64,000 bases of DNA from Chloroflexota bacterium (GTDB taxonomy: Bacteria; Chloroflexota; Anaerolineae; Anaerolineales; Anaerolineaceae). Location: assembly GCA_021825925.1 (NCBI GenBank), contig JAKAFP010000001.1, forward strand, positions 248,001-312,000, given 5' to 3'. Below, piece after piece: positions 1 through 64,000 of this stretch. The notes beneath the pieces are model-generated. The model saw only the letters and a list, made by a program, of their open reading frames with translations. It had not been told where the DNA came from and did no database searches. Positions within the stretch are counted from its first letter, which is position 1. Each line of letters begins with the position of its first letter. A program made the translations under genes and the position numbers.

Positions 1-562
1 TGGCAATACGTTGGTAACCCAGATCAATCAAATGTTTGGTGGCCACGTAGGCTGCCTTGACATTATCCACATCCACGTAACTGATGCCTTCATCTTTGAA
101 TGGACGTCCGAGAATCACACATGGAATTCTGGAGGAGGTCAGGCGTTCCATCAGTGGATCATCCGCTCGACCGGATTGAACGAGGATGCCATCCAGCATT
201 CCACTGCGTGAAATGCGCGGCATGATCTTGTCTTCATCTTCTTTATTGGTGACCAGAAAAAGCGAAAGAGAGAGGTCATTGGTGTTGCATCCCAAGGCGA
301 TACCCTGGGTCAGTTGTGGAAAGAAGGGATCAGTAAAAAAGGAACTGACACTGCGTGGTAAAACAAGACCGATCACCCTCGTGCGTTGGGAGGCAAGGGA
401 TCTTGCAGCTGCGTTTGGATGGAACCCGGTGATCCGAATGGCTTCTTCCACTTGTTGGCGTACTTCAGGGCTAACGTTGGGTGAGCCATTCACAACCCGT
501 GAAACCGTCGAGCGTGAAACCCCCACCTGTTTAGCAATATCTTCAAGGGTTAATTCAGCCAT
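1..562 (-). CDS. LacI-family transcriptional regulator (3' end outside the window)
   Basis: About 187 codons of the N-terminal part are present and the gene runs off the left edge. The start is the ATG at 562. The first 60 residues form a LacI helix-turn-helix (LEDIAKQVGVSRSTVSRVVNG), followed by the hinge (ARSLASQRTRVIGLVLPR) and the beginning of a periplasmic-binding-protein-like sugar-sensing domain. The family represses carbohydrate genes and releases DNA on binding a sugar or sugar phosphate; the effector cannot be read from this fragment. A perfect consensus promoter and a LacI-type palindrome lie just upstream, which suggests autoregulation. Family assignment is sure; target genes are unknown. 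Confidence 0.93.
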   Translation of the reverse strand, partial: MAELTLEDIAKQVGVSRSTVSRVVNGSPNVSPEVRQQVEEAIRITGFHPNAAARSLASQRTRVIGLVLPRSVSSFFTDPFFPQLTQGIALGCNTNDLSLSLFLVTNKEDEDKIMPRISRSGMLDGILVQSGRADDPLMERLTSSRIPCVILGRPFKDEGISYVDVDNVKAAYVATKHLIDLGYQRIA

Positions 563-605
563 CCCTATACTCCAAACAAAAAATTGCGAGCAGAATAATT
601 ACAGA

Positions 606-621
606 TTGAGAGCGCTCCCAA
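606..621. promoter_or_regulatory. LacI-type operator in the regulator's own promoter
   Basis: The 16-mer TTGAGAGCGCTCCCAA is a near-perfect palindrome centred on the CG of AGCGCT, the typical shape of LacI/GalR-family operators. It begins a few bases downstream of the predicted transcription start, where a bound repressor would block its own gene. No second copy was noticed in the window, so other targets are probably outside it. Confidence 0.6.
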
Positions 622-631
622 GAATGCCTTC

Positions 632-660
632 ATTATAAGGATATTTTTCCTCATTGTCAA
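632..660 (-). promoter_or_regulatory. Consensus sigma70 promoter of the LacI-family gene
   Basis: Read on the minus strand, TTGACA (660-655) and TATAAT (637-632) are separated by exactly 17 bp. Both hexamers are perfect consensus. The predicted transcription start is near 625, about 60 bases upstream of the ATG at 562. Confidence 0.85.
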
Positions 661-862
661 CAGGCAATTGTCAGACCATGGTGCTATGATTTTTTGACGA
701 TGATCAAGTTTGGCTTTCAATACACAAAATCCTTCTTTCCATTCAGTTTTGTATCCTTAATAATGAAATCTTCCCCGAATAAATGGGTGTTATGGCAATG
801 TTATAATTAAAAAACTCGATTTATGTTTTAAATTGTAACCATCTTTGAATTATTGGGCGATT

Positions 863-2032
863 ATGAAAAAATATCCCCACCTTTTTTATGTATTTGCAGT
901 CGTGGTCATGCTGGGTTTGGGTTTTGGGCTAAGGTTATATGCTGCTAATCGGCTCGCTGTTGACCACGATGAAACCACTTACTTAATTGCATCAAACACT
1001 TATGCTAATTATATTCGAAATGGTCAATATAGTTGGCTGGCCTGGGAAAAATGGAATTATGAACATCCTTCGCTTAATAAGATCATTTTCGGAGTCGCAT
1101 TACTCACCCAGGAACCCCTAGAAAAAGTACAACAATCTGACTTAATAGATGGTGGCCCAATTAAACAACAACAGGCTGTCGAATATGCCATGACAGCCAG
1201 GACAGTATCAGTTATTTTTGGCAGTCTGGCTGTTCTCTTGTTATCCCTCCTGAATCCATTGGCGGGCTTATTCTTAGCTGTGAATACCTTGGCTATCAAA
1301 TACACCAGCGAAGTGTATCTCGAAGCGCTTCCCATGTTAGCCAGTTTATTGGCGGTGATGGCATATAGCCGATTTTTTCAATGCTATACAAATAAATCAC
1401 ATAATCCTGCAAAAGCTTGGAGATGGCTGGCTTTGTCTGCCATCAGTCTTGGTATTACTGCGGCTTCAAAGTATATCTATTGTGTTGCCGGCCTGGCAAT
1501 TGTTTTGCATTGGATCATTTCAATCCTTCAAAAAAAGATCCCTGTTCGAACCCTAATTGCCCTTTTGGTATGGGGCTTCTTTTCAATTTTAATATTTTTC
1601 CTTTTTGACCCCTATTTATGGGTGCACACCATTGAAAGGTTGCAGAAGACTCTGGCATATCATTTTCGATTTCAGGTTTCTCCGCATGTCATAAACGCTA
1701 ACTATCCTTTCTGGCAGCCGTTGGCTTGGCTGTTCAGCCCATTTTCTACCTATAGGCCGATTCACGATCCTTCCGCGGATGATGCCATGCTGTTCAGCAT
1801 TGATTCGATCATTTTTGTGCTGGCAATCATCGGACTTCCTCGAACATTTAAGCGGCATCAGATATTTTTCATTTGGTTGGTCATTGGTTTGGGAATGTTA
1901 TTGTTGTGGGGGGCGAAATGGTCACAATACCCACTGATTATTATGGCACCCTGGTGTTTTTCTGCCGCCCAGGGAGTCTTAACAATAGTGGACTTTTTCA
2001 AAGTTAAACTGTTCAAGAAAAATGTTGCCTAA
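863..2032 (+). CDS. GT-C type membrane glycosyltransferase (PMT/ArnT-like)
   Basis: About 389 residues with many hydrophobic segments. The first membrane helix is followed by an external acidic motif (DHDETTY, near residue 40), the usual catalytic-site position in GT-C enzymes that use lipid-phosphate sugars (GT39/GT83 superfamily). The product probably transfers a sugar from a polyprenyl-phosphate donor to an acceptor on the outer face of the membrane; substrate unknown. An in-frame TTG lies 18 bases upstream at 845, but the ATG at 863 (MKKYPHLF) looks the more natural start; neither has a strong ribosome binding site. It is a stand-alone gene convergent with glmS, and the two share a terminator. 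Shorter than typical ArnT (about 550 aa), so the soluble C-terminal part is reduced. Confidence 0.7.
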   Translation: MKKYPHLFYVFAVVVMLGLGFGLRLYAANRLAVDHDETTYLIASNTYANYIRNGQYSWLAWEKWNYEHPSLNKIIFGVALLTQEPLEKVQQSDLIDGGPIKQQQAVEYAMTARTVSVIFGSLAVLLLSLLNPLAGLFLAVNTLAIKYTSEVYLEALPMLASLLAVMAYSRFFQCYTNKSHNPAKAWRWLALSAISLGITAASKYIYCVAGLAIVLHWIISILQKKIPVRTLIALLVWGFFSILIFFLFDPYLWVHTIERLQKTLAYHFRFQVSPHVINANYPFWQPLAWLFSPFSTYRPIHDPSADDAMLFSIDSIIFVLAIIGLPRTFKRHQIFFIWLVIGLGMLLLWGAKWSQYPLIIMAPWCFSAAQGVLTIVDFFKVKLFKKNVA

Positions 2033-2060
2033 AAACCCTACCCTGGTTCTACCAACAAGG

Positions 2061-2086
2061 ATCCCCCGCAATTGAGTGCGGGGGAT
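2061..2086. terminator. Bidirectional terminator between the glycosyltransferase and glmS
   Basis: Stem ATCCCCCGCA (2061-2070) pairs with TGCGGGGGAT (2077-2086) across a 6-base loop, between the ends of two convergent genes. The flanks are AT-rich rather than a clean U-run on either strand. Confidence 0.65.
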
Positions 2087-2110
2087 TCAAATTATTCAGG
2101 AATGGATGGA

Positions 2111-3898
2111 TTAATCCACAGTGAGGGTCTTGCTCAAATTACGCGGAAAGTCCGGGTCAAAACCGCGGGCAACCGCCATTTGGTAAGATAGGATCTGCAA
2201 AGGAATGACCGAAAGCAGCGATGAAAACCACGGATTGGATTTTGGTAGGGTGATCACGTCACTGGCATTGGTTCTCAATTGTTCATCTTCTTCACCAATG
2301 GCAATCGCGCGTCCGCCGCGGCAGGTGACCTCGTTCAATCCGCTGACGATCAGCGGGACGTTGTTGGGTCCAGCCACAAAAAGGATCGGCAGACCCTTGA
2401 CCACTGCAGAAAGAGGACCATGTTTAAATTCAGTGGAGAGCATGCCTTCACAATGAGCGTAGGTGATTTCTTTGAGTTTGAGTGCACCTTCAAGAGCGAT
2501 GGAATAGGTGGCGCCGTAACCCAAACAATAGAGGTCTTCCCATTTGTTGATGTCTGGAGTCAGGGCTTCCACTTGAGGTGCACTGGAAGTAATCGTCTCT
2601 TCCATCAAGTCGGGGAGGTTATCTAACTCAGCCATATTTTTTCCGCCAAGTTGGTAAGCCAGGTATAAAAAGGCAATGATCTGGTTGGTGAAGGTCTTGG
2701 TGGCGGGAACACTGATTTCGTACCCGCAGCACAAAGGCAGCCATTCAGAAACCGCCCGGGTCAAAGTGGAGCCGATGACATTCGACAATCCATAGCAAGT
2801 CATGCCGGATTCTTTTGATGCATTGATGGCATTGAGCACATCTTTGGTTTCACCGGATTGGCTCACGAAGATGCCGACATCCTCATTATTCAATGAGGGT
2901 AGGAACTGTTCAATAAACTGGGTTGCCACCACTGGCACCGCGGATCTTCCAGCCAGTTGCGCAAAATAGACGCTCCCTGCCTGGCAGGCATGAAAGCTGG
3001 TACCGCAGCCGATCAGATAAACCTGTCTGGCGTTCTTTACTTTTTCAAGGATGGTTTTTACGGCATCACTTTTTTGCAGCACGTGCAGCAGTTCCCGTGC
3101 AACCTCTGGCTGTTCGTGGATCTCTTTCAACATAAAGTGAGCAAATCCACCTTTTTGCACGGCGTTCATTTCTTCAGTGATGAGTTCGGCTTCGCGTTGG
3201 ATGAGGGAGCCGTCTTTGACTGAATGTAATTCCACGCCATCCGCTTTGAGGGTGACTATCTCTCCATCTTCAAGTCTGATGATCTTGCGGGTGAGGGGCA
3301 ATATGGATGGCAAGTCGGAGGAAAGGCAGGTAAACCCTTCGCCAACGCCCACCACCAGACCGGAGCCTTTTTTGATGGCGAACAGTTTATCGTCATTGAT
3401 CTTGCCAATAACGAAAGCATAATCACCCTGAAGATCATCATAAGCATAACAAATAGCCTGGATGAAATCCTGGCCTTGATTGATATAGCGTTCCACGGCA
3501 TGTACGCAGGACTCGCCGTCATTTTGCGAGCGAACCACAAGACCTTCGGCTATGAACTGCTTGCGCAGCTCCACGTTATTGACCACGTTGCCATTATGTG
3601 CACCCACCATGTCTCCATCGGAATCCAAATGGGGTTGGGAGTTTACCTGAGACGGTTCACCAAAGGTCGCCCAACGAAGTTGGGTGATGCCCCGGGTTCC
3701 GGTCATGGCAGCCAGGTTGTATTTGGCGGCTACGTCTTCTACTCTACCGGCATCCTTGCGCAGATCAATGGTTGATCCACTGAGGGTTGCAACACCCACA
3801 GAATCATATCCCCGATAGGTAAGTCGTTTTGCAGCTTCAACCAATATTGAACCCAAATTTTGTTCTTTTTCGGTGACGATCCCAAAAATACCGCACAT
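2111..3898 (-). CDS. glmS: Glutamine--fructose-6-phosphate aminotransferase (isomerizing)
   Basis: A 595-residue GlmS making glucosamine-6-phosphate from fructose-6-phosphate and glutamine, the first step to UDP-GlcNAc and peptidoglycan. The start is the ATG at 3898, not the upstream ATG at 3916: the mature protein must begin with the nucleophilic cysteine (MCGIFGIV) and GAGG lies correctly before it. The N-terminal class II glutaminase domain covers about residues 2-235. Two SIS domains follow (CGTSFHACQAG, SQSGETKDVL, and later LKLKEITYAHCEG and EFKHGPLS). The C terminus ends in NLSKTLTVD, the usual GlmS tail. Transcribed alone, convergent with the glycosyltransferase. No glmS ribozyme-like leader was recognised. 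Confidence 0.97.
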   Translation of the reverse strand: MCGIFGIVTEKEQNLGSILVEAAKRLTYRGYDSVGVATLSGSTIDLRKDAGRVEDVAAKYNLAAMTGTRGITQLRWATFGEPSQVNSQPHLDSDGDMVGAHNGNVVNNVELRKQFIAEGLVVRSQNDGESCVHAVERYINQGQDFIQAICYAYDDLQGDYAFVIGKINDDKLFAIKKGSGLVVGVGEGFTCLSSDLPSILPLTRKIIRLEDGEIVTLKADGVELHSVKDGSLIQREAELITEEMNAVQKGGFAHFMLKEIHEQPEVARELLHVLQKSDAVKTILEKVKNARQVYLIGCGTSFHACQAGSVYFAQLAGRSAVPVVATQFIEQFLPSLNNEDVGIFVSQSGETKDVLNAINASKESGMTCYGLSNVIGSTLTRAVSEWLPLCCGYEISVPATKTFTNQIIAFLYLAYQLGGKNMAELDNLPDLMEETITSSAPQVEALTPDINKWEDLYCLGYGATYSIALEGALKLKEITYAHCEGMLSTEFKHGPLSAVVKGLPILFVAGPNNVPLIVSGLNEVTCRGGRAIAIGEEDEQLRTNASDVITLPKSNPWFSSLLSVIPLQILSYQMAVARGFDPDFPRNLSKTLTVD

Positions 3899-4099
3899 GG
3901 TCAGCCTCTTGTTCATTTAATTAAGATTTAATGAAAAACACTCAACCATGGAAGTTTATCACAACCGGAAGACAAAATACTCTGTACAATGTATTACTTT
4001 TTGTAATCCTTTTTTTTCTGTATAATGAATTAGGCGGGATAATAATAATGGTTCCTTTATTATATTTAGAAGACTGATGTTTCAATTAATGGTGAAAAA

Positions 4100-5791
4100 A
4101 TGGAAAAAACTGAAATTTTAAATCTAATTCCATATTACCTTTCATTATTGATCAGCATTTCAGTTGGGTTATTCACAATAAAAAGAAGACATGTCGTTGG
4201 GGCAGTATCGTTTTCACTGATCATTTTTGTTGAAATTCTGACCACCTTTGGATACATTCTGGAATTAATATCACCTGATTTATCAAGGAAGATGTTTTGG
4301 GATAATTTCCAATGGTACACAAGTTTGACATTTCCAGTTGTTTTGCTGTTGTTTGCTCATGAGTATATCGGCAAGTTAATTTCGTCTGTAAAATGGTCAA
4401 TGTTCGGTTTATTCATGCTCGGAGTTTTTCTATCCACGGCGATAAGCTTTAACATTTTTCCAGCGATTGGGAATTCCGCGCAGCGGTTGGTGGTCGGTCA
4501 GCCATTCTCCATTTATACCTACGATTTTGGAATTATTACGATCATTGCGGCGGTTTATACTTATTTGATAACAATTGCTGGGATCATAATACTCGTTGTA
4601 GAGTTGCTCAGGCAAAATGCTTATTTTCGAATTCAAACATTGATCATTATCCTTGGTATATCCATTCCAGTTTTTGGGACATCACTTGTACTTGCAGGAA
4701 TCGAGTTCTACCCAAATCGCGATATAACCCCTTTTACTTTTGCCTTGGCTAATCTCATTCTTGTTTATGGATTATTTCGCTTTCGAATATTTGACATTGT
4801 TCCGGTTGCCCGTAACATGGTTATGGATTCTTTAGTTGATCCGGTTGTAATTCTTGATCAAAATGATTTAATTCTCGATGGCAACTCGTCTTTTGAAAAG
4901 CTTGTAAATACTAGAAAGAAATCCTTTATTCATAAGTCTTTTCTTGAATTCATGAACTCATCTGCTCTGAAAAAACCTGATATTCTGAAACTGGTTGATT
5001 CACAAGAAGAAGGGCTTGTTTATTGCGGTGAAAAAATCGGTTATTTTGATATCAGCATAAAGAATTTTTCGAACAGGTTGGGGGCTTTCTCTGGCAGGCT
5101 GGTCATTTTGCATGATTTGACCACCCGAAAAATTAATGAGAATACATTATTGCTAGAAAAGGATATATTGGAAGAGAATGCTTCCATCCGCGCCCTGGAG
5201 CTTGAACAGTTAAACACGTTGTTGGTATCTGAGGTCGCTGAACGCAAGAAAGCCGAAAAAGAAAAAGAAAATTATGCGCGTGAAATGGAAGTCCTCTTTA
5301 ATCTGGCCATTGAAATTTCAGAGATCAATCCAGATGAGAATATAGAAGAATTTCTGGCCAGAAGAATCAAAGAAATCAATCAAGCTTTCTTTGTTATCCT
5401 TTCGGAATACGATTCAAACAAAAAAAGGCTTTACCCTAAACATATTATCATAGAAGAAAATGCAATGGAAAAGATCTTCAAATTACTTGGCGAGGATCCA
5501 AGGCAAATTTACCTGACTGTGGATGATTCAACGTATGACCGTATTACTAATGAAGTTGTCCTCTATCGGCAAAACCTTTTCCAGGCTTTCTACGGGGTGA
5601 TTGATCCAAAGGTGGGCGAGCGGATACAAGAAATGTTTTCAATTGATCAATTTGTTGGCGTCTCAATCAAAAGCAACGGCAAGTTGGCGGCATCCCTGGT
5701 CATCGCGCTTCAAAAAGGAAATTCGGTTCCCAGCGTCAAATTCTATGAATCGTTGGCCAACCTGGCTTCTGTCGTTTTTTGGAGAAAATAA
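4100..5791 (+). CDS. 7TM-PAS-GAF-like sensor protein without an output domain
   Basis: 563 residues. Residues 1-225 contain seven hydrophobic segments resembling the N-terminal 7TM region of membrane histidine kinases. A PAS domain follows (about 240-345: DPVVILDQNDLILDGN), then a coiled coil (about 350-395) and a GAF-like domain. The protein stops after the GAF-like part with no HisKA, HATPase, GGDEF or HD domain. It may be a partner-dependent sensor or the front half of a broken gene: a run of six T occurs near 5776, and shifting frame there extends the reading to 5861 with a hydrophilic tail (SLKQREDEMYK), still short of any kinase domain. An extended -10 (TGTATAAT, ending 4026) precedes it. 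Divergent from glmS. Confidence 0.65.
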   Translation: MEKTEILNLIPYYLSLLISISVGLFTIKRRHVVGAVSFSLIIFVEILTTFGYILELISPDLSRKMFWDNFQWYTSLTFPVVLLLFAHEYIGKLISSVKWSMFGLFMLGVFLSTAISFNIFPAIGNSAQRLVVGQPFSIYTYDFGIITIIAAVYTYLITIAGIIILVVELLRQNAYFRIQTLIIILGISIPVFGTSLVLAGIEFYPNRDITPFTFALANLILVYGLFRFRIFDIVPVARNMVMDSLVDPVVILDQNDLILDGNSSFEKLVNTRKKSFIHKSFLEFMNSSALKKPDILKLVDSQEEGLVYCGEKIGYFDISIKNFSNRLGAFSGRLVILHDLTTRKINENTLLLEKDILEENASIRALELEQLNTLLVSEVAERKKAEKEKENYAREMEVLFNLAIEISEINPDENIEEFLARRIKEINQAFFVILSEYDSNKKRLYPKHIIIEENAMEKIFKLLGEDPRQIYLTVDDSTYDRITNEVVLYRQNLFQAFYGVIDPKVGERIQEMFSIDQFVGVSIKSNGKLAASLVIALQKGNSVPSVKFYESLANLASVVFWRK

Positions 5792-6173
5792 GAATTTACC
5801 CCTTTTCGTCTCAGATCTCATCGGCAGCCTGAAACAAAGGGAAGACGAGATGTATAAGTAAAATGGGGATATTTACAATTTTGCAAGGTAAACGTTTTTG
5901 TTATGGCACCTATAAAAAACCTGAACGTAAGAATTTTAAGATTGGCATAATTTCACGCATTTTTTACGGCTTCTTTTTTTAAGCTGGATTCCGAATGGGA
6001 AATTGATGTTTTTCTCTTCTCTCATTTCTTGACCTTGTCACAAGTTTTGTTCTTGAATTAGCCGAAAAAGGGGTTGTGTTTCTTAATATTTTTTCAATTA
6101 ATTTAGGATTTATTAAAAATCTTAAATGCTCAATATTCGATTGAAAGTTTAAGTTAAAACTCGATGATGCGAC
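5792..6173. other. Intergenic region upstream of nrdJ
   Basis: AT-rich. Apart from the possible frameshifted tail of the preceding sensor (to 5861) I see no gene, repeat or strong hairpin. The nrdJ promoter begins at 6174. Confidence 0.5.
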
Positions 6174-6202
6174 TTGAATTGACAGACCAAATGTGCTAAT
6201 AT
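6174..6202 (+). promoter_or_regulatory. nrdJ promoter
   Basis: TTGAAT (6174-6179), a 17-bp spacer ending in an extended -10 TGC, and TAATAT (6197-6202). The predicted start near 6209 gives an untranslated leader of about 97 bases. Confidence 0.6.
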
Positions 6203-6224
6203 TGTCTTTACAACCTAGATACAG

Positions 6225-6259
6225 GAGGGGGGTCAGTATCTACCCCCATATATGGGGGG
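6225..6259 (+). promoter_or_regulatory. G/C-run leader hairpins upstream of nrdJ
   Basis: One C5 run (6243-6247) can pair either with the upstream G-run (6227-6232) or with the downstream G-run (6254-6259; CCCCCATATATGGGGG). The two pairings exclude each other. This looks like a possible two-state RNA leader, but it lies about 47 bases before the start codon and no ligand-binding riboswitch class was recognised. Confidence 0.35.
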
Positions 6260-6305
6260 TGTTCTTTTGAAAAATGAAGTTAATCGTAGCAAGAGGAGAC
6301 CGGTT

Positions 6306-8606
6306 ATGGACAAGGTAGACAAGCAAGCCATTAATGATGTTAACAATCCAATTTCTCACAACGATGACCCCTTCGGACAGGAAGTCATCGTTGTTCCAAG
6401 TACGGTGGTAAAACGAGACGGAAGCATTGTTCCTTTTAATATTGAACGAATTGAAGTGGCGTTAAGAAAATGTTTTGAAAGCATTGGCAAAAAGCCGATC
6501 ATTCCGATCGAAACCATTGCCCAACGTGCTGTCAATGTGGTGGCCAGCAAATATGACCGGCCCTCGGTGGAAGCCATTCAAGATATTGTTGAAATGACAC
6601 TCCAATCATTGGGTGAATTTTCAGCAGCGAAGCATTACATCTTGTATCGTGCCGAGCATGCCAAACTTCGTCAATCTCGCCCCGTACCCAGCGAGATCCG
6701 TCAGGCTTTTGAAGAATCAGATTCCTATTTTCCGACCCAGCTTCAGAAATTCCAGTTCTATGATAAATATTCCCGCTTTAACTATGAACTGGGCCATCGC
6801 GAAACCTGGGTTGAAACCGTGGATCGCGCCACCGATTACCTCAAGGAACTATCTGAAAACAAGCTTCCTGAAGAAACCTACGCCCGCGTTCGCAAGGGAA
6901 TCCTCGAAATGCGCGCCATGCCCTCCATGCGCCTGCTAGCCATGGCCGGCCCGGCCGCCCGCCGCAACAACATCGCCATCTATAACTGTTCCTACATGCC
7001 CGTGGATAGTATTGATTCCTTCGTTGAAGCTTTGATCATTTCGATGAGCGGTTGTGGTGTGGGTTATTCGGTCGAGAAACAATACGTTGAAAATTTTCCG
7101 CGTGTCAAACGCCAGGTTCCCGGCATTGCACCCACCATGATGATCGAAGACTCTGCAGAAGGCTGGGCGGATGCCTTGCGAAAAGGTCTGCAAACCTGGT
7201 TTGACGGTCACGACATGAAGTTTGATTTCTCTCAGATCAGGCCTGCCGGTTCCCCCCTGCGCATTAAAGGCGGCCGCGCTTCAGGCCCCGAACCCTTAAA
7301 GAAAATGCTTGAATTTGTGCGCAGCCGTGTGCTGGCCCAGCAGGGCGGTTTCATCCGTCCGATTGATGCACATGACATCATGTGCGAAGTAGGCAACGCG
7401 GCCGTATCAGGTGGCGTACGACGCACCGCCATGATCTCGCTCTTTGATTATGACGATATTGAAATGCGCAAATGCAAAAGCGGCGATTTTGAACGTGAAA
7501 ACAGCCAGCGTTGGAACGCCAATAACTCGCTGGTTTGGCCGGATCGCAAGCTGACCCAATTGGAAATCTTCAATATCATTGCCGACATGCATATGTCTGG
7601 CCGCGGCGAACCCGGCATCTTCAACCGACGTGCTGCACATAAAACCGTCCCAGAAAGACGCAAGAAGGTGGATTTCGGTACCAATCCCTGTGGCGAGATC
7701 GTGCTGCGTCCTTACGAATTCTGCAATCTGAGTATTGCGGTTGCCCGTAGTGATGATACCTATGAAACTCTGCGCGAAAAAGTCGAACTGGCCACCATCA
7801 TCGGTACCATCCAGGCCATGGCCACCAACTTCCCCGGCATGCGCGATGTGTGGAAGCAGAATTGTGAAGAAGAACGCCTGCTTGGCGTGGATATTAACGG
7901 CCAACTCGACAGTCTGGTCGCCCAGGACCCTGAAGTACAGGAAAAACTGCGCAAAGTGGCTGTTGAAACAAACGAAAAATATGCTGATCTGCTTGGCATC
8001 AACCGTTCCGCCGCTGTCACCACCGTGAAACCCTCTGGCAACAGTTCTCAACTTTTGGATTGTTCCCCCGGCATACATCCCCGCTGGTCGCCTTACTATG
8101 TCCGCAACGTACGCGTTGGCACACACTCGCCCATATTCAAAGTCCTGCGCGATGCCGGTGTTCCCATGAGCCCTGAAAATGGCCAAACGATCGAAAACGC
8201 CACCACCTGGGTCATTCACTTCCCGGTCAAGGCACCCGAAGGCGCCATCACCCGTGAAGCGCGCCCCGCACTGCTGCAGTGTGACTATTGGCTGCAAAAT
8301 AAGCTGCACTGGACGGAGCATAATCCCAGCGTGACCATCACCTACAAACCGGATGAGATCATTGACATCATCAAGTGGGTTTGGGAGCATCAGGATGTGA
8401 TTGGCGGTATGACCTTCCTGCCTTCTTATGATTCACTCTTCAACCAAATGCCTTACGAGCAGATTGATGAAGCGGAGTACAACAAGCTGGCTGCCAAGTT
8501 CCCGAACATTGATTTCTCAAAGCTCTATTATTATGAAGAAAAAGACCTTACCACTGCAGCCCAGGAATTAGCCTGTCTGGCGGGTACTTGCTCGATTGAG
8601 TTCTAG
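6306..8606 (+). CDS. nrdJ: Adenosylcobalamin-dependent ribonucleoside-triphosphate reductase (class II, monomeric type)
   Basis: 766 residues. It reduces ribonucleotides to deoxyribonucleotides using adenosylcobalamin for radical generation, so it does not need oxygen. An ATP-cone-like allosteric domain is at the N terminus (VVKRDGSIVPFNIERIEVAL, about 25-110). The catalytic barrel carries NPCGEI (the Asn-Cys-Glu active-site motif) and PSGNSSQLLDCSPGIHPRW, characteristic of the Lactobacillus RTPR-like subgroup. The C-terminal CLAGTC supplies the thioredoxin-linked cysteine pair. The start is the ATG at 6306 with AGGAG eight bases upstream; an in-frame ATG at 6252 lacks a binding site. It leads into the pyrimidine cluster that follows, matching its role as source of deoxynucleotides. 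Confidence 0.95.
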   Translation: MDKVDKQAINDVNNPISHNDDPFGQEVIVVPSTVVKRDGSIVPFNIERIEVALRKCFESIGKKPIIPIETIAQRAVNVVASKYDRPSVEAIQDIVEMTLQSLGEFSAAKHYILYRAEHAKLRQSRPVPSEIRQAFEESDSYFPTQLQKFQFYDKYSRFNYELGHRETWVETVDRATDYLKELSENKLPEETYARVRKGILEMRAMPSMRLLAMAGPAARRNNIAIYNCSYMPVDSIDSFVEALIISMSGCGVGYSVEKQYVENFPRVKRQVPGIAPTMMIEDSAEGWADALRKGLQTWFDGHDMKFDFSQIRPAGSPLRIKGGRASGPEPLKKMLEFVRSRVLAQQGGFIRPIDAHDIMCEVGNAAVSGGVRRTAMISLFDYDDIEMRKCKSGDFERENSQRWNANNSLVWPDRKLTQLEIFNIIADMHMSGRGEPGIFNRRAAHKTVPERRKKVDFGTNPCGEIVLRPYEFCNLSIAVARSDDTYETLREKVELATIIGTIQAMATNFPGMRDVWKQNCEEERLLGVDINGQLDSLVAQDPEVQEKLRKVAVETNEKYADLLGINRSAAVTTVKPSGNSSQLLDCSPGIHPRWSPYYVRNVRVGTHSPIFKVLRDAGVPMSPENGQTIENATTWVIHFPVKAPEGAITREARPALLQCDYWLQNKLHWTEHNPSVTITYKPDEIIDIIKWVWEHQDVIGGMTFLPSYDSLFNQMPYEQIDEAEYNKLAAKFPNIDFSKLYYYEEKDLTTAAQELACLAGTCSIEF

Positions 8607-8750
8607 TTTCATTCAGGGTGAAGCCTCGTTCCCCTGGATGAACGCTCAACCTTGACCATTTTAGCGGATATCAAACAGGTTGGCTGAAATTCTTGCCAAT
8701 CTGTTTGATCTCATTTCATAATTCTACTTACGACGATCAGGAGCGGACTT

Positions 8751-9485
8751 TTGGCCTCATTAGCGGGAAAAGTAATTCTGGTAACCGGCGGCGCGCATCG
8801 TGTTGGAAAATCCATCGCGTTGGAACTGGCACGCGAAGGAGCATCGGTTGCCATCACCTATCGCTCCTCCCTGAATGATGCTCTTCAGACCGTGGAAGAA
8901 CTTAAAGCCATGGGTGTTAAAGCTGTTGCTTTTTTCTGCGACCAAACTGATATTTCTCAAATACAAAAAACAGTGAGCGATGTGCATACCTTTTTCGGCC
9001 GGTTGGACGGATTGGTCAACAATGCCGCCATCATGCAGGAAATCCCATTTCTTGACATCACCCCCGAAGACTGGGCTCAAACCATGGATACCAATGCGCG
9101 GGCGCCTTTCTTCTTCACCCAGGCCGTAAGCAAGTTCATGCAAGCTCAGGAGGGTGGTGTGATCATCAACATCCTTGATGAGAGTGCGCAGGTTCCCACC
9201 CGCTACTACATTCATCACAGTGCCTCCAAGGCGGCGCTGCGCATGCTCACCCTTTCGACTGCGTTGGAGCTGGCGCCGAGCGTCCGCGTCAATGCAGTGC
9301 TGCCCGGTCCGGTCTTGATGCCCGAAGGCGGCGACGAGGAAAGATGGAAGCGTCTTGAAAAGAACACACCGCTCAAACGTCTGGGTTCACCCGAAGACGT
9401 TGCCAGGGCGGTTCTCTATTTAATGAAGGAAGAGTTCATTACCGGGCAGGTTTTGGTGGTGGATGGCGGCCGTACCATCAAATAA
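8751..9485 (+). CDS. Pteridine-reductase-like short-chain dehydrogenase with altered catalytic tyrosine
   Basis: 244 residues, TTG start with AGGAG seven bases upstream. The N-terminal Rossmann motif is TGGAHRVG, the TGxxxRxG form typical of pteridine reductases (PTR1/FolM), and Asp143 occupies the position of PTR1 Asp181 instead of the usual SDR serine. The catalytic Tyr of the YxxxK motif is replaced: the sequence reads H156-S-A-S-K160, with Asp143 to His156 at the same 13-residue spacing as PTR1 Asp181 to Tyr194. Y153 matches PTR1 Tyr191. Followed 19 bp later by the dUTPase-like gene. A role in regenerating reduced folate for the thymidylate-synthase homologue downstream is an attractive inference, but the missing Tyr leaves the activity uncertain. 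Confidence 0.8.
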   Translation: MASLAGKVILVTGGAHRVGKSIALELAREGASVAITYRSSLNDALQTVEELKAMGVKAVAFFCDQTDISQIQKTVSDVHTFFGRLDGLVNNAAIMQEIPFLDITPEDWAQTMDTNARAPFFFTQAVSKFMQAQEGGVIINILDESAQVPTRYYIHHSASKAALRMLTLSTALELAPSVRVNAVLPGPVLMPEGGDEERWKRLEKNTPLKRLGSPEDVARAVLYLMKEEFITGQVLVVDGGRTIK

Positions 9486-9504
9486 TCTGTATTGGAGATC
9501 ACAC

Positions 9505-10041
9505 ATGGGATCAGTTTTATCAGCAGCAAAGATCAGAGAACTTCAAAAAAACACACCTCCCTTGATCGAAGGGCTGTTGGACGCTGACCAGCAAATCCAG
9601 CCCAATGGCGTGGATCTCAGCCTATATTCCGTGCAGGCGTTTCAATCCGGCGGCCAGCTTGGCTTCGCAAGCAGTGAGCGCATTCTGCCAGAGTTAGCCC
9701 CCGTGGATTTTAAAGACGGCTGGGTGAATCTGCCGCAAGGTCAGTACCTGGTGACTTTTAATGAGATCGTGCATTTACCGGTTGAAGTGATGGCGCTTGG
9801 GCGTCCGCGTTCGAGCCTGCTGCGCATGGCTGTTTCAGTGGGTACAGCGGTTTGGGATGCGGGTTATAACGGACGCAGCCAAAGTCTGTTGATCGTCTAC
9901 AACCCGGGCGGCGTGCGGCTGGCGCAGAATGCTCGTCTGATGCAGCTTGTTTTCTTTGAGATTGAAGGCGGTACTCACGCCTACAACGGATTCTTCCAAA
10001 ATGAGAATATCAACCTACCCAAACAAAAGGATGCAGCATGA
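9505..10041 (+). CDS. dUTPase/dCTP-deaminase superfamily protein (archaeal-type dUTPase-like)
   Basis: 178 residues; ATG at 9505 preceded by GGAG (an in-frame upstream ATG at 9463 sits inside the previous gene and lacks a site). Core motifs are PRSSLLRM (about 101-108) and WDAGYNGRSQ (117-126) followed by a NP-G segment, the pattern of archaeal-type deoxyuridine triphosphatases. Asp118 matches the general-base aspartate of the superfamily. The glutamate that dCTP deaminases need (E. coli Glu138, ten residues after the Asp) is Leu128 here, so a deaminase function is unlikely. It probably hydrolyses dUTP or a related pyrimidine triphosphate to the monophosphate, feeding the synthase downstream. 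Its stop overlaps the next start by 4 bp. Confidence 0.8.
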   Translation: MGSVLSAAKIRELQKNTPPLIEGLLDADQQIQPNGVDLSLYSVQAFQSGGQLGFASSERILPELAPVDFKDGWVNLPQGQYLVTFNEIVHLPVEVMALGRPRSSLLRMAVSVGTAVWDAGYNGRSQSLLIVYNPGGVRLAQNARLMQLVFFEIEGGTHAYNGFFQNENINLPKQKDAA

Positions 10042-10466
10042 AAATCACGGCTTATGTGTCTGGGGCGCTTACCGGGGGGGATGAGATCGCATTGCTCAAG
10101 CTTTTTTATGAACGCATTGCTGAAACGTGCAAAAGCGCTGGAATAGACGCTTATGTTCCTCATCTTGTTTCTGATCCGATTGGCAACCCGAATATGACGC
10201 CGGAAGAAGTATATGACCTCGACCGCCGCCAGGTGCTGGATTCGAACCTGCTGGTGGCTTATGTGGGCTACCCATCACTGGGGGTTGGGCAGGAGATCGA
10301 GATTGCCCGTGAGAATAACATTCCTGTGGTGATGTTGATGGAAAAAGACCGCAGAATTTCACGCATGGCGCGTGGGAACCCCGCCGTGATCGCTGAGATC
10401 CATTTTAGCGATCATGATGACGCACTCCAACAGCTCTCACACTGGTTGAAGGAGTGGAAGGCATGA
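10038..10466 (+). CDS. DNPH1/nucleoside 2-deoxyribosyltransferase-like nucleotide hydrolase
   Basis: 142 residues of the nucleoside 2-deoxyribosyltransferase fold. The motif PSLGVGQE (79-86) closely matches the active-site loop of the mammalian 2'-deoxynucleoside 5'-phosphate N-hydrolase DNPH1, where the Glu is catalytic; Asp68 occupies the conserved acid position before the loop. DNPH1 cleaves the glycosidic bond of deoxynucleoside monophosphates, notably 5-hydroxymethyl-dUMP. It is translationally coupled on both sides (ATGA overlaps), so it should work on the same nucleotide pool as its neighbours. It could alternatively be a deoxyribosyltransferase; the short N-terminal part does not separate these. 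Confidence 0.78.
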   Translation: MKITAYVSGALTGGDEIALLKLFYERIAETCKSAGIDAYVPHLVSDPIGNPNMTPEEVYDLDRRQVLDSNLLVAYVGYPSLGVGQEIEIARENNIPVVMLMEKDRRISRMARGNPAVIAEIHFSDHDDALQQLSHWLKEWKA

Positions 10467-11293
10467 CCCAGTTTGACCGCACTTACAGCGACTGCTTGCG
10501 CCAGATCCTTGACCACGGCATTGAAGAGGTCAATGAACGTACCGGTCACAAGGTTAAGGCATTGCCTGGGTTGCATTTTAATCTGGATGCGGGCTTTCCG
10601 CTTTTAAGCTTGCGCAAGATCGCTCCGCGTGTGTTTGCCGCGGAACAGGTCTGGTTCATGATGGGCAGCCGCAAACCGGTTGAGTTTATTGATCAATACA
10701 CCAAGATTTGGAATGATTTCACCAATCTTAACGGTGTGGTGAATTCCGCCTACGGCTTTCGCTGGCGGCAGTTCTTTGGCCGTGACCAGATCGGGCTGTT
10801 GGTGAAACTGCTTGAAAAAGAACGCAGTTCCCGCCATGGTGTGGTCATCACCTGGGACCCGGCCGGGGACGGCTTGAACCCCGAACTTAAAAAGAAGAAC
10901 GTGCCCTGCCCGCTTTCGTTTACCGTCAACATCATCGGTGAAAAACTTCACTTTCACACCATCTTCCGCTCCAACGACATGGTGGTGGGCTGCCCGTTTG
11001 ATGTGGCAGGTTTCGCGCTGCTGCAGCGAATGCTGGCCGCCCGACTGGGGGTTGGGGTGGGCGTTTATTCCCATTCCATCTCCAATGCGCATATTTATGA
11101 CGTACATTATGACGCGGCACGTGAGATCATCAGCCGCACCGGCCAGGAAAAAGAGATCGAACTTACCGCCCAACCGGATTGGTTTGAACGCGCCGAAAAG
11201 GGCGATGTGACCCTGGTGGACGAGATCGTGAAGCTACTTGATGAACAATACACCCCCGCGCCGCCCATCAAAGGGCTGCCTGTGGTGTTGTAA
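10463..11293 (+). CDS. Thymidylate-synthase homologue with a cytidine-type Asp (TS or dCMP hydroxymethylase)
   Basis: 276 residues; start ATG at 10463 overlapping the previous stop, with GGAG upstream (GTG at 10454 is the alternative). Thymidylate synthase landmarks are present: Glu61, Trp101, nucleophile Cys149 (VPCP), Arg169-Ser170-x-Asp172 and His210-x-Tyr212. The position of E. coli Asn177, which recognises uracil, is Asp180 (CPFD). Asp at this site is what dCMP hydroxymethylase of phage T4 has, and the E. coli Asn177Asp variant is known to accept dCMP. The His after the nucleophile is Pro150, and one of the two phosphate-binding Arg of the partner subunit appears to be His. So it could be a dCMP methylase/hydroxymethylase or a divergent thymidylate synthase. 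ThyA is not assigned for that reason. Confidence 0.75.
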   Translation: MTQFDRTYSDCLRQILDHGIEEVNERTGHKVKALPGLHFNLDAGFPLLSLRKIAPRVFAAEQVWFMMGSRKPVEFIDQYTKIWNDFTNLNGVVNSAYGFRWRQFFGRDQIGLLVKLLEKERSSRHGVVITWDPAGDGLNPELKKKNVPCPLSFTVNIIGEKLHFHTIFRSNDMVVGCPFDVAGFALLQRMLAARLGVGVGVYSHSISNAHIYDVHYDAAREIISRTGQEKEIELTAQPDWFERAEKGDVTLVDEIVKLLDEQYTPAPPIKGLPVVL

Positions 11294-11336
11294 GTTTTAG
11301 CTTCTATATAATATTTGTATTTAATTTAACAAAATA

Positions 11337-11389
11337 CCCTCACCCCTGCACCCCTCTCCCAAGCTTGGGAGAGGGGACGGGGGAGAGGG
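11337..11389. repeat. Nested palindromic purine/pyrimidine element
   Basis: The inner palindrome CCCCTCTCCC-AAGCTT-GGGAGAGGGG (11351-11376) is flanked by outer complementary blocks (CCCTCACCCC and GGGGGAGAGGG). It resembles dispersed intergenic REP-like palindromes. A related element occurs at 36536-36582. It sits in the 198-bp gap that interrupts the pyrimidine cluster and could act as a transcript-processing or termination hairpin. Confidence 0.6.
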
Positions 11390-11491
11390 ATAAAAATGAG
11401 TTTTTTTAAGGAAAGACTAATTTGTTAGAATAGCCCAGATTAGTGGGCTGTACATTGGAATACTTACTATCTGCTCTAAAAGGTTGGTTGG

Positions 11492-12520
11492 ATGACAGAT
11501 CTTGCTCCTGTTCTAAAAGGTGCGACACTTAAAGAACTTCTGGCTGAAGCCCATGATTACGTGGTCAGCCACGGCGTGAAACGGGAATCTTCACGCGGAA
11601 GTACCTTTTCGGTAAAGGCGCTCACGCTAGTCTGGGAAAACCCCTCAAATTCGGATGAGAATTATTGGGGTTGGTCACGTGAGTCAGCTGATTTCTACCA
11701 GCAGATCTTTGTGGAAGGGAAACCCGAGAACCGTCCCGAGCGACTGGCTGAAACGGGCGATTATCTCTTTCCATATACTTATGCCGCGCGCTCGCGCTTC
11801 TGGGATGGCGGCTGGGGATCCATCCAGGCCGTGCTTCGGGCTACTCAAAAATTGGGCGGCGATACGGCGGCTGTCACCCTTAATCAAAAAGCCTTTTTTG
11901 AATATCTGGCTGCAGCTGGCGAACTGGTTCATCTGCAGGTCATTTTGGCTGTGTGGGATTGGCTCGGCTGCCAGCAGCTGGCTGCTTTCCTCGAAAATCC
12001 CTTTCAGGTGGATTCTTTTTTAGCCAGGTCCCGTGTTGACCAGCTCAAACGTATCATTAATGAAATCAGCGAGAATCCGGCTTCACGCAGGGCGGTGACC
12101 GTCTCTTTTGTTTACCCTGAACTGGATCAGCGCATGAAACCCCTGCTGGGGATTCCGCCCTACCAGTTCTTTCAACTGCTGCCAGGCGAGGCGCATGAAC
12201 CACTGCACTCCTTTCATGTTCACCGCTCACTGGATGCCGGACAGGGCGTGCTGCTGGATTTCATGCACGATTATCACTGGCTGGCTGAAGCAGCCGCCAG
12301 GGTAAAACGTCCATTGGGAACCATCACTGTCACTGCGGGTGACTTCCATGTTTATCTGCCTTCTGAAGAGGCGCCCGCCGTGGACCGGATCGAAAAATGG
12401 CTAATGGATGTCACCGACGGCTACCAGGCCGGGATGGGTATGCCTGAGAAACTGCTGCAAAATGAAAAATATCTGCAAAATGCACAAAGAATTTATTCTT
12501 TATTGGGAGATGCGCAATGA
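11492..12520 (+). CDS. Thymidylate-synthase-fold protein lacking the catalytic cysteine
   Basis: 342 residues, not a recognised named family to me. The C-terminal half aligns by eye with thymidylate synthase: PPY-QFFQ (222-228) where the enzyme has PPC-H-FYQ, then Arg245-Ser-x-Asp248 21 residues later (20 in E. coli), Asp256 at the position of Asn177, and GDFHVY (His286, Tyr288) for the GD-H-Y motif. The nucleophile is thus Tyr224. The N-terminal 150 residues are aromatic-rich and unlike ThyA. It either uses another chemistry, serves as a regulatory or structural partner of the synthase upstream, or is a pseudoenzyme. Its ATGA stop overlaps the next start, so it is translationally coupled to the following dUTPase-like gene. 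Start ATG at 11492 with a weak AAAGG site. Confidence 0.65.
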   Translation: MTDLAPVLKGATLKELLAEAHDYVVSHGVKRESSRGSTFSVKALTLVWENPSNSDENYWGWSRESADFYQQIFVEGKPENRPERLAETGDYLFPYTYAARSRFWDGGWGSIQAVLRATQKLGGDTAAVTLNQKAFFEYLAAAGELVHLQVILAVWDWLGCQQLAAFLENPFQVDSFLARSRVDQLKRIINEISENPASRRAVTVSFVYPELDQRMKPLLGIPPYQFFQLLPGEAHEPLHSFHVHRSLDAGQGVLLDFMHDYHWLAEAAARVKRPLGTITVTAGDFHVYLPSEEAPAVDRIEKWLMDVTDGYQAGMGMPEKLLQNEKYLQNAQRIYSLLGDAQ

Positions 12521-13152
12521 TCTTAACCAGCCAGCAAATCATGGATCGTATCAATAAAAAGGAACTGGTCTTCTCGCCGCAGATTGATCAATTTCAAATC
12601 CAGCAGCATTCGGTGGACTTGCGCTTGGGCTTCTCCTTCTTGCTGCCCAAAGCCTGGGATCTGACCAATGAAGGTCGCGTGGCGGTGCGCACAGATCATC
12701 TCGACATGGACCACAAGACCATGCGCCATACCTTGGTGGAGCTGGAAGAGGGCCAGGTGTTTGACATTCTGCCCGGCGAGTATGTGGCGGTGACCACGCT
12801 CGAAAAGATCAAACTGCCTGACGACCTGATGGCGATCTTGTATCCCCGTTCATCGGTTAACCGCAGAGGACTTTCAATTGACCTCACCGGTGTGGTGGAT
12901 GCCGGCTACGAAGGCAACCTGCTGATCCCGGTGCGTAACAACACCCAATCACAGGTCATCCGCATGTATCCGGGCGAACGCATCTGTCAGGTGGTGTTTG
13001 AAGAAATCAGCGGATCGGTGGAAGTAAAACAAAGTCGCTGGCAGAACTCGGACGTTATTGTCACAATTAAGGAAGAACGCAGCACCTCCGAGATGGATTT
13101 TGTGCGCAAGGGCAACATCACCGGGCTGAAAAAGGAATTTCCGCTGGAATAA
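12517..13152 (+). CDS. dCTP-deaminase-like protein lacking the deaminase glutamate
   Basis: 211 residues, longer than the first family member in this cluster and closer to dCTP deaminase in its N terminus (QQHSVDLRLG, about 29-38) and in PRSSVNRRGLSIDLTG (110-125). Asp128 (VVDAGYEG) is conserved. E. coli Glu138, the residue that activates water for deamination, is Pro138 here (numbering coincides). Annotation pipelines would call it dcd; on residues it is better described as a dUTPase or pyrimidine triphosphate pyrophosphatase candidate. Last gene of the cluster, followed by a strong terminator. Confidence 0.78.
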   Translation: MILTSQQIMDRINKKELVFSPQIDQFQIQQHSVDLRLGFSFLLPKAWDLTNEGRVAVRTDHLDMDHKTMRHTLVELEEGQVFDILPGEYVAVTTLEKIKLPDDLMAILYPRSSVNRRGLSIDLTGVVDAGYEGNLLIPVRNNTQSQVIRMYPGERICQVVFEEISGSVEVKQSRWQNSDVIVTIKEERSTSEMDFVRKGNITGLKKEFPLE

Positions 13153-13165
13153 AAGATTTAATTAA

Positions 13166-13223
13166 AAACCCCCGCGGTTTTGACGATTCGGCAAGAATCT
13201 GCTTAATCAAACCGCGGGGGTTT
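13166..13223. terminator. Strong bidirectional terminator
   Basis: Arms AAACCCCCGCGGTTT (13166-13180) and AAACCGCGGGGGTTT (13209-13223) pair over 15 bases with a 28-base loop, between the convergent ends of the pyrimidine cluster and glnE. T-rich sequence follows on both strands. Confidence 0.8.
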
Positions 13224-13262
13224 GATTTTAAGTTAGGTTTTTAGGAATTACTGACCTGATGA

Positions 13263-16200
13263 TCAGGCAGGCAGTAAGCGGTTATTGATCTCCAGCACAT
13301 CCTGCGGATAGCGGGTGAGATCCTGCACCAGGCGTGCCACATCTGATCCGTACTGCAGACGGCGGGCAAGGTAGGCAAACTCATCGCTGTCGTAGGGCGG
13401 AATGTTGACGTCCTTGGCGTTGCCTCTCACCACCCGCAGCGAATCAATCAACCAGCGCATGAAGGTATGCGCCTTGCGCAGACGGTCGTAATCCTCAGTG
13501 GAGAGATACCCGGCTTGATGCATCGCCGCCATGGCTTCGCGGATGTTGGTCTTTCTGAGGGTTGGATCTTTGAAGCCGTAATTGATCTGCAATCCCTGAA
13601 CCAGATATTCGATATCCACCAGGGCGCCGGGGCTGAACTTGGCGTTGAAGGTGCCGGCGGCCACCAGGTGGCGCACCTGTTTTTCGCGCATGGCGCGCAT
13701 GGCGGTGACGTCAAACAGAGTGCCATTATAGACATACTCATCACGCAGATTGGATAACTGTTCGCCCAGTTTGGTGTTGCCGGCAATCGGACGCTGTTTT
13801 ACCAGCGCCTGGCGTTCATACGGCCAGGCAGGGCCCTCCGGGGCGTAATACTTTTTATAAGAATCCAGCGAGACGGCCTGGCTGCCGGCCTTGCCGTAGG
13901 GGCGCAGCTGCAGATCAATGTGAAAGACGCCTTCCTGCCGAGCCTTGATCGCCTGCAAGAGAGATTGGATCAACTCTTCGTAGAAATTACTGGTGGCGAT
14001 GCTCTTAAATCCACCAGTCTTGCCCTGGCCTGAATAGACCAGCATCAGTTCAATATCGGAGGCAAAGCCCAGTTCGCGGCCGCCGCATTTGCCCAACGCC
14101 AGCAGAACGGCTTCGGAGGATTGGCGGTTTTCCAACCGGGGTTGACCGTATTCCTTGACCAGTTCCAGTTTGCAATGATCGAAGGCTTCGTTCAAGACGA
14201 CTTCCACCAGATCGGTGAGTTCTTCAGAGAAGGTTCCGAATTCGGCGGTGTATCCGAGGATGTGGCGCATGTCAATGCGGAACATTTCTCGGTCCTTGAA
14301 GGCGTTCAATCCTTCGCGCCACTGACTCGCTTTTGTAACAGCTTTTTGGGCTTCTTTTTCAAGTTCCTTACGGTTATAGGCTTTTTCCAGCGTGTTCACA
14401 TCCCTAACGATCGGAAAGAGGTTGGAATACTGCATGCGCAAAAAATCGTCCCACAGGAAGTCGCTCACCCCCAGCAGTTTGGCCAAGGCATTAAGCACTT
14501 CAGGCCTTTCTATGCGGGCGAATTCATCCACCCAGTTGGGACGTTCAAAAAGTTGATGGAGGAATTCCCTGAAATGCAGCATGGCACTTTCAGGGTTGGG
14601 AGAATAAGGCAGCAGGTGGGTGAAGTGCTTGATCAAGACTGCGGCAGCCCGCAGTTCGCGTTGCTTTTCGGGCGTGACGATCTTTTCACCCTTTTCATTG
14701 GTGACATACAAAATGTCGCTGGCCCGGCTGCCCACGGATTGCACCAGCATGCGCACGATGTTGATGTGGCTGAGCGCCAGGGCATTGCTGAACTCATACA
14801 GGAATCCGGCCGTATCCGGCGCGCTGATGCGCAGGAGCGTATATTTGTCATCCGCTTCGTTGTCAATTTCAATTTCCACCGGGTAGAGCGGCATGCCCTC
14901 GGTGGGAGCTTCGTGGAAGGTGGCGCCGACCCGCTTGACCAGGTCGCCCTGGGCTTCACGCCGCCGACCGGTTTTGATCTTGGTGATCAATTCCTTGAGG
15001 TCCTCGGCGTAGTTCTTCCATAATTCAGGTTGAATGGATTCCTCTTTAACAGAACGGACGATAAAGGCGTCCACAATCTTTTTCAGACCCTGATCCCCAC
15101 CGCCGTTATGATTAGCTTCATAAGTGAAGACCTGGCTTTCCAAAATATCCAGGCCGTAGAGGTACATCAAGCCGCAGATGATCGAAAGCACACCCAAATA
15201 GTCGTAACCGACGATGGTGATGCGCCAGCGGTTGTCATCCACGGGCTGGGGTTCGACGATAACCGGTTTTTCGCTTGAAAGTAATTCTGTCAGCCGGGTG
15301 TGGTGGGCAATCTCCTCAGGGCTGAAAGTGGTGGCGTAGGAAGCATCCATGCGGGCGACGTGCTGCTGCACCTTGATGGCGATCTCGGGGGTAAGAGCGA
15401 TCGGCGCAACGGGCTGACCGCCGACATATTTCAAGAAGATGGTGCGCAGCGCCAGTGAATGTTTTTCATAAGCCTGGATGAAGCGATCACCCGCTCCAAG
15501 CCCTTCAAACCCCAGGCGGCGGGCCAACAAGGCCAGCGATTGTTCATCCGAGGGCAGGGTGTAGGTCTGTTGATAATCGGTGATTTGCAGATAATGTTCG
15601 ATGGTGCGTAAAAAGATGTATCCATCGGTGAGGATGCGCGCCTCTTCAGGGGTGATCAGTCGGGCATCCCGCAGCAGGGGAATGGCCTTTAATGTGGAGC
15701 GTGTGCGGATGGAGGAGTGGGTCAGTTGCAGCGATTGAACCACGAATTCCACGTCGCGGATGGAGCCGGCACCGAGTTTAACCTCACCCCATTTGCGCCC
15801 TTTCTCAAGCAAAAATTCTTCGGTACGCTGCTTCATTGAAAAAATGCCGGCGCGCACTTCATCCGCGGGGATGCTGAAGAGCAGGGGTTCAACCTCTTTG
15901 CGCAGCTCCTCACCGAAAGCCAGGTTGCCGGCGATCGGGCGCGCCTTGAGAAACGCCTGCTTTTCCCAAAGCAGCGCAGACTCTTTGTAATAGCGCAGAT
16001 ATCCTTCGAGAGTAGTCACCAACGGACCGTCGTGTCCCCAGGGGCGCAAACGCATATCCACCCGGTATAGGAACCCTTCGCCGGTGCTTTTCGAGAGGAT
16101 GTCTATCAGTGATTTCGCCAACTTAAGGTTGTTGTCGGAACTTTGTTTGGCAATGAACAGCAGGTCAATATCCGAGCTGTAATTGAGCTCACGGGCGCCG

Positions 16201-16847
16201 AGTTTGCCCATGGCCAGCACGGTGAAATTGGCAGCCGATACGCCGGTTTCTTCGGCGGCCAACGCCAGGCAGGCCCGGGTCATGCCGATGGCCATGCGCG
16301 AAAGCTGAGAAAAGACGGCGCGCAGATCAAATAGATCGAGAAAATCGCTGACCCCGATGCGCAAGAGCTGCCTGCGCTGGTAGCGGCGAAGAGCATTTAA
16401 CCGTTCGAGGTAATCCTTCTTGGATTGCCAGGCAGCCTGACCTTCGCTGTGATATTGATCCACCGTTTTGCGTTCGGTCAGCAGACTGCGCTCCCCCACC
16501 AGGCGGATGGCGTCAGGGGTACCCAAAAGGATCTCGGTCAAAAAGGGGCTAGCTGAAAAGAGGGTTACCAAAATTTCAACCAGGCGCGGATTCTCTTGCA
16601 GATCGGCGAACACAGAGACGCCGAAGGCGTCCACCAGGCGCTCAAAGTGCACCAGCGAACGGTCAGGATCCGCAGCGCTGCGCAGCGCCGGGATCAACCA
16701 GGGCAGCAGGTCCTGGATGTTTTCGGGGTAAGCAGAAAGCAGTCGCATGAAAATGGACCGCGCATTTTGTCCGTCAGAAAAAATGGACTCGTGAACAAGC
16801 TGAGAAACGGCGTGATGGGTAACGGCAGTGATCTTTTCGGCATTCAT
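13263..16847 (-). CDS. glnE: Glutamine-synthetase adenylyltransferase with an inserted ACT-domain pair
   Basis: 1194 residues against about 950 for ordinary GlnE. The first nucleotidyltransferase domain has GKLGARELNYSSDIDLLF (about 207-225, deadenylylating half in GlnE). The second has GKCGGRELGFASDIEL (about 912-930, adenylylating half), where the usual Asp-x-Asp is Asp-x-Glu. Between them lie two ACT-like domains at about 540-610 (ITIVGYDYLGVLSIICGL) and 667-722 (LRISAPDTAGFLYEFSNA), which normal GlnE lacks; such a pair is the glutamine sensor of GlnD. The protein may therefore sense glutamine itself. Start ATG at 16847 with GGAAGAG upstream; an in-frame ATG at 16862 is the alternative, with a TATAAT close before it. 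Divergent from its presumed target glnA. Confidence 0.85.
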   Translation of the reverse strand: MNAEKITAVTHHAVSQLVHESIFSDGQNARSIFMRLLSAYPENIQDLLPWLIPALRSAADPDRSLVHFERLVDAFGVSVFADLQENPRLVEILVTLFSASPFLTEILLGTPDAIRLVGERSLLTERKTVDQYHSEGQAAWQSKKDYLERLNALRRYQRRQLLRIGVSDFLDLFDLRAVFSQLSRMAIGMTRACLALAAEETGVSAANFTVLAMGKLGARELNYSSDIDLLFIAKQSSDNNLKLAKSLIDILSKSTGEGFLYRVDMRLRPWGHDGPLVTTLEGYLRYYKESALLWEKQAFLKARPIAGNLAFGEELRKEVEPLLFSIPADEVRAGIFSMKQRTEEFLLEKGRKWGEVKLGAGSIRDVEFVVQSLQLTHSSIRTRSTLKAIPLLRDARLITPEEARILTDGYIFLRTIEHYLQITDYQQTYTLPSDEQSLALLARRLGFEGLGAGDRFIQAYEKHSLALRTIFLKYVGGQPVAPIALTPEIAIKVQQHVARMDASYATTFSPEEIAHHTRLTELLSSEKPVIVEPQPVDDNRWRITIVGYDYLGVLSIICGLMYLYGLDILESQVFTYEANHNGGGDQGLKKIVDAFIVRSVKEESIQPELWKNYAEDLKELITKIKTGRRREAQGDLVKRVGATFHEAPTEGMPLYPVEIEIDNEADDKYTLLRISAPDTAGFLYEFSNALALSHINIVRMLVQSVGSRASDILYVTNEKGEKIVTPEKQRELRAAAVLIKHFTHLLPYSPNPESAMLHFREFLHQLFERPNWVDEFARIERPEVLNALAKLLGVSDFLWDDFLRMQYSNLFPIVRDVNTLEKAYNRKELEKEAQKAVTKASQWREGLNAFKDREMFRIDMRHILGYTAEFGTFSEELTDLVEVVLNEAFDHCKLELVKEYGQPRLENRQSSEAVLLALGKCGGRELGFASDIELMLVYSGQGKTGGFKSIATSNFYEELIQSLLQAIKARQEGVFHIDLQLRPYGKAGSQAVSLDSYKKYYAPEGPAWPYERQALVKQRPIAGNTKLGEQLSNLRDEYVYNGTLFDVTAMRAMREKQVRHLVAAGTFNAKFSPGALVDIEYLVQGLQINYGFKDPTLRKTNIREAMAAMHQAGYLSTEDYDRLRKAHTFMRWLIDSLRVVRGNAKDVNIPPYDSDEFAYLARRLQYGSDVARLVQDLTRYPQDVLEINNRLLPA

Positions 16848-16946
16848 ACGACGCTCTTCCATACAAAAAATTATACTTTAAGTGTTTGATTTGGCCTTCG
16901 TGGTGAGCCACTCTTTTATCTTATTCCGTTTTGAGGCATAAAAAAG

Positions 16947-16960
16947 TACCCATTTGGGTA
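16947..16960. promoter_or_regulatory. Palindrome in the glnE/glnA divergent promoter region
   Basis: TACCCA-TT-TGGGTA, perfect 6-bp arms. It lies 25 bases upstream of a TATAAT (16985-16990) that can serve glnA, a plausible place for a regulator. No named binding protein can be assigned. Confidence 0.4.
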
Positions 16961-17064
16961 ATATACAGGGTAAGGCTGTTTCTCTATAATCACTAAATAC
17001 TTTTACAGGACTTATTTCTTTTCTTGTTATTAAACATGATCTTGATTTCTAAAGGAGAAAACTC

Positions 17065-18477
17065 ATGGCAAAGTCAGTTAAGGAAGTACTCGAATTAGCA
17101 AAGAACGTAAAAATGGTTGACCTGCGGTTCATTGATCTGCCGGGAACCTGGCAGCACTTTACCATCCCCGCTCACCGATTGGATCTTGATCTTTTTGAAG
17201 AGGGCATCCCGTTTGACGGATCATCCATCCGCGGGTTCCAGGAAATCCACGAATCCGATATGCTTCTGGTGCTTGATCCTGATACCGCTTTTATTGATCC
17301 CGTGGCGCCATTGCCCACCCTCGTGATCAGCTGTGATGTTTTTGATCCCATCACCAAGCAGCCTTACAGCCGTGATCCCCGCTACGTTGCCCGCAAAGCA
17401 GAAGCTTATCTCAAGCAAACCGGCATTGGCGATACCGCCTTCTTTGGACCTGAAGCTGAGTTCTTCATTTTCGATAACATCCGCTATGGCAGCAGCACCA
17501 ACGAATCATTCTACGAAATTGACAGTGCTGAAGGCTGGTGGAACAGCGGTGACAAGAGCAAACCCAATATGGGCGGCCAAATTCTTCCCAAACGCGGATA
17601 TTTTCCCGTGCCTCCCACCGACACCCTGCAATTGCTGCGAAGCCAGATCGTTATGGCGCTTGAAGAAGCCGGCGTTGAAATGGAAATTCATCATCATGAA
17701 GTTGCCTCTGCAGGTCAGGTTGAACTGGGTATGAAGTTTAATACCTTGATCCGCATGGCTGACCAGCTCTTGACCTATAAATATATCGCCAAGAACGTAG
17801 CCCGACAGAACGGAAAGACCGCCACATTCATGCCCAAACCCGTTTTCGGGGATAACGGCTCAGGTATGCACGTCCACTCTTCCATCTGGAAGAACGGCAA
17901 GAACATCTTCTTCGATGCCTCCGGTTATGCCCAGCTCTCTGATACAGCCAAGTATTACATCGGCGGTCTGTTGAAACATGCACCCTCCCTGTTGGCTTTG
18001 ACCAACCCCACCACCAACTCGTATCGTCGTCTGGTGCCCGGTTATGAAGCACCTGTCAACCTGGCTTATTCACAGCGCAACCGCTCGGCCGTCTGCCGTA
18101 TTCCGGTGACCAGCAGTGAAAAATCCAAACGGGTTGAGTTCCGCGCCCCGGATGCCACCAGCAATCCCTACCTGTGCTTTTCCGCTTTGTTGATGGCCGG
18201 TCTGGATGGTATTCAGAACCGCATCGATCCCGGCAATCCCGTGGATAAGGACCTCTATGAACTTCCGCGTGAAGAAGCCAAATTGATCAAACAGGTTCCT
18301 GGTTCTTTGGGTGATGTTTTGATCGCACTCGAAAATGACCATGATTACCTGCTCAAGGGTGATGTCTTTACCAAGGACCTGCTCGAAGCTTACATTTCTT
18401 ACAAACGCCAAAACGAGCTTGACCCCGTGCGCATCCGCCCGGTTCCTTACGAGTTTGTGTTGTACTACGACATTTAG
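17065..18477 (+). CDS. glnA: Glutamine synthetase type I
   Basis: 470 residues, standard length for the type I-beta dodecamer. ATP + glutamate + ammonia to glutamine. Motifs in order: FDGSSIRGF (near residue 50), the glutamate-binding region (NGSGMHVH), the ATP-binding region, and NRSAVCRIP. The adenylylation loop reads [10 protein letters not shown] with Tyr398, equivalent to E. coli Tyr397, so the enzyme can be regulated by the adjacent GlnE. Good binding site (AAAGGAG) ahead of the ATG. Single gene; a weak hairpin follows. Confidence 0.97.
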
Positions 18478-18514
18478 TTCATTTCCTGTCTCTCCTTTAG
18501 ACGTTTCTCCGAAT

Positions 18515-18540
18515 CTGGCAGGTGTTCAAGCACCTGTCAG
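18515..18540 (+). terminator. Probable glnA terminator hairpin
   Basis: CTGGCAGGTG (18515-18524) pairs with CACCTGTCAG (18531-18540) with one mismatch and a 6-base loop, 38 bases after the glnA stop, followed by GTTTGTT. The U-run is weak. Confidence 0.45.
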
Positions 18541-18600
18541 GTTTGTTAAAAAGGAAGTTTTCTTTTGACGTGCTACAATTACCTGAGCAGGATGTAAATC

Positions 18601-20847
18601 ATGAGTGAACAAACCGCCAATTCCCGACTTTACGATGCCCTGGCCAGTCTGAACAAGATTGGCGCCACCGTCAACCAGATTGGACAGGACGGCAGGGTCA
18701 GCGTTGATGACACCTTGAAGTTGATTGTTGCCAGCGCCATTCAAGTGGTGCAGGGGGCATCGGCGGTGATCTATTCCTACGATGACACGCTCGGCGAATT
18801 CATTGTCTCTTCTCGCGTGACTGCCGGTGTCATGGATAACAGCGAATTAAGCGATGAACCCCGACCTTACGGGCTGGGATTCCGTGCCATCAAACAAAGG
18901 CGCCGGGTGTTATCTTACGAAGAAAAGGGCATCAACATCCACCCGGCAAGAGCCATGGCAGGCGCCAGGGTGATGGGATGTTTTCCGCTGATCGTGGCAG
19001 ACAGCCCGGTGGGGGCGTTGTATGTTTACCTGCAGGATGAACGCGAGTTCAGTCAGCTTGAATTATTAATGCTGGACAATTTTGTCAATCAAGCCGCCAT
19101 GGCCATTTATCACGCCCACAACCTTGAAAAAATGCAGCGCAACCTGGCCCGCAAGGAAGAGGAGATCAAACGCATGCGTCGGGCGGGCTTGCTGATCTCG
19201 TCACGTCTGCGGTTGGAAGAAACCCTCGAGTCCATTTTGCAGATGGCTCTGGAAGTTACCGGCGCGAAGTACGGTATCTTCCGTCTGCTGGATCAAAAAG
19301 CACAGACCTTGAACACCAGGGCAGTGGCGGGTGAGTATACCGCGCGGCCATTGATCGAAGCACTGCCGCTGGACTCGAACAGCGTGATGGCCTGGGTGGC
19401 GCGCGAACGGCAATCGGCCTGCATCGCAGACCTGCACGCCGATCCCTGGTCGCAGATCTACTATCCGCTGGATTCAAATATGGAAATGCGTTCAGAACTG
19501 GCCGTTCCGCTGGTGGGGGCCACCGGCCGGCTCGAAGGCGTGCTCAACCTTGAAAGCCCGGTGGTCGGTGCTTTCAGTGAAGAAGACAGCTATTTGTTAC
19601 AAGCGCTGGCAACCCAGGCGGTCATCACCATTCAAGAGGTGAGGCTGTTGGACGCGCTTGAAGAGATCACGCATTTATTGTTGACCGAACCGCTGCAAAA
19701 GGTGCTGGTGCATCTTTCTGCGCTGGCCTGCGATCTGCTGGACGCGGCCACCAGCGCCATTTGGAACCTTAAAGACGGCGTATTGGAAGTGGCCGCCGAG
19801 AGCGGTGGCTACCGCCATGGTGAGAGTCTCCCCGTGGACGGCAGCCTGGCAGGGCTGGCGATCCTCGAGCGCAAACCGGTGATCAGCGAAGATGTGCGCG
19901 TAGACAAACGCTTCCACCGTGCCGACCTGGCCGTGGATCAGGATTGGGCGCGCGCCCTGATCGTGCCACTGCTGCCAGGGGATGAAGGCGAGCCGCTGGG
20001 TGCCTTTGGGGTCTACAGTTCCACCAGCGGGGCGGGGCACTTTGCCGAATCCGAGTGGGATAAGAAAGTGCTGGTCACCCTGGCGGATTATGCCGTGCTG
20101 GCCTATCAAAACGCCGCCCATCAGGATGCACTGCGAGCCGCCCAGGAACAGCGTTCCGTGGCCGAAACCTTTGCCGCGGTGGGCGATATCGCCTCCAATT
20201 TGCTCCATCATTTGAACAACAAAGTCGGCACCATCCCGGTGCGCATTCAGGGGATTGAAGACAAGTGTCAGGATGTATTGGGTGCAAACCCCTACCTGGC
20301 ACACAACCTTGACGAGATCGAACACTGCGCCACCGATGCCATGGAAAGCGTGCGTGAGAGTCTCTCGCATCTGCGTCCCATCAAGCGCGAACCGGTGCTG
20401 GTGGTCAGCCGGGTGCTCGAGGCCGTCAGCCTGGTGAAGATGCCCCCCACGGCGGAAGTGAAGATCAACAAACTTGATCATCTGCCGGTGGTCATGGCAG
20501 GGGATCGCACGCTGACGCTGGTCTTTACCAACCTGATCGAGAACGCCCTGGATGCAATGAACGGTAAAGGTGTGATCACCATCTCAGGCAGCACGGATAA
20601 GGATTGGGTCGAAGTCAAGGTGAGTGACAACGGACCGGGTATTCCGCCTGAATTGCATGAACACATTTTTGATCTGAATTATTCCGGCCGCGGAGCTTCA
20701 CGCCCCGGCAAGCTGGGTTTTGGGTTATGGTGGGTCAAGACACTGATGACTCGTCTCGAAGGCAATGTATCCGTGCAAAGCGATGGCGCTCATGGCACCA
20801 CCTTTGTTTTGCGTCTGCCTATTGCAAAACCCAACGGGCAGGGTTGA
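18601..20847 (+). CDS. Cytoplasmic multi-GAF histidine kinase
   Basis: 748 residues without membrane segments. Three GAF-type sensory domains occupy about residues 20-165, 195-345 and 365-500. A divergent phosphoacceptor region follows with HHLNN (His536/His537) instead of the common HE-R motif. The HATPase domain has the N box (NLIENALDA), G1 (DNGPGIPPE) and G2 (GFGLWWV). It senses an intracellular signal and should phosphorylate the response regulator that begins two bases after its stop. Proximity to glnA and glnE hints at nitrogen or redox sensing, but nothing in the sequence proves a ligand. Confidence 0.88.
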   Translation: MSEQTANSRLYDALASLNKIGATVNQIGQDGRVSVDDTLKLIVASAIQVVQGASAVIYSYDDTLGEFIVSSRVTAGVMDNSELSDEPRPYGLGFRAIKQRRRVLSYEEKGINIHPARAMAGARVMGCFPLIVADSPVGALYVYLQDEREFSQLELLMLDNFVNQAAMAIYHAHNLEKMQRNLARKEEEIKRMRRAGLLISSRLRLEETLESILQMALEVTGAKYGIFRLLDQKAQTLNTRAVAGEYTARPLIEALPLDSNSVMAWVARERQSACIADLHADPWSQIYYPLDSNMEMRSELAVPLVGATGRLEGVLNLESPVVGAFSEEDSYLLQALATQAVITIQEVRLLDALEEITHLLLTEPLQKVLVHLSALACDLLDAATSAIWNLKDGVLEVAAESGGYRHGESLPVDGSLAGLAILERKPVISEDVRVDKRFHRADLAVDQDWARALIVPLLPGDEGEPLGAFGVYSSTSGAGHFAESEWDKKVLVTLADYAVLAYQNAAHQDALRAAQEQRSVAETFAAVGDIASNLLHHLNNKVGTIPVRIQGIEDKCQDVLGANPYLAHNLDEIEHCATDAMESVRESLSHLRPIKREPVLVVSRVLEAVSLVKMPPTAEVKINKLDHLPVVMAGDRTLTLVFTNLIENALDAMNGKGVITISGSTDKDWVEVKVSDNGPGIPPELHEHIFDLNYSGRGASRPGKLGFGLWWVKTLMTRLEGNVSVQSDGAHGTTFVLRLPIAKPNGQG

Positions 20848-20849
20848 TC

Positions 20850-21929
20850 ATGATCACGCCTAAACCCTCTCCGCGGGCGATTGTAATCGAGGATGATTCC
20901 TCGTGGCAGCAGATCTTGAGCGAGATCCTCTCGGATTCCGGTCTGACCGTGGATGTGGCGGATAACCTCGAAGACGCCCTTAAATTACTCAAGGCTGAAC
21001 CCCATCGCCTGGCACTGGTGGACCTGTCGCTTGAAAGCACGGACCACAGCAATGAAGACGGTCTGCGCGCGCTTGAAGCCATCAATCGTCTTGACCCTGG
21101 CTGCGAGAGCATTTTGTTAACCGGTTTTGCCACGGTCGAACTGGCAGTCAGTGTGCTGACAGAGTACGGCGCTTTTTCCTTTTTACGCAAAGAAAGCTTC
21201 AACCGCGGACAATTTCGTGAGCTGATCAGCCAGGCGCTGGTGTCTGCCCCCAAAAGCGAGATTGATACAGTTGAAACTAAACCCGTTGAAGGCAAGTTAT
21301 CTTTTTCTCAAAACCAACCTTCTGTGCACAACAGTCCGCGGGTGCTGGTGGTGGAAGACGACGCCGGCTGGCGCAGTATCCTATCCGAGCTGCTGACGGA
21401 TGCCGGTTTGGAGATCAGGGTCTGCGGCAGTTACGGCGACGCGCTCGGCGCGTTGAGGCGCGAAACTTTTTCTCTGGCAGTGGTGGATCTTTCACTGACG
21501 GCCGACGTGGTCTGGGATGATTCCGCGGACAGCGATTCCCTCGAGGGTTACAGCCTGCTGGCCAATACCCACACAGCTGGCATTCCTACCATTGTGGTCA
21601 GCGGTGTGGTGGGTGTGGATGAGATCCAGCGCGCCTACAACGAACATTCCGTGTTTGCTTATCTTGAGAAACAGGCTTTTGATCGCAACAATTTCAGGCG
21701 ACTGGTGCGCGAGGCGATTGCCGCCGGCAGCACCCTTTCAGAACTAGACCAGCTTACCCAGCGTGAACGCGAAGTCTTTGATCTGCTGGCGAAAGGCATG
21801 ACCAATAAAGAGATCGCGGAAACACTTGTGATCACCAATAACACCGTCAAGCGCCATCTGAAGGCGGTCTTCGAAAAGTTGGATGTACACACGCGCGCGG
21901 CGGCATTATCGAAAGCACGTGGTGGATAA
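20850..21929 (+). CDS. Response regulator with two receiver domains and a LuxR HTH
   Basis: 359 residues. Receiver 1 (about 9-130) has phosphoacceptor Asp58 (LVDLSL); receiver 2 (about 164-285) has Asp213 (VVDLSL) and an acidic insertion just after it (WDDSADSDS). A NarL/LuxR helix-turn-helix spans about 301-356 (LTQREREVFDLLAKGMTNKEIA). The start is the ATG at 20850, two bases after the kinase stop with GGGCAGGG upstream; reading from an earlier ATG at 20727 would overlap the kinase by 120 bases. The matching LVDLSL motifs suggest an internal duplication. Partner of the adjacent kinase. Confidence 0.88.
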   Translation: MITPKPSPRAIVIEDDSSWQQILSEILSDSGLTVDVADNLEDALKLLKAEPHRLALVDLSLESTDHSNEDGLRALEAINRLDPGCESILLTGFATVELAVSVLTEYGAFSFLRKESFNRGQFRELISQALVSAPKSEIDTVETKPVEGKLSFSQNQPSVHNSPRVLVVEDDAGWRSILSELLTDAGLEIRVCGSYGDALGALRRETFSLAVVDLSLTADVVWDDSADSDSLEGYSLLANTHTAGIPTIVVSGVVGVDEIQRAYNEHSVFAYLEKQAFDRNNFRRLVREAIAAGSTLSELDQLTQREREVFDLLAKGMTNKEIAETLVITNNTVKRHLKAVFEKLDVHTRAAALSKARGG

Positions 21930-22014
21930 AAAACCTGTTTTACCACGACCCCACTCACTAGATCATGTTCGGGGGCGCAAAAACCGCGATACACGGAAAT
22001 AGTAAAGATAATTC

Positions 22015-22050
22015 AAAAGCAGGGGAGGTTCATGAACCTCCCCTGCTTTT
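22015..22050. terminator. 36-bp perfect palindrome acting as bidirectional terminator
   Basis: AAAAGCAGGGGAGGTTCA is followed directly by its reverse complement, ending in a run of T on the plus strand and A on the other side. It sits between convergent genes. The 24-bp core AGGGGAGGTTCATGAACCTCCCCT recurs exactly at 31718-31741. Confidence 0.75.
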
Positions 22051-22053
22051 TTA

Positions 22054-23457
22054 TCAATTCCACTCGGTGTGGAAGATACCCTCTTTGTCGAGGCGGCGGT
22101 AGGTATGCGCGCCGAAGTAATCGCGCTGGGCCTGGGTGAGGTTGGCAGGCAGGCGGTCGCTGCGGTAGGCGTCGTAATACGCCAGCGCGGAACTGAAAGC
22201 CAGCGCGGGGATGCCGCTTTCGGCAGCCATGCTGACCACCGAACGCAGGGCGGCCTGTCCGCGGTTCATTTTGGCTGAGAACTCGGGGTCCACCATCAGG
22301 TTGGTCAGACCGTTGTTGCGCTTAAAGGCATCACGGATGTCATTCAAGAAGCGCGCGCGGATAATACATCCGCCGCGCCAGATACGGGCAATTTCGGAGT
22401 AGTTGAGGTCGTAGTCGTATTCCTTGCTGGCCATGCGCAGCATGGCAAAGCCCTGGGCGTAAGAACAGATCTTGGCGGTATAGAGAGCGTCGCGAATGAA
22501 GGCGATGTTTTGCGTCTTGTCGCCCTTGATCTGGGCTTTTGGGCCAACTAAAAGACCTGAAGCCGTCATGCGTTCATCTTTGAGACTGCTGATGATGCGG
22601 CTTTCGACTGCCGCGTTGATGGTGGGGATGGGTGCGCCGAGGTCGAATGAATTCTGGCTGGTCCATTTGCCGGTGCCTTTTTGCGCCGCTTCATCCAGGA
22701 TGAGATCCACAATAGCCTTATTGGTTTGCTGGTCGTATCTGGAGAAAATATCCGCAGTGATCTCGATCAGATATGATTCAAGGTCGCCCTTGTTCCAATC
22801 GGTAAAAACGCCGTGCAGTTCAGGGTTGGTGAGATCCAATCCGCGGTGCAGCAGGTCGTAGGTTTCGGCGATCAACTGCATGTCGCCGTATTCTATGCCG
22901 TTGTGCACCATTTTGACGTAATGCCCGGCGCCGCGCGGTCCCATGTAGGCCACACAGGGCTCACCATCCACCTTGGCCGCGATGGCTTCAAAGACCGGCT
23001 TGACCAGATCCCAGGCTTGAAGCTGCCCGCCGGGCATGATGGAGGGACCCCAAAGCGCACCCTGTTCGCCACCGCTCACGCCAGTGCCAATGTAATTGAT
23101 ACCCATTAGATCCAGCTCACGCGAACGAAGTTCAGTGTCTTGAAAGTAGGTGTTGCCGCCGTCAATCAGCAGGTCCCCTTTGGAGAGTTGTGTTTTAAGC
23201 GAATTGATGGCGGATTCAATGGGTTTGCCTGCAGGCACCATGATCAAAATACGTCGGGGGTGTTCCAGAGTTTTCAAAAATGATTCGAGCGAGTCACATG
23301 CGACCAGGTTTTTTGTTTTGCCTTCTTCACCGAAGGTGGCTACCTTGGCAGGATCAAGATCATAACCGGCCACTCGAAATCCATTGCGTTCCATGTTTAA
23401 GGCGAGCATGTGCCCCATGACACCGAGACCCATGACGCCGAAATTTGCTTTTTGCAT
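22054..23457 (-). CDS. gnd: 6-phosphogluconate dehydrogenase, decarboxylating
   Basis: 467 residues, normal for the dimeric form. Converts 6-phosphogluconate and NADP to ribulose-5-phosphate, CO2 and NADPH (oxidative pentose phosphate pathway). N-terminal nucleotide site GVMGLGVMG, substrate motifs GTGVSGGEQGA (about 125-135) and KMVHNGIEYGDM (about 182-193). The C-terminal all-helical domain has IWRGGCIIR. The start is the ATG at 23457 behind AGGAGG; an upstream in-frame start at 23490 would swallow that site. Monocistronic. Confidence 0.96.
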   Translation of the reverse strand: MQKANFGVMGLGVMGHMLALNMERNGFRVAGYDLDPAKVATFGEEGKTKNLVACDSLESFLKTLEHPRRILIMVPAGKPIESAINSLKTQLSKGDLLIDGGNTYFQDTELRSRELDLMGINYIGTGVSGGEQGALWGPSIMPGGQLQAWDLVKPVFEAIAAKVDGEPCVAYMGPRGAGHYVKMVHNGIEYGDMQLIAETYDLLHRGLDLTNPELHGVFTDWNKGDLESYLIEITADIFSRYDQQTNKAIVDLILDEAAQKGTGKWTSQNSFDLGAPIPTINAAVESRIISSLKDERMTASGLLVGPKAQIKGDKTQNIAFIRDALYTAKICSYAQGFAMLRMASKEYDYDLNYSEIARIWRGGCIIRARFLNDIRDAFKRNNGLTNLMVDPEFSAKMNRGQAALRSVVSMAAESGIPALAFSSALAYYDAYRSDRLPANLTQAQRDYFGAHTYRRLDKEGIFHTEWN

Positions 23458-23617
23458 TTTTCCTCCTGCAATTGGTCGTTCAAAAACCACTAAGTATTAC
23501 AAAATGGTTTTTCCACCTTATCTTTGTATATAACTATTTCTTATTTTATTTTATCTTATGGGCAGGTATAAATCCACAAGCTCGGGGTCCGGATCTAAAA
23601 TCGCAATTTTTTAGTTT

Positions 23618-23623
23618 TATAAT
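23618..23623 (+). promoter_or_regulatory. -10 element giving a near-leaderless YdcF transcript
   Basis: TATAAT ends eight bases before the ATG at 23632, so the predicted transcription start falls at or within a couple of bases of the start codon. No ribosome binding site is visible. The -35 is poor. Confidence 0.35.
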
Positions 23624-23631
23624 CAACCCTT

Positions 23632-24285
23632 ATGACTCAAAAAAAGAAAAGTAAAATCTGGATCCGGTTTGTGATCCTTGCAACCGTTTCGTGCTGCTGC
23701 CTGCTCATGCTTCAACCGATTGGCGATTATCTCGTTGTGCAGGATGAACTTCAAAAGACAGACTTGATCGCTGCGGTCAGCGGTCCAGAATATCGTATTT
23801 TGTATGCATCAGAACTCTACATGAAAGGGATGGCGAATACCGTTTTCTTTACCGGCGGATTCAGTGAAGAGAACAACCGCATCGAAGCTTCATGGAGCAA
23901 GTATGTAGCTGAAACTCACGGCGTCCCGGGTGAAGCGATCGCCATTGATGAAACGGCGGTGCTTTCCACCCATGATGAAGCGGTGCTGCTCAAAAACTAT
24001 ATTGACGCGCACCCGGATACGGTAAAAACGGTGACCCTGGTAACCGATCCATGGCATTCGCACCGAGCGAGATGGATCTATCAAAAAGTGTTGGGCGAGG
24101 GCGTCAAAGTGTATATGGCGCCGGTTCCGCGCATTCGCACGGGGTTTCCCAAATACTGGTGGACGGAAGCAAGTTCACGCAAGCTGGTCTGGAAAGAGTA
24201 TGTAAAGCTGGTGTTCTACGTCTTCCGTTACCAGATCGCTACTGGACACTTCCGCTCCTGGCTGTCGCAGTTTGACATGTTCTAA
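23632..24285 (+). CDS. YdcF/ElyC-family (DUF218) membrane-anchored protein
   Basis: 217 residues with one N-terminal membrane anchor (about 10-32, IWIRFVILATVSCCCLLML) and an extracytoplasmic DUF218 domain. Family motifs are the first strand with VSGPEYR, FTGGF, the STHDEA segment and VTDPWHSHRA, the conserved motif near the active site. Members such as SanA and ElyC affect cell-envelope integrity; the reaction is not established. It stands alone between gnd and the HD-GYP gene. Confidence 0.75.
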   Translation: MTQKKKSKIWIRFVILATVSCCCLLMLQPIGDYLVVQDELQKTDLIAAVSGPEYRILYASELYMKGMANTVFFTGGFSEENNRIEASWSKYVAETHGVPGEAIAIDETAVLSTHDEAVLLKNYIDAHPDTVKTVTLVTDPWHSHRARWIYQKVLGEGVKVYMAPVPRIRTGFPKYWWTEASSRKLVWKEYVKLVFYVFRYQIATGHFRSWLSQFDMF

Positions 24286-24350
24286 ATCAGTCCCTAATAG
24301 GTAGATTCCAAGAAGTACTTAATAGTGTAAACATCTAACACTTATGCAAG

Positions 24351-24379
24351 TTCACTTTGCAAGACTTGACCTGTATAAT
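24351..24379 (+). promoter_or_regulatory. Promoter of the HD-GYP gene
   Basis: TTCACT (24351-24356), 17-bp spacer, extended -10 TGTATAAT (TATAAT 24374-24379). The expected start near 24386 gives a leader of about 37 bases. Confidence 0.55.
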
Positions 24380-24422
24380 GAGTTGAGAGGTTATATTCAC
24401 ATTTAAACGTATGAGGGAATCC

Positions 24423-25700
24423 ATGGCCGAATTATTAACAATCTCACTCGAAGAGCTCGTTTCAAGTCTCTCAACCTTAATGGATCATACCATCGCCCCA
24501 TTAAGAGACCATCATCGCCGGACGGCGATCGCAGCTTATCATATTTCCATCTACTTGGATTTAACTTGGCAGCAGCGGCACGACTTGATCTTCGCCTCGG
24601 CAATTCATGATATTGGTGCTTTCTCGGTTCAAGAACAACAGGCTTTGCAAGACCTTCGTTTTGAATCTCAATATATCAATCGGCATGCCAGAGCAGCTTA
24701 TTTACTGCTTAAAGAGTTTATGTATTTTGAGCATATTGGTGAAATTCTTCGCTACCATCATGCATATCTCAATTCACCATCCGAACTGGACCGCAACAAG
24801 ATCCCATTGGAATCTTTGATCATGCAAGTCGCTGACCAGGCAGCAGTTTTGTCTGGGGAATCCTTGAATATTTTGGATTCAGCTGCAGCCATAATCAACG
24901 AGGTCAACCGGCAGTCAGGGGTCATGTTTGTCCCTGAGATCGTGGATGCTTTTAATAAGGCAGCAGAAAAAGAGAACTTCTGGCTGGATATCAAGAACAT
25001 GACCTTGAGCTCACTTTTTGACGAGCGAGTGAAACTGGATAATCTCCACATAAAGAAAAATGAACTGAGGGGACTGGTCAATCTATTTCGCAGGATCATT
25101 GATTTTCGAAGTGAGGTTACCTCCACCCATACGGCTGGTGTAGCAGTGGTGGCAGCTGAACTGGCAAAGTTCCATGGCCGGGAAGATGAAACGATCCGAA
25201 AGATCAAAATTGCCGGCTATCTGCACGATATTGGCAAGCTGATCGTACCCTCAGAGATCTTGGAGAAACCAAGCAAATTAACCCCGCAGGAATTCAATAT
25301 CATCCGCACGCACACTTATTTCACTTACGAATTTCTCAACACCATGAGTATATTCAAGGACATCCGCGACTGGGCCTCGCAGCATCACGAACGCCTGAAT
25401 GGTCGTGGATATCCCTTCCACGAAAATGAAAAAACCCTGCCTTTCGAATCAAGAGCGCTTGCCGTTGCGGATGTTTTCACGGCTTTGACTGAAGACCGCC
25501 CCTACCGAAAAGGCGTGGCAGGAAAAGACGCCATGCTCGTGCTGGATGTGGACGTGCAAAAAGGGGAATTGGACGGAACATTGGTCAATCTTTTGGGTGC
25601 TCATTTGGATGAGATCAACCAGGCTCGGATCACTTCACAGCAGGAATCAAAAAAGGAATATGAAGCTTTTGTGAAAGAACTGAATAAAGAAGAGTTCTAA
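24423..25700 (+). CDS. HD-GYP domain phosphodiesterase with an extra N-terminal HD domain
   Basis: 425 residues. The N-terminal half (about 25-200) is an HD-like domain (HHRRTAIAAYH, SAIHDIGAF). The C-terminal half (about 230-400) is a full HD-GYP domain with THTAGVAVVA, YLHDIGKL, the HHERLNGRGYP signature and ADVFTALTEDRPYRKG. HD-GYP proteins hydrolyse cyclic di-GMP (some cGAMP). No membrane segment or receiver is present, so the N-terminal domain may be the regulatory input. The start is the ATG at 24423, with GAGGG six bases upstream; an ATG 12 bases earlier is possible. Followed by a good terminator. Confidence 0.88.
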   Translation: MAELLTISLEELVSSLSTLMDHTIAPLRDHHRRTAIAAYHISIYLDLTWQQRHDLIFASAIHDIGAFSVQEQQALQDLRFESQYINRHARAAYLLLKEFMYFEHIGEILRYHHAYLNSPSELDRNKIPLESLIMQVADQAAVLSGESLNILDSAAAIINEVNRQSGVMFVPEIVDAFNKAAEKENFWLDIKNMTLSSLFDERVKLDNLHIKKNELRGLVNLFRRIIDFRSEVTSTHTAGVAVVAAELAKFHGREDETIRKIKIAGYLHDIGKLIVPSEILEKPSKLTPQEFNIIRTHTYFTYEFLNTMSIFKDIRDWASQHHERLNGRGYPFHENEKTLPFESRALAVADVFTALTEDRPYRKGVAGKDAMLVLDVDVQKGELDGTLVNLLGAHLDEINQARITSQQESKKEYEAFVKELNKEEF

Positions 25701-25738
25701 CCCTCTACGGGCTAAAAAAATAATCACACCATCACAAG

Positions 25739-25770
25739 ACCGGGTCCTTTTATGGACCCGGTACTTTTTT
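25739..25770 (+). terminator. Rho-independent terminator after the HD-GYP gene
   Basis: ACCGGGTCC (25739-25747), 6-base loop, GGACCCGGT (25754-25762), then AC and a run of six T. Confidence 0.85.
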
Positions 25771-25913
25771 GTGTATCAATTTTCGACTTGAAAGCAATTC
25801 GGCATTTCATTGGCAAAAGTGTGGCGGAATCCCCGCCCCTTTTTGTTTTATTCTTTATCTGTCAAAAAAATGCAACAGGCTGCGTATTATTCGTTTCTGA
25901 TGGAGTTGAATTC

Positions 25914-27425
25914 TTGAAGCATGTTGTTTCTTACGATTTGGGAACGGGTGGGTTGAAGGCCGGTCTTTATCAATTGGACGGGACCTCAATTGGATTTGAA
26001 TTTATCCCTTATCAAACCTATTTTCCCCAAAAAGATTGGCATGAACAGCACCCCCAGGATTGGTGGCAGGCTGTCTGTCTGGCTACCAAAGCTCTGCTCA
26101 CAAAAAGCGGAATCAGTTCTTCAGATGTGGTGGCCGTGGCGGCCAGCGGACACAGCCTGGTGGCTGCGCCGATCAGCCCGTTCGGTGATCTGTTAATGGA
26201 AAGCATACCGATCTGGTCTGATCGGCGCGCCAAAGAAGAAGCGGCTGAATTCTTCAAAAAGGTGGATTACGAAAAGTGGTACATGACCACCGGCAATGGG
26301 GACCCGCCAGAAACTTATTCAGTATTCAAGTTGATGTGGCTTAAAAAACACCACCCTGAAATTTTCAGAAGAACCCGAACAGTATTGGGCAGCAAGGACT
26401 ACATCAATTTCAAACTGACAGGCGAAATCGCTACTGATTTTTCATATGCATCAGGCAGTGGTGTTTTTGACCTGCTGCATTGGTGTTACAAAGATGCCTA
26501 TATCGAGATCGCCGGTCTGCCCCGATCAATGTTTATTGAGCCCAAAGAATCACATGATGTTGTCGGTTATGTCACAGCCGTAGCAGCCGAAGCCTGCGGA
26601 TTGTGTGAAGGTACCAGGGTTTTGTGCGGCGGCGTGGATAACGCCTGCATGGCATTGGGTACGACCGGCCTGGGTAACGGCCGAGTTTACACATCGCTGG
26701 GGTCATCCGCCTGGATCGCGGTTTCGGCAGATAAACCTATTCTGGATGTAAAAAAACTGCCATTCGTGTTTGCCCACGTTGAAAAAGGATTCTACACCAC
26801 AGGCGTTTCGATTTTTGCGGCGGGCAGCGCCTATCGTTGGGCTAAAGAAACACTGTGTGCCGATCTTTTAACCGATGGTTTTGAAAAGTTGAACGCCCTG
26901 GCTGCGGAATCTCCGCTTGGGGCGAACGGCGTGATGTTCAATCCGTCTCTGGCCGGCGGAAGTTCACAGGAACCCAGCGAGGCGCTCGAAGGCGCATTCT
27001 TCGGATTGAAACTTTCGAATTCGCGCGCGGATATTTTAAGGGCGGTCCTTGAAGGTGTGGCGCTCAGTTTGGGAACCTGCTGCCTTTCTGTCATCGAACC
27101 CATGGTCGAATCCGACGAAGCCATGATCATCTGCGGCGGTGGCGCCAAAAGCGACCTGTGGATGCAGATCTTCGCGGATGTTTACAACCGCAGAGTGGTG
27201 ATCATCAATGTGGATCAAGACGCAGCTTCGCTGGGGGCGGCAGCCATTGCGCTGCGCGGCGCGGGAATCTGGCAGGATTACGCTCCGCTGGACGGACTGT
27301 ATCAGGTGCAAAAAACTTTTGTTCCCATTCCAAAAAACCATGCAAATTATGCTTTGATTGCCAAACGGTTCACGCGCTGGATCACAGCCCTGGCGGCGAT
27401 CCATGACGGCGTGGATGAAGCTTAA
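25914..27425 (+). CDS. FGGY-family carbohydrate kinase (module A)
   Basis: 503 residues of the xylulokinase/gluconokinase fold. It starts with the phosphate-1 motif YDLGTGGLKAGLY, carries the first-domain substrate strand SDRRAKEEAAEF, and in the second actin-like domain GGVDNACMALGT and ICGGGAKSDLW. It should phosphorylate a sugar or polyol with ATP. TTG at 25914 has GGAG eight bases upstream, and family alignment starts there, so the longer reading from 25752 is rejected. First gene of a five-gene plus-strand set; a close paralogue is at 47547-49085 with a near-identical gene environment. Substrate not identifiable by motif. Confidence 0.88.
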   Translation: MKHVVSYDLGTGGLKAGLYQLDGTSIGFEFIPYQTYFPQKDWHEQHPQDWWQAVCLATKALLTKSGISSSDVVAVAASGHSLVAAPISPFGDLLMESIPIWSDRRAKEEAAEFFKKVDYEKWYMTTGNGDPPETYSVFKLMWLKKHHPEIFRRTRTVLGSKDYINFKLTGEIATDFSYASGSGVFDLLHWCYKDAYIEIAGLPRSMFIEPKESHDVVGYVTAVAAEACGLCEGTRVLCGGVDNACMALGTTGLGNGRVYTSLGSSAWIAVSADKPILDVKKLPFVFAHVEKGFYTTGVSIFAAGSAYRWAKETLCADLLTDGFEKLNALAAESPLGANGVMFNPSLAGGSSQEPSEALEGAFFGLKLSNSRADILRAVLEGVALSLGTCCLSVIEPMVESDEAMIICGGGAKSDLWMQIFADVYNRRVVIINVDQDAASLGAAAIALRGAGIWQDYAPLDGLYQVQKTFVPIPKNHANYALIAKRFTRWITALAAIHDGVDEA

Positions 27426-27450
27426 TTACAAAAGACAGGAGAGATCAATT

Positions 27451-28428
27451 ATGAAGGTCGGTTTTTGCACCATTAACTATTCTGAATTGGCGTTGGATGA
27501 TGTCATCGAACTGGTGGCGAAAAAAGGATATGAAGCGGTTGAGATCCCGGCGTACACAGATAACGGCCAGATGGACGTTGACGAAATGCTCAAGAACGGC
27601 AATGCCAAAAAACTGAAAAAGAAAGTGAACGACGCCGGTCTGATCATTTCGGGTATCTCGAACCACGCGGATTCTCCCCTGGTGCTTGGACCCCATGGGT
27701 GTGACCTGGCAGCCATCTGTCCCGGCTCGCCAGCCGAACAGATCAAGTTCGGCACCGAGAGCATGCTCAAGTGTGCGCGGCTGGCCAATGAACTTGAGAT
27801 CCCGGCGGTGGTGGCTTTTTCAGGTGTGGGCAACTTCGGCCATTTCAATGATTGGCCTTACCCCGATGGCTGGAAGGAAGAGGAAGAAGCTTTTGTGAAG
27901 AATTGGGTGCCCATTTTTGACAAGTTTGCGGAATACGGCGTCAAGGTGGCTTTTGAACCGCATCCCAACAACATTATTTACGATATCCACACTACCAAAC
28001 GCTGCCTGGCCTTGTGCGACAATCATCCCGCTTTCGGTATCAATTTTGATCCGGCCAACATCTTCTACACCGGCATCAACCTGGGCAGTTATATTGACGA
28101 GATCGGTGACCGCATTGTGCTAGTGCACGCCAAGGACTGTGAACTGGTTGAACACAACATGGCGCGCGGCGGATACTGGATGCTGCAGCGTGATTGGGGC
28201 AACCTGGATCGTAGCTTCCGTTTCCGCATTCCCGGCTGGGGCTCGATCAACTGGAAGAGTGTGATCACCGAACTCTTCATGACCGGCTATACCGGTGTGT
28301 TCTCTTATGAGCATGAAGACGTGACCATGTCTCGTGCTGATGGCGTGGACAAGGCCATTACCTTTTTGAAACCCCTGATGATCAACCAGCCTTATGAAGG
28401 CCGCAACGACAAACTCTTTCAAAAGTAG
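27451..28428 (+). CDS. Sugar-phosphate isomerase/epimerase-like TIM barrel (module A)
   Basis: 325 residues of the xylose-isomerase-like TIM-barrel superfamily. Probable metal ligands lie in FEPHPN, NFDPAN, VHAKD and SYEHED. These proteins are divalent-metal isomerases, epimerases or dehydratases. ATG at 27451 behind AGGAGAG. A paralogue is at 46490-47461; the two share the segments RFRIPGWGS and KPYEGRND-like tails, about half the residues overall by eye. It lies between the kinase and the Zn-dehydrogenase with short gaps, so it belongs to one operon. The exact reaction is unknown. Confidence 0.82.
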   Translation: MKVGFCTINYSELALDDVIELVAKKGYEAVEIPAYTDNGQMDVDEMLKNGNAKKLKKKVNDAGLIISGISNHADSPLVLGPHGCDLAAICPGSPAEQIKFGTESMLKCARLANELEIPAVVAFSGVGNFGHFNDWPYPDGWKEEEEAFVKNWVPIFDKFAEYGVKVAFEPHPNNIIYDIHTTKRCLALCDNHPAFGINFDPANIFYTGINLGSYIDEIGDRIVLVHAKDCELVEHNMARGGYWMLQRDWGNLDRSFRFRIPGWGSINWKSVITELFMTGYTGVFSYEHEDVTMSRADGVDKAITFLKPLMINQPYEGRNDKLFQK

Positions 28429-28439
28429 AGGAGACACCC

Positions 28440-29507
28440 ATGAGAACGATGAAAGCCATGGTTCTTGAAGAACCCAGGAAATTTGTTTACCAGGATGTGC
28501 CCGTCCCAACCATCAGCAGCGATGAGGTCTTGATCAAGGTCAAGTACTGCGGCATCTGTGGCTCGGATTGGGGCTCTTATCAGGGCAAGTATGCCGATGA
28601 GGTTGCCTGTTTGCCCTTGATCACCGGACACGAGTTCTGGGGCATCATTGAAGAAGTAGGCCAGGAGGTTACCTCCGTCAAGCCGGGTGACCGGGTGGCG
28701 GTGGACATCTGCCTGCCCTGCGGCACCTGCTATTACTGCCGGCGCGGAGAACCCTTGTTGTGCAATTCGTTCAAGCAGATCGGTATCCATGTTAACGGGG
28801 CCTACGCGGAATATGTCAAAGCCCCAGCCCGCAACTGCTACATTTTGCCGGATGAAATTGACGATCATGCCGCAGCTTTTATAGAACCACTGACCGCCTG
28901 CATCAATGCTTCACGCAAGATGAACTGTGAACTGGGAGCTTCAGTAGCGGTGATCGGTGCCGGTCTTGGCACCATCCATGCGCTGCTGGCCAAACTGCGT
29001 GGAGCTGCTCCCGTGATTGTGATTGACTCTCAACACAAACGCTTGGAAACAGCCAAAGCCATGTCTGCGGATTATGTGATAGACATCACCAAAACACCTG
29101 ATGCAGTGGCCGAAGTGTTGAAACTGACCGACGGCGTGGGTGTGGATTATGTGATCGAAGCGGTGGGCAAATCCCAGACCTATGAACAGGCGTTCAAAAT
29201 GATCCGCCGCGGCGGCAAACTAGAAGCTTTCGGCATCTGTTCGGATGATGACCTGGCCAAGCTGCCCCCTGCGGCTTTTGTGCTGCAGGAGAAAAAGATC
29301 GGCGGTTCCTGCGCGGGCATCGGGCATGACTGGGAAGTGGCCATCTCGCTTCTGCAATACAAACGCGTGGATCCTCACCCGTTGATCTCAATGATCGTTC
29401 CACTGCGCGAGTTGGAAAAATCGCTCAATGAGCTGCAGCAAAACAAAGACCTGGTTAAGGTGCTTGTTTCACCCGAGATCAGCGAGAGGGTCATCCTTAT
29501 TCATTAG
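28440..29507 (+). CDS. Zinc-dependent sugar/polyol dehydrogenase, MDR family (module A)
   Basis: 355 residues, sorbitol-dehydrogenase-like. Catalytic zinc ligands in CGICGSDW and TGHEF; structural zinc cysteines in CGTCYYCRRGEPLLC (spacing 2-2-7). The Rossmann domain has VIGAGLGTIHA, where the usual GxGxxG is preserved in altered form. NAD(P)-dependent oxidation of a hydroxyl or the reverse. ATG at 28440 with AGGAG six bases upstream, 11 bp after the isomerase stop. Paralogue at 45404-46462. A 3'-end gap of 80 bp separates it from the aldolase gene. Confidence 0.88.
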   Translation: MRTMKAMVLEEPRKFVYQDVPVPTISSDEVLIKVKYCGICGSDWGSYQGKYADEVACLPLITGHEFWGIIEEVGQEVTSVKPGDRVAVDICLPCGTCYYCRRGEPLLCNSFKQIGIHVNGAYAEYVKAPARNCYILPDEIDDHAAAFIEPLTACINASRKMNCELGASVAVIGAGLGTIHALLAKLRGAAPVIVIDSQHKRLETAKAMSADYVIDITKTPDAVAEVLKLTDGVGVDYVIEAVGKSQTYEQAFKMIRRGGKLEAFGICSDDDLAKLPPAAFVLQEKKIGGSCAGIGHDWEVAISLLQYKRVDPHPLISMIVPLRELEKSLNELQQNKDLVKVLVSPEISERVILIH

Positions 29508-29587
29508 AGTACTGTGGAAGCTTATTCCACCTTATCCGTTTGTCGGGTGCTTTACGACGAACATAAAAATATATGGAGACAAGTTCG

Positions 29588-30307
29588 ATGAAGATTTCTT
29601 ACCTTGAATATGCAAAAATGATTGATGCAAGTTCACTCAAATTGGATACGTCTTATGACGATTACCATGCACTGGTGGCAGCCTGCAAAAAATACAGTTT
29701 TGGCTGCGTGTTCATTTGGCCGGCTTATTATCCTGAGATCTGTGAAGCGTTAAAGGGCACTGTTACTGAGTTTGGCACATCCCTCTCTTTCCCCTCCGGG
29801 CAGGAAGCCACTGAAACCAAGGTAAACCAGGCGCGCCACTTTACCAGCCTGGGCGCACAGCAGGTGGATATGGTCATGAACGTGGGTTGGCTGAAGAGCA
29901 AAAAATATGACATGGTCAAGGCTGACATTGCCGCCGTGCGTGAAGCCACCAAATATACCTCCCTCAAGGTCATCATTGAAGCCATGTTGTTGACCGATGA
30001 AGAGATTGTCAAAGCCTGCGAGATCGTGGCCGACTGCGGCGCAGATTATGTTAAGAGCGGCACGGGCTTTTCTGCCGACCCCACCACCCTGCACCATATC
30101 GCGGTCATGAAAAATACGGTGGGAAACCGCTGCAAGATTAAAGCGGCCGGTGGAGTCAAAACACTTGATCTGTTAACCAAGATGCATGCCATGGGCGTGA
30201 CCCGCTTTGGTATCGGCTACAAAAATGCCATTGCCATTTCTGAAGAAGCCATGCTGATGAAAGACGGCATCGAGATCCCTGAGATCCACATTGAAGATTA
30301 TCTATAA
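29588..30307 (+). CDS. DeoC/LsrF-type class I aldolase (module A)
   Basis: 239 residues of the deoxyribose-phosphate aldolase family. The Schiff-base lysine is in DYVKSGTGF; the second lysine is in KIKAAGGVK, and the conserved Asp is in VDMVMNVG. The family cleaves or forms C-C bonds of phosphorylated sugars, and LsrF-type members act on other phosphorylated intermediates. Because it sits in a kinase/isomerase/dehydrogenase operon and not with nucleoside phosphorylase genes, I do not call it deoC. ATG at 29588, GGAG nine bases upstream. Paralogue at 49125-49820. Confidence 0.82.
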   Translation: MKISYLEYAKMIDASSLKLDTSYDDYHALVAACKKYSFGCVFIWPAYYPEICEALKGTVTEFGTSLSFPSGQEATETKVNQARHFTSLGAQQVDMVMNVGWLKSKKYDMVKADIAAVREATKYTSLKVIIEAMLLTDEEIVKACEIVADCGADYVKSGTGFSADPTTLHHIAVMKNTVGNRCKIKAAGGVKTLDLLTKMHAMGVTRFGIGYKNAIAISEEAMLMKDGIEIPEIHIEDYL

Positions 30308-30334
30308 ATCACCAGTCAAAAAGGAGTTCAACCT

Positions 30335-31579
30335 ATGGGCTACAAAGAAACCCTACTCCAGCCGCTGAAAATTGGTAATAGAGTCGTTCAAAACCGGTTC
30401 TTTGCACAACCTATGGAATGCGTGGATTCGGATGAAGAGGGCAATCCGACCGATTTGACCTTCAAACGTTACGAAAACCTTTTCAAGGGACATTTTTCGC
30501 TGATAGATCTCGAGGCTATTACCATCACCAACGAGAGCCGGGCACGGAAAACCCAGCTTGAGATCATGCCCCGCAACGAAAAAGCCCTGGCTAAATTTGT
30601 AAAAAGCCTAAAAGAGATCAATCCTGAAGCGCAGTTCGTTTTTCAATTAACCCATTCCGGTGAGATCAGCGAACCTGAATTTTCGCGCCGCGTCACGGTT
30701 AAGCCTGTCTACGGCCTGGGTGGGGATCTGCTGACCGAAGAGGAAGTCGAACACATCATTGACCAATTCGCGCTGGCGGCCAAGATCACCCAGAATGTGG
30801 GAGCAGACGGTGTGGATATGAAGTTTTGCCATGGTTATCTCGGCAACCAGATCCTGCGTCCGTATAACGACCGCAAATGGAAGTACGGCGGCGAGTGGAA
30901 GAACCGCGTGCAGTTTGCTTACGACCTGTACGAAGGCATCCAAAAAGCCACCAACTATGACAAGAACTTTTTGATTGGCTCGAAGATCTCGATGTGGGAG
31001 GCTTTCCCCGGTGGATTTGGTTCAGCCGGGCCGGATTCCCCGCTTATGGATATGACCGAACCGATTGACCTGATAAAAGGGCTTGAAGAGCGCGGCGCTC
31101 AGTATTTCGTCGAGTCGCTCGGCAACGTGCACTGCAGCATGGAGTTCATGGAAGCCGGCAAGGAAGACCCTTATCTTTCATACCTGCATATTTACTTCTC
31201 GAAGCTCATGAAGGATGTGCTCAAGCCTGAAACCGTGGTGGTGGGTTCGCACTTCTCCTCCTTCAGAGGCACGACCAACAAGCTGCTTTCCATTGAACCG
31301 GAGAAATCCTCCATGTTCGCCATGGGCGCGCGCTGCATTGATGATGGATTGATGGACATGATCGGCCTAGGTCGTCAATCCTTCGCTGATCCGCTGACGC
31401 CCTTGAAACTGGAAGAAGGCTGCGAAAAGGAAGTCAAGTACTGCAACCAGTGCATGAACTGCGAAGAATTGATGATCCGCCAGATGCCGGTGGGCTGCGT
31501 GACCTTTAACAAGTACTACACTGATCTGTTCATTGAAGTGCGCAAGAAAATGGGCAAGCTGGCTGAGTTGCATACGTAA
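30335..31579 (+). CDS. Short Fe-S OYE-family reductase (NADH:flavin oxidoreductase-like, module A)
   Basis: 414 residues. The N-terminal FMN-binding TIM barrel of the old yellow enzyme family is complete (NRFFAQPME, FCHGYLGNQILRPYNDRKWKYGG, IGLGRQSFADP). It is followed by a [4Fe-4S] motif Cys370-x2-Cys373-x2-Cys376-x11-Cys388, as in trimethylamine dehydrogenase and 2,4-dienoyl-CoA reductase. Those enzymes are near 650-730 aa because of a C-terminal FAD/NAD domain; here the protein stops soon after the cluster. An external electron partner is therefore expected. Last gene of module A; paralogue at 43664-44905. Confidence 0.85.
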   Translation: MGYKETLLQPLKIGNRVVQNRFFAQPMECVDSDEEGNPTDLTFKRYENLFKGHFSLIDLEAITITNESRARKTQLEIMPRNEKALAKFVKSLKEINPEAQFVFQLTHSGEISEPEFSRRVTVKPVYGLGGDLLTEEEVEHIIDQFALAAKITQNVGADGVDMKFCHGYLGNQILRPYNDRKWKYGGEWKNRVQFAYDLYEGIQKATNYDKNFLIGSKISMWEAFPGGFGSAGPDSPLMDMTEPIDLIKGLEERGAQYFVESLGNVHCSMEFMEAGKEDPYLSYLHIYFSKLMKDVLKPETVVVGSHFSSFRGTTNKLLSIEPEKSSMFAMGARCIDDGLMDMIGLGRQSFADPLTPLKLEEGCEKEVKYCNQCMNCEELMIRQMPVGCVTFNKYYTDLFIEVRKKMGKLAELHT

Positions 31580-31587
31580 AAACAAAG

Positions 31588-31626
31588 GCAAAAATCCAAA
31601 TTCTTTTTTGGAATTAGGATTTTTGC
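31588..31626 (+). terminator. Hairpin after module A
   Basis: GCAAAAATCC (31588-31597) pairs with GGATTTTTGC (31617-31626), with inner pairing AATTC/GAATT. It begins 8 bases after the OYE stop codon. No long U-run follows. Confidence 0.55.
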
Positions 31627-31709
31627 ACTAGAGTGTGTTTAGGGCATGAATCCGATTTCTGCATACCTAGATTAAAGAAATTCTAACTTCTGGTTTGAAT
31701 TATAAATTA

Positions 31710-31749
31710 ATCAAAGTAGGGGAGGTTCATGAACCTCCCCTACTTTGAT
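31710..31749. repeat. 40-bp perfect palindrome
   Basis: The left arm starts ATCAAAGTAGGGGAGGTTCA and is followed directly by its reverse complement. The central 24 bp are identical to the palindrome at 22015-22050, so this is a repeated element that doubles as a terminator between convergent genes. Confidence 0.75.
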
Positions 31750-31780
31750 CTCCCTTTTTATAGTCTTTCTTCAGGGCAAG

Positions 31781-31809
31781 AGTCCGATTTCTTAATAAGA
31801 AATCGGACT
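31781..31809. repeat. Inverted repeat with 13-bp arms
   Basis: AGTCCGATTTCTT, loop AAT, AAGAAATCGGACT. The half-sequence ATCCGATTTCT also appears once upstream near 31650, unpaired. Confidence 0.6.
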
Positions 31810-31820
31810 TTAAAATACAC

Positions 31821-31854
31821 AGACCCCCGCAGTTTATAAACTGCGGGGGTCTGA
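31821..31854. terminator. 34-bp perfect palindrome before the Gfo/Idh stop
   Basis: CAGACCCCCGCAGTTTA plus its exact reverse complement, followed by ATCTTGTTTTT. It ends 8 bases before the end of the minus-strand gene at 31863, fitting a terminator for it. Confidence 0.7.
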
Positions 31855-31862
31855 TCTTGTTT

Positions 31863-32969
31863 TTAAACTTCCAACGAGGTGCTGACGGAGGTTTCGATGA
31901 CTTCCGCGGCGGTAACCTCGTGGCCAAGTCTTTGCGACAAATAGATCCCTTCTGAGATGAGCATGGTGTTCAGCGCGATCTCGGCGGTGGGGATGAGCGG
32001 CACACGCCCCTGGGCGGCGGCAATAAAATGCTGGCGTGGACCATCATAAGCGTCGCCATTCTCATGTACATTGTGAATACGGTAATCGAACCCGTCAAGG
32101 TTGGCAGTAGCGTCAATATCCAGGTCAGCCAGGCTGCGGAAGAGCCCAAACGGACGCAGGCGGACTCCGCCCTCCGTGCCGGTGATGTATGAACCTTCAA
32201 GGGCATCCAGATGCATGGCCCAGGATTCGATCAATGAAAAGGCAATGTCTTTTTCTAGCGCGATCAACCCCACGGCCAGTTCCTCAACATCAAAATTGCT
32301 GATGGCGCGCCTTTTCTCATCCATCGCGGTGCGCTGAAAGGTGCGTCCGCTGATGCGCAGGGGGGCGGGATTGCCCAGCAGGTAGAGCACATTGGCAATA
32401 TGGTAAATCCCCACGTCAAAGAGGGCTCCGCCGCTGGCCGAGGATTTTTGCACAAAGTTAGGGGTGCCGTAGCCGTCCACGAAGGGGCGTCCGCGGCGAC
32501 GAAAGCCGGAGGAGTGGGCGAGGTAGGGCGTGCCCAGCCAGCCGTTCTCAATGGCGCTCATGGCGGCCTTGGATTCCCTGCTGAACAGGTCGGAGATTTG
32601 AATGGAGAGCTGTTTCTTCTCCTGCCTGGCGACTTCGATCATATTTGCGCCGTCGCAGTAGGAACCGGCGATCGGTTTTTCACAGATCACATGTTTGCCC
32701 GCCTTAAGAGTTGCAACGGTCACCGGCATGTGCAGGTTGTTGTGCAGACAGACACTCACGACTTGGACCTCTTTTTTATCCAGCAGGGCACGGAAGTCAG
32801 TCGTCCAGAAAGGTATGTTGTATTTTTGGGCAATGGCCTCAATTTTTTGTGCATCGCGGTCCGCGATGGCGACCACTTTGACATTTGGCAGCGTCAGGTA
32901 ACTTTCAAGATGCACCATGCCGATCTGTCCCAAGCCTATAATGCCAACATTTGTGATTTCGTTTGCCAT
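31863..32969 (-). CDS. Gfo/Idh/MocA-family oxidoreductase
   Basis: 368 residues. N-terminal Rossmann fold (GIIGLGQIGMVH), the family lysine motif CEKPIAG (catalytic Lys near residue 95), and the C-terminal alpha/beta domain with FDVGIYHIANVLYLLG carrying the conserved Asp/His pair. NAD(P)-dependent oxidation of a sugar or cyclitol hydroxyl. ATG at 32969 with GAGG upstream, 20 bp after the histidine-kinase stop, so the two are probably cotranscribed. Substrate unknown. Confidence 0.85.
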   Translation of the reverse strand: MANEITNVGIIGLGQIGMVHLESYLTLPNVKVVAIADRDAQKIEAIAQKYNIPFWTTDFRALLDKKEVQVVSVCLHNNLHMPVTVATLKAGKHVICEKPIAGSYCDGANMIEVARQEKKQLSIQISDLFSRESKAAMSAIENGWLGTPYLAHSSGFRRRGRPFVDGYGTPNFVQKSSASGGALFDVGIYHIANVLYLLGNPAPLRISGRTFQRTAMDEKRRAISNFDVEELAVGLIALEKDIAFSLIESWAMHLDALEGSYITGTEGGVRLRPFGLFRSLADLDIDATANLDGFDYRIHNVHENGDAYDGPRQHFIAAAQGRVPLIPTAEIALNTMLISEGIYLSQRLGHEVTAAEVIETSVSTSLEV

Positions 32970-32989
32970 GATTAACCTCGCCTGATAGA

Positions 32990-34375
32990 TTATTTTTTCT
33001 TGATGACCAATGGAACTGAAAAAAATACGGTCGTGCCTTTGCCCAGTTCGCTGGTTAAGGCCATTTCGCCGCCGTGCAATTCGATCAGTTGCTTGGAGAT
33101 GGAAAGCCCCAACCCGGTGCCGTAATCTTCGCGATCGTTGGATTTATCCACCTGAAAGAAGGCATCAAAGACCTTTTCAAGGTCCTCTTCAGGGATGCCC
33201 TTGCCCGTATCTTTGACATAGACGTAAGCCATCGAATCCACTACTGTGGAGGTGATCTTTACCCCGCCTTTGCTGGTGTATTTCAAGGCATTCGAAAGCA
33301 GGTTCAACATGACCTGTTTTAACCGGATGGCGTCGCCGTGCACGTTCTTGATCTGTGATGATAGCTCAGTCTCGAGATAAAGCCCCTTGGTTTTATAGGC
33401 GCTTTCGGTGATCAATACCACTTCATGGATCAGTGCGTTCAGGTTCGTGCTGGAGATCTCGACTTCATACTTCTTGTTTTCCAGCGAAGCCATATCGAGA
33501 ATGTCGTCAATCAACGCCTTCAGGTGCTGGCTGTTTTGATAGATGCATTCGATATCGCCACGCAGGTCGGGCGTCCAGTTCACTTCACCGTAGCTGCGGG
33601 GTGAGTTGACCATGGTCTCGCTGAATCCGATGATCAGGTTTAGCGGGGTGCGCAGTTCGTGGCTGACATTTTGCACAAAGTTCTGTTTCACCGTGCGTGC
33701 TTCTTCGGCTTCTTCACGCGCCTGGATCAATGAGATGTTGGTCGCAGAGAGGTATTTTTTGTAATCATTAAGATTGTTGACCAGCTTTTCGAGTTTGACC
33801 TCATTTTCACGGATGATCTGTTCGTTGAGCAGGGCAGTCTGATAGCGTTTGTGATACCAGGTCAGGTTGGAATGGATTTGACTCAGGATCAACTCAAGCA
33901 GGACCGAGATCGAGATCAAGAGGAAAATGGGAAAAGCAAGCTGACCAAAGAAATCCCATGAGTGAAAGTGAAGGTAAAAAAGGCTGATCGAGGCGATCAC
34001 CACCAGGCTGATGAAGATGATGGATTGCCGTGTTTCAAGCAGGATGATGGCAAAAAGGATGGGGATGATGAAACTGAAGAGATAATGCGGGTCAAAATAG
34101 ACCGTCAGCAGCACAAAAATGGCGCTGGCTTCTGCGATGCATAATGCCCAACTGGAAAGAACAGGTGCCCTGTCCTTAAAAAATAATGCGACCAAAAATC
34201 CGACGAGATTCAGGCCGCACACGATCCAGATGGAATGATCGAGCGAACTCAGGATGATGGCTTCGGTGTTGTAACTGGCATGCAAAGACCATATCCCGGC
34301 ATAGGCAAGCACAACCCCCACAACAAAGGTAAAGCCCAGGCAATACTTGAGTGATTCGCTGCGAAATGTGTTCAC
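32990..34375 (-). CDS. Membrane histidine kinase
   Basis: 461 residues with a GTG start. Six or so membrane segments fill residues 10-165, then a coiled coil (about 175-230). The HisKA domain has SHELRTPLNLIIGF with His239, and the HATPase has NLLSNALKYTS, DTGKGIPEED and GTGLGLSI. No extracytoplasmic sensor domain is present, so it senses through the membrane segments. No receiver gene adjoins it directly; the response regulator at 36601-37824 is the nearest candidate partner on this strand. Confidence 0.9.
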   Translation of the reverse strand: MNTFRSESLKYCLGFTFVVGVVLAYAGIWSLHASYNTEAIILSSLDHSIWIVCGLNLVGFLVALFFKDRAPVLSSWALCIAEASAIFVLLTVYFDPHYLFSFIIPILFAIILLETRQSIIFISLVVIASISLFYLHFHSWDFFGQLAFPIFLLISISVLLELILSQIHSNLTWYHKRYQTALLNEQIIRENEVKLEKLVNNLNDYKKYLSATNISLIQAREEAEEARTVKQNFVQNVSHELRTPLNLIIGFSETMVNSPRSYGEVNWTPDLRGDIECIYQNSQHLKALIDDILDMASLENKKYEVEISSTNLNALIHEVVLITESAYKTKGLYLETELSSQIKNVHGDAIRLKQVMLNLLSNALKYTSKGGVKITSTVVDSMAYVYVKDTGKGIPEEDLEKVFDAFFQVDKSNDREDYGTGLGLSISKQLIELHGGEMALTSELGKGTTVFFSVPLVIKKK

Positions 34376-34427
34376 CAGGTTTTTATTATAACTTTTTCAA
34401 CCCAATCGTTGTTAAAGACTTTTTTAA

Positions 34428-35183
34428 CTAAAGTAGAGTGTAGTCATTGGCACGATAAGCCGCGTACATTGCTGCGCCGATCACGCCAGCCTGGTTGCGA
34501 TAAAAAGCGGGTGCCAGTTTGGCATACTTGGTGGTCAAGAAGGGACGGTAATCTTCAAAATCGGAACTGATGCCGCCGCCCAAAAGAATATGGTCTGGAG
34601 ACAGGATGATCTCGATCTGATTAATGACCTCCTGCAGGCGTCCGGCCCAATCCTGCAGGGTCAGGTTGTCACGTCTTAGGACGGATGCAGCGGCGTAATG
34701 TTCAGCCCACATGCCTTTAACTTCGATCATGCCAAATTCGGTGTTAGGCAGCAGCTTGCCATCCAGGAAAAGGCCCGAGCCAATGCCGGTGCCGAGGGTG
34801 AGCACAATGGTGACGCCTTTGCGGTATTCCGCAGCGCCGGGGTTGTAGAGTTCCGCGAATCCGGCGGCATCCGCGTCGTTCAGTGCAAAATGCGGCACCT
34901 GTTTCTCACTCAGTATCGAATCCACTTTTTGCCAGATATCATCAAACATGATATCCAGGTTCATGATGCCGTGTTCCCACACCACGCTAGGGAAACCAAT
35001 GCCGATGCCCTTGTAGTTATTTGCCGAGGAAATCAACTCGACCAAAGCCTCAGTGTATTTTTCGGTGCGTTGGGTTTGCGGGATCAACTTCATGTCGAAA
35101 TCAATGGTCTTGATCTCTTTGCCAAATTCCACTTCACCAAATTTGATGGCGGTGCAGCCGATGTCAATGCCGAAGTAATTCAT
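34428..35183 (-). CDS. ppgK: ROK-family glucokinase, polyphosphate-glucokinase-like
   Basis: 251 residues, the length of PpgK enzymes. N-terminal phosphate loop DIGCTAIKFG, central catalytic-type LNDADAAGFAE with the conserved Asp, and LTLGTGIGSGLFLDGKLLPN. These features and the missing zinc motif separate it from NagC/Mlc-type ROK proteins. It should phosphorylate glucose (or a similar hexose) with polyphosphate and/or ATP. It begins 17 bp after the double-SIS gene, so both are likely cotranscribed, pointing to hexose or amino-sugar handling. Phosphate-donor specificity cannot be read from sequence. Confidence 0.75.
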   Translation of the reverse strand: MNYFGIDIGCTAIKFGEVEFGKEIKTIDFDMKLIPQTQRTEKYTEALVELISSANNYKGIGIGFPSVVWEHGIMNLDIMFDDIWQKVDSILSEKQVPHFALNDADAAGFAELYNPGAAEYRKGVTIVLTLGTGIGSGLFLDGKLLPNTEFGMIEVKGMWAEHYAAASVLRRDNLTLQDWAGRLQEVINQIEIILSPDHILLGGGISSDFEDYRPFLTTKYAKLAPAFYRNQAGVIGAAMYAAYRANDYTLL

Positions 35184-35200
35184 GATCTACCTTCAAAAGT

Positions 35201-36343
35201 TTAATGGGTGCCAGGCGGAAAGAAGAAGGCGTAAATATCACCCAATTCCGGATGGCGGTCTTCAAGGTTTACATCGGGATTCAACCCCTTGTGCAGCGCG
35301 AGGGAGTAGAACAAATATTGAGCAGCTACTGCTGCAGAGAACTGGCCGTACAACCAGGCGTTTTCAGTCTTGGGCAGACTCATTTTGTGAGCTTTTTCTG
35401 GCCAATTTGCTTCGGGGTGGTCGGTGATGACGATCAAATTGACATTGGAGAAAACGATGCCCTTCGAGATGCGCACGGCTTTTTCGAGGGTGCGTTCATC
35501 CGTTTGCAGCAGGATGACGGTCAGGTCGCTCTTGAAACAGGCACTGGGACCGTGGGTGAACTCTTCGAGGCCGAAACTGGTGGAGCTTTCGCCGAGCACT
35601 TCCATTACCTTAAGCCTGATCTCGTCCGCGTTGGCTTTTTGGGCGCCAAAACCGGTGATCATGTACCGGGTTTGAGAGACGGGAAGTTTTTCGGCGATGG
35701 CTTTGGCAGTTTGCTGCCAGATCGGGGCATAGGCGCGGATGGATTCAACTGATAGCGCCATCTGGGTGAGGAACGGTGTGCAGATGGATTCCTCCTGGGT
35801 CAACACGCCGGCCAACATGGCGAACAAAGCCGTGCTGAGATAAGTGCGGGTTTTTCCGAGCGGAATCTCATGCAGGAAGGGGTCAGTCAGCGCAAGTCTG
35901 GCGGATTTGGCCAGCCGCGATTCAGGGTTGGCAGAAATCCCCACTGTGAAGGCGCCGAGTTCCTCAGACTTCTCAAGTGAAAGGCAGGTGGTAATGGATT
36001 GACCTGATTCGCTGATGCCGATCACCATGGTTTTCTTATCTATGCCGGGAGGCGTATCCAGTTCGAAGTCGTAGGCATCCATGGCGATGACAGGGATTTT
36101 TAAGAGGGATTGCAGTACATAAGCTGCTGCCTGACAGGCATTGTATGAAGTTCCGCAGCCAATGGTAAACACTTTTGCGGGTTTGAAACCTGCGACTGAG
36201 TCTTTGATGGTTGTAATGAAATCAAGCGCCATGCAGGCAGTCAGACAGGCCGGGATGTCGCCAATCGCATCCGCCATGTAAAAGGGATGCTGCTTGCGCA
36301 AGACACCGGAGGGAAATTTTTTACTGAGTTTTTCGAGATCCAT
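35201..36343 (-). CDS. Double-SIS sugar isomerase/deaminase (GlmS C-terminal-like)
   Basis: 380 residues with two SIS domains and no glutaminase domain. SIS1: TIGCGTSYNACQAA and ISESGQSITT (about 58-130). SIS2 includes GLEEFTHGPSA, related to the GlmS substrate loop. Such proteins act on phosphorylated amino or fructosamine sugars (AgaS, FrlB, NagB-II types). Start ATG at 36343 with AAGGA six bases upstream; ATGs at 36349 and 36367 are less well placed. Paired with the PpgK-like kinase, a deaminase/isomerase for a hexosamine-6-phosphate is plausible, but not proved. Confidence 0.8.
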   Translation of the reverse strand: MDLEKLSKKFPSGVLRKQHPFYMADAIGDIPACLTACMALDFITTIKDSVAGFKPAKVFTIGCGTSYNACQAAAYVLQSLLKIPVIAMDAYDFELDTPPGIDKKTMVIGISESGQSITTCLSLEKSEELGAFTVGISANPESRLAKSARLALTDPFLHEIPLGKTRTYLSTALFAMLAGVLTQEESICTPFLTQMALSVESIRAYAPIWQQTAKAIAEKLPVSQTRYMITGFGAQKANADEIRLKVMEVLGESSTSFGLEEFTHGPSACFKSDLTVILLQTDERTLEKAVRISKGIVFSNVNLIVITDHPEANWPEKAHKMSLPKTENAWLYGQFSAAVAAQYLFYSLALHKGLNPDVNLEDRHPELGDIYAFFFPPGTH

Positions 36344-36496
36344 GATCATTCCTTCGTTTAGAGTCAAACACCACTATAAACGATTATCGAAAAGAACAAT
36401 TGCCTTTCGTCTGCCAAATCATTGCCAATGGATAAATCCCATACTTACTCAAAGAATTTCCACAAATCCTATTATTAAGGATTTTTCACTTGAAAA

Positions 36497-36568
36497 TCGG
36501 GGTTCACCCCGACACCCACAGTTAGCGTTAGAGAACTTCCCCCTCTCCATCCCCCGGATGGAGAGGGG
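36497..36568. repeat. Hairpin pair including a CCCCTCTCC palindrome
   Basis: TCGGGG-TTCA-CCCCGA (36497-36512) is followed by CCCCTCTCCATCC (36540-36552) pairing with GGATGGAGAGGGG (36556-36568). The second, with its flanking GGCAGGGGAGAGG, is of the same type as the element at 11337-11389. It occupies the gap between the SIS gene and the response-regulator gene. Confidence 0.55.
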
Positions 36569-36600
36569 CAGGGGAGAGGAATAAAGATTTGTGATGTTTG

Positions 36601-37824
36601 TTATTCAACTGTTTTAATGAGGTTGAGATCTTGAAGTGTCTTGATCAACTCCAGGCGGTTGATCGGTTTGCGGATGTAGGCGGCCGCTTTCACGGCTTGC
36701 GAAAGCTCCGGCTCGAAGAGCACCGAACAGATGATCACAGGAATTTCCATGGTTTGCGGGTTGGTTTTCAGATTCTTGATCATTTGCCAGCCGTCCATTT
36801 TGGGCATCAAAATATCCAGCAGGATGAAATCCGGTTTGACGAGTTGGATCAGGTTCAAGGCGTTGGTGTAGTTATCCGCGCCGAACACCTGGATGCCGTA
36901 GGAGCCCAGCATCCTTTCGATCAACCGCCGCACAGATTCCACGTCGTCAATCACCATACAGCTGATCTGTTTCTTGACCGGCAGGATCACCGAGATCTCG
37001 GTCAATCCATCTTTCTCGGTGAAATGATGTCGCAAACCCTGAATGGTGAAAAAGAGCTGCGCAATGCTCCAATGTTCAGAGGTGTGGTTGTTGGGGGTGT
37101 TAAAAATGAATGCCAGTTCATAGAAAAAATCGTTCAGTTTACGCGTTTTGATCTGGGCCTGCAGGTTGCTGTTGTTTTCACCCAACATCGAAAAGAGTTT
37201 ATAAAGACCCTGCTTGGTCAGCACCTGGTCCACCATCACATTGAGTGAGGTATCCACGTCTTTCATATCAATGCGCTCATGGAACTCGGTGTTCATCAGC
37301 GATTTACATAATTGCAGTGCCTGTTCAAGGATTTGCGACAGGTTGATCAGATCGTAGGAGATTTCCCAGTTTTTGAGCTCTTCCTTGATCAATTCCTGAT
37401 CGTAGGTTTCAGCTTCTTCACCGGGTTCGGCTTCACCCTGTTCAACTTCCTGCGATTGTGAAGTGTGATGGTCCCAAAGGATGGAGATCAGGGCATCCAG
37501 ACCTTTTTTTAGGTCGCGCTGAACCTGCCGCTGACTCAGGCCCAATTCTTCTTCGATGACATGCCATTCCTTAAGTTGAAAGTAGCGGAATGTGAGAATT
37601 TTGTAACAGCGCCATTCGGTGGCGTTTGAAGGGGTGCCTTCAGGTGGCTGAAGAAAGTTAATGCTTTTTTGGATGGTATCGCGCAGGGCGTGCATGCGGA
37701 CAGTGATGGGGGCGTCTTCACCGGTGAAAAAAAGGTTGAGCAAATTGTGATTTTCGAGATAGGCAGGGTCAGACAAGTGGTTGAGGATGTCTTTCACATC
37801 ATTTTGAAATTCTGTCCGGTCCAT
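36601..37824 (-). CDS. Response regulator with C-terminal receiver and unusual N-terminal half
   Basis: 407 residues. The receiver is at the C terminus (about 288-405: VIDDVES, phosphoacceptor Asp337 in LLDILMPKMDGW, and the Lys in RKPINR). The N-terminal part has a sigma/LuxR-like helix-turn-helix region (about 75-120: EEELGLSQRQVQRDLKKGLDAL), then a glutamate-rich linker and a helical region I do not recognise. The order DNA-binding first, receiver last is the reverse of most regulators. ATG at 37824 with GGAAGG five bases upstream; GTG at 37830 is the alternative. Its partner kinase may be the one at 32990-34375. Confidence 0.75.
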   Translation of the reverse strand: MDRTEFQNDVKDILNHLSDPAYLENHNLLNLFFTGEDAPITVRMHALRDTIQKSINFLQPPEGTPSNATEWRCYKILTFRYFQLKEWHVIEEELGLSQRQVQRDLKKGLDALISILWDHHTSQSQEVEQGEAEPGEEAETYDQELIKEELKNWEISYDLINLSQILEQALQLCKSLMNTEFHERIDMKDVDTSLNVMVDQVLTKQGLYKLFSMLGENNSNLQAQIKTRKLNDFFYELAFIFNTPNNHTSEHWSIAQLFFTIQGLRHHFTEKDGLTEISVILPVKKQISCMVIDDVESVRRLIERMLGSYGIQVFGADNYTNALNLIQLVKPDFILLDILMPKMDGWQMIKNLKTNPQTMEIPVIICSVLFEPELSQAVKAAAYIRKPINRLELIKTLQDLNLIKTVE

Positions 37825-38113
37825 ACACACCTTCCGATAAAGGATTGTTTCTAAATAGTATCAAGCTCAAATATATCATTTTATTGCGAACGTGTTACAG
37901 GGCTGTTTGAACATTTGTGATGAGAAGGGCATAAAAAGGCATTTCCTTGGCAATAACTTGGCGCAAGAACGTATCCAATTTGTAATACTCTTTAGTTGCG
38001 AAATTTCTTCACCCTAAAAACTGTGAACCATGGATTCAATTAACTTTTTATAATTGGAGGTGTGGATAAGGCGATTAAGATTAGGCTACTTACATTTCCG
38101 GCAATTCATTCTT
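37825..38113. other. Divergent intergenic region before the ABC importer
   Basis: AT-rich. A TATAAT at 38049-38054 can serve the importer operon but its -35 is poor. Nothing else gene-like is visible. Confidence 0.4.
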
Positions 38114-38127
38114 TGCAAGCGATTAAT
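38114..38127 (+). promoter_or_regulatory. Possible LacI-type operator ahead of the ABC importer
   Basis: TGCAAGCGATTAAT fits the LacI-family pattern TGnAAnCGnTTnCA except for the last two bases. It lies directly before the ribosome binding site (GAGGAG) of the binding-protein gene, about 55 bases downstream of the likely transcription start. It differs from the operator at 606-621. Confidence 0.35.
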
Positions 38128-38139
38128 TGAGGAGAAAAA

Positions 38140-39474
38140 ATGAAGAAAAGTATTCAAGTATTACTCAGCATCATTATTTTGGGTGCGCTTATGCTCTCAG
38201 CCTGCGCTCCAAAAGCACTGCCCACAGAAGCAGTTGCCACCGAAGCTGCCGCCACCGAAGCTGTTGCCACTGAAGCAGCCGCCGATGCACAGCCTGTCAC
38301 TCTTGAGTTCTGGACGTTCTCTGATTACGCCTCCGATGCTGGCGGCGATTTGATGAAAACCTTCATTTCCGAATTCGAAGCAGCCCATCCCGGTGTGACC
38401 ATCAACCTAACCGGTAAGGGCGGTGATGAATTGAACACTGGCATCGTGACCAGCGCTGCAAGCGGCACCATCCCCGATATCTACATGGGTACAACCAGCC
38501 AGGGCGCCCTTTTCACCGGTATCAATGCAATGGCTAATGTCTATGATCGCTGGATGGCCATGCCGGAAGATTTCCGCTCCCAGTTCAATCCCGACATGAT
38601 CAAGGAAGTAACTCCTGCTGAAGGAACCATGTACGCCATGCCCTTCACTGGATATGCAACCTTCCTCTATCGCAACCTGACCGTTTTGAAAGCCGCTGGA
38701 ATTGATCCCGCCACCCCCGTCAACACCTGGGATGAATGGTTGGCTCAAATGAAAACCCTCAAAGAAGCCGGTTATCTTGGCATGGGCTCCTTCTATAATG
38801 ACTGGTGGGATTTCACCAACATTTATAGTGGTGCTGCCACCGCTGATGAATGGGGCATTGATTTCGCCAACAAGACCACCAAGATCAATCCTGAAAAATA
38901 CATCCAAACTGTCAAATTCCTCGAAGCTGCCAAAGCCTACGGAACCGAAAATGGCGACCAGGATCAGGCCACCACTGACCTCTTCTTGAGCGACAAACTG
39001 GCCTTCATCGTCACCGGTCCCTGGATGGATCCCACCTTCAAAGCTGCCAAAGAAAACGGTTTGGATTATGACTATGTCTTGATCCCCGGCGCCACTGCCG
39101 ACAACAAGGGTGGTGTTCGTGGAACAGAATTCGTCACCATCTCCCCAACCTCCAAAAACGCTGACCTGGCTTGGGAATTTGTGACCTATATTTGCGACGA
39201 ACCCCAACTGCTGCGCTGGTCACAGGCTCTTGGCCGCTTCAACGGAAATGACAAAGCCATGGCTCAGGTTGATGATCCCTTACTCAAGATCACCATCGAA
39301 GCCGCCAAGTCATCCCTGTTCGAACGTCCTCCTCATTTCACCACCGCCTATCCCGGCAATTACTATCAGGTTCTGCAAGACAACCTGGCCCAGATCACCT
39401 CTGGTGTTTTCACCCCCGAAGATGGCGCTGCTGATCTGATCACTCAACTGAACGCCACCATCGCCGGAAACTAA
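38140..39474 (+). CDS. ABC sugar-binding lipoprotein
   Basis: 444 residues. Lipoprotein signal with lipobox LSAC (Cys22), so the mature protein is anchored outside the membrane. A linker of four tandem five-residue units (TEAVA/TEAAA, residues 28-47) follows. The rest is a family 1 (CUT1) solute-binding protein similar to maltose/oligosaccharide binders (VTLEFWTFSDY, IYMGTTSQGA, PWMDPTFKAA). It delivers a sugar to the two permeases downstream. Strong GAGGAG site. First gene of a five-gene operon that ends at 43599. Confidence 0.92.
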   Translation: MKKSIQVLLSIIILGALMLSACAPKALPTEAVATEAAATEAVATEAAADAQPVTLEFWTFSDYASDAGGDLMKTFISEFEAAHPGVTINLTGKGGDELNTGIVTSAASGTIPDIYMGTTSQGALFTGINAMANVYDRWMAMPEDFRSQFNPDMIKEVTPAEGTMYAMPFTGYATFLYRNLTVLKAAGIDPATPVNTWDEWLAQMKTLKEAGYLGMGSFYNDWWDFTNIYSGAATADEWGIDFANKTTKINPEKYIQTVKFLEAAKAYGTENGDQDQATTDLFLSDKLAFIVTGPWMDPTFKAAKENGLDYDYVLIPGATADNKGGVRGTEFVTISPTSKNADLAWEFVTYICDEPQLLRWSQALGRFNGNDKAMAQVDDPLLKITIEAAKSSLFERPPHFTTAYPGNYYQVLQDNLAQITSGVFTPEDGAADLITQLNATIAGN

Positions 39475-39562
39475 CAAACTTCTTAGCTTCTTTTCTCTGT
39501 TCGATGAGGTGCGGACCAATCCTCCGCACCTCAAAACAAAACTAGTTAGGAGAATCAAAATA

Positions 39563-40447
39563 ATGAAATACTGGTTCAGGAAGACACTCAAGCATTATTT
39601 AATGCTTCTCCCATTCTTCTTTTTCTTTACGCTGTTCTTTTTGTATCCGATCATCAAAGGGCTGAATATCAGCTTTTTCAAATGGGATAGTGTCAATCCT
39701 GCGGTATACGTTCAATTTCAGAACTATATCAATCTGTTCAAATCGCGTGATTTCATCATTTCTTTTACCAACATTCTTAAGTACGTTTCAATCACCGTTC
39801 CCTTAGGGATCACCGTGGCCTTTTCATTGGCATTGTTCGTCAACAGCCTGAAAGGCCCTTTATCCAATTTTTTCCGCAGTGCATATTTTGTTCCCACCAT
39901 GATGCCCCTGTTTTTGGCAGCCTCCGTCTGGCGGTGGATGTACGCACCTGAAGTGGGCATCATCAATACCGCACTCCAGGCATTGGGTCTGGAATCAGTG
40001 AACTTCCTTAAAAATCCATCTTATATGATATTTGCTCTCATTGTGGTGGATGTCTGGCGGTCCGCAGGTTGGAATATGGTCATCCTGTTGGCTGGTTTGA
40101 AAAACATTCCGAATGATTATTACGACGCTGCTAAGGTCGATGGTGCAAACAAGTGGCAAGAAATGATCTATATCACCATTCCGCTGCTTGAACCGGTTCT
40201 GTTCTTTGTCATTGCCCAGGGTTTCATTTTTGCACTTCAGGTTTTCGACGCCCCCTGGCTGCTGACACTATCAACAACGCAAGGTTACGGCGGTCGCTTG
40301 AAGGCGCTGCTCTTCCCTGTGATGGATATGTTTGGGCGTGCTTTCGGTGTCTATAAATTTGGTGAGGCCTCGGCTTATGGTTTCATGCTGACCATACTCA
40401 TCATCATTATTACCGCCATCTTGTTTATCGTACGCCGTAAAGACTAG
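39563..40447 (+). CDS. ABC sugar permease, MalF/UgpA type
   Basis: 294 residues with six membrane segments. The cytoplasmic EAA loop reads YDAAKVDGANKWQEMIYITIPLL (about 190-212), which contacts the ATPase. Start ATG at 39563 behind TTAGGAG; earlier in-frame codons from 39509 lie in the gap without a site. Works with the binding protein and second permease. No ATPase gene is in this operon, so a shared MsmK/UgpC-type ATPase elsewhere is needed. Confidence 0.92.
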   Translation: MKYWFRKTLKHYLMLLPFFFFFTLFFLYPIIKGLNISFFKWDSVNPAVYVQFQNYINLFKSRDFIISFTNILKYVSITVPLGITVAFSLALFVNSLKGPLSNFFRSAYFVPTMMPLFLAASVWRWMYAPEVGIINTALQALGLESVNFLKNPSYMIFALIVVDVWRSAGWNMVILLAGLKNIPNDYYDAAKVDGANKWQEMIYITIPLLEPVLFFVIAQGFIFALQVFDAPWLLTLSTTQGYGGRLKALLFPVMDMFGRAFGVYKFGEASAYGFMLTILIIIITAILFIVRRKD

Positions 40448-40455
40448 AGGATTTC

Positions 40456-41313
40456 ATGACGACCTTTTTCAAGTTTATAAAAAAGCATTTCAGTATTGGC
40501 GGTATTTTCAAGTGGACACTGGCGATCATCTTCTTGATCATGGCGCTGTTCCCCATCTGGTGGATGTTCAACATCGTATTCAGTGAGCCGGGAATTCCCA
40601 TTGCCATCAATCCGCGCCTGTATCCGACCTCCTTTTCGGCTGGCATCCAAAATATCAAGGATGTGCTTTCAGAGGCCAATGTATTGGCAGCCTATGGACA
40701 TTCGCTCACCTATTCGTTCCTGACTGTTATTGGATCGCTCTTGTTGTCATCCATGGCAGCATTTGAATTTGCCTTGTTCGAGTTTCCCGGCAAGAAAATC
40801 CTGTTTGGCATTGTGTTGGTGGCATTGATGATTCCCACGGCAGTCACGCTTGTGCCAACCTATTTGCTGGTAGCCAAATTGGGCTGGGTAAATAAGATGC
40901 AAGGTCTGGTCGTACCAGGGCTGGCTTCCGCATTCGGGCTTTTCATGTTGACCCAGTTTTTCAAAGACATTCCCCGTGAGATCATGGATGCAGCCCAAAT
41001 TGATGGTGATACTCATTTTGGAGTTTACTGGCATGTCGTGATGCCGTTATCAAGGAACGCCTTGGTGACCATGGCCATTTTGACTTTCATGACCACTTGG
41101 GGCAATTATGTCTGGCCGATGGTCATTGCCAAGAACAATGACATCATCACTGTCAGCCAGATGATCAACTGGTATAACGATCCGAACTCGTTCATGACCG
41201 TCAATTTGATGATGACAGCCTTCCTGTTGGCAGCGATTTTGCCGATCATTGTCTACATCATTTTCCAGCGCCAGATCATCCAGGGCATATCCATTACCGG
41301 CCTCAAAGGCTAG
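40456..41313 (+). CDS. ABC sugar permease, MalG/UgpE type
   Basis: 285 residues, six membrane segments, EAA loop IMDAAQIDGDTHFGVYWHVV (about 177-196). It starts 8 bp after the first permease. Together they make the CUT1 import channel. Confidence 0.92.
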   Translation: MTTFFKFIKKHFSIGGIFKWTLAIIFLIMALFPIWWMFNIVFSEPGIPIAINPRLYPTSFSAGIQNIKDVLSEANVLAAYGHSLTYSFLTVIGSLLLSSMAAFEFALFEFPGKKILFGIVLVALMIPTAVTLVPTYLLVAKLGWVNKMQGLVVPGLASAFGLFMLTQFFKDIPREIMDAAQIDGDTHFGVYWHVVMPLSRNALVTMAILTFMTTWGNYVWPMVIAKNNDIITVSQMINWYNDPNSFMTVNLMMTAFLLAAILPIIVYIIFQRQIIQGISITGLKG

Positions 41314-41353
41314 TTTATCAAACAGAATTCCCGCTCATAAGGAGAGAATTTCG

Positions 41354-42316
41354 ATGTTCAAGATCAAGCAAAGTTTGGATGCAGTCAATTACGGAGCTTA
41401 TTTCTATAAGGGAAGCCCTTTAACCATGGAAGCAGTGGTGGATCGTGCTGCCAAGTTTGGTTACGATGCCGTTGATCTATGGCCGCACCGTCCGATGACT
41501 TTTCCTCCCGACCTGAACGCAGCTGCACGCAAAAAGTTGCTCGGTTATGCCAACGACAAGGGTATCAAGTTTGCCGCCGTGGATGCCTGCACCAATTTTA
41601 TGCGCAGCGACCATGCCCTGGTGCCGCATACCGAAAAAGAACTGCTCTATGTTCGTTCCTGCTGCGAACTCGCCCGCGATCTGGAGTGCCCCACCGTCCG
41701 AATTTTGCCCGCCTTCATTGGCTACTTCTGGCACCAATATTGGGACCAGGGTTACTGTCAGACCGCCATGCACTCACGCACCTATGAAGTCTCCACCCAG
41801 GATGATTACCTGCTGGAATGGGAATCTGTCCGCTCTGGCATCATTGAATCCGGGCATATCGCCAAAGAGTTTGGCGTCGAGTTGGCCGTCCAGGGGCATC
41901 CTCCTGTGGTCAACGAAGTCCAAGACCTGATTGATCTGGTGGATGAAGTCAACCTGCCCAATGTGAAGATCGGTCTCGATTTGCCTCTCTTTGATCATCA
42001 GGAATCTGATTATGTCTATGAAACAGTCAAAAAGATCGGTAAGAAGATGATCCACTCGCACACGCTGGGCTCAAAGACTCGCATCGGACCAGGCGGTTTT
42101 GCCTATGCCAGCATGGAAGTTGTGCCCGGTGAAGGTGTTGAAAACTGGCTGCCCTTCTTCAAGGCTTGCAAGGAAGTTGGTTATGAAGGCTATTTCGCAT
42201 ATGAACAGTGTGCGCCGTTCTTGATGCCGGGGCACGTCAAACCCACCATCGAAGAAATTGACCGCCGCCAGCAGGTTGGGTTTGATTTCATCAAATCCTT
42301 TGAAGCCCAGATCTAA
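41354..42316 (+). CDS. Sugar-phosphate isomerase/epimerase-like TIM barrel
   Basis: 320 residues, xylose-isomerase-like barrel. Candidate metal and substrate residues fall in VQGHPP, IGLDLPLF, IHSHTLG and YFAYEQC; the second replaces the common Asp-Pro-Ala-Asn motif, so this is a distinct subgroup from the module A and B isomerases. ATG at 41354 behind AAGGAGAG, downstream of the importer, so it probably acts on the imported sugar or its oxidised form. Reaction unknown. Confidence 0.75.
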   Translation: MFKIKQSLDAVNYGAYFYKGSPLTMEAVVDRAAKFGYDAVDLWPHRPMTFPPDLNAAARKKLLGYANDKGIKFAAVDACTNFMRSDHALVPHTEKELLYVRSCCELARDLECPTVRILPAFIGYFWHQYWDQGYCQTAMHSRTYEVSTQDDYLLEWESVRSGIIESGHIAKEFGVELAVQGHPPVVNEVQDLIDLVDEVNLPNVKIGLDLPLFDHQESDYVYETVKKIGKKMIHSHTLGSKTRIGPGGFAYASMEVVPGEGVENWLPFFKACKEVGYEGYFAYEQCAPFLMPGHVKPTIEEIDRRQQVGFDFIKSFEAQI

Positions 42317-42412
42317 GAGTGAATTGAACTGAACCTTCCCAATCCATTTGAGGTGTAAAGATTGCCTTGAATGGATTGGTTTATAAAACCGTATTATGAT
42401 GAAGCAACAATT

Positions 42413-42426
42413 ACTAATTGGTTAGT
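42413..42426. promoter_or_regulatory. Short palindrome before the Gfo/Idh gene
   Basis: ACTAA-TTGG-TTAGT just upstream of the GGAGGG ribosome binding site. A possible operator or small internal control element; evidence is only symmetry. Confidence 0.3.
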
Positions 42427-42438
42427 CCTGGAGGGATA

Positions 42439-43599
42439 ATGCATCCAAAAGTGGCTGTGGTCGGTCTGGGGTTCATGGGACGCACACATATCCAATCGCT
42501 GCGGCGGCTGGGGATTGAAGTTTTCGGCGTGGCTGGTGTGGATGAACAGGAAGCCAAAAAAGCAGCAGTCGAATTAGGAGTTCCCAAGTGGTACAACAAT
42601 TTTGAAGAGGTGGTTGCTGATGATGCGATTACGGTGGTCCATCTGTGCACCCCCAATAATCTGCATTACAGCCAGGCAAAAAAAGCGCTAAAAGCCGGCA
42701 AGCATGTACTGTGTGAGAAACCGCTCGCCATGACCTTCGAAGAATCGCGTGAACTTTCCGTGCTTGCGAAAGAAAAAGGGCTTATCACCGCTGTGAATTA
42801 CAATCTTCGTTTCTATCCCATCTGCCAGGAAGCCCGGGCTCGCATCTCCACCGGCGAATTGGGTACGCCTTACCTGATTCATGGCGCCTATCTGCAGGAT
42901 TGGCTTTTTCAAAAATCCGACTGGAACTGGCGGCTTGAACCCGAACAGGGCGGCAACTTGCGCGTGGTGGCGGATATTGGTACACATTGGATGGACCTGG
43001 TGACATACCTTACCGGCTTGAAGATCGTTGATGTGATGGCGGATTTTTCGACGGTGCATAAGACCCGCTTAAAACCGGCTGGTGAGATTGAAACATTTGC
43101 CGGAAAACTGGCTGAAAACACCTCCAATACTGAAGTGAAGATCAACACTGAAGATGCTGCCGTGATCCTTTTTCGCTTTGAGAATGGTGCACTGGGGAAC
43201 GTGACCCTTTCTCAGGTGAGCGCCGGACGCAAGAATCTGCTGTGGTTCGAGATCAGTGGATCGAGTTCTTCCATGCGCTGGGAACAGGAAAACCCCAATG
43301 AGCTGTGGTTTGGATACCGTGAAGGACCAAACCAGCTGCTGCTTAAAGATCCATCACTTTTCCATGCCGAAGCACGGGCGTTGACCGGCTTCCCCGGCGG
43401 ACATGCAGAAGGCTATCCTGACACTTTTGTGCAGGTTTTTAAGCAATTCTATGCCGCGATAAAAAATGGAAAGATGCCTGATACAGGCAGATTTGCAACC
43501 TTTGAAGACGGACATCATGAGATGGAACTTTGTGAAGCAATTCGCATTTCAGCGCTTGAAAATCGTTGGGTGACCGTAAGCGACCTTGAAAAAGCATAA
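42439..43599 (+). CDS. Gfo/Idh/MocA-family oxidoreductase
   Basis: 386 residues. VVGLGFMGRTH nucleotide motif, CEKPLAMT with the catalytic Lys, and DIGTHWMDLVTYLTG with the conserved Asp and His. Start ATG at 42439 behind GGAGGG. Related by eye to the gene at 59765-60928 (shared YLQDW and FENGALG segments). Likely the oxidation step for the sugar imported by the upstream ABC system. Followed by a good terminator. Confidence 0.87.
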   Translation: MHPKVAVVGLGFMGRTHIQSLRRLGIEVFGVAGVDEQEAKKAAVELGVPKWYNNFEEVVADDAITVVHLCTPNNLHYSQAKKALKAGKHVLCEKPLAMTFEESRELSVLAKEKGLITAVNYNLRFYPICQEARARISTGELGTPYLIHGAYLQDWLFQKSDWNWRLEPEQGGNLRVVADIGTHWMDLVTYLTGLKIVDVMADFSTVHKTRLKPAGEIETFAGKLAENTSNTEVKINTEDAAVILFRFENGALGNVTLSQVSAGRKNLLWFEISGSSSSMRWEQENPNELWFGYREGPNQLLLKDPSLFHAEARALTGFPGGHAEGYPDTFVQVFKQFYAAIKNGKMPDTGRFATFEDGHHEMELCEAIRISALENRWVTVSDLEKA

Positions 43600-43614
43600 A
43601 CGTACAGTAAACAC

Positions 43615-43647
43615 AAAAAACGCCGAAATTATTTCGGCGTTTTTTTG
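43615..43647. terminator. Bidirectional terminator between convergent operons
   Basis: CGCCGAAATTATTTCGGCG (43621-43639) flanked by AAAAAA on the left and TTTTTTT on the right; efficient on both strands. Confidence 0.88.
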
Positions 43648-43663
43648 TTGAAGAATATTGATT

Positions 43664-44905
43664 TTATGTGTGATCTACTGCGAGACGGCCTTTTTCTTTG
43701 CGGGTATTGATCAGCACATCGGTGTAGTACTTGTTATAGGTGCAGCATCCGATGGGGCTTTGTTGGATGAGCAGTTCGAGGCAGTTATCGCAGGCGGTGC
43801 AGTACTTGATCTCATTCTCGCGGCCTTCGCGAAGTTTTAGGGGCAGCAAGGGATCTGCAAATGACTGGCGGCCGAGGCCGATCATATCCACATAGCCTTT
43901 TTCGATGTTCTGGGCGCCGTAGGTCAGCAGGGAGCTGTCTTCTTCGGTCACGGCCTGTAGTTTGTTCTTGCCCTTGCCGAAGACCGAGTAGTTTGAACCA
44001 ATGACCACGGTCTCTTTTTTTAGATTATCGCGCAGAGCTTTGGCAAAGTATTGATGCAGATAAGCGAAATATGGACGTTCCTTATCGGCCTGGGTCAGGC
44101 TGATGGTGATGGACGGGCTGCCAGCAGACTGGATGAAGTATTGTGCGCCGCGTTCTTCAAGACCCTTGACGAGGTCAATCGGTTCAATGAGGTCTATAAC
44201 CGGGGTATCCGGACCTGCAGTACCGAATCCGCCGGGGAAACCTTCCCAAACGGAGATCTTTGAGCCAATGAGGAAATTCTTGTCAGGGACGGCCTTTTGA
44301 ATGCGTTCGTAAAGATCAAAGGCAAATTGACGACGGTTTTCCCATGCGCCGCCGTATTTCCATTTACGGGTATTGTACGGGCGTAATATTTGTGAACCGA
44401 GGTAACCATGGCAGAATTTCATGTCAATGCCGTCGGCTCCTGAATCATAGGCGATCTTGGCTGCCAAAACGAAATCAGCCATGATCTTTTCAAATTCATC
44501 TTCGGTAAACACATCCGCGCTGAAGCCGGGCAGCGGTTTGACCGAGAGTCGTTTTGAGAACTCCGGATTGCTCAGTTCACCTGAGTGGGTCAATTGGAAA
44601 ATGAATACCGTCTTGGGGTTGATCGCCTTCATTTTGGATACAAAGGTGGTCAAGGCCGGTTGATTCTTGGGCATGATGAAAAGCTGGTTCAAGCGAGAGC
44701 GATTCTTATCGGTGATGGTGATGGCTTCAAGGCTGACCAAACCGATCTCGCCTTTGAACAAGTTTTCATACCTTTGATAAGTCAGATCAGTCGGGTTGCC
44801 GTCTGAGTCTGCATCGGTGCATTCCATGGCCTGGGCAAAGAAACGATTTGGACTGACGTGGTTTCCGATTTTTATGGGAGAAAGTAATACTTCCTTTTTA
44901 TCCAT
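43664..44905 (-). CDS. Short Fe-S OYE-family reductase (module B)
   Basis: 413 residues, paralogue of the module A enzyme at 30335-31579. FMN barrel motifs FCHGYLGSQILRPYNTRKWKYGG and IGLGRQSFADP. The [4Fe-4S] motif is YCTACDNC with the fourth Cys eleven residues later. The flavin/NAD C-terminal domain is absent here too. It is the last gene of the long minus-strand run. Strong GGAGG site. Probable role: reduction or reductive elimination in a carbohydrate-derived intermediate, with an unknown electron donor. Confidence 0.85.
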   Translation of the reverse strand: MDKKEVLLSPIKIGNHVSPNRFFAQAMECTDADSDGNPTDLTYQRYENLFKGEIGLVSLEAITITDKNRSRLNQLFIMPKNQPALTTFVSKMKAINPKTVFIFQLTHSGELSNPEFSKRLSVKPLPGFSADVFTEDEFEKIMADFVLAAKIAYDSGADGIDMKFCHGYLGSQILRPYNTRKWKYGGAWENRRQFAFDLYERIQKAVPDKNFLIGSKISVWEGFPGGFGTAGPDTPVIDLIEPIDLVKGLEERGAQYFIQSAGSPSITISLTQADKERPYFAYLHQYFAKALRDNLKKETVVIGSNYSVFGKGKNKLQAVTEEDSSLLTYGAQNIEKGYVDMIGLGRQSFADPLLPLKLREGRENEIKYCTACDNCLELLIQQSPIGCCTYNKYYTDVLINTRKEKGRLAVDHT

Positions 44906-44955
44906 TCCTTGTTACCTCCTAAAAAAATATGTTACTTTAAAACAGAGTACGCTTG

Positions 44956-45345
44956 TTAAAGAGGTTCGCAAAACTCGAGCGTGACATTGTTGGGATCGAG
45001 AAACAGCATCACTCTTGCACCCAGGTTGGGTAAGTCGCAGGTGGCCAGGGTGATTTCAACACCTTGAGTGCGTAAGTAGGCTTCGTGTTTAGCAACATCT
45101 TCCACTTCAAAGGCGAGATGGCGAAGTCCGATTTCAGAATCAGGTCGGGCAGCCCCGGTGTTCTTTCCGTGGTAATCAAATAATTCAAGACGTGATCCAT
45201 CAGGCAATCCAAAGTAGATGATGTCAAACTCGCCGCAGTCAACGGTTTCCTGTTGCTTCAGTCCGAGCACACGGCCGTAAAAATCCAATGACTTTGCGAC
45301 GTCATTTACATTGATGGATACGTGATTTATCTTTTGAATTTTCAA
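44956..45345 (-). CDS. VOC (glyoxalase/dioxygenase fold) protein
   Basis: 129 residues, one vicinal-oxygen-chelate unit pair. HVSINVNDVAKSLDFYGRVLG at the start, with His, then RLELFDYHG, LRHLAFEVED, and NNVTLEFCE supplying the usual His/Glu metal ligands. TTG start at 45345 with GGAG six bases upstream (TTG at 45357 is the alternative). Such proteins include epimerases, glyoxalases and dioxygenases. Inserted between the dehydrogenase and OYE genes of module B; it has no counterpart in module A. Confidence 0.75.
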   Translation of the reverse strand: MKIQKINHVSINVNDVAKSLDFYGRVLGLKQQETVDCGEFDIIYFGLPDGSRLELFDYHGKNTGAARPDSEIGLRHLAFEVEDVAKHEAYLRTQGVEITLATCDLPNLGARVMLFLDPNNVTLEFCEPL

Positions 45346-45363
45346 GAGTGACTCCAAGTGGAA

Positions 45364-45395
45364 GGCAGCAGCCCATCACGGGATGAACTGCTGCC
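45364..45395 (-). other. Intercistronic hairpin
   Basis: GGCAGCAG (45364-45371) and CTGCTGCC (45388-45395) pair over 8 bp between the dehydrogenase and VOC genes. There is no U-run on the minus strand, so RNA processing or stability is more likely than termination. Confidence 0.4.
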
Positions 45396-45403
45396 AAAAA
45401 TAT

Positions 45404-46462
45404 TTACAGAATTTCGCGTTTGGTGACTTCAGGTGAGACAAAGATCTTGAATAGATCGGGATCACGGCGAAGTTCATGCAGCGCCCATTCCAAATCTTCA
45501 AGGGGAACCTTCATTGAGAACAGGGGTTTCGGATCAATGCGGCCATTCTCGATCAGCGTAATGGATTCAGGCCAGTCAGGACCAGCGCCGGCGCATGAAC
45601 CGGTAATTTTCTTTTCGCCAAGTACGAAGTCAAAGGGGCGAATCTGCATAAAATCACCATCGCCGGCGATACCGAACGCATCCAAGGTGCCGCCGGGGCG
45701 CAGCATATCCCAGGCTTGCTGGTAGGTTTTCGGTTTTCCAACCGCTTCAATGACATAATCCGCTCCGCGGCCGCCGGTCAATTTCTTTACCTCGGCTACG
45801 GGGTCGGCAACTTCATTGATGTTCAGGGTGACATCCGCGCCCATTTGTTTGGCAATGGCTAAGCGTTTCTTGTTGTCACCGATCACGATGACCGGTGCAC
45901 AGGCGCGCAAGACTGCCATGCGGGCATGCAGCACTCCCAGTCCGCAGCCTATCACTGCAACACTACTACCAAGTTTGGCATTCATGGCCTTGGCGGCGTG
46001 AATACAACAGGAAACGGGTTCAATAAAAGCGCCTTCTTCAAAGCTTAATTTATCAGGCAGAAGGTGTACGAGTCTGGCGGGGGCTTTTACATATTCCGCA
46101 AAAGAACCGTCGGTGTGGATGCCCAACTGGGTGAAGTTGGGGCATTGAAGGGGTGCCCCGTTCATACAATAAAAGCAGGTTCCGCATGACATGTTAATGT
46201 CTGCAGTCACCCGGTCACCGGTTTTGACGCGGGTGACGTTCTTGCCGGTTTCAGCGATGACGCCTGAAAACTCATGACCGGCGATCATTGGAAGTTTGTC
46301 TGAGGAGTACCAGCCGTTATAGATGCTCCAATCGGTGCCGCAAATACCTGTAAATTTAACTTTGATCAATACATCATCCGGTCCAATTTCTGGGATGGGA
46401 ACTTCTTTGACCACGATCTTTTTGATTGCTTCAAATACTGCTGCTTTCATCATACGAGCCAT
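45404..46462 (-). CDS. Zinc-dependent sugar/polyol dehydrogenase, MDR family (module B)
   Basis: 352 residues, paralogue of 28440-29507. Catalytic zinc motif CGTDWSIY and AGHEFSG; structural zinc cysteines CGTCFYCMNGAPLQC. The Rossmann motif is VIGCGLGVLHA. AGGAGAG precedes the ATG at 46462. Cotranscribed with the isomerase 27 bp upstream. Confidence 0.88.
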   Translation of the reverse strand: MARMMKAAVFEAIKKIVVKEVPIPEIGPDDVLIKVKFTGICGTDWSIYNGWYSSDKLPMIAGHEFSGVIAETGKNVTRVKTGDRVTADINMSCGTCFYCMNGAPLQCPNFTQLGIHTDGSFAEYVKAPARLVHLLPDKLSFEEGAFIEPVSCCIHAAKAMNAKLGSSVAVIGCGLGVLHARMAVLRACAPVIVIGDNKKRLAIAKQMGADVTLNINEVADPVAEVKKLTGGRGADYVIEAVGKPKTYQQAWDMLRPGGTLDAFGIAGDGDFMQIRPFDFVLGEKKITGSCAGAGPDWPESITLIENGRIDPKPLFSMKVPLEDLEWALHELRRDPDLFKIFVSPEVTKREIL

Positions 46463-46489
46463 GGGATTCTCTCCTTAATTGGAATGAAG

Positions 46490-47461
46490 TTAGTTGAACA
46501 AAACGTCGTTTCTGCCCTCATAGGGTTTTTCGATCATGAGGGGTTTTAAGAAGGCGATGGTCTTGGTAATACCGTCATGGCGGCTCATGGTCACATCTTC
46601 ATGTTCGTAGCTCATGACGTAATCATAGCCAACCATCGAAAGTTCGGTGATCACTTTCTTCCAGGGTACAGACCCCCAGCCGGGGATGCGGAAGCGGAAT
46701 CCGCGGTCAAGCCGCTGCCAATCGCCCTGCGGAATCAAACCTGAACGGCGAACATTGTGGGATACAATCTCTCCATCTTTGGCGTGGACGTGATAAATGC
46801 GGTTACCGAGCGCATCAATGAAGTTTTCTACGTCAATACCAAGGTAGATCAGGTTGGCAGGGTCAAAGTTGAAACCAAATTCCTTGCGACCGCCCATCAA
46901 TTCCACGGCACGCAGGGCGGTCTCGACATTGTAAACCAATTCATTGGGATGAGGTTCGTGGGCGAATTTGACGCCGTATTCTGCGAATTTATCGAGGATC
47001 TTTCCCCAGCGTTCGACAAACTCTACTTCCATATCAGACCACCCCTTGGAGTAAGGCCAGGGGAAGAACCGTCCGAAGTTCTCGCAGCCTATGAAACCCG
47101 TCACAACTGGAACTTCCAGGGCGTTCGCAGCCTGAGCGGTCTTGATCATGCGTTCGGTGCCAAATTTGATCTTTTCTTCCTTGGTGCCAGTGCAGATGGC
47201 ATCGGTGTCTTTGCCGTAAGGTCCAAGCACGATCTGGCCTTCGGGATGGTTGGCAAGCGCGGAGATGGTCAATCCATAGCTGCTGACCAGTTTTTTGAAA
47301 TCTGCTGCTTTGTTGCCTTTGACTACTTCTTCAATATCCAGATGTGGATTGCCGGCAAAGGCGGGAACTTCTACTGCCTGATAACCCAAGCCTGAAGCCA
47401 TTTTGAAAACTTCTTCGATCTGCAGGTCCAAATAAGTCGCTGTAAAAAGTCCGATTTTCAT
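46490..47461 (-). CDS. Sugar-phosphate isomerase/epimerase-like TIM barrel (module B)
   Basis: 323 residues, paralogue of 27451-28428. Metal/substrate motifs HEPHPNE, NFDPANL, VHAKDGE and SYEHEDV. Same C-terminal PYEGRND. ATG at 47461 behind AAGGA. Located between kinase and dehydrogenase, the same order as module A. Confidence 0.82.
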   Translation of the reverse strand: MKIGLFTATYLDLQIEEVFKMASGLGYQAVEVPAFAGNPHLDIEEVVKGNKAADFKKLVSSYGLTISALANHPEGQIVLGPYGKDTDAICTGTKEEKIKFGTERMIKTAQAANALEVPVVTGFIGCENFGRFFPWPYSKGWSDMEVEFVERWGKILDKFAEYGVKFAHEPHPNELVYNVETALRAVELMGGRKEFGFNFDPANLIYLGIDVENFIDALGNRIYHVHAKDGEIVSHNVRRSGLIPQGDWQRLDRGFRFRIPGWGSVPWKKVITELSMVGYDYVMSYEHEDVTMSRHDGITKTIAFLKPLMIEKPYEGRNDVLFN

Positions 47462-47546
47462 TTTTTTGTTCCTTTCGAGAGATAAATTAGTAATAGAGCG
47501 AACAATTTGTTGAATTCCGGTATTTCTGCTTCGTTTTGGATCAAAA

Positions 47547-49085
47547 TCAAATCTCTAATACATGGAGTTGCTCGCTGATCGTGGCTAGTTGTTCAGTCGC
47601 CTCCGCAAAGATCGGGATCAATTTTTCGTATTTCTGGTTATTTTCTTTCACAGGTTCAACAAGCTCGATAGTCTTGTGAATTTCATCAATTTTGTTGAAG
47701 TTCTGCCATAACCCAACGCCAACGGCCGCAACGGCGGCCGCCCCGAGGGCGCCAGCATCCTGGTCAATGTTGGTTTTGAGGATTTTGGTGTTGAACACAT
47801 CTGCGAAGATGCCAAGATAGAACCGGCTTTTTGCGCCGCCACCGACAAATAGGATCTCGTCTTCGAGTTTGGTGTACTTGCGCAGCAGGTCCAGGCGAAG
47901 ACGCAGATTCATGGCAATACCTTCCATGGCGCTGCGAATGAGTTCAGGCTTGCCGTGTTTGAGGTCAAGTCCCATATATGCGCCTCGCAGGTGAACGCTG
48001 CTATCTTGTGAGGTTCCGCCTGCCAGGCTGGGATTGAACAGAAGTTTGTTTGAACCGATGGGGGCCTGTTCGGCAAATTCGTTCATGATCACATAGACAT
48101 CTTTGCCGGTTTTTTGAGCTTCGAGGTCCAGCAGTTCACAGAACTGGTCTTTCACCCACGAATAGGTGGTTCCGGCAGAGAAGATGCTGACAGCAGAGGT
48201 AAACATGTTGGGAACTACATGTGTGAAAACATAAGGTTTGTACTGCTTGTCGAGTACCGGTTGTTCTGATGAAACAGCGATCCAGGCAGCCGAGCCGAGT
48301 GAAGTGTAAACACGGCCATCGCGGGTGTTTTTTGCGCCCAGCGCCATGCACGAATTATCCACGCCACCGCAGACTACTTTAACACTGGCTGGCAAACCCA
48401 ATTCTTTGGCGATTTCGGGGAGCAACTCGCCCATTACCGCGGTGGATGGCAGGATCTCCGGCCAAATTCCGGAAGGCAATCCACTGGCTTTGATGAAGTC
48501 CTGTTTGTACTGCCAGGCTTTCAGGTCGTAAACTCCGGTCCCGGAGGCGTATGAATAATCCGTGGCGATCTTGCCGGTTAACATTAGGTTGATAAAATCT
48601 TTGGTACCGATAATTTTGTAAATATGGCTGAACATTTCTGGTTCATGGGTTCTATACCACATCACTTTAAAAACTGTATATAACGGCGCTGGAAACCCAT
48701 TACCTGTGGTCAGGTACCATTGATCTGCATCCACGGTCTTGAAGAATTCTTCAGCTTCTTTTTGCGCCCTCAGGTCAGACCAGATGGGCGTGCTCTCTCG
48801 CAGAAGATTTCCGTTAATATCCACCGGTACGGCACCAAGGCTGTGACCAGAAATACCCAAACCAACAATGGTATTGACATCCACTTTACTTTTTTCTATC
48901 AGTTGGCGTGTGCTTTCAACAACGGCTTTCCACCAATCGAGCGGTTTTTGTTCGTGCCACCCGACTTCAGGATACAGGGTGTCGTATCCCACAAATGCAT
49001 AAGCCAGGCAAGTTCCATCAGCATCATAGAGTGACGCCTTATTTCCACCAGTTCCGAGATCAAATGAGATTATTTTATTATCCAT
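47547..49085 (-). CDS. FGGY-family carbohydrate kinase (module B)
   Basis: 512 residues, paralogue of 25914-27425. FDLGTGGNKASLY phosphate motif, SDLRAQKEAEEF, GGVDNSCMALGA and VGGGAKSRFYLG. ATG at 49085. Probably phosphorylates the same kind of substrate as the module A kinase or a stereoisomer of it. Cotranscribed with the aldolase upstream (39-bp gap). Confidence 0.88.
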   Translation of the reverse strand: MDNKIISFDLGTGGNKASLYDADGTCLAYAFVGYDTLYPEVGWHEQKPLDWWKAVVESTRQLIEKSKVDVNTIVGLGISGHSLGAVPVDINGNLLRESTPIWSDLRAQKEAEEFFKTVDADQWYLTTGNGFPAPLYTVFKVMWYRTHEPEMFSHIYKIIGTKDFINLMLTGKIATDYSYASGTGVYDLKAWQYKQDFIKASGLPSGIWPEILPSTAVMGELLPEIAKELGLPASVKVVCGGVDNSCMALGAKNTRDGRVYTSLGSAAWIAVSSEQPVLDKQYKPYVFTHVVPNMFTSAVSIFSAGTTYSWVKDQFCELLDLEAQKTGKDVYVIMNEFAEQAPIGSNKLLFNPSLAGGTSQDSSVHLRGAYMGLDLKHGKPELIRSAMEGIAMNLRLRLDLLRKYTKLEDEILFVGGGAKSRFYLGIFADVFNTKILKTNIDQDAGALGAAAVAAVGVGLWQNFNKIDEIHKTIELVEPVKENNQKYEKLIPIFAEATEQLATISEQLHVLEI

Positions 49086-49124
49086 GCCTCAGCCTTAAAA
49101 TTATAATTTTCCGGTCACCAATAA

Positions 49125-49820
49125 CTAGACCTCGACGCCTTGGGGCATGGCTTTGCATTCATCGACGATGTTGATGCCGCTTTTGAGATTGACACCAAAG
49201 CGGCGGGCGCCTGCCTGATACATGGCAACGAGGGTTTCGAGGCTGCGAATACCGCCCGAAGCTTTGATCTTGGCCTGGTCGCCAACCAGTGACTTGACCA
49301 ATTTAACATCATCCAGGCTGGTGGGGCGGTCTGCCCAACCTGTGCCAGTCTTTACAAAGGTTGCACCAGCGGCAAGCGAAATGGCGCAGGCTTGTTCAAC
49401 TTCTTGTCGGGTGAGATACATAATTTCGATGATTACTTTTACAGGAAGTGGCTTTATCACGCTGATGACGGCATTAAGGTCCTCTTGCACCTCGTCAACT
49501 AAACCTGAGCGCAGCTTGCCGATGTTCAGCACTACATCTATTTCATCACAGCCTTCGTTTTTCATATCCTGGGCTTGAAAGACCTTGGTCTTGGTGGAAT
49601 CTGAACCGGAAGGGAAACTGACGTTGCCGACAATACGAATATCAGGCGAGCCTGCAAGCAATTGTTTGGTATAAGGGATGAAGCATTGCATGACAGAAAC
49701 CTGACCAAAATGATATTCTTTTGCTGCGCTAACCATTTCTTCGATGTCTGTCTTGTTGGATATGGTGCGAACACAAGACAGATCGATCATTTTTGCTACA
49801 TCAAGTGACGATAAATACAT
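49125..49820 (-). CDS. DeoC/LsrF-type class I aldolase (module B)
   Basis: 231 residues. Schiff-base Lys in TFVKTGTGW, second Lys in KIKASGGIR, and Asp in EIDVVLNIG. More like canonical DeoC than its module A paralogue, but again without nucleoside genes nearby. ATG at 49820 behind AAGGA. Sits between the AroE-like gene and the kinase. Confidence 0.82.
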   Translation of the reverse strand: MYLSSLDVAKMIDLSCVRTISNKTDIEEMVSAAKEYHFGQVSVMQCFIPYTKQLLAGSPDIRIVGNVSFPSGSDSTKTKVFQAQDMKNEGCDEIDVVLNIGKLRSGLVDEVQEDLNAVISVIKPLPVKVIIEIMYLTRQEVEQACAISLAAGATFVKTGTGWADRPTSLDDVKLVKSLVGDQAKIKASGGIRSLETLVAMYQAGARRFGVNLKSGINIVDECKAMPQGVEV

Positions 49821-49854
49821 ACTTCAATTCCTTATCCAAAAACTCAGGCGGAAA

Positions 49855-50814
49855 TTACTTTCCTCGAACAGATGAAGCCGCTTCATTCAGCTTATCAAAC
49901 AGGGCGGGGGTCAGGTCGAAATGCAGCACCTGGGCAACCACCTGCGTCCATCCGTGGACGAAGTAGATCCAGCCATCTTCCACCTTGACATGTCTACTTT
50001 CAACCTGGGCCAGTGATTGGTGTAGGTAATCCAGTTCACCGCGATAGTTGAACTCCCATGAGATACTGTGCATCGGGAATTTTCCTTCCCAGGTGATGGG
50101 AGAACCCGGGGTGTCTTTGCCCATACCGGTGGCATTGATGATCACACTGTATGGAGGGAATTTTTCCATGATCTCATCATTAACCTTGGGATCAGAATTA
50201 CAAATGTATTCAATTTCGATGTCTGTCTTCAGGTTGCTTACCATCTCCTTGGCGTGATCCAGGCGGCCTTGTGAACGGTTGACAAAAGTGAATTTGGAAG
50301 GACGGTCGCCTTTGTCTTTTTTGTTGATCAGGTGCAGCAGGGTTGCAATGGCTGAACCGCCGGCGCCGAAGCACAATACCTGGCCGCCGGTCTTGGCGAA
50401 ATAGTCTTTCTCAATAATGGCATCCAGACTGGCGCCAGAGGTGAGCGGATCCTTGGCGTGGCCTTCAAGGCGGCCTTCCAACTTGGATATGCTTGAAATT
50501 TCATCGGTAATTTGGGCATAAGGATCAAGATATTCAAACATATCACGGGCGGCTGCCAGTAAGTCAATCTTGTGGGTGGTGACGAGGGCACCCAATGAAT
50601 TGGGGTCATATTTAATTTGAGCAACGGCCTGGCGATAAACTTCGGGGTCATCGTGGATCTTGCAATCAATACCTTCCATGACGACATCTTCTCTTCCCAA
50701 CACTTTCATCCATAATGGAAAAACCTTCATGATGGATGACTTTCCAGTGGTCACACCGATAAAGTAAAAAGTGGGAACTTTCTTGGTTACAACATCATAT
50801 TTAGTGTTATTCAT
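49855..50814 (-). CDS. Shikimate/quinate-dehydrogenase-like protein
   Basis: 319 residues with both AroE domains. The N-terminal substrate domain has GVTTGKSS and VTTHK, in which the Lys matches the catalytic Lys of shikimate dehydrogenase; the catalytic Asp partner appears in SGASLDA. The C-terminal Rossmann domain has CFGAGGSAIA, VNRSQGR and INATGMGKDTPGSP. Typical AroE is about 270-285 aa. In this operon a role in aromatic biosynthesis is unlikely; it more probably oxidises a cyclic or linear polyol acid. AGGAG site ahead of the ATG. Confidence 0.75.
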   Translation of the reverse strand: MNNTKYDVVTKKVPTFYFIGVTTGKSSIMKVFPLWMKVLGREDVVMEGIDCKIHDDPEVYRQAVAQIKYDPNSLGALVTTHKIDLLAAARDMFEYLDPYAQITDEISSISKLEGRLEGHAKDPLTSGASLDAIIEKDYFAKTGGQVLCFGAGGSAIATLLHLINKKDKGDRPSKFTFVNRSQGRLDHAKEMVSNLKTDIEIEYICNSDPKVNDEIMEKFPPYSVIINATGMGKDTPGSPITWEGKFPMHSISWEFNYRGELDYLHQSLAQVESRHVKVEDGWIYFVHGWTQVVAQVLHFDLTPALFDKLNEAASSVRGK

Positions 50815-50832
50815 TAATGGCTCCTGACAAGG

Positions 50833-51477
50833 TTATTTTCTGGATGTTTTTACAACATTAACGAAGTCGGCTGCAAGTTTTGAAATTTCATCAAATTTTC
50901 CATCTTTTGCCAGTTGCGGCGGGCACAACTCACTTCCGGCGCCAACAGCAACCACACCCGTTGCAAACCATTCGGCTACGTTGCCGGAACTCACACCGCC
51001 TGTGGGCATCATGGGAATGTAAGGGAAGGGGCCCTTGAGAGCTTTAATATAGGCCGGCCCGCCCAACGAGCCAGGGAAAATTTTGATCACATCCACGCCA
51101 AGAGTATAGGCCTGGAAAACTTCGGTGGGGGTTAAAGCCCCTGCCATGGTGAGCAATCCGCTGCCAACCATCGCTTTTATAAGGTTGGGTTCACAAATGG
51201 GGCTGACCAAGAAATGTGCACCGGCGTTCTTGGCAGATTGGGCTTGTTCGGGTTTGGTGAGGGTTCCCATGCCCAGAACGATGCTATCGCCAAACTTTTT
51301 GGCAAGGGTAGCGACGACATCTTCCGCGTTGGGGGTGCTATATGTAATTTCAATACCCAAAACGCCGCCAACCACCAAGGCTTCGACCATTTTGACGGTA
51401 AGTTCAGGTGATGGTCCGCGGATGACTGCCAATAACCCCAATTCTTTTACTTTTTCCAACATTTCCAGTTTGTTCAT
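50833..51477 (-). CDS. KDPG/KHG-type aldolase
   Basis: 214 residues. Class I aldolase of the 2-keto-3-deoxy-6-phosphogluconate family with Schiff-base Lys in DVIKIFPG, AVIRG at the N terminus, GIEITYSTP and PTGGVS. Splits a 2-keto-3-deoxy sugar acid (phosphate) to pyruvate and an aldehyde. Start ATG at 51477 with GGAG; the longer reading uses a TTG inside that site. Terminal step of the oxidative route encoded upstream. Confidence 0.88.
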   Translation of the reverse strand: MNKLEMLEKVKELGLLAVIRGPSPELTVKMVEALVVGGVLGIEITYSTPNAEDVVATLAKKFGDSIVLGMGTLTKPEQAQSAKNAGAHFLVSPICEPNLIKAMVGSGLLTMAGALTPTEVFQAYTLGVDVIKIFPGSLGGPAYIKALKGPFPYIPMMPTGGVSSGNVAEWFATGVVAVGAGSELCPPQLAKDGKFDEISKLAADFVNVVKTSRK

Positions 51478-51504
51478 ATTTATCTCCAATAGATGGTGTT
51501 TTTC

Positions 51505-52470
51505 TCAGCCAACGCGGTACAACGGTTTTTCACCTTTTAAAACGGCCAGACAATCTTTCATCGCCATCCAACCCATGTTACTGGTGGCGCCATCAGTTTG
51601 TGCCCCCAGGTGGGGGGTGGCGATCACGTTGGGTAATGCCAACAGTGGATTGTTGGGATCGGGCGGTTCAACAATGAAGGCGTCCAAACCAGCACCTTTT
51701 AAGTGTCCGCTTTGGAGTGCTTTCAACAGGGCTTCTTCATTGATCGCTTCCCCGCGGGAGGTGTTGACGAGGTAGGAACCTTTTTTCATTTTGTTCAAAA
51801 AGGTTTCATCCACAATACCGCGCGTTTCAGGCAGCAGGGGTAGATGTAGACTGACGAAATCAGAAGTAGCTATGACTTTATCCATCTCGCATAGCGTAAT
51901 TTGATGGTCAATGGCAAACTGTTTATCGGCAAATGGATCATATGCCAGGATCTTGCAATCGAAACCTGAAAGGCGGCGGGCGAGTTGTTTGCCAATGGCG
52001 CCCAGCCCAAGGATGCCGATGGTTTTGCCTTCCAGACTGACGCCTGAATAACGCGGCCATTTGCCCTGGTGGACTGCATCCACCGCCTCTGGAATCTGCC
52101 TGGCCAGTGCCAGAATCAACCCAAGGGCGAGTTCGGCAACCGATACAGAATTAGCGCCAGGAGTATTGGTGACCACAATGTTTTTGCTTTTTGCGAATTC
52201 GAGGTCTACGTTGTCAAAACCAACGCCGTAGCGCGCGATCACTGTAAGTTTGTCGGCCGTTTTAAGTGCATTGGCATCAATCACATCCAAGCCTGCGATG
52301 TAACCATCAATTCCTGGCAACAATGCTGCTACTTCGGCAGATGTGAGCGGTTTTCCGGTTGGGCTGTAAATGACTTCTCCGACCAGCGCTTCCAACTCTG
52401 TTTTAAGCCGGGGGTCATTTTTACCGTAGGAGGTGGGGGTTACCAGTAATCGGCATTCTTTTAAATTCAT
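51505..52470 (-). CDS. D-2-hydroxyacid dehydrogenase (phosphoglycerate-dehydrogenase-like)
   Basis: 321 residues. NAD motif GILGLGAIGK, catalytic Arg in NTSRGEA, Glu in FIVEPP, and His in TPHLGAQT. No C-terminal ACT domain, so not a regulated SerA. In this operon it may reduce or oxidise a sugar-derived 2-keto/hydroxy acid. AGGAG before the ATG at 52470. Confidence 0.85.
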   Translation of the reverse strand: MNLKECRLLVTPTSYGKNDPRLKTELEALVGEVIYSPTGKPLTSAEVAALLPGIDGYIAGLDVIDANALKTADKLTVIARYGVGFDNVDLEFAKSKNIVVTNTPGANSVSVAELALGLILALARQIPEAVDAVHQGKWPRYSGVSLEGKTIGILGLGAIGKQLARRLSGFDCKILAYDPFADKQFAIDHQITLCEMDKVIATSDFVSLHLPLLPETRGIVDETFLNKMKKGSYLVNTSRGEAINEEALLKALQSGHLKGAGLDAFIVEPPDPNNPLLALPNVIATPHLGAQTDGATSNMGWMAMKDCLAVLKGEKPLYRVG

Positions 52471-52482
52471 ATGAGCTCCTGA

Positions 52483-53055
52483 CTATTTAACCCGCGGGTT
52501 ATCTAGAATCACGGGGCCTTTTTCGCCTTCCATGACCAGCTTGCGGAAGCCTGTCTTTTCAATGGTGCCGTAGTCATGACCGGCGTTTCCGGGGTAAGCA
52601 AAAAAGGTCACCAGGTCTTCTTGCCGTGAAGTGCAGACGGAGCGGTGTGCCCATCTCGGTGGAACATAAAGAACTTTACCGGGTGAAAGGGGTTCAACGG
52701 AAGTTTCGCCTTCGGGTGTTTCCATGACCATGTAGCCTTCACCTTTGAGGGTGTAATAGATCTCAGAAGTTTCGAGGACTGAATGGAAATGGCCTTTGGT
52801 CATGAAGAACTCGTCGCCCACCTTGCCAGGATGTACGATGGAAATACCCATCAAAAGCTCACCTTCGATTTCGGGGCGTTTGATCTCATAAACTTCATAG
52901 ATCAGGCTGTCTTCAGTTTGCAGCATTTTATTGAATGCAGTTTCATCCAGGAATTGACCTTTTAAGGCGGATAAAGTGCGTTTGATATGGTTATCAACTC
53001 GTGAAGGGATTACATGTGGTAACGGAATTGTAAAAGAAAAGGGTAGGTCACTCAT
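52483..53055 (-). CDS. Cupin-type phosphoglucose-isomerase-like protein
   Basis: 190 residues. Single cupin resembling archaeal-type PgiA: TKGHFH with Glu further on (the HxH-x-E metal triad: GHFHSVLETSE), YTLKGEGYM, and the last metal His in PPRWAHRSV. Metal-dependent isomerisation of a hexose-6-phosphate is the family reaction; within this operon another keto/aldose pair is likely. ATG at 53055 with GGAG. Confidence 0.8.
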   Translation of the reverse strand: MSDLPFSFTIPLPHVIPSRVDNHIKRTLSALKGQFLDETAFNKMLQTEDSLIYEVYEIKRPEIEGELLMGISIVHPGKVGDEFFMTKGHFHSVLETSEIYYTLKGEGYMVMETPEGETSVEPLSPGKVLYVPPRWAHRSVCTSRQEDLVTFFAYPGNAGHDYGTIEKTGFRKLVMEGEKGPVILDNPRVK

Positions 53056-53077
53056 TTTTAGGCTCCAGTAAATAGAA

Positions 53078-54040
53078 TTAGTTGATACCGGCAAGACGGC
53101 GGGCAATATTGCCGCCGATCAGTTTAGTGATATCTGAGTCGGAGATTCCGCGTTTGCGAAGGTTGTTCTTGATCTCAACCGGCAGACCGAAGAGGCCGGG
53201 ACCTCCACCGATGTGATGGTACAAATCGGATTCAGCCATGTCTGTGGCGAGGGCGATGCTGCCAGCGAGGTCGTTTTGCACCATATGATCAATTAATGGC
53301 CAAAGGTGTTTCTCAGGTTCATATTTTGGACGATAGAAGGTGTCGTATTCAAGCAAAACGCCCAATCGGGCAAGTTCTTTATGCAATCCGTAATCAGGTC
53401 GTTTATCCATATGGCAGAAGACGATCTGGTTCGGTGAGACCCCATAGTCGGTGAAATAAAGGCATGCTTTTTCAGCCAATGCGCCTTTTTCAGTGTGGAT
53501 TTCCATCAGGCAGCCCGTCTTCTTTGCTGCCAGTGCGGCGCCTTCAAGGGCGGCTTGTGGGCAATCTCCCCAGGAGGGTTCAAGTGCAATTTTTATAAAA
53601 CCAGCCTTGATCGGCTTTTCCATTTCGAGGGTTTCGTACATTCCGGTTTCAAGCTCGGTGCATAGAAAATCACTTACCTTTTGTGCACGTTTTCCAAACA
53701 GCCAGTGCTGGGGTGGATAATACTTCTGCCGGTGAAAACCGGTGCAGGCGATCACATTGACACCGCTTTTTTGTGAAAGCTCCAGTAATTTAATGCTGTT
53801 CCGGCCGCAGCCTTCGGGCTGACAATCCAAAAGGGATTGACCACCTGCTTTCTTGAACTCAACCAGCTCCAGCTCGATTTCATGGAACTGATCGAGTATG
53901 GGGCAGTTGGGCTCCACCCCCGGCACAGGGTCAATCCATATGTGATTATGGCAATCAGTGATGCCAAGATCTTCATAAGAGATTGGACCCTGCACGGTAT
54001 TGACGGGGTGTGGAAAGGAGAAAGAAGAGAGATTTGACAT
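53078..54040 (-). CDS. Phosphotriesterase-family metal hydrolase (lactonase candidate)
   Basis: 320 residues, binuclear metal TIM barrel. Metal ligands: His-x-His in DCHNHIW, the bridging carboxylated Lys in FIKIALEPS, His in MEIHTEKG, His in FCHMDKRP and Asp in LATDMAES. Many members are lactonases. Between sugar dehydrogenases, hydrolysis of a sugar lactone made by the Gfo/Idh enzyme is the most economical role. ATG at 54040, one base from the preceding stop codon (tightly coupled). Confidence 0.82.
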   Translation of the reverse strand: MSNLSSFSFPHPVNTVQGPISYEDLGITDCHNHIWIDPVPGVEPNCPILDQFHEIELELVEFKKAGGQSLLDCQPEGCGRNSIKLLELSQKSGVNVIACTGFHRQKYYPPQHWLFGKRAQKVSDFLCTELETGMYETLEMEKPIKAGFIKIALEPSWGDCPQAALEGAALAAKKTGCLMEIHTEKGALAEKACLYFTDYGVSPNQIVFCHMDKRPDYGLHKELARLGVLLEYDTFYRPKYEPEKHLWPLIDHMVQNDLAGSIALATDMAESDLYHHIGGGPGLFGLPVEIKNNLRKRGISDSDITKLIGGNIARRLAGIN

Positions 54041-54041
54041 A

Positions 54042-55085
54042 TTAGGGTTCCAGCACAATTTTTAGAGATTTCCTGTCTTCAGCAGCGGCAAAGGCTTGCA
54101 CTGCCTGGCTTAATGGAAATCTTTGGCTGACAACATCTGACAGGTCAACCAATCCGCTGTTGACAATTTGTGCAACCTGCCAACAATCAGCAGTGCTGCA
54201 TGCTGTTGTAGCCGTGATCACCAACTCTTTATAATGAACGAGGTTTGAATCAAAGTTGATGGTGGGTCTGTCTTTGGGCAAACCGCCAAAGTAGTTGATG
54301 CGTCCGCTGATGGCTGCCAGGTCGAGGGCTGCTTCCTGGGCGGCGTGAACCGGTGCGGCTACGATGATGACATCTGCGCCGCGGCTGTTGCTTTCTTCGA
54401 GCAGCGCTTTTTTAAGATCATCGGTAGTTGGATTGATCACTTTGTCTGCTCCCATGCGTTTTGCCTGTTCGGCACGATCTGCAATGGGTTCGCTAACGAT
54501 CACTTTACCGGCACCGCGTGCTTTGGCCAGTTTGATGTGCATTACACCGATGGGGCCGGCTCCGATGATGAGCACGACTTCACCGGGTTGGATGTGCAGG
54601 GCATTTTGTCCCCGCAGCACACAGGCAAAGGGTTCCATTAATGCCGCAACCGCCGGGTCAACCGTGAAGCTGATGGGAATAATATTGCCTTGGCGGACTG
54701 AATTGGCTGGGATGCGAACATAATCTGCAAAACCGCCGTCTGATGTGACACCAATAGCATCGTACTGCGAACAAAGGTTGTTGTTGCCTGTGATGCACTG
54801 CTGGCAGTGTCCGCAGCCGGTATTGGGGGCGCAAAAAACTCTTTGCCCCACCTGATATCCTTCAACGTTACTTCCAAGTTCAACAATTGTGCCTACCACT
54901 TCATGACCCGGAATACGAACCGTTCCTTCCGGATACATACGATGATTGCCATGGTAGATACGTAAATCTGTTCCACATATACTGGCGCTGATGACTTTAA
55001 CCAACATTTCACCTGGACCAATCTTTGGCAGGTCCACTTGCTCAACCCGAAGATCGTTGGGACCATGATAAACTGCAGCTAACAT
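54042..55085 (-). CDS. Zinc-dependent sugar/polyol dehydrogenase, MDR family
   Basis: 347 residues. Catalytic zinc CGTDLRIYHG and PGHEVVG, structural zinc CGHCQQCITGNNNLC, Rossmann IIGAGPIGVMH. More distant from the module A/B pair, which lack the His after CGxD; this one is a normal sorbitol-dehydrogenase-like enzyme. Confidence 0.88.
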   Translation of the reverse strand: MLAAVYHGPNDLRVEQVDLPKIGPGEMLVKVISASICGTDLRIYHGNHRMYPEGTVRIPGHEVVGTIVELGSNVEGYQVGQRVFCAPNTGCGHCQQCITGNNNLCSQYDAIGVTSDGGFADYVRIPANSVRQGNIIPISFTVDPAVAALMEPFACVLRGQNALHIQPGEVVLIIGAGPIGVMHIKLAKARGAGKVIVSEPIADRAEQAKRMGADKVINPTTDDLKKALLEESNSRGADVIIVAAPVHAAQEAALDLAAISGRINYFGGLPKDRPTINFDSNLVHYKELVITATTACSTADCWQVAQIVNSGLVDLSDVVSQRFPLSQAVQAFAAAEDRKSLKIVLEP

Positions 55086-55108
55086 ACTTCCTCCAGAACG
55101 AACAACAA

Positions 55109-56143
55109 TTATCCGGTTATTTCTTTGAGTAAAACTGGCCGTTCTTCAAGGAACGATTTTGTGCCGGCAAGAACACCGGCTACTGCCCAGCGTCCATCCA
55201 CGCCGCCTGCTTTTGGGGTGGTTTCAGTCTGAATGCAGGTTACAAAATGTTCAAGCTCATTAATATAAGCCCAAGCGAATCTCTCAGGCCATGTGCGTTG
55301 AATGGGGGTGATCAAGCCTTGATCGCGATTGGTGCAAACCACAATGGACTGACCTTTTAGTTCACCGATTTGCATGATACCTTTATCGCCGACGATCTCA
55401 ACCCTGGCGTCGTATCCGTATCCGCAGGGACAAATACCTGAGATCAATCCCAGACCGCCGCTCTCGAATTTGATGTTCACCAGAACGTTATCGTAAAAGT
55501 GGGGTGTGTCCACATTATTGGCGGCACCTTTGAAATTTGCTACTTCGGTATACACTCTTTGATAATTTGAGCCCATGAACCAGCGGACGGTATCCCAGTC
55601 ATGGCTATTTACTTCGGCTAACATACCGTTCGATGTTTTTAGATCGCGCGCCCAGGGGGGAGGAAGGCCGGGTCCATGCGTGTTGGATTTCACCATCATG
55701 GGTGTGCCGATCTCTCCAGCTTCAATACGCTGAGCTGCGGCCATGAACTCGGGATCAAAACGACGCATAAATCCAAGTTGAAGAAGGACCTTGTTCTTCT
55801 CGACCACTTTGTTGATCTCATCGCATTCTTCAAGGTTCAAAGCCATCGGTTTTTCAAGAAAAACGTGTTTCTTGTGGTTTGCCGCAAGTTGAGTAAGCAG
55901 TAAATGTGTGGGGGTGGGGGTGGTGATGATCACTGCATCGAAATCGGCTTTTTCAAGGGCCATTTCGAGGGTGTCAAATTGTTTTTCAATTCCGAAGTCT
56001 TTAGCGGTCTCACTACGAACTTCCGACATCGGGTCCACAAGCGCCACAATTTTGGCGGCTGCGATATGACGGGTGAGGGCACGGGAGTGGTTTTTTCCAA
56101 CCCGACCTGCGCCGATCATACAAATTCGTACCTGTTGTTTCAT
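55109..56143 (-). CDS. Gfo/Idh/MocA oxidoreductase (inositol-2-dehydrogenase-like)
   Basis: 344 residues, the length of IolG-type enzymes. MIGAGRVGKNH nucleotide motif, FLEKPMAL with catalytic Lys, and the Asp/His pair in VNSHDWDTVRW. Could oxidise inositol, a ring sugar at C1 or C3, or a related compound; the neighbours favour lactone formation followed by hydrolysis. Confidence 0.85.
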   Translation of the reverse strand: MKQQVRICMIGAGRVGKNHSRALTRHIAAAKIVALVDPMSEVRSETAKDFGIEKQFDTLEMALEKADFDAVIITTPTPTHLLLTQLAANHKKHVFLEKPMALNLEECDEINKVVEKNKVLLQLGFMRRFDPEFMAAAQRIEAGEIGTPMMVKSNTHGPGLPPPWARDLKTSNGMLAEVNSHDWDTVRWFMGSNYQRVYTEVANFKGAANNVDTPHFYDNVLVNIKFESGGLGLISGICPCGYGYDARVEIVGDKGIMQIGELKGQSIVVCTNRDQGLITPIQRTWPERFAWAYINELEHFVTCIQTETTPKAGGVDGRWAVAGVLAGTKSFLEERPVLLKEITG

Positions 56144-56161
56144 GATGTGCTCCTAAATGAA

Positions 56162-57700
56162 TTAATTATTTGAAAAGAAATGGGAGAGTGTGCTTTCCAT
56201 TTCAATGTATCTATTGATTAGTGGTTGATATTTGGAATGATTGGCTGGAGAAGGTAGTAGAGCGTTTCCACTTAAAATGGCTGTTTTTTCTGCGTGATTG
56301 GCCAAATTGTCAATCAGCCCGACTGCCTTGCCCGCGATCATGGCTGCGCCCCAGGCTCCAAATTCGTTGCCCATTAACCTTTGATAAGGAACGTTCAACA
56401 CGTCGGCTTTGATCTGGTTCCAAACCTGACTGCGGGCTCCGCCACCAACTGCTCTGGCTTCGGATAGTTTCAACCCGGGCAGGTTATTTTTGAGAATGCT
56501 TAAATACCAGGCATATTCAAAGGCAATGCTTTCGAGTATGGCTTTGGCGAAATGGGCTTGCTTATGTGACCAGGATACTCCAATCCATGCACCGCGCATA
56601 TCTGAGTTGGAGGGACAGATGCGGCCCCCCAGGTGCGGAGAGAAGAAAAGTCCTTCAGCCCCGGGTGGTATGTTTTCAGCCATTTTGATGATCTCGGCAT
56701 AAAGATCATCGTCTTCCAATTTTTGGGTTTTGCCTTTGATGGTATTGAAAAAATTATCTCTAAACCATCTCAATGCAATTCCGCCGCCGCCGATATAGGC
56801 GAGAGGGTTCCACAACCCTGGGATGACTGAACGCATGGTCAACAGAGCCCTGTTTGTTGTGTCTGCCACATATTTATCCGTGCAGCCAGCCAGAACTGCG
56901 GCAGTGCCGGCAACATCAAAAAGCATTCCAGATCGCACAATTCCTGCGCCAAGGGCATTGGCTGCCGTATCGCCCGCACCGGCGGCGATGATGGTTCCAG
57001 GGGCCAACCCAAAATCTGCAGCGCTTTTCTGGTTCACTTCGCCGACCACGTCACACGGGTCCACGATGCGGGGTAATTTGGTTGCGTCCAAACCGAATTG
57101 ATCACATAGTTCTTGAGACCAGCACCCTTTTTGGCCATCCGAGAACCCTGAAAAATGGAGGTAAGTATGGTCAATAAAGGCCTGCCCTGCTGAGAGTCCT
57201 GCGATTCGCCCGGCAACATAAGTACCTGGCATAACGAATTTCGCCGTTTTCTTGTAGATTTCCGGTTGTTCGTTTTTCCACCACAGCATTTTTGGGCCGT
57301 GGTCGCAGGTGGGAGGGCAACCAGTGAGTGAAGTCACACGGTCGCCAGCTCTTTCATTCATATGTTCGATGTAAGGCTGGCAGCGCATATCCAACCATGA
57401 GTCGAAGCGGGCAACTGGTTTGAAATCTTCGCCAATTAATCCCACCCCTGCCATTTGGGAGTCAAAAGCAATGGCTGCTATTTCCTTATTATCCACGCCG
57501 CTTATGCTGATACATTTCTTTACTGTTTCAGCAGCCGTAATATAGAAATCTTCATTCTCTTGTTCGACAATTCCAGGTTTTGGATGATACAAAGGGACTT
57601 CAATGGTAGCCTCGGAAACCAGCTTGCCGTCGGTTTGATATAATGCCGCTTTTGTGCCGCTCGTTCCAAGGTCTACACCAATTAGGTATTTTTTTGCCAT
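56162..57700 (-). CDS. FGGY-family kinase (xylulokinase-like)
   Basis: 512 residues. GVDLGTSGTKAALY, FDSWLDMRC, GAGDTAANALGAG and AVGGGARSQVW. This third FGGY kinase belongs to the xylulokinase branch, unlike the module A/B pair. Directly downstream of gntR (36 bp), so it is the first structural gene of the minus-strand run. Confidence 0.88.
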   Translation of the reverse strand: MAKKYLIGVDLGTSGTKAALYQTDGKLVSEATIEVPLYHPKPGIVEQENEDFYITAAETVKKCISISGVDNKEIAAIAFDSQMAGVGLIGEDFKPVARFDSWLDMRCQPYIEHMNERAGDRVTSLTGCPPTCDHGPKMLWWKNEQPEIYKKTAKFVMPGTYVAGRIAGLSAGQAFIDHTYLHFSGFSDGQKGCWSQELCDQFGLDATKLPRIVDPCDVVGEVNQKSAADFGLAPGTIIAAGAGDTAANALGAGIVRSGMLFDVAGTAAVLAGCTDKYVADTTNRALLTMRSVIPGLWNPLAYIGGGGIALRWFRDNFFNTIKGKTQKLEDDDLYAEIIKMAENIPPGAEGLFFSPHLGGRICPSNSDMRGAWIGVSWSHKQAHFAKAILESIAFEYAWYLSILKNNLPGLKLSEARAVGGGARSQVWNQIKADVLNVPYQRLMGNEFGAWGAAMIAGKAVGLIDNLANHAEKTAILSGNALLPSPANHSKYQPLINRYIEMESTLSHFFSNN

Positions 57701-57736
57701 TTGTATCTCCGTAAGTCTCTCTTAGATTGAATTATG

Positions 57737-58537
57737 TTAAGATTTCGGCAACCCAGAGAAACTTGGAGCGACTTCAACCGTCTTGGAGTCTGTTTCGTGC
57801 AGGCGAAGGAGCTCTACTTCAAATCTTGAGCGGTCACCTCGGTGAAGCGCGTGATAATACTCCACCGGTTGACCGTTTTCAGAGAAACTGATGCTATCGA
57901 GCATCATCAATGGCGCGCCTTTTTCAATATCCAACAGATCCGCTTCTTCTTCATTGGCTGCCACGGCCTCAATGTATCGTTTTCCTTTGGCGATAAAGAC
58001 GTTACATTCTTTTTCGAGGAATTCATACAGGGAACGGTTCGAGAGATCCAGTGTGGCAAGGGGAGGACAAAGGTCAAATGGGATGTAGGAGGTGACCAAC
58101 TGAATGGGTTGATCGTTGATGAAGCGCAAGCGGCGGATGTCAATGATCTTTGTGCCGGGGGCGATATTTAAAAACTGCGCAATCTTTTCTGAGCATGGAA
58201 CGGTTCTTTGGTGCAAGACCTTGGTGACGGGTTTCAAACCTCTTTCGACCATGTCTTGATAAAAACCGGTTAATTTTGCGATCAAGCTTTCATTGATTTT
58301 GGGCAAGGCGATGAACGTGCCCTTGCCTTTACGTCTGGTGATTACGCCTTCAAGCTCCAACTCCTTGAGGGATTGGCGTACTACTGTCCGGCTGATTTTG
58401 AACAATTCGCATAAATCCTGTTCACCTGGTATTTGGTCACCCGGAAGCCAGATTTTTTGTTTAACTTTGTCCTTGAGAATATCCATCAACTGGATATAGT
58501 AAGGTATATGACTTTCAAAGTTGATCGTATCACTCAT
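57737..58537 (-). CDS. GntR/HutC-family repressor with UTRA domain
   Basis: 266 residues. N-terminal winged helix (about 8-72: LPGDQIPGEQDLCELFKISR, RKGKGTF) and UTRA ligand-binding domain (about 95-250). HutC-type regulators usually repress and are released by a sugar phosphate or similar metabolite. Start ATG at 58537; earlier in-frame ATGs at 58552, 58546 and 58588 exist, and the last lies beyond the operator. A perfect promoter and a palindromic operator precede it, so it is autoregulated. Confidence 0.9.
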   Translation of the reverse strand: MSDTINFESHIPYYIQLMDILKDKVKQKIWLPGDQIPGEQDLCELFKISRTVVRQSLKELELEGVITRRKGKGTFIALPKINESLIAKLTGFYQDMVERGLKPVTKVLHQRTVPCSEKIAQFLNIAPGTKIIDIRRLRFINDQPIQLVTSYIPFDLCPPLATLDLSNRSLYEFLEKECNVFIAKGKRYIEAVAANEEEADLLDIEKGAPLMMLDSISFSENGQPVEYYHALHRGDRSRFEVELLRLHETDSKTVEVAPSFSGLPKS

Positions 58538-58562
58538 TTTTCCCATCCCCATTTCGAATTTT

Positions 58563-58584
58563 GTTGTAATCCTGTTATTACAAC
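58563..58584. promoter_or_regulatory. GntR operator at the gntR promoter
   Basis: GTTGTAAT-cctgtt-ATTACAAC, perfect 8-bp arms. It starts two bases after the -10 box of gntR and covers the transcription start. Inner sequence GTAATCCTGTTATTACA is the reference for sites at 58739 and 62490. Confidence 0.8.
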
Positions 58585-58586
58585 CC

Positions 58587-58615
58587 ATTATAGGAATTTA
58601 CTGCAATCATGTCAA
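58587..58615 (-). promoter_or_regulatory. Consensus promoter of the gntR operon
   Basis: On the minus strand TTGACA (58615-58610), 17-bp spacer, TATAAT (58592-58587). Both hexamers are perfect; this would drive gntR and the genes to 43664. Confidence 0.85.
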
Positions 58616-58706
58616 TAGAAAAAACTTAAAATAATAGAAGGTTGGTAAAAATGGTGACATGAAGATTAAAAATTTTGACCATTTGTACTTTTTAAAGTGA
58701 AATATC

Positions 58707-58735
58707 TTGAAATCTCAAAAACCCATGGTTATAAT
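58707..58735 (+). promoter_or_regulatory. Promoter of the 58.9-62.4 kb operon
   Basis: TTGAAA (58707-58712), 17-bp spacer, TATAAT (58730-58735), with the start expected near 58742. Confidence 0.75.
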
Positions 58736-58738
58736 AAT

Positions 58739-58755
58739 GTTATCCTGTAATGACA
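58739..58755. promoter_or_regulatory. GntR operator at the 58.9 kb operon
   Basis: GTTATCCTGTAATGACA matches the gntR site at 13 of 17 positions and includes the palindrome CCTGT-AATG-ACAGG. It begins three bases after the -10 box, the same geometry as at gntR. Confidence 0.65.
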
Positions 58756-58859
58756 GGTGAGCGATTTTGTGATAAAAAGGGTTTACCAAGATATTTCCTT
58801 ATTTCTCAACGTCTCAAGAAACATGCTACTTTAAAATCCAAAAATCCAGGAGGAATGAA

Positions 58860-59720
58860 ATGAAAGTTGGAATTGACAGTTATTGCTACCACCGTTTTTT
58901 CGGCGAAGTCTATCCTGATCAAAAAGCGCCGGCCAAGAACATGACCATGCAAGATTTTCTTGTTAGGGCCAAAGAATTGAAAGTGGATGGTGTCTCACTG
59001 GAATCCTGTTTCTTCCCTTCCACGGATTTGGGTTGGTTCAAAGAACTTAAAGCGCAACTGGATGATTACAAATTTGATCGCGTCTATGCCTGGGGACATC
59101 CCGATGGGTTGGAACGAGGCCAGAACTGGACGGCTTACGAAGAAATGGTCACCATGATTCCGTATGCCAGGGCGATCGGTGCGGATGTCATGCGCGTGGT
59201 TGGTAGCAGCCTCATGTTCCGTCATGAACCGCATCAACCCCAGATCAAAGCATTGGTAAAAATGTTTAAGAAGGCAGTCAAGGTTGCCAAAGATAATGGC
59301 GTCAAATTGGCGGTTGAAAACCACATTGACTTTACCTCCGATGAAATTTTGCAGCTTTTGACCGAAGTCAACTCAGATCACTTCGGATTGAATTTTGACA
59401 CAGGAAATTTCCTCCGTTTGCTGGATGATCCCATTGCCGGCATGGAAAAACTTGCCCCTTACGTTTTGGCCACCCATGTCAAAGACCTGATGCCTGACAA
59501 GAACGCCCGCCCCACCGACTGGCATTTCTTCGCCGGTGTTCCCGTGGGAAAAGGCCTTATCAACAATCAAGCACTGGCTGAACTGCTTCATAAGGCCAAC
59601 TTCAAAGGATTCCTCGCTGTGGAAATTGACCATCCTCACACCGATTGGACTGAGAAAGAAGACGAAGCAGTTGCCCTCAGTATCAAGGAATTGAAAAAGA
59701 TAACCGCAGCGTTGAAATAG
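58860..59720 (+). CDS. Sugar-phosphate isomerase/epimerase-like TIM barrel
   Basis: 286 residues. Probable metal ligands: Glu in SLESCFF, Glu/His in AVENHIDF, Asp in NFDTGNF, His in THVKDLMP, and Glu in VEIDHPH. Xylose-isomerase-like barrel; D-tagatose/psicose epimerase-type reactions are common for such a set. AGGAGG site. First gene of an operon with a Gfo/Idh dehydrogenase and a fucose-isomerase-fold protein, divergent from gntR and under its operator. Confidence 0.82.
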   Translation: MKVGIDSYCYHRFFGEVYPDQKAPAKNMTMQDFLVRAKELKVDGVSLESCFFPSTDLGWFKELKAQLDDYKFDRVYAWGHPDGLERGQNWTAYEEMVTMIPYARAIGADVMRVVGSSLMFRHEPHQPQIKALVKMFKKAVKVAKDNGVKLAVENHIDFTSDEILQLLTEVNSDHFGLNFDTGNFLRLLDDPIAGMEKLAPYVLATHVKDLMPDKNARPTDWHFFAGVPVGKGLINNQALAELLHKANFKGFLAVEIDHPHTDWTEKEDEAVALSIKELKKITAALK

Positions 59721-59764
59721 TTAACAAGTGAACCAGAAATCTGGATTGAAAAGGAGAGGATTCC

Positions 59765-60928
59765 TTGAAAAAGGTTAATGTTGCAATCATCGGGACAAAG
59801 TTCATGGGCAAGGCCCACAGCAATGCCTGGTCCCAGGCACCAAAGTTCTTTAATCTTGGGTTAACCCCGGTTTTAAAAGTTGCCTGCGGGCAGGATGTTG
59901 AAGCCACCGCTGACTTTGCAAAAAATTGGGGATGGGAAGAATCGGTTGGCGATTGGAAAAAAGTGGTTGAGCGCAAAGACATTGATATCATTGATGTTTG
60001 CACCCCCACCTATTTGCATCGAGATATTGTGTTGGCTGCTGCAAAGAACGGCAAACACATCTTTTGTGAAAAACCACTGGCATTGAATTTCACCGAAGCC
60101 AAAGAAATGTACGAGGCGGCAGAAAAAGCCGGCGTTTTACACTATGTCAATCATAATTATCGTCGCACACCTGCCATTGCCTTTGCAAAGAAATTGATTG
60201 ATGAAGGCAAAATCGGTCAGATCTTTCACTGGCGCGGCACCTATCTGCAAGATTGGATCACTGATCCCAACTTCCCTTTGACATGGCATCTGCAAAAGCA
60301 GTTCGCAGGAGCCGGTCCGCATTATGATTTGAATTCTCACAGTGTTGACCTGGCCCGCTACCTGGTGGGTGAAGTGAAATCCGTTTCTGCCATGCTCAAG
60401 ACATTCGTGACCGAAAGGCCTTTGCCTGGAAAGGATGCCGGAACCTTTAAATCAGGGACGGGAGCGGCTGAAAAAGGCAAGGTTACCGTTGATGATGCCG
60501 CCTTTATGGTCGCAGAATTTGAAAATGGGGCCTTGGGTGCTTTCGAAGCCAGCAGGTTTGCCAGCGGCCGCAAGAATTTCAATTACTTTGAGATCTACGG
60601 CAGCAAGGGCAGCCTGGCTTTTGACCTTGAAAGAATGAATGAACTTCAGTACCTTAACCTTGAGGATCCGGCGGATGAACAAGGGTTCAGAACGATCCTG
60701 GTCACAAACTCTACTCATCCCTATGTGGGAGCCTGGTGGCCGCCTGGACATATCATTGGTTATGAACATGAGTTCACCCATGCAGTGGTTGATTTTCTGA
60801 CGGCCATTGAAAAGGGAACCAAGATTACCCCGAGTCTGCTGGACGGCATGCGCGATATGCAGGTGCTTGAAGCCGCCATCGTCTCATCAGATACTGGCCG
60901 CAGAGTAAATGTAGCTGATATAAAGTAA
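59765..60928 (+). CDS. Gfo/Idh/MocA-family oxidoreductase
   Basis: 387 residues, TTG start with AAAAGGAGAGG upstream. IIGTKFMGKAH at the nucleotide site, CEKPLALN (catalytic Lys), and DLNSHSVDLARYLVG (Asp/His). The insertion with ERPLPGKDAG is typical of the larger glucose-fructose-oxidoreductase-like members. Similar to the enzyme at 42439-43599. Confidence 0.87.
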   Translation: MKKVNVAIIGTKFMGKAHSNAWSQAPKFFNLGLTPVLKVACGQDVEATADFAKNWGWEESVGDWKKVVERKDIDIIDVCTPTYLHRDIVLAAAKNGKHIFCEKPLALNFTEAKEMYEAAEKAGVLHYVNHNYRRTPAIAFAKKLIDEGKIGQIFHWRGTYLQDWITDPNFPLTWHLQKQFAGAGPHYDLNSHSVDLARYLVGEVKSVSAMLKTFVTERPLPGKDAGTFKSGTGAAEKGKVTVDDAAFMVAEFENGALGAFEASRFASGRKNFNYFEIYGSKGSLAFDLERMNELQYLNLEDPADEQGFRTILVTNSTHPYVGAWWPPGHIIGYEHEFTHAVVDFLTAIEKGTKITPSLLDGMRDMQVLEAAIVSSDTGRRVNVADIK

Positions 60929-60951
60929 AGGCTCGTTTGTAATAAGTTTTT

Positions 60952-60979
60952 GGAGGGATGGGATTATTCTTGTCCCTCC
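60952..60979 (+). other. Intercistronic hairpin before the isomerase gene
   Basis: GGAGGGA (60952-60958) and TCCCTCC (60973-60979) form a 7-bp stem with AT-rich sequence after it but no U-run. It may reduce expression of the downstream gene or protect the upstream message. Confidence 0.4.
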
Positions 60980-61028
60980 TGCAATTATTTATTATTTATA
61001 AAAGACATCAAAATCAGGAGATGACCCA

Positions 61029-62360
61029 TTGAAAGCACAACTCGTCCCAATCTATTTTAAGACCGCCGATGATCCTGATTTTAAAGCGCAGCTTTCTAAA
61101 CTGCGCGAACTGTTGGTTGAAGAAGCTGATATTCTAGACCCGGTTAAGTTGGGATCGAAAATTCCCGAGACGGATGGTGTAATTTTCCCGCAGATGTTGG
61201 GAGAAGCCTTCAGAGAAGCGGATAAAATAGCTAAATTACCTCAGCCGCTGTTGGTGGTTACATCTGAATTCGGTACAGTTTCAATGTGGGATTGGGAGAT
61301 CAATAGTTTTCTCTCTGCCAAGGGCATCAGAGTGATCGGTCCGACCAATCTGGCCAAAACGAAACAGGCATGCAAGGCTCTGGCTTTGCGCCGGCAATTA
61401 AAGGCTTCAAAATTATTGGTATTTCAAGATAACCCAGCCAGTGGAACTGGAAACCAGGACGATATTTTTAAACGGTTTTACTGGTGGGAACCAGAATGTG
61501 TGGATGCCATCGAAAAAAAGTACGGCATAAAGGTTGAAAGACGAAGCTTCAAGAAACTTGGTGAAGATGCTAAAGCCATTTCGGATGATGAAGCCATCAA
61601 GGTCTGGGAACAAAAGAAACGCAGCACACCCATTGGAAAATTGCAATCAAAAGCGGTATTGAGTGCAGTCAAGTTGTATATGGCTGTCAAAAAAGTCCTT
61701 GACCAGGATCCTTCTGTGCTGGGGGTTGGCATGAATTGTCTCAACGAATCCATGTTTTCGGACACAACCCCCTGCCTGGCCTGGAATTTCTTGTACGAAG
61801 ACCAGCGCATCATCTGGGGATGTGAAGGCGATTTGGTCTCCATGCTGACAAAGGTGTTGATCAGCCGAACGCTGGATGTTTCCTTTATGATGACCAATCT
61901 ATATCCCTTCCAAATGGGAGATGCTGCTCTCAAACATGAGCATATCCCCAATTTCCCTGAGGTGGATGGCGCCCCCGAGAATTATATTCTGGCAGCACAC
62001 TGCGGATATTTCGGTGTCGTTCCTCAATCCTTTTCAACCGAGTGGAAGTTGAAAGAAAAAGTGTTGGCCATTGTGGATGACAACGCCACGGCAATTGATG
62101 CCAGGTTCCCCACCGGAAAAATAACCCTGGTGAAATTGATGCCGCCTTTTACCCGCTGGTCCATCGTGGAAGGTGAATTACCCAAGTATGCTCAATTTGA
62201 GAATTCCCATTGTTTGAATGGAGCTGTCATCCGAGTGCCCGATGGCAAGAAGTTGGTAGACGATCTGGTTTCACATCACTACATCATTACCACTGGCCAC
62301 AATCTTAACGATCTTGAGATGGTCTCGAAGGTATTTGAATTGGAATGCGTCAAGATTTAA
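61029..62360 (+). CDS. L-fucose/L-arabinose-isomerase-fold protein
   Basis: 443 residues, TTG start behind AGGAG (the nearby ATG at 61021 runs into a stop). The layout fits the fucose/arabinose isomerase superfamily: an N-terminal periplasmic-binding-like domain, GMNCLNES (about 236-243) and WGCEGDLVSMLT (about 264-276) with Glu residues at metal-ligand-like positions, and AAHCGYFG further on. Such proteins interconvert aldose and ketose forms with a divalent metal, though distant members have other activities. Specificity unknown. Third gene of the operon. Confidence 0.72.
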   Translation: MKAQLVPIYFKTADDPDFKAQLSKLRELLVEEADILDPVKLGSKIPETDGVIFPQMLGEAFREADKIAKLPQPLLVVTSEFGTVSMWDWEINSFLSAKGIRVIGPTNLAKTKQACKALALRRQLKASKLLVFQDNPASGTGNQDDIFKRFYWWEPECVDAIEKKYGIKVERRSFKKLGEDAKAISDDEAIKVWEQKKRSTPIGKLQSKAVLSAVKLYMAVKKVLDQDPSVLGVGMNCLNESMFSDTTPCLAWNFLYEDQRIIWGCEGDLVSMLTKVLISRTLDVSFMMTNLYPFQMGDAALKHEHIPNFPEVDGAPENYILAAHCGYFGVVPQSFSTEWKLKEKVLAIVDDNATAIDARFPTGKITLVKLMPPFTRWSIVEGELPKYAQFENSHCLNGAVIRVPDGKKLVDDLVSHHYIITTGHNLNDLEMVSKVFELECVKI

Positions 62361-62456
62361 TGATTTGAACTGTTAATCAGAGCCAATATTTAACACAAAA
62401 AATGTAAAAGTTTTGACTGAAAAAGACAAAAGATTAAGTCTTAAGCGCAAAACATA

Positions 62457-62484
62457 TTGACTTTAAAATGTGGCTCGTTATAAT
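62457..62484 (+). promoter_or_regulatory. Promoter of the ROK regulator gene
   Basis: TTGACT (62457-62462), 16-bp spacer, TATAAT (62479-62484). Predicted start near 62491, giving a long leader of about 170 bases. Confidence 0.65.
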
Positions 62485-62489
62485 GCAAT

Positions 62490-62506
62490 GTAATGATGTA
62501 ATTACC
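62490..62506. promoter_or_regulatory. GntR operator at the ROK gene promoter
   Basis: GTAAT-gatgta-ATTAC, the same GTAAT-N6-ATTAC arms as the gntR operator, five bases after the -10 box. Confidence 0.65.
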
Positions 62507-62659
62507 TGTCACTTCTTCGGACCAACTGTCCGGTTAAACAATTGAATAATAAAGAAAAAAGAACCAGCCTTAAGCAATTTGTTGCTTATGGGTATCCTTA
62601 AGTTTTGTTTTTTGCTTTTTGACAATAAATATTTGCCATAAAAGAGAGACAGATCATTA

Positions 62660-63967
62660 ATGGTTAACGGTCAAAAAAGATTGCCGAAGAAGATACGGAC
62701 CTTTACGTCCCTTGATATGCCGGAATGGTTATATCAAGCTGAGTCTTTACCTAATAGACAATTCATCACCGATTCTGAAAAAGAGATCATTGACCTGATT
62801 CGCAAGTATCGCGAATTCTCGAAGGCTGATTTATCCAATTCCACCGTTTTTTCACGGTCAAAAATTACTGGCTGTATAGATTCTCTTTTAGCCAAAAAGA
62901 TCATCGTGTCAAATCAAAGCAAGGAATACACCGGCGGCAGACACTCCAAAACCTACAGCCTGAATGGAAAACTCGGATTGGTGGTGGGTGTGGATATCGG
63001 TGCGACCAGCATTGATATTGGCATTTCTGATTTTTCAGGAAAACTGCTTCATCGTTATGGTGAAACTGCGTTGGTAAAGAACGGCCCCATCAAGGTGTTG
63101 GGCAGGGTCTGTTCACTCATTGAAAAAATGCTTCAAGATAATCATTTGAATGCTGCCGATCTACACGGCATTGGCATTGGAGTGCCAGGCCCGGTTGATT
63201 TTTCAGCGGGCACGCTTGTTTCGCCTCCCATTATGCCTGGCTGGGATCGTTATCCAATCATTCAAACAATCCAACAATGGTTCCCAACCGCAAATGTTGT
63301 CGTTGACAATGATGTAAATGTAATGGCTTTAGGTGAAACATATCAAGGGGCGGGCAGGGGAGTTGACAACCTGATTTTTATAAAAATCGGGACCGGCATT
63401 GGTGCAGGTATCTTATGCGAGGGAAATATCTACCGTGGAACCAATGGTTGTGCTGGTGACATCGGTCACATCGGCGTGAATAAATTTGGCCCAATGTGCC
63501 ACTGTGGCAATAAAGGCTGCCTTGAAGCCGTTGCAGCAGGACCTGCAATTGCCGAACGATGCTTGACCGCAGCTCAGGCTGGAAAAAGCCCCATTTTGCT
63601 AAAACTTTATGAAGAAAACGGACAAGTCCTCCGATCTGAGGATGTAGGCGCCGCAGCCCGTGAAGGTGACGCCTACGCCATTGAATCCATCCGTGAAAGT
63701 GGACAGGCCATTGGTGATGTTCTGGCAGGTTTGGTGAATTTCTTCAATCCTGGCATGGTGGTGATCGGTGGCGGTGTGGCCAACCTCGGTAACTTATTCC
63801 TTTCTTCCATTCGACAGGCTGTGCTTAACCGTTCCTTACCTTTGGCAACAAAAGATCTTCATATTGTTTTTTCAGATATCGGACCTGATGCTGGTGTCAT
63901 CGGGGCGATCAATTTGGCCATGGATTACATGTTTACTCAAGTCTCAAGTAGTAACGATAAAGAATAG
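62660..63967 (+). CDS. ROK-family transcriptional regulator (NagC/XylR type)
   Basis: 435 residues. An N-terminal winged helix (about 38-95: KEIIDLIRKYREFSKADLSN) is followed by a ROK sugar-binding/kinase-like domain: VVGVDIGATSIDIG, GIGVPGPVD, VDNDVNVMALGE, KIGTGIGAG, the zinc motif with CHCGNKGCLE (CxCGxxGCxE), and VIGGGV. Regulates sugar genes, probably the ones around it; being under the GntR operator, it may form a cascade. 13 bp ahead of the next gene. Confidence 0.92.
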   Translation: MVNGQKRLPKKIRTFTSLDMPEWLYQAESLPNRQFITDSEKEIIDLIRKYREFSKADLSNSTVFSRSKITGCIDSLLAKKIIVSNQSKEYTGGRHSKTYSLNGKLGLVVGVDIGATSIDIGISDFSGKLLHRYGETALVKNGPIKVLGRVCSLIEKMLQDNHLNAADLHGIGIGVPGPVDFSAGTLVSPPIMPGWDRYPIIQTIQQWFPTANVVVDNDVNVMALGETYQGAGRGVDNLIFIKIGTGIGAGILCEGNIYRGTNGCAGDIGHIGVNKFGPMCHCGNKGCLEAVAAGPAIAERCLTAAQAGKSPILLKLYEENGQVLRSEDVGAAAREGDAYAIESIRESGQAIGDVLAGLVNFFNPGMVVIGGGVANLGNLFLSSIRQAVLNRSLPLATKDLHIVFSDIGPDAGVIGAINLAMDYMFTQVSSSNDKE

Positions 63968-63980
63968 GCGAGGAGTTCGA

Positions 63981-64000
63981 ATGAAATTTGGAGTAAATAG
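63981..64000 (+). CDS. Start of a further gene, possibly a sugar isomerase/epimerase (truncated)
   Basis: An ATG at 63981 with AGGAG a few bases upstream begins MKFGVN, an N terminus common in TIM-barrel sugar epimerases such as those in this window. Only six codons are visible, so the call is a guess from context. Confidence 0.45.

Follow-up and report, generated by a model that had tools for sequence, protein, structure and literature searches.

A cluster of six genes in a genome of the family Anaerolineaceae (Chloroflexota) very probably represents the cell's own dTMP-making module, a replacement for ThyX. It lies in a window of 64,000 nucleotides, the whole stretch of DNA that was analyzed (assembly GCA_021825925.1, contig JAKAFP010000001.1, positions 248,001 to 312,000), and encodes two proteins with the thymidylate synthase (TS) fold, TS1 and TS2. 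Apart from ThyA and ThyX, no thymidylate synthase is known to be in use. The co-occurrence of TS1 and TS2, the exclusion of ThyX, and a distant cluster that also contains DHFR-like and thymidylate kinase (tmk) genes make it most likely that the cluster supplies dTMP in place of ThyX.

Genomic Context of the Cluster

All genes of the cluster are on the forward strand. The first starts 144 nt past an nrdJ-like gene for a class II (B12) ribonucleoside-triphosphate reductase (6252..8606; PF02867 and ATP-cone domains; TIGR02505, 268 bits, below the cut-off of 340). The six genes encode a FolM/PTR1-like short-chain reductase (SDR, 8751..9485), a dUTPase of the PRK02253 type (DUT or protein 2, 9505..10041), a candidate DNPH1/MilB-like nucleoside 5'-phosphate N-hydrolase (10038..10466), TS1 (10463..11293), TS2 (11492..12520), and a Dcd-like protein (DCDL, 12517..13152) that is a candidate dCTP/dUTP diphosphatase. 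The open reading frames agree with the make-up given in the earlier note, which placed these six genes right after nrdJ. Its description of them as mostly overlapping by ATGA holds for three of the five junctions, all with 4-nt overlaps; the other two are gaps of 19 nt (SDR–dUTPase) and 198 nt (TS1–TS2). For the dUTPase and TS1 (protein 4), a later ATG was chosen as the start instead of that of the longest reading frame. A sequence scan of the TS1–TS2 spacer revealed a perfect 26-nt palindrome (11351..11376), the sole copy in the window when up to three mismatches were allowed.

The nrdJ-like gene is directly upstream in the remaining four loci of the genus as well, and we propose from this context that its product may be the source of dNTPs for the cluster. 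A glnE-like flanking gene (NF010707, 451 bits, below the cut-off of 625) is likewise common to all five loci. Because queries with TS1 and TS2 gave no viral_contigs locus and the nrdJ-like and glnE-like flanks recur in the four other loci, a prophage origin is unsupported as the main story. Inspection by eye of the ORFs listed beside the cluster recognized no DNA-modification or antibiotic genes.

Distribution and Exchange with ThyX

The earlier note had suggested searching for conservation of the gene order, and the cluster is indeed present in five Anaerolineaceae genomes of one genus, that of the window included. TS1 and TS2 also co-occur in three genomes from a second class (G187, G339, and G369), on separate contigs in G187 and G369. 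Among 400 Chloroflexota genomes, the same four have both TS1 (E < 1e-120) and TS2 (E < 1e-60). Related genes are arranged in G339 in the order TS1, DHFR-like, TS2, DCDL, tmk, and the DCDL that adjoins TS2 there is 50% identical to that of the window. The G339 DHFR-like protein has dihydrofolate reductase 1cz3 as its nearest PDB chain (102.6 bits); it scores higher with Pfam RibD_C (64.6 bits) than with DHFR_1 (53.1 bits) and passes no NCBIfam cut-off.

ThyX (PF02511), an unrelated family with the same presumed role of dTMP supply, gave no match over the cut-off in any of the eight TS1/TS2 genomes, which are drafts of 68–98% completeness. A match in G369 was rejected as ThyX (E of only 0.10). 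ThyX is present in all 11 genus relatives that lack TS1/TS2. In the other class, 32 of the 47 genomes have it, and the three with TS1/TS2 are not among these. Fisher's tests, which are descriptive here and ignore kinship, gave 2.3e-4 for this exclusion in the genus, 0.028 in the class, and 9.5e-10 for TS1/TS2 co-occurrence in the phylum. Elsewhere in the genome of the window (a draft, 84% complete), neither ThyX nor a canonical ThyA or any other third TS passed the Pfam cut-off. In each of the other four cluster genomes of the genus, PF00303 is matched twice, and the TS1 profile has a single match at E ≤ 1e-20 in each of G187, G339, and G369.

Two readings had been offered in the earlier note, a pathway for a C5-modified deoxycytidylate or an alternative thymidylate route. 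The latter is now better supported, given the lack of ThyX or another TS in the genome, the exclusion within the genus, and the distant cluster with DHFR-like and tmk genes, whereas a C5-modified deoxycytidylate as end product has become less likely because the ThyX and TS searches found no other dTMP maker.

The five cases in the genus may represent one event. G178, which shares its genus with G187, shows neither ThyX nor TS2. A family survey detected a canonical ThyA without ThyX in G057 (2.8e-128, on a 14.5-kb contig), a 58-bit PF00303 match plus ThyX in G142, and neither PF00303 nor ThyX in G012, G014, G021, G030, G095, and six g10 genomes.

Tandem two-domain ThyX proteins of Anaerolineaceae consist of an RHR-bearing and an RHR-less half (8/8 read) and are in this sense paired like TS1 and TS2; they differ in belonging to the ThyX family and in being single polypeptides.

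TS1

TS1 scores above the cut-offs of PF00303 (159.5 versus 24.3 bits) and TIGR03284 (109.4 versus 108.35). As had been claimed, Asp (Asp180 of TS1) occupies the Asn177 site, and the catalytic Cys is retained; Cys146 and Asp177 are found in all eight genomes. The loss of His147 and Arg127 had been overlooked: residue 147 is Pro in 8/8 genomes and residue 127 is His in seven and Gln in one, so that the Arg126-Arg127 phosphate pair is incomplete. We compared these positions with 16 canonical ThyA rows (15 from Chloroflexota genomes plus Escherichia coli; the odd long TS-like proteins thyA_L081, L082, and L083 were set aside). All 16 have Asn177, His147, and Arg126-Arg127, and residue 180 is Ser (8), Glu (5), or Gln (3). 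TS1 is like ThyA in its fold and, by the residue map, in retaining Cys146, Glu58, Trp80, Tyr94, Arg166, Asp169, His207, and Tyr209. Besides positions 177, 147, and 127, it differs in having Gly180, Phe (5/8) or Val (3/8) at 165, and a Cys-less partner in every one of the eight genomes. Arg127 is also lost in phage Tedan and in L081/L083; thus, its loss in TS1 does not force a heterodimer.

The AF2 model of TS1 is nearest to ordinary TS (VIA Z 22.9, rmsd 2.9, 240 residues), with no dCMP-specific family ahead. Models of both proteins are middling (pLDDT 67.3 for TS1 and 69.8 for TS2) and, being single chains, uninformative on a TS1/TS2 dimer. In a 32-row tree, which omits all TS2 rows and thyA_L082 and has long branches that call for caution, TS1 clusters with phage Asp177 TS rather than with ThyA (branch 100/100); L081 and L083 fall on the TS1/phage side and a protein of phage Manatee on the ThyA side. 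The phage relatives have Asp177 in 6/6 and Pro147 in 5/6 cases, and an annotated dCMP deaminase is located downstream of the TS in all six phage loci examined.

Asp177 is common to TS1, MilA, and the dCMP-acting phage homologs (Xp12-type dCMP methylase and T4 dCMP hydroxymethylase). TS1 groups with the Pamexvirus-type TS in a comparison made without the Xp12 protein itself; unlike the phage enzymes, it is chromosomal, replaces ThyX, has TS2 as a partner, and has no dCMP deaminase beside it. The available part of one study links Asp177 to cytosine substrates in TS homologs (PMC5175136). Positions 177 and 147 best separate the TS of cytosine-modified contigs according to the accessible text of another, which names Asp at 177 and leaves the residue at 147 unspecified (PMC8670742). 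Pamexvirus includes Xp12, whose cytosine is replaced by 5-methylcytosine, as stated in an excerpt of a third (PMC9206674). With these residues in mind, we somewhat favor TS1 as a cytosine-type TS homolog that would methylate dCMP to 5-methyl-dCMP and release dihydrofolate. As an intermediate, 5-methyl-dCMP would fit the residues of TS1.

TS2

TS2 matches PF00303 above the cut-off (40 bits) in its C-terminal part only. The reported lack of the catalytic Cys was borne out: Pro223 takes its place in the MAFFT and hhalign alignments (HMMER has a gap there), and Pro is found in 8/8 genomes. TS2 retains Arg126-Arg127, His207, and Tyr209 and has invariant His165, Asp177, and His180 in all eight genomes; the Asp at the Asn177 site of this second protein was absent from the earlier note. 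Residues 165, 177, and 180 of TS are presumably situated around C4 of the pyrimidine. It may be that TS2 helps to convert the product of TS1 to dTMP, perhaps as a C4 deaminase, which we regard as rather unlikely.

The AF2 model of TS2 resembles TS structures (VIA Z 11.2, rmsd 4.8, 169 residues); Foldseek gave an E value of 6e-6, yet TM scores of 0.3–0.4 (0.33 with an rmsd of 10.9). The top structural match is AfhB (PDB 9iqu/9iqc, by title a phage TS-fold dCMP hydroxylase), which is tied with ordinary TS at Z 11.2 and does not figure in the 60 sequence matches listed out of 114. It was rejected as a special relative, and the likeness in fold carries no functional proof. Phage matches of TS2 comprise 99 records, none covering 80% of the protein; the 20 with names examined are nearly all thymidylate synthases, one being a pyrimidine hydroxymethylase. 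These matches and one on a plasmid look like general TS similarity and were not accepted as specific relatives, nor were those in G269, G439, and G490 of the phylum (too weak, E 1e-4 to 8e-4).

Other Proteins of the Cluster and Deaminases

The Tyr-to-His change noted earlier in the SDR was confirmed: His156 stands at the Tyr position of YxxxK in 5/5 genus orthologs. The SDR has TGGAHRVG in all five, which fits TGX3RXG, the PTR1/FolM motif according to the available part of PMC1971073. Its best NCBIfam match is pteridine reductase (NF006598, 231 bits), below the cut-off of 288; FolM (5tgd) scores 102.5 bits, and other SDRs score higher. FolA had no match in any of 16 genus genomes. We propose that this FolM-like SDR may act as the dihydrofolate reductase.

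Protein 2 is an ordinary dUTPase of the Dcd/dUTPase superfamily (NF002598, 186 bits, cut-off 130; best solved relative 9w59, 181 bits). DCDL exceeds the TIGR02274 cut-off (118.4 versus 92.8) and matches 4xjc at 70.6 bits, with Glu changed to Pro. At the position of Glu138, which we take from the E. coli Dcd sequence used as comparison row, DCDL has Pro and the dUTPase has Leu. That both proteins lack the deaminase Glu is therefore correct as reported, but only DCDL departs from expectation; the Glu is not expected in the dUTPase family, and the idea that both Dcd proteins had surprisingly lost deaminase function was dropped. For the DNPH-like protein (PF05014, 23.4 bits, below 28.8), the nearest PDB sequences are BlsM (3e-4), MilB (8e-4), and Rcl (0.0065); its suggested role as a clean-up enzyme is unproven. 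The altered residues of the cluster proteins are invariant in 5/5 genus orthologs.

A dCMP-deaminase profile gave no match better than 6.8e-8 in the eight TS1/TS2 genomes. Weak matches (E 7e-8 to 2e-4) occur in five of them, and the two inspected by eye are guanine-deaminase-like and TadA-like. Since no strong match was seen in 4 of the 11 relatives with ThyX either, this absence is weak evidence (Fisher 0.034, descriptive and ignoring kinship). No Glu-type dCTP deaminase was found in the five genus cluster genomes, whose Dcd-family members are the two Glu-less proteins of the cluster only; Dcd with Glu138 is present in 10 of the 11 relatives.

Proposed Pathway and Alternatives

In the pathway that we infer, DCDL would convert dCTP to dCMP, and TS1 would use methylene-tetrahydrofolate to methylate dCMP to 5-methyl-dCMP. 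The dihydrofolate released would be recycled by the FolM-like SDR (by the DHFR-like protein in the distant cluster), DUT would remove dUTP, and the DNPH-like protein might destroy off-products. TS2 would be an obligate TS-fold partner that retains the pocket for the nucleotide as well as Arg126-Arg127, a pair partly lost in TS1, and would contribute to the conversion of 5-methyl-dCMP to dTMP, perhaps by C4 deamination. The proposal as a whole, a ThyX-replacing module with TS1 acting on dCMP and TS2 as its obligate partner, is tentative and falls just short of what we would call probable. Its most specific form is a doubtful one: a third dTMP route, in which TS1 would methylate dCMP and the Cys-less TS2, with His165-Asp177-His180 beside C4, would deaminate 5-methyl-dCMP to dTMP. 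If the halves of a heterodimeric TS split methylation and deamination in this way, uracil nucleotides would never be needed. We found no useful precedent for deamination of 5-methyl-dCMP to dTMP in the CC-licensed literature, which is not proof of novelty. The same literature yielded no paper on the Gln217/Asn229/Ser232 network and nothing useful on TS of Chloroflexota or Ktedonobacter, including the accessible part of PMC10733785.

A serious alternative, though well short of probable, is that TS1, as a homodimer or TS1/TS2 heterodimer, is a plain dUMP thymidylate synthase whose Asp177 is protonated or compensated; with the same likelihood, TS2 would be a structural pseudoenzyme lending Arg127, and dUMP would come from reductase-made dUTP via the dUTPase. 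The replacement of ThyX, the genuine dUTPase within the operon, the eight retained ThyA residues, the ordinary TS folds closest to TS1, and a TIGR03284 score barely above the cut-off are all consistent with it, and the absence of deaminases is irrelevant if the reductase supplies dUTP. The earlier note had counted it against its own view if TS1 were the only TS and made dTMP from dUMP, and TS1 is indeed the sole Cys-bearing TS found. However, Asp177 marks cytosine-acting TS, all 16 canonical ThyA rows have Asn177 and His147, and the invariant His165-Asp177-His180 of TS2 would be left unexplained.

It is improbable that the pathway ends with TS1 yielding 5-methyl- or 5-hydroxymethyl-dCMP, destined for DNA or for a small molecule, and that thymidine is obtained by salvage. 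Such a role would suit the Pamexvirus-type phage relatives (PMC9206674, in part) and the adjoining N-hydrolase, whose nearest PDB sequences are BlsM and MilB, and the few bacteria that lack both ThyA and ThyX are reported, in the available portion of PMC1971073, to carry thymidine kinase. Against it stand the exact swap with ThyX inside the genus, the DHFR-like, tmk, and Dcd-like genes of the distant cluster, and the lack of recognizable DNA-modification or antibiotic genes among the neighboring ORFs. Very improbable is the conventional order with a new deaminase, TS2 converting dCMP to dUMP for methylation by TS1: in the window TS2 directly follows TS1, where phages place dCMP deaminase, and the genomes searched yielded no known deaminase of this type, but Asp177 of TS1 indicates cytosine and the metal site of TS2 is putative.

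Implications

In Chloroflexota genomes of two classes we could find no ThyX and no canonical ThyA with Asn177; these genomes encode instead a cytosine-type TS and an inactive-looking partner. Either dTMP arises via 5-methyl-dCMP in these organisms, or an Asp177 TS uses dUMP and the accepted substrate rule fails. Both outcomes bear on the annotation of phage "thymidylate synthases" with the same residues.

Gene Content and Conservation of the Cluster

In the window, a class II ribonucleotide reductase gene is followed by six open reading frames, which encode a FolM/PTR1-like short-chain reductase (SDR), a dUTPase (DUT), a DNPH/MilB-like hydrolase, a thymidylate synthase (TS) homolog with Cys146 (TS1), a TS-fold homolog without this Cys (TS2), and a Dcd-like protein (DCDL). 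The genes had been described in an earlier note as mostly overlapping by ATGA; 4-nt overlaps are present at three of the five junctions, and the other two lack them. A check of gene-order conservation proposed in that note found the cluster order and flanking genes to be identical in four further genomes of the genus, whose TS1 and TS2 orthologs are 92–96% and 85–90% identical to those of the window, respectively. The TS1–TS2 spacer (11294–11491) is 198 nt long in the window, where it contains a perfect 26-nt palindrome (11351–11376), 218 nt in one of the other loci (L007), and 27–29 nt in the remaining three (L004–L006). A glnE-like gene (13263–16862 (−); 451 bits, below cut-off), whose middle part (approximately residues 496–740) is GlnD-like, adjoins the cluster in all five loci.

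Judged from its sequence, DUT, the second protein, is an ordinary dUTPase; therefore, its lack of the deaminase Glu, previously regarded as an anomaly, is none. The same Glu is indeed absent from DCDL, where Pro stands in its place, also in the distant copy of G339, a genome of another Chloroflexota class. The SDR carries the TGX3RXG motif given for PTR1 and FolM (PMC1971073) but lacks the Tyr. The closest PDB sequences to the DNPH-like gene product (10038–10466) are BlsM and MilB; together with the neighboring cytosine-type TS, it is reminiscent of the MilA/MilB pairing, which belongs to mildiomycin biosynthesis.

Distribution of TS1 and TS2 and Exchange with ThyX

Among 400 Chloroflexota genomes, TS1 (E < 1e-120) and TS2 (E < 1e-60) were detected in the same four, namely the genome of the window (G000), G339, G187, and G369; the remaining TS1-profile matches begin at 1e-34. 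TS1 and TS2 are located on separate contigs in G187 and G369, and thus their pairing is not just linkage. The gene order in G339 is TS1, DHFR-like, TS2, DCDL, and thymidylate kinase. This DHFR-like protein matched the Pfam families RibD_C (64.6 bits) and DHFR_1 (53.1 bits) and passed no NCBIfam cut-off; in the PDB, its top sequence match is dihydrofolate reductase 1cz3 (102.6 bits), well ahead of the next (44). Dihydrofolate is formed by methylating, not hydroxymethylating, TS enzymes, and the DHFR-like gene near TS1 in G339 suggests that dihydrofolate is formed here too.

A search for thyX or a canonical thyA elsewhere in G000, a 3.4-Mb Anaerolineaceae draft that is 84% complete, revealed no ThyX match and no third TS above cut-off. 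The genus splits cleanly: 5 of its 16 genomes have TS1 and TS2 without ThyX, and 11 have ThyX without a TS; FolA was matched in none of the 16. ThyX was detected above cut-off in none of the eight TS1/TS2 genomes. In the family as a whole, ThyX is present in 130 of 147 genomes and PF00303 matches in seven. Eight of the 130, all belonging to genus g10 (G037–G050, 14 genomes, some near-complete), matched ThyX only at E 7e-5 to 4e-4; the other six g10 genomes had no ThyX match, and PF00303 had none at 1e-5 in any of the 14. In the class of G187, to which G339 and G369 also belong, 32 of 47 genomes have ThyX and three have TS2, with no overlap; 12 have neither, two of which have ThyA. Neither ThyX nor TS2 was matched in genus g80 of this class (G168, G269, G420, G460, and G467).

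The family survey also showed that Anaerolineaceae ThyX is mostly a tandem two-domain protein (roughly 470–630 aa); in all eight proteins read (L018–L025), the RHR motif was found only in the C-terminal half, the two domains forming a fusion of an intact with a degenerate ThyX half. Separately, G142, which also has ThyX, encodes a 248-aa TS-like protein (58 bits; locus L062, 7807–8553 (−)). By eye, its neighbors resemble a PfkB kinase and a nucleotide-kinase fusion, and the locus is perhaps a modified-nucleotide island.

Residues and Phage Relatives

To map residues, eight TS1, eight TS2, six phage, and 18 further TS proteins were aligned with E. coli ThyA, used for numbering. The unusual residues reported earlier all proved real and are invariant in the five genus genomes. 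All 16 canonical ThyA rows, of which 15 come from Chloroflexota genomes and one is E. coli ThyA, have Cys146, His147, Gln165, Asn177, and Arg126-Arg127. The eight TS1 proteins have Cys146, Pro147, Asp177, and Gly180, with Phe (five) or Val (three) at position 165 and His (seven) or Gln (one) following Arg126. Lacking both Asn177 and Arg127, TS1 was not assigned to ThyA. All eight TS2 proteins have Pro at the Cys146 site, Tyr147, His165, Asp177, and His180, together with Arg126-Arg127, Arg166, Ser167, Asp169, His207, and Tyr209. Profile alignment of TS1 and TS2 (hhalign, probability 67%, E 5e-5) opposed the same residues as the residue map. The predicted TS2 fold, a model of middling confidence that does not give metal geometry, matched TS structures (VIA Z 11.2, rmsd 4.8, 169 residues; Foldseek TM only 0.3–0.4).

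The best 30 of 3608 phage matches to TS1 show 34–40% identity, and those listed include TS of Pseudomonas, Xanthomonas, Stenotrophomonas, Janthinobacterium, Rhodobacter, Ruegeria, and Achromobacter phages. Asp177 and Pro147 are present in all five such proteins read, and a 32-row tree separated TS1 and these five from ThyA (100/100 support). Three long TS-like proteins of other Chloroflexota (L081–L083, 313–389 aa) have changed residues at 48, 127, 147, and 165; L082 carries Asp177, and L081 and L083 fall on the TS1/phage side of the tree, with long branches flagged. TS from cytosine-modified contigs are reported to be told apart from other TS best by positions 177 and 147 (PMC8670742); Asp at 177 has been linked to cytosine substrates, and Arg126' from the partner chain is described as sitting at the phosphate (PMC5175136). 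Phages AXL1, DLP4, PaMx74, and Xp12 are placed in one genus, and Xp12 DNA is stated to have 5-methylcytosine for cytosine (PMC9206674). All six phage loci examined have an annotated dCMP deaminase downstream of the TS, and three have a DHFR.

Dcd is present in all 11 ThyX genomes of the genus, with Glu138 (E. coli Dcd numbering) in ten; the Dcd family of the five TS1/TS2 genomes consists of DUT and DCDL only. With a phage dCMP-deaminase profile, matches at E below 3e-21 were obtained in 7 of the 11 ThyX genomes, and the best match in any of the eight TS1/TS2 genomes was no better than 6.8e-8. Two of five weak matches in the latter were read: one is guanine-deaminase-like and the other TadA-like by look.

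A Possible Route to Thymidylate

From the observed gene content, linkage, ThyX exclusion, and residues, we infer all of the following reaction steps. The module would most likely make dTMP. We lean slightly toward dCMP as the substrate on which TS1 would act, and give an even chance to a TS1–TS2 heterodimer, in which TS2 would supply Arg127. In the window, the SDR would take the place held by the DHFR-like protein in G339. Quite tentatively, TS2 would deaminate 5-methyl-dCMP. This step is proposed because no other deaminase of known pyrimidine-nucleotide kind was found, because TS2 comes after TS1, the position of dCMP deaminase in phages, and because TS2 has His-Asp-His at 165/177/180, positions that in TS surround the pyrimidine C4.

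An explanation less probable than TS1 action on dCMP is that the cluster encodes an ordinary TS with odd residues; should dUTP be a reductase product, DUT by itself could supply TS1 with dUMP. The closest folds to TS1 are indeed those of ordinary TS. Also counted against the proposed scheme are the loss of Arg127 in the TS of phage Tedan and in L081/L083, the absence of a strong dCMP-deaminase match from 4 of the 11 ThyX relatives as well, and G178, a genus mate of G187 in which neither ThyX nor TS2 was found. Kinship counts likewise, since perhaps only two or three acquisitions underlie the eight TS1/TS2 genomes.

The cluster looks like a thymidylate-synthesis operon, and its two-part TS-fold module, a real, conserved, and coherent system, stands in place of ThyX in two Chloroflexota classes.
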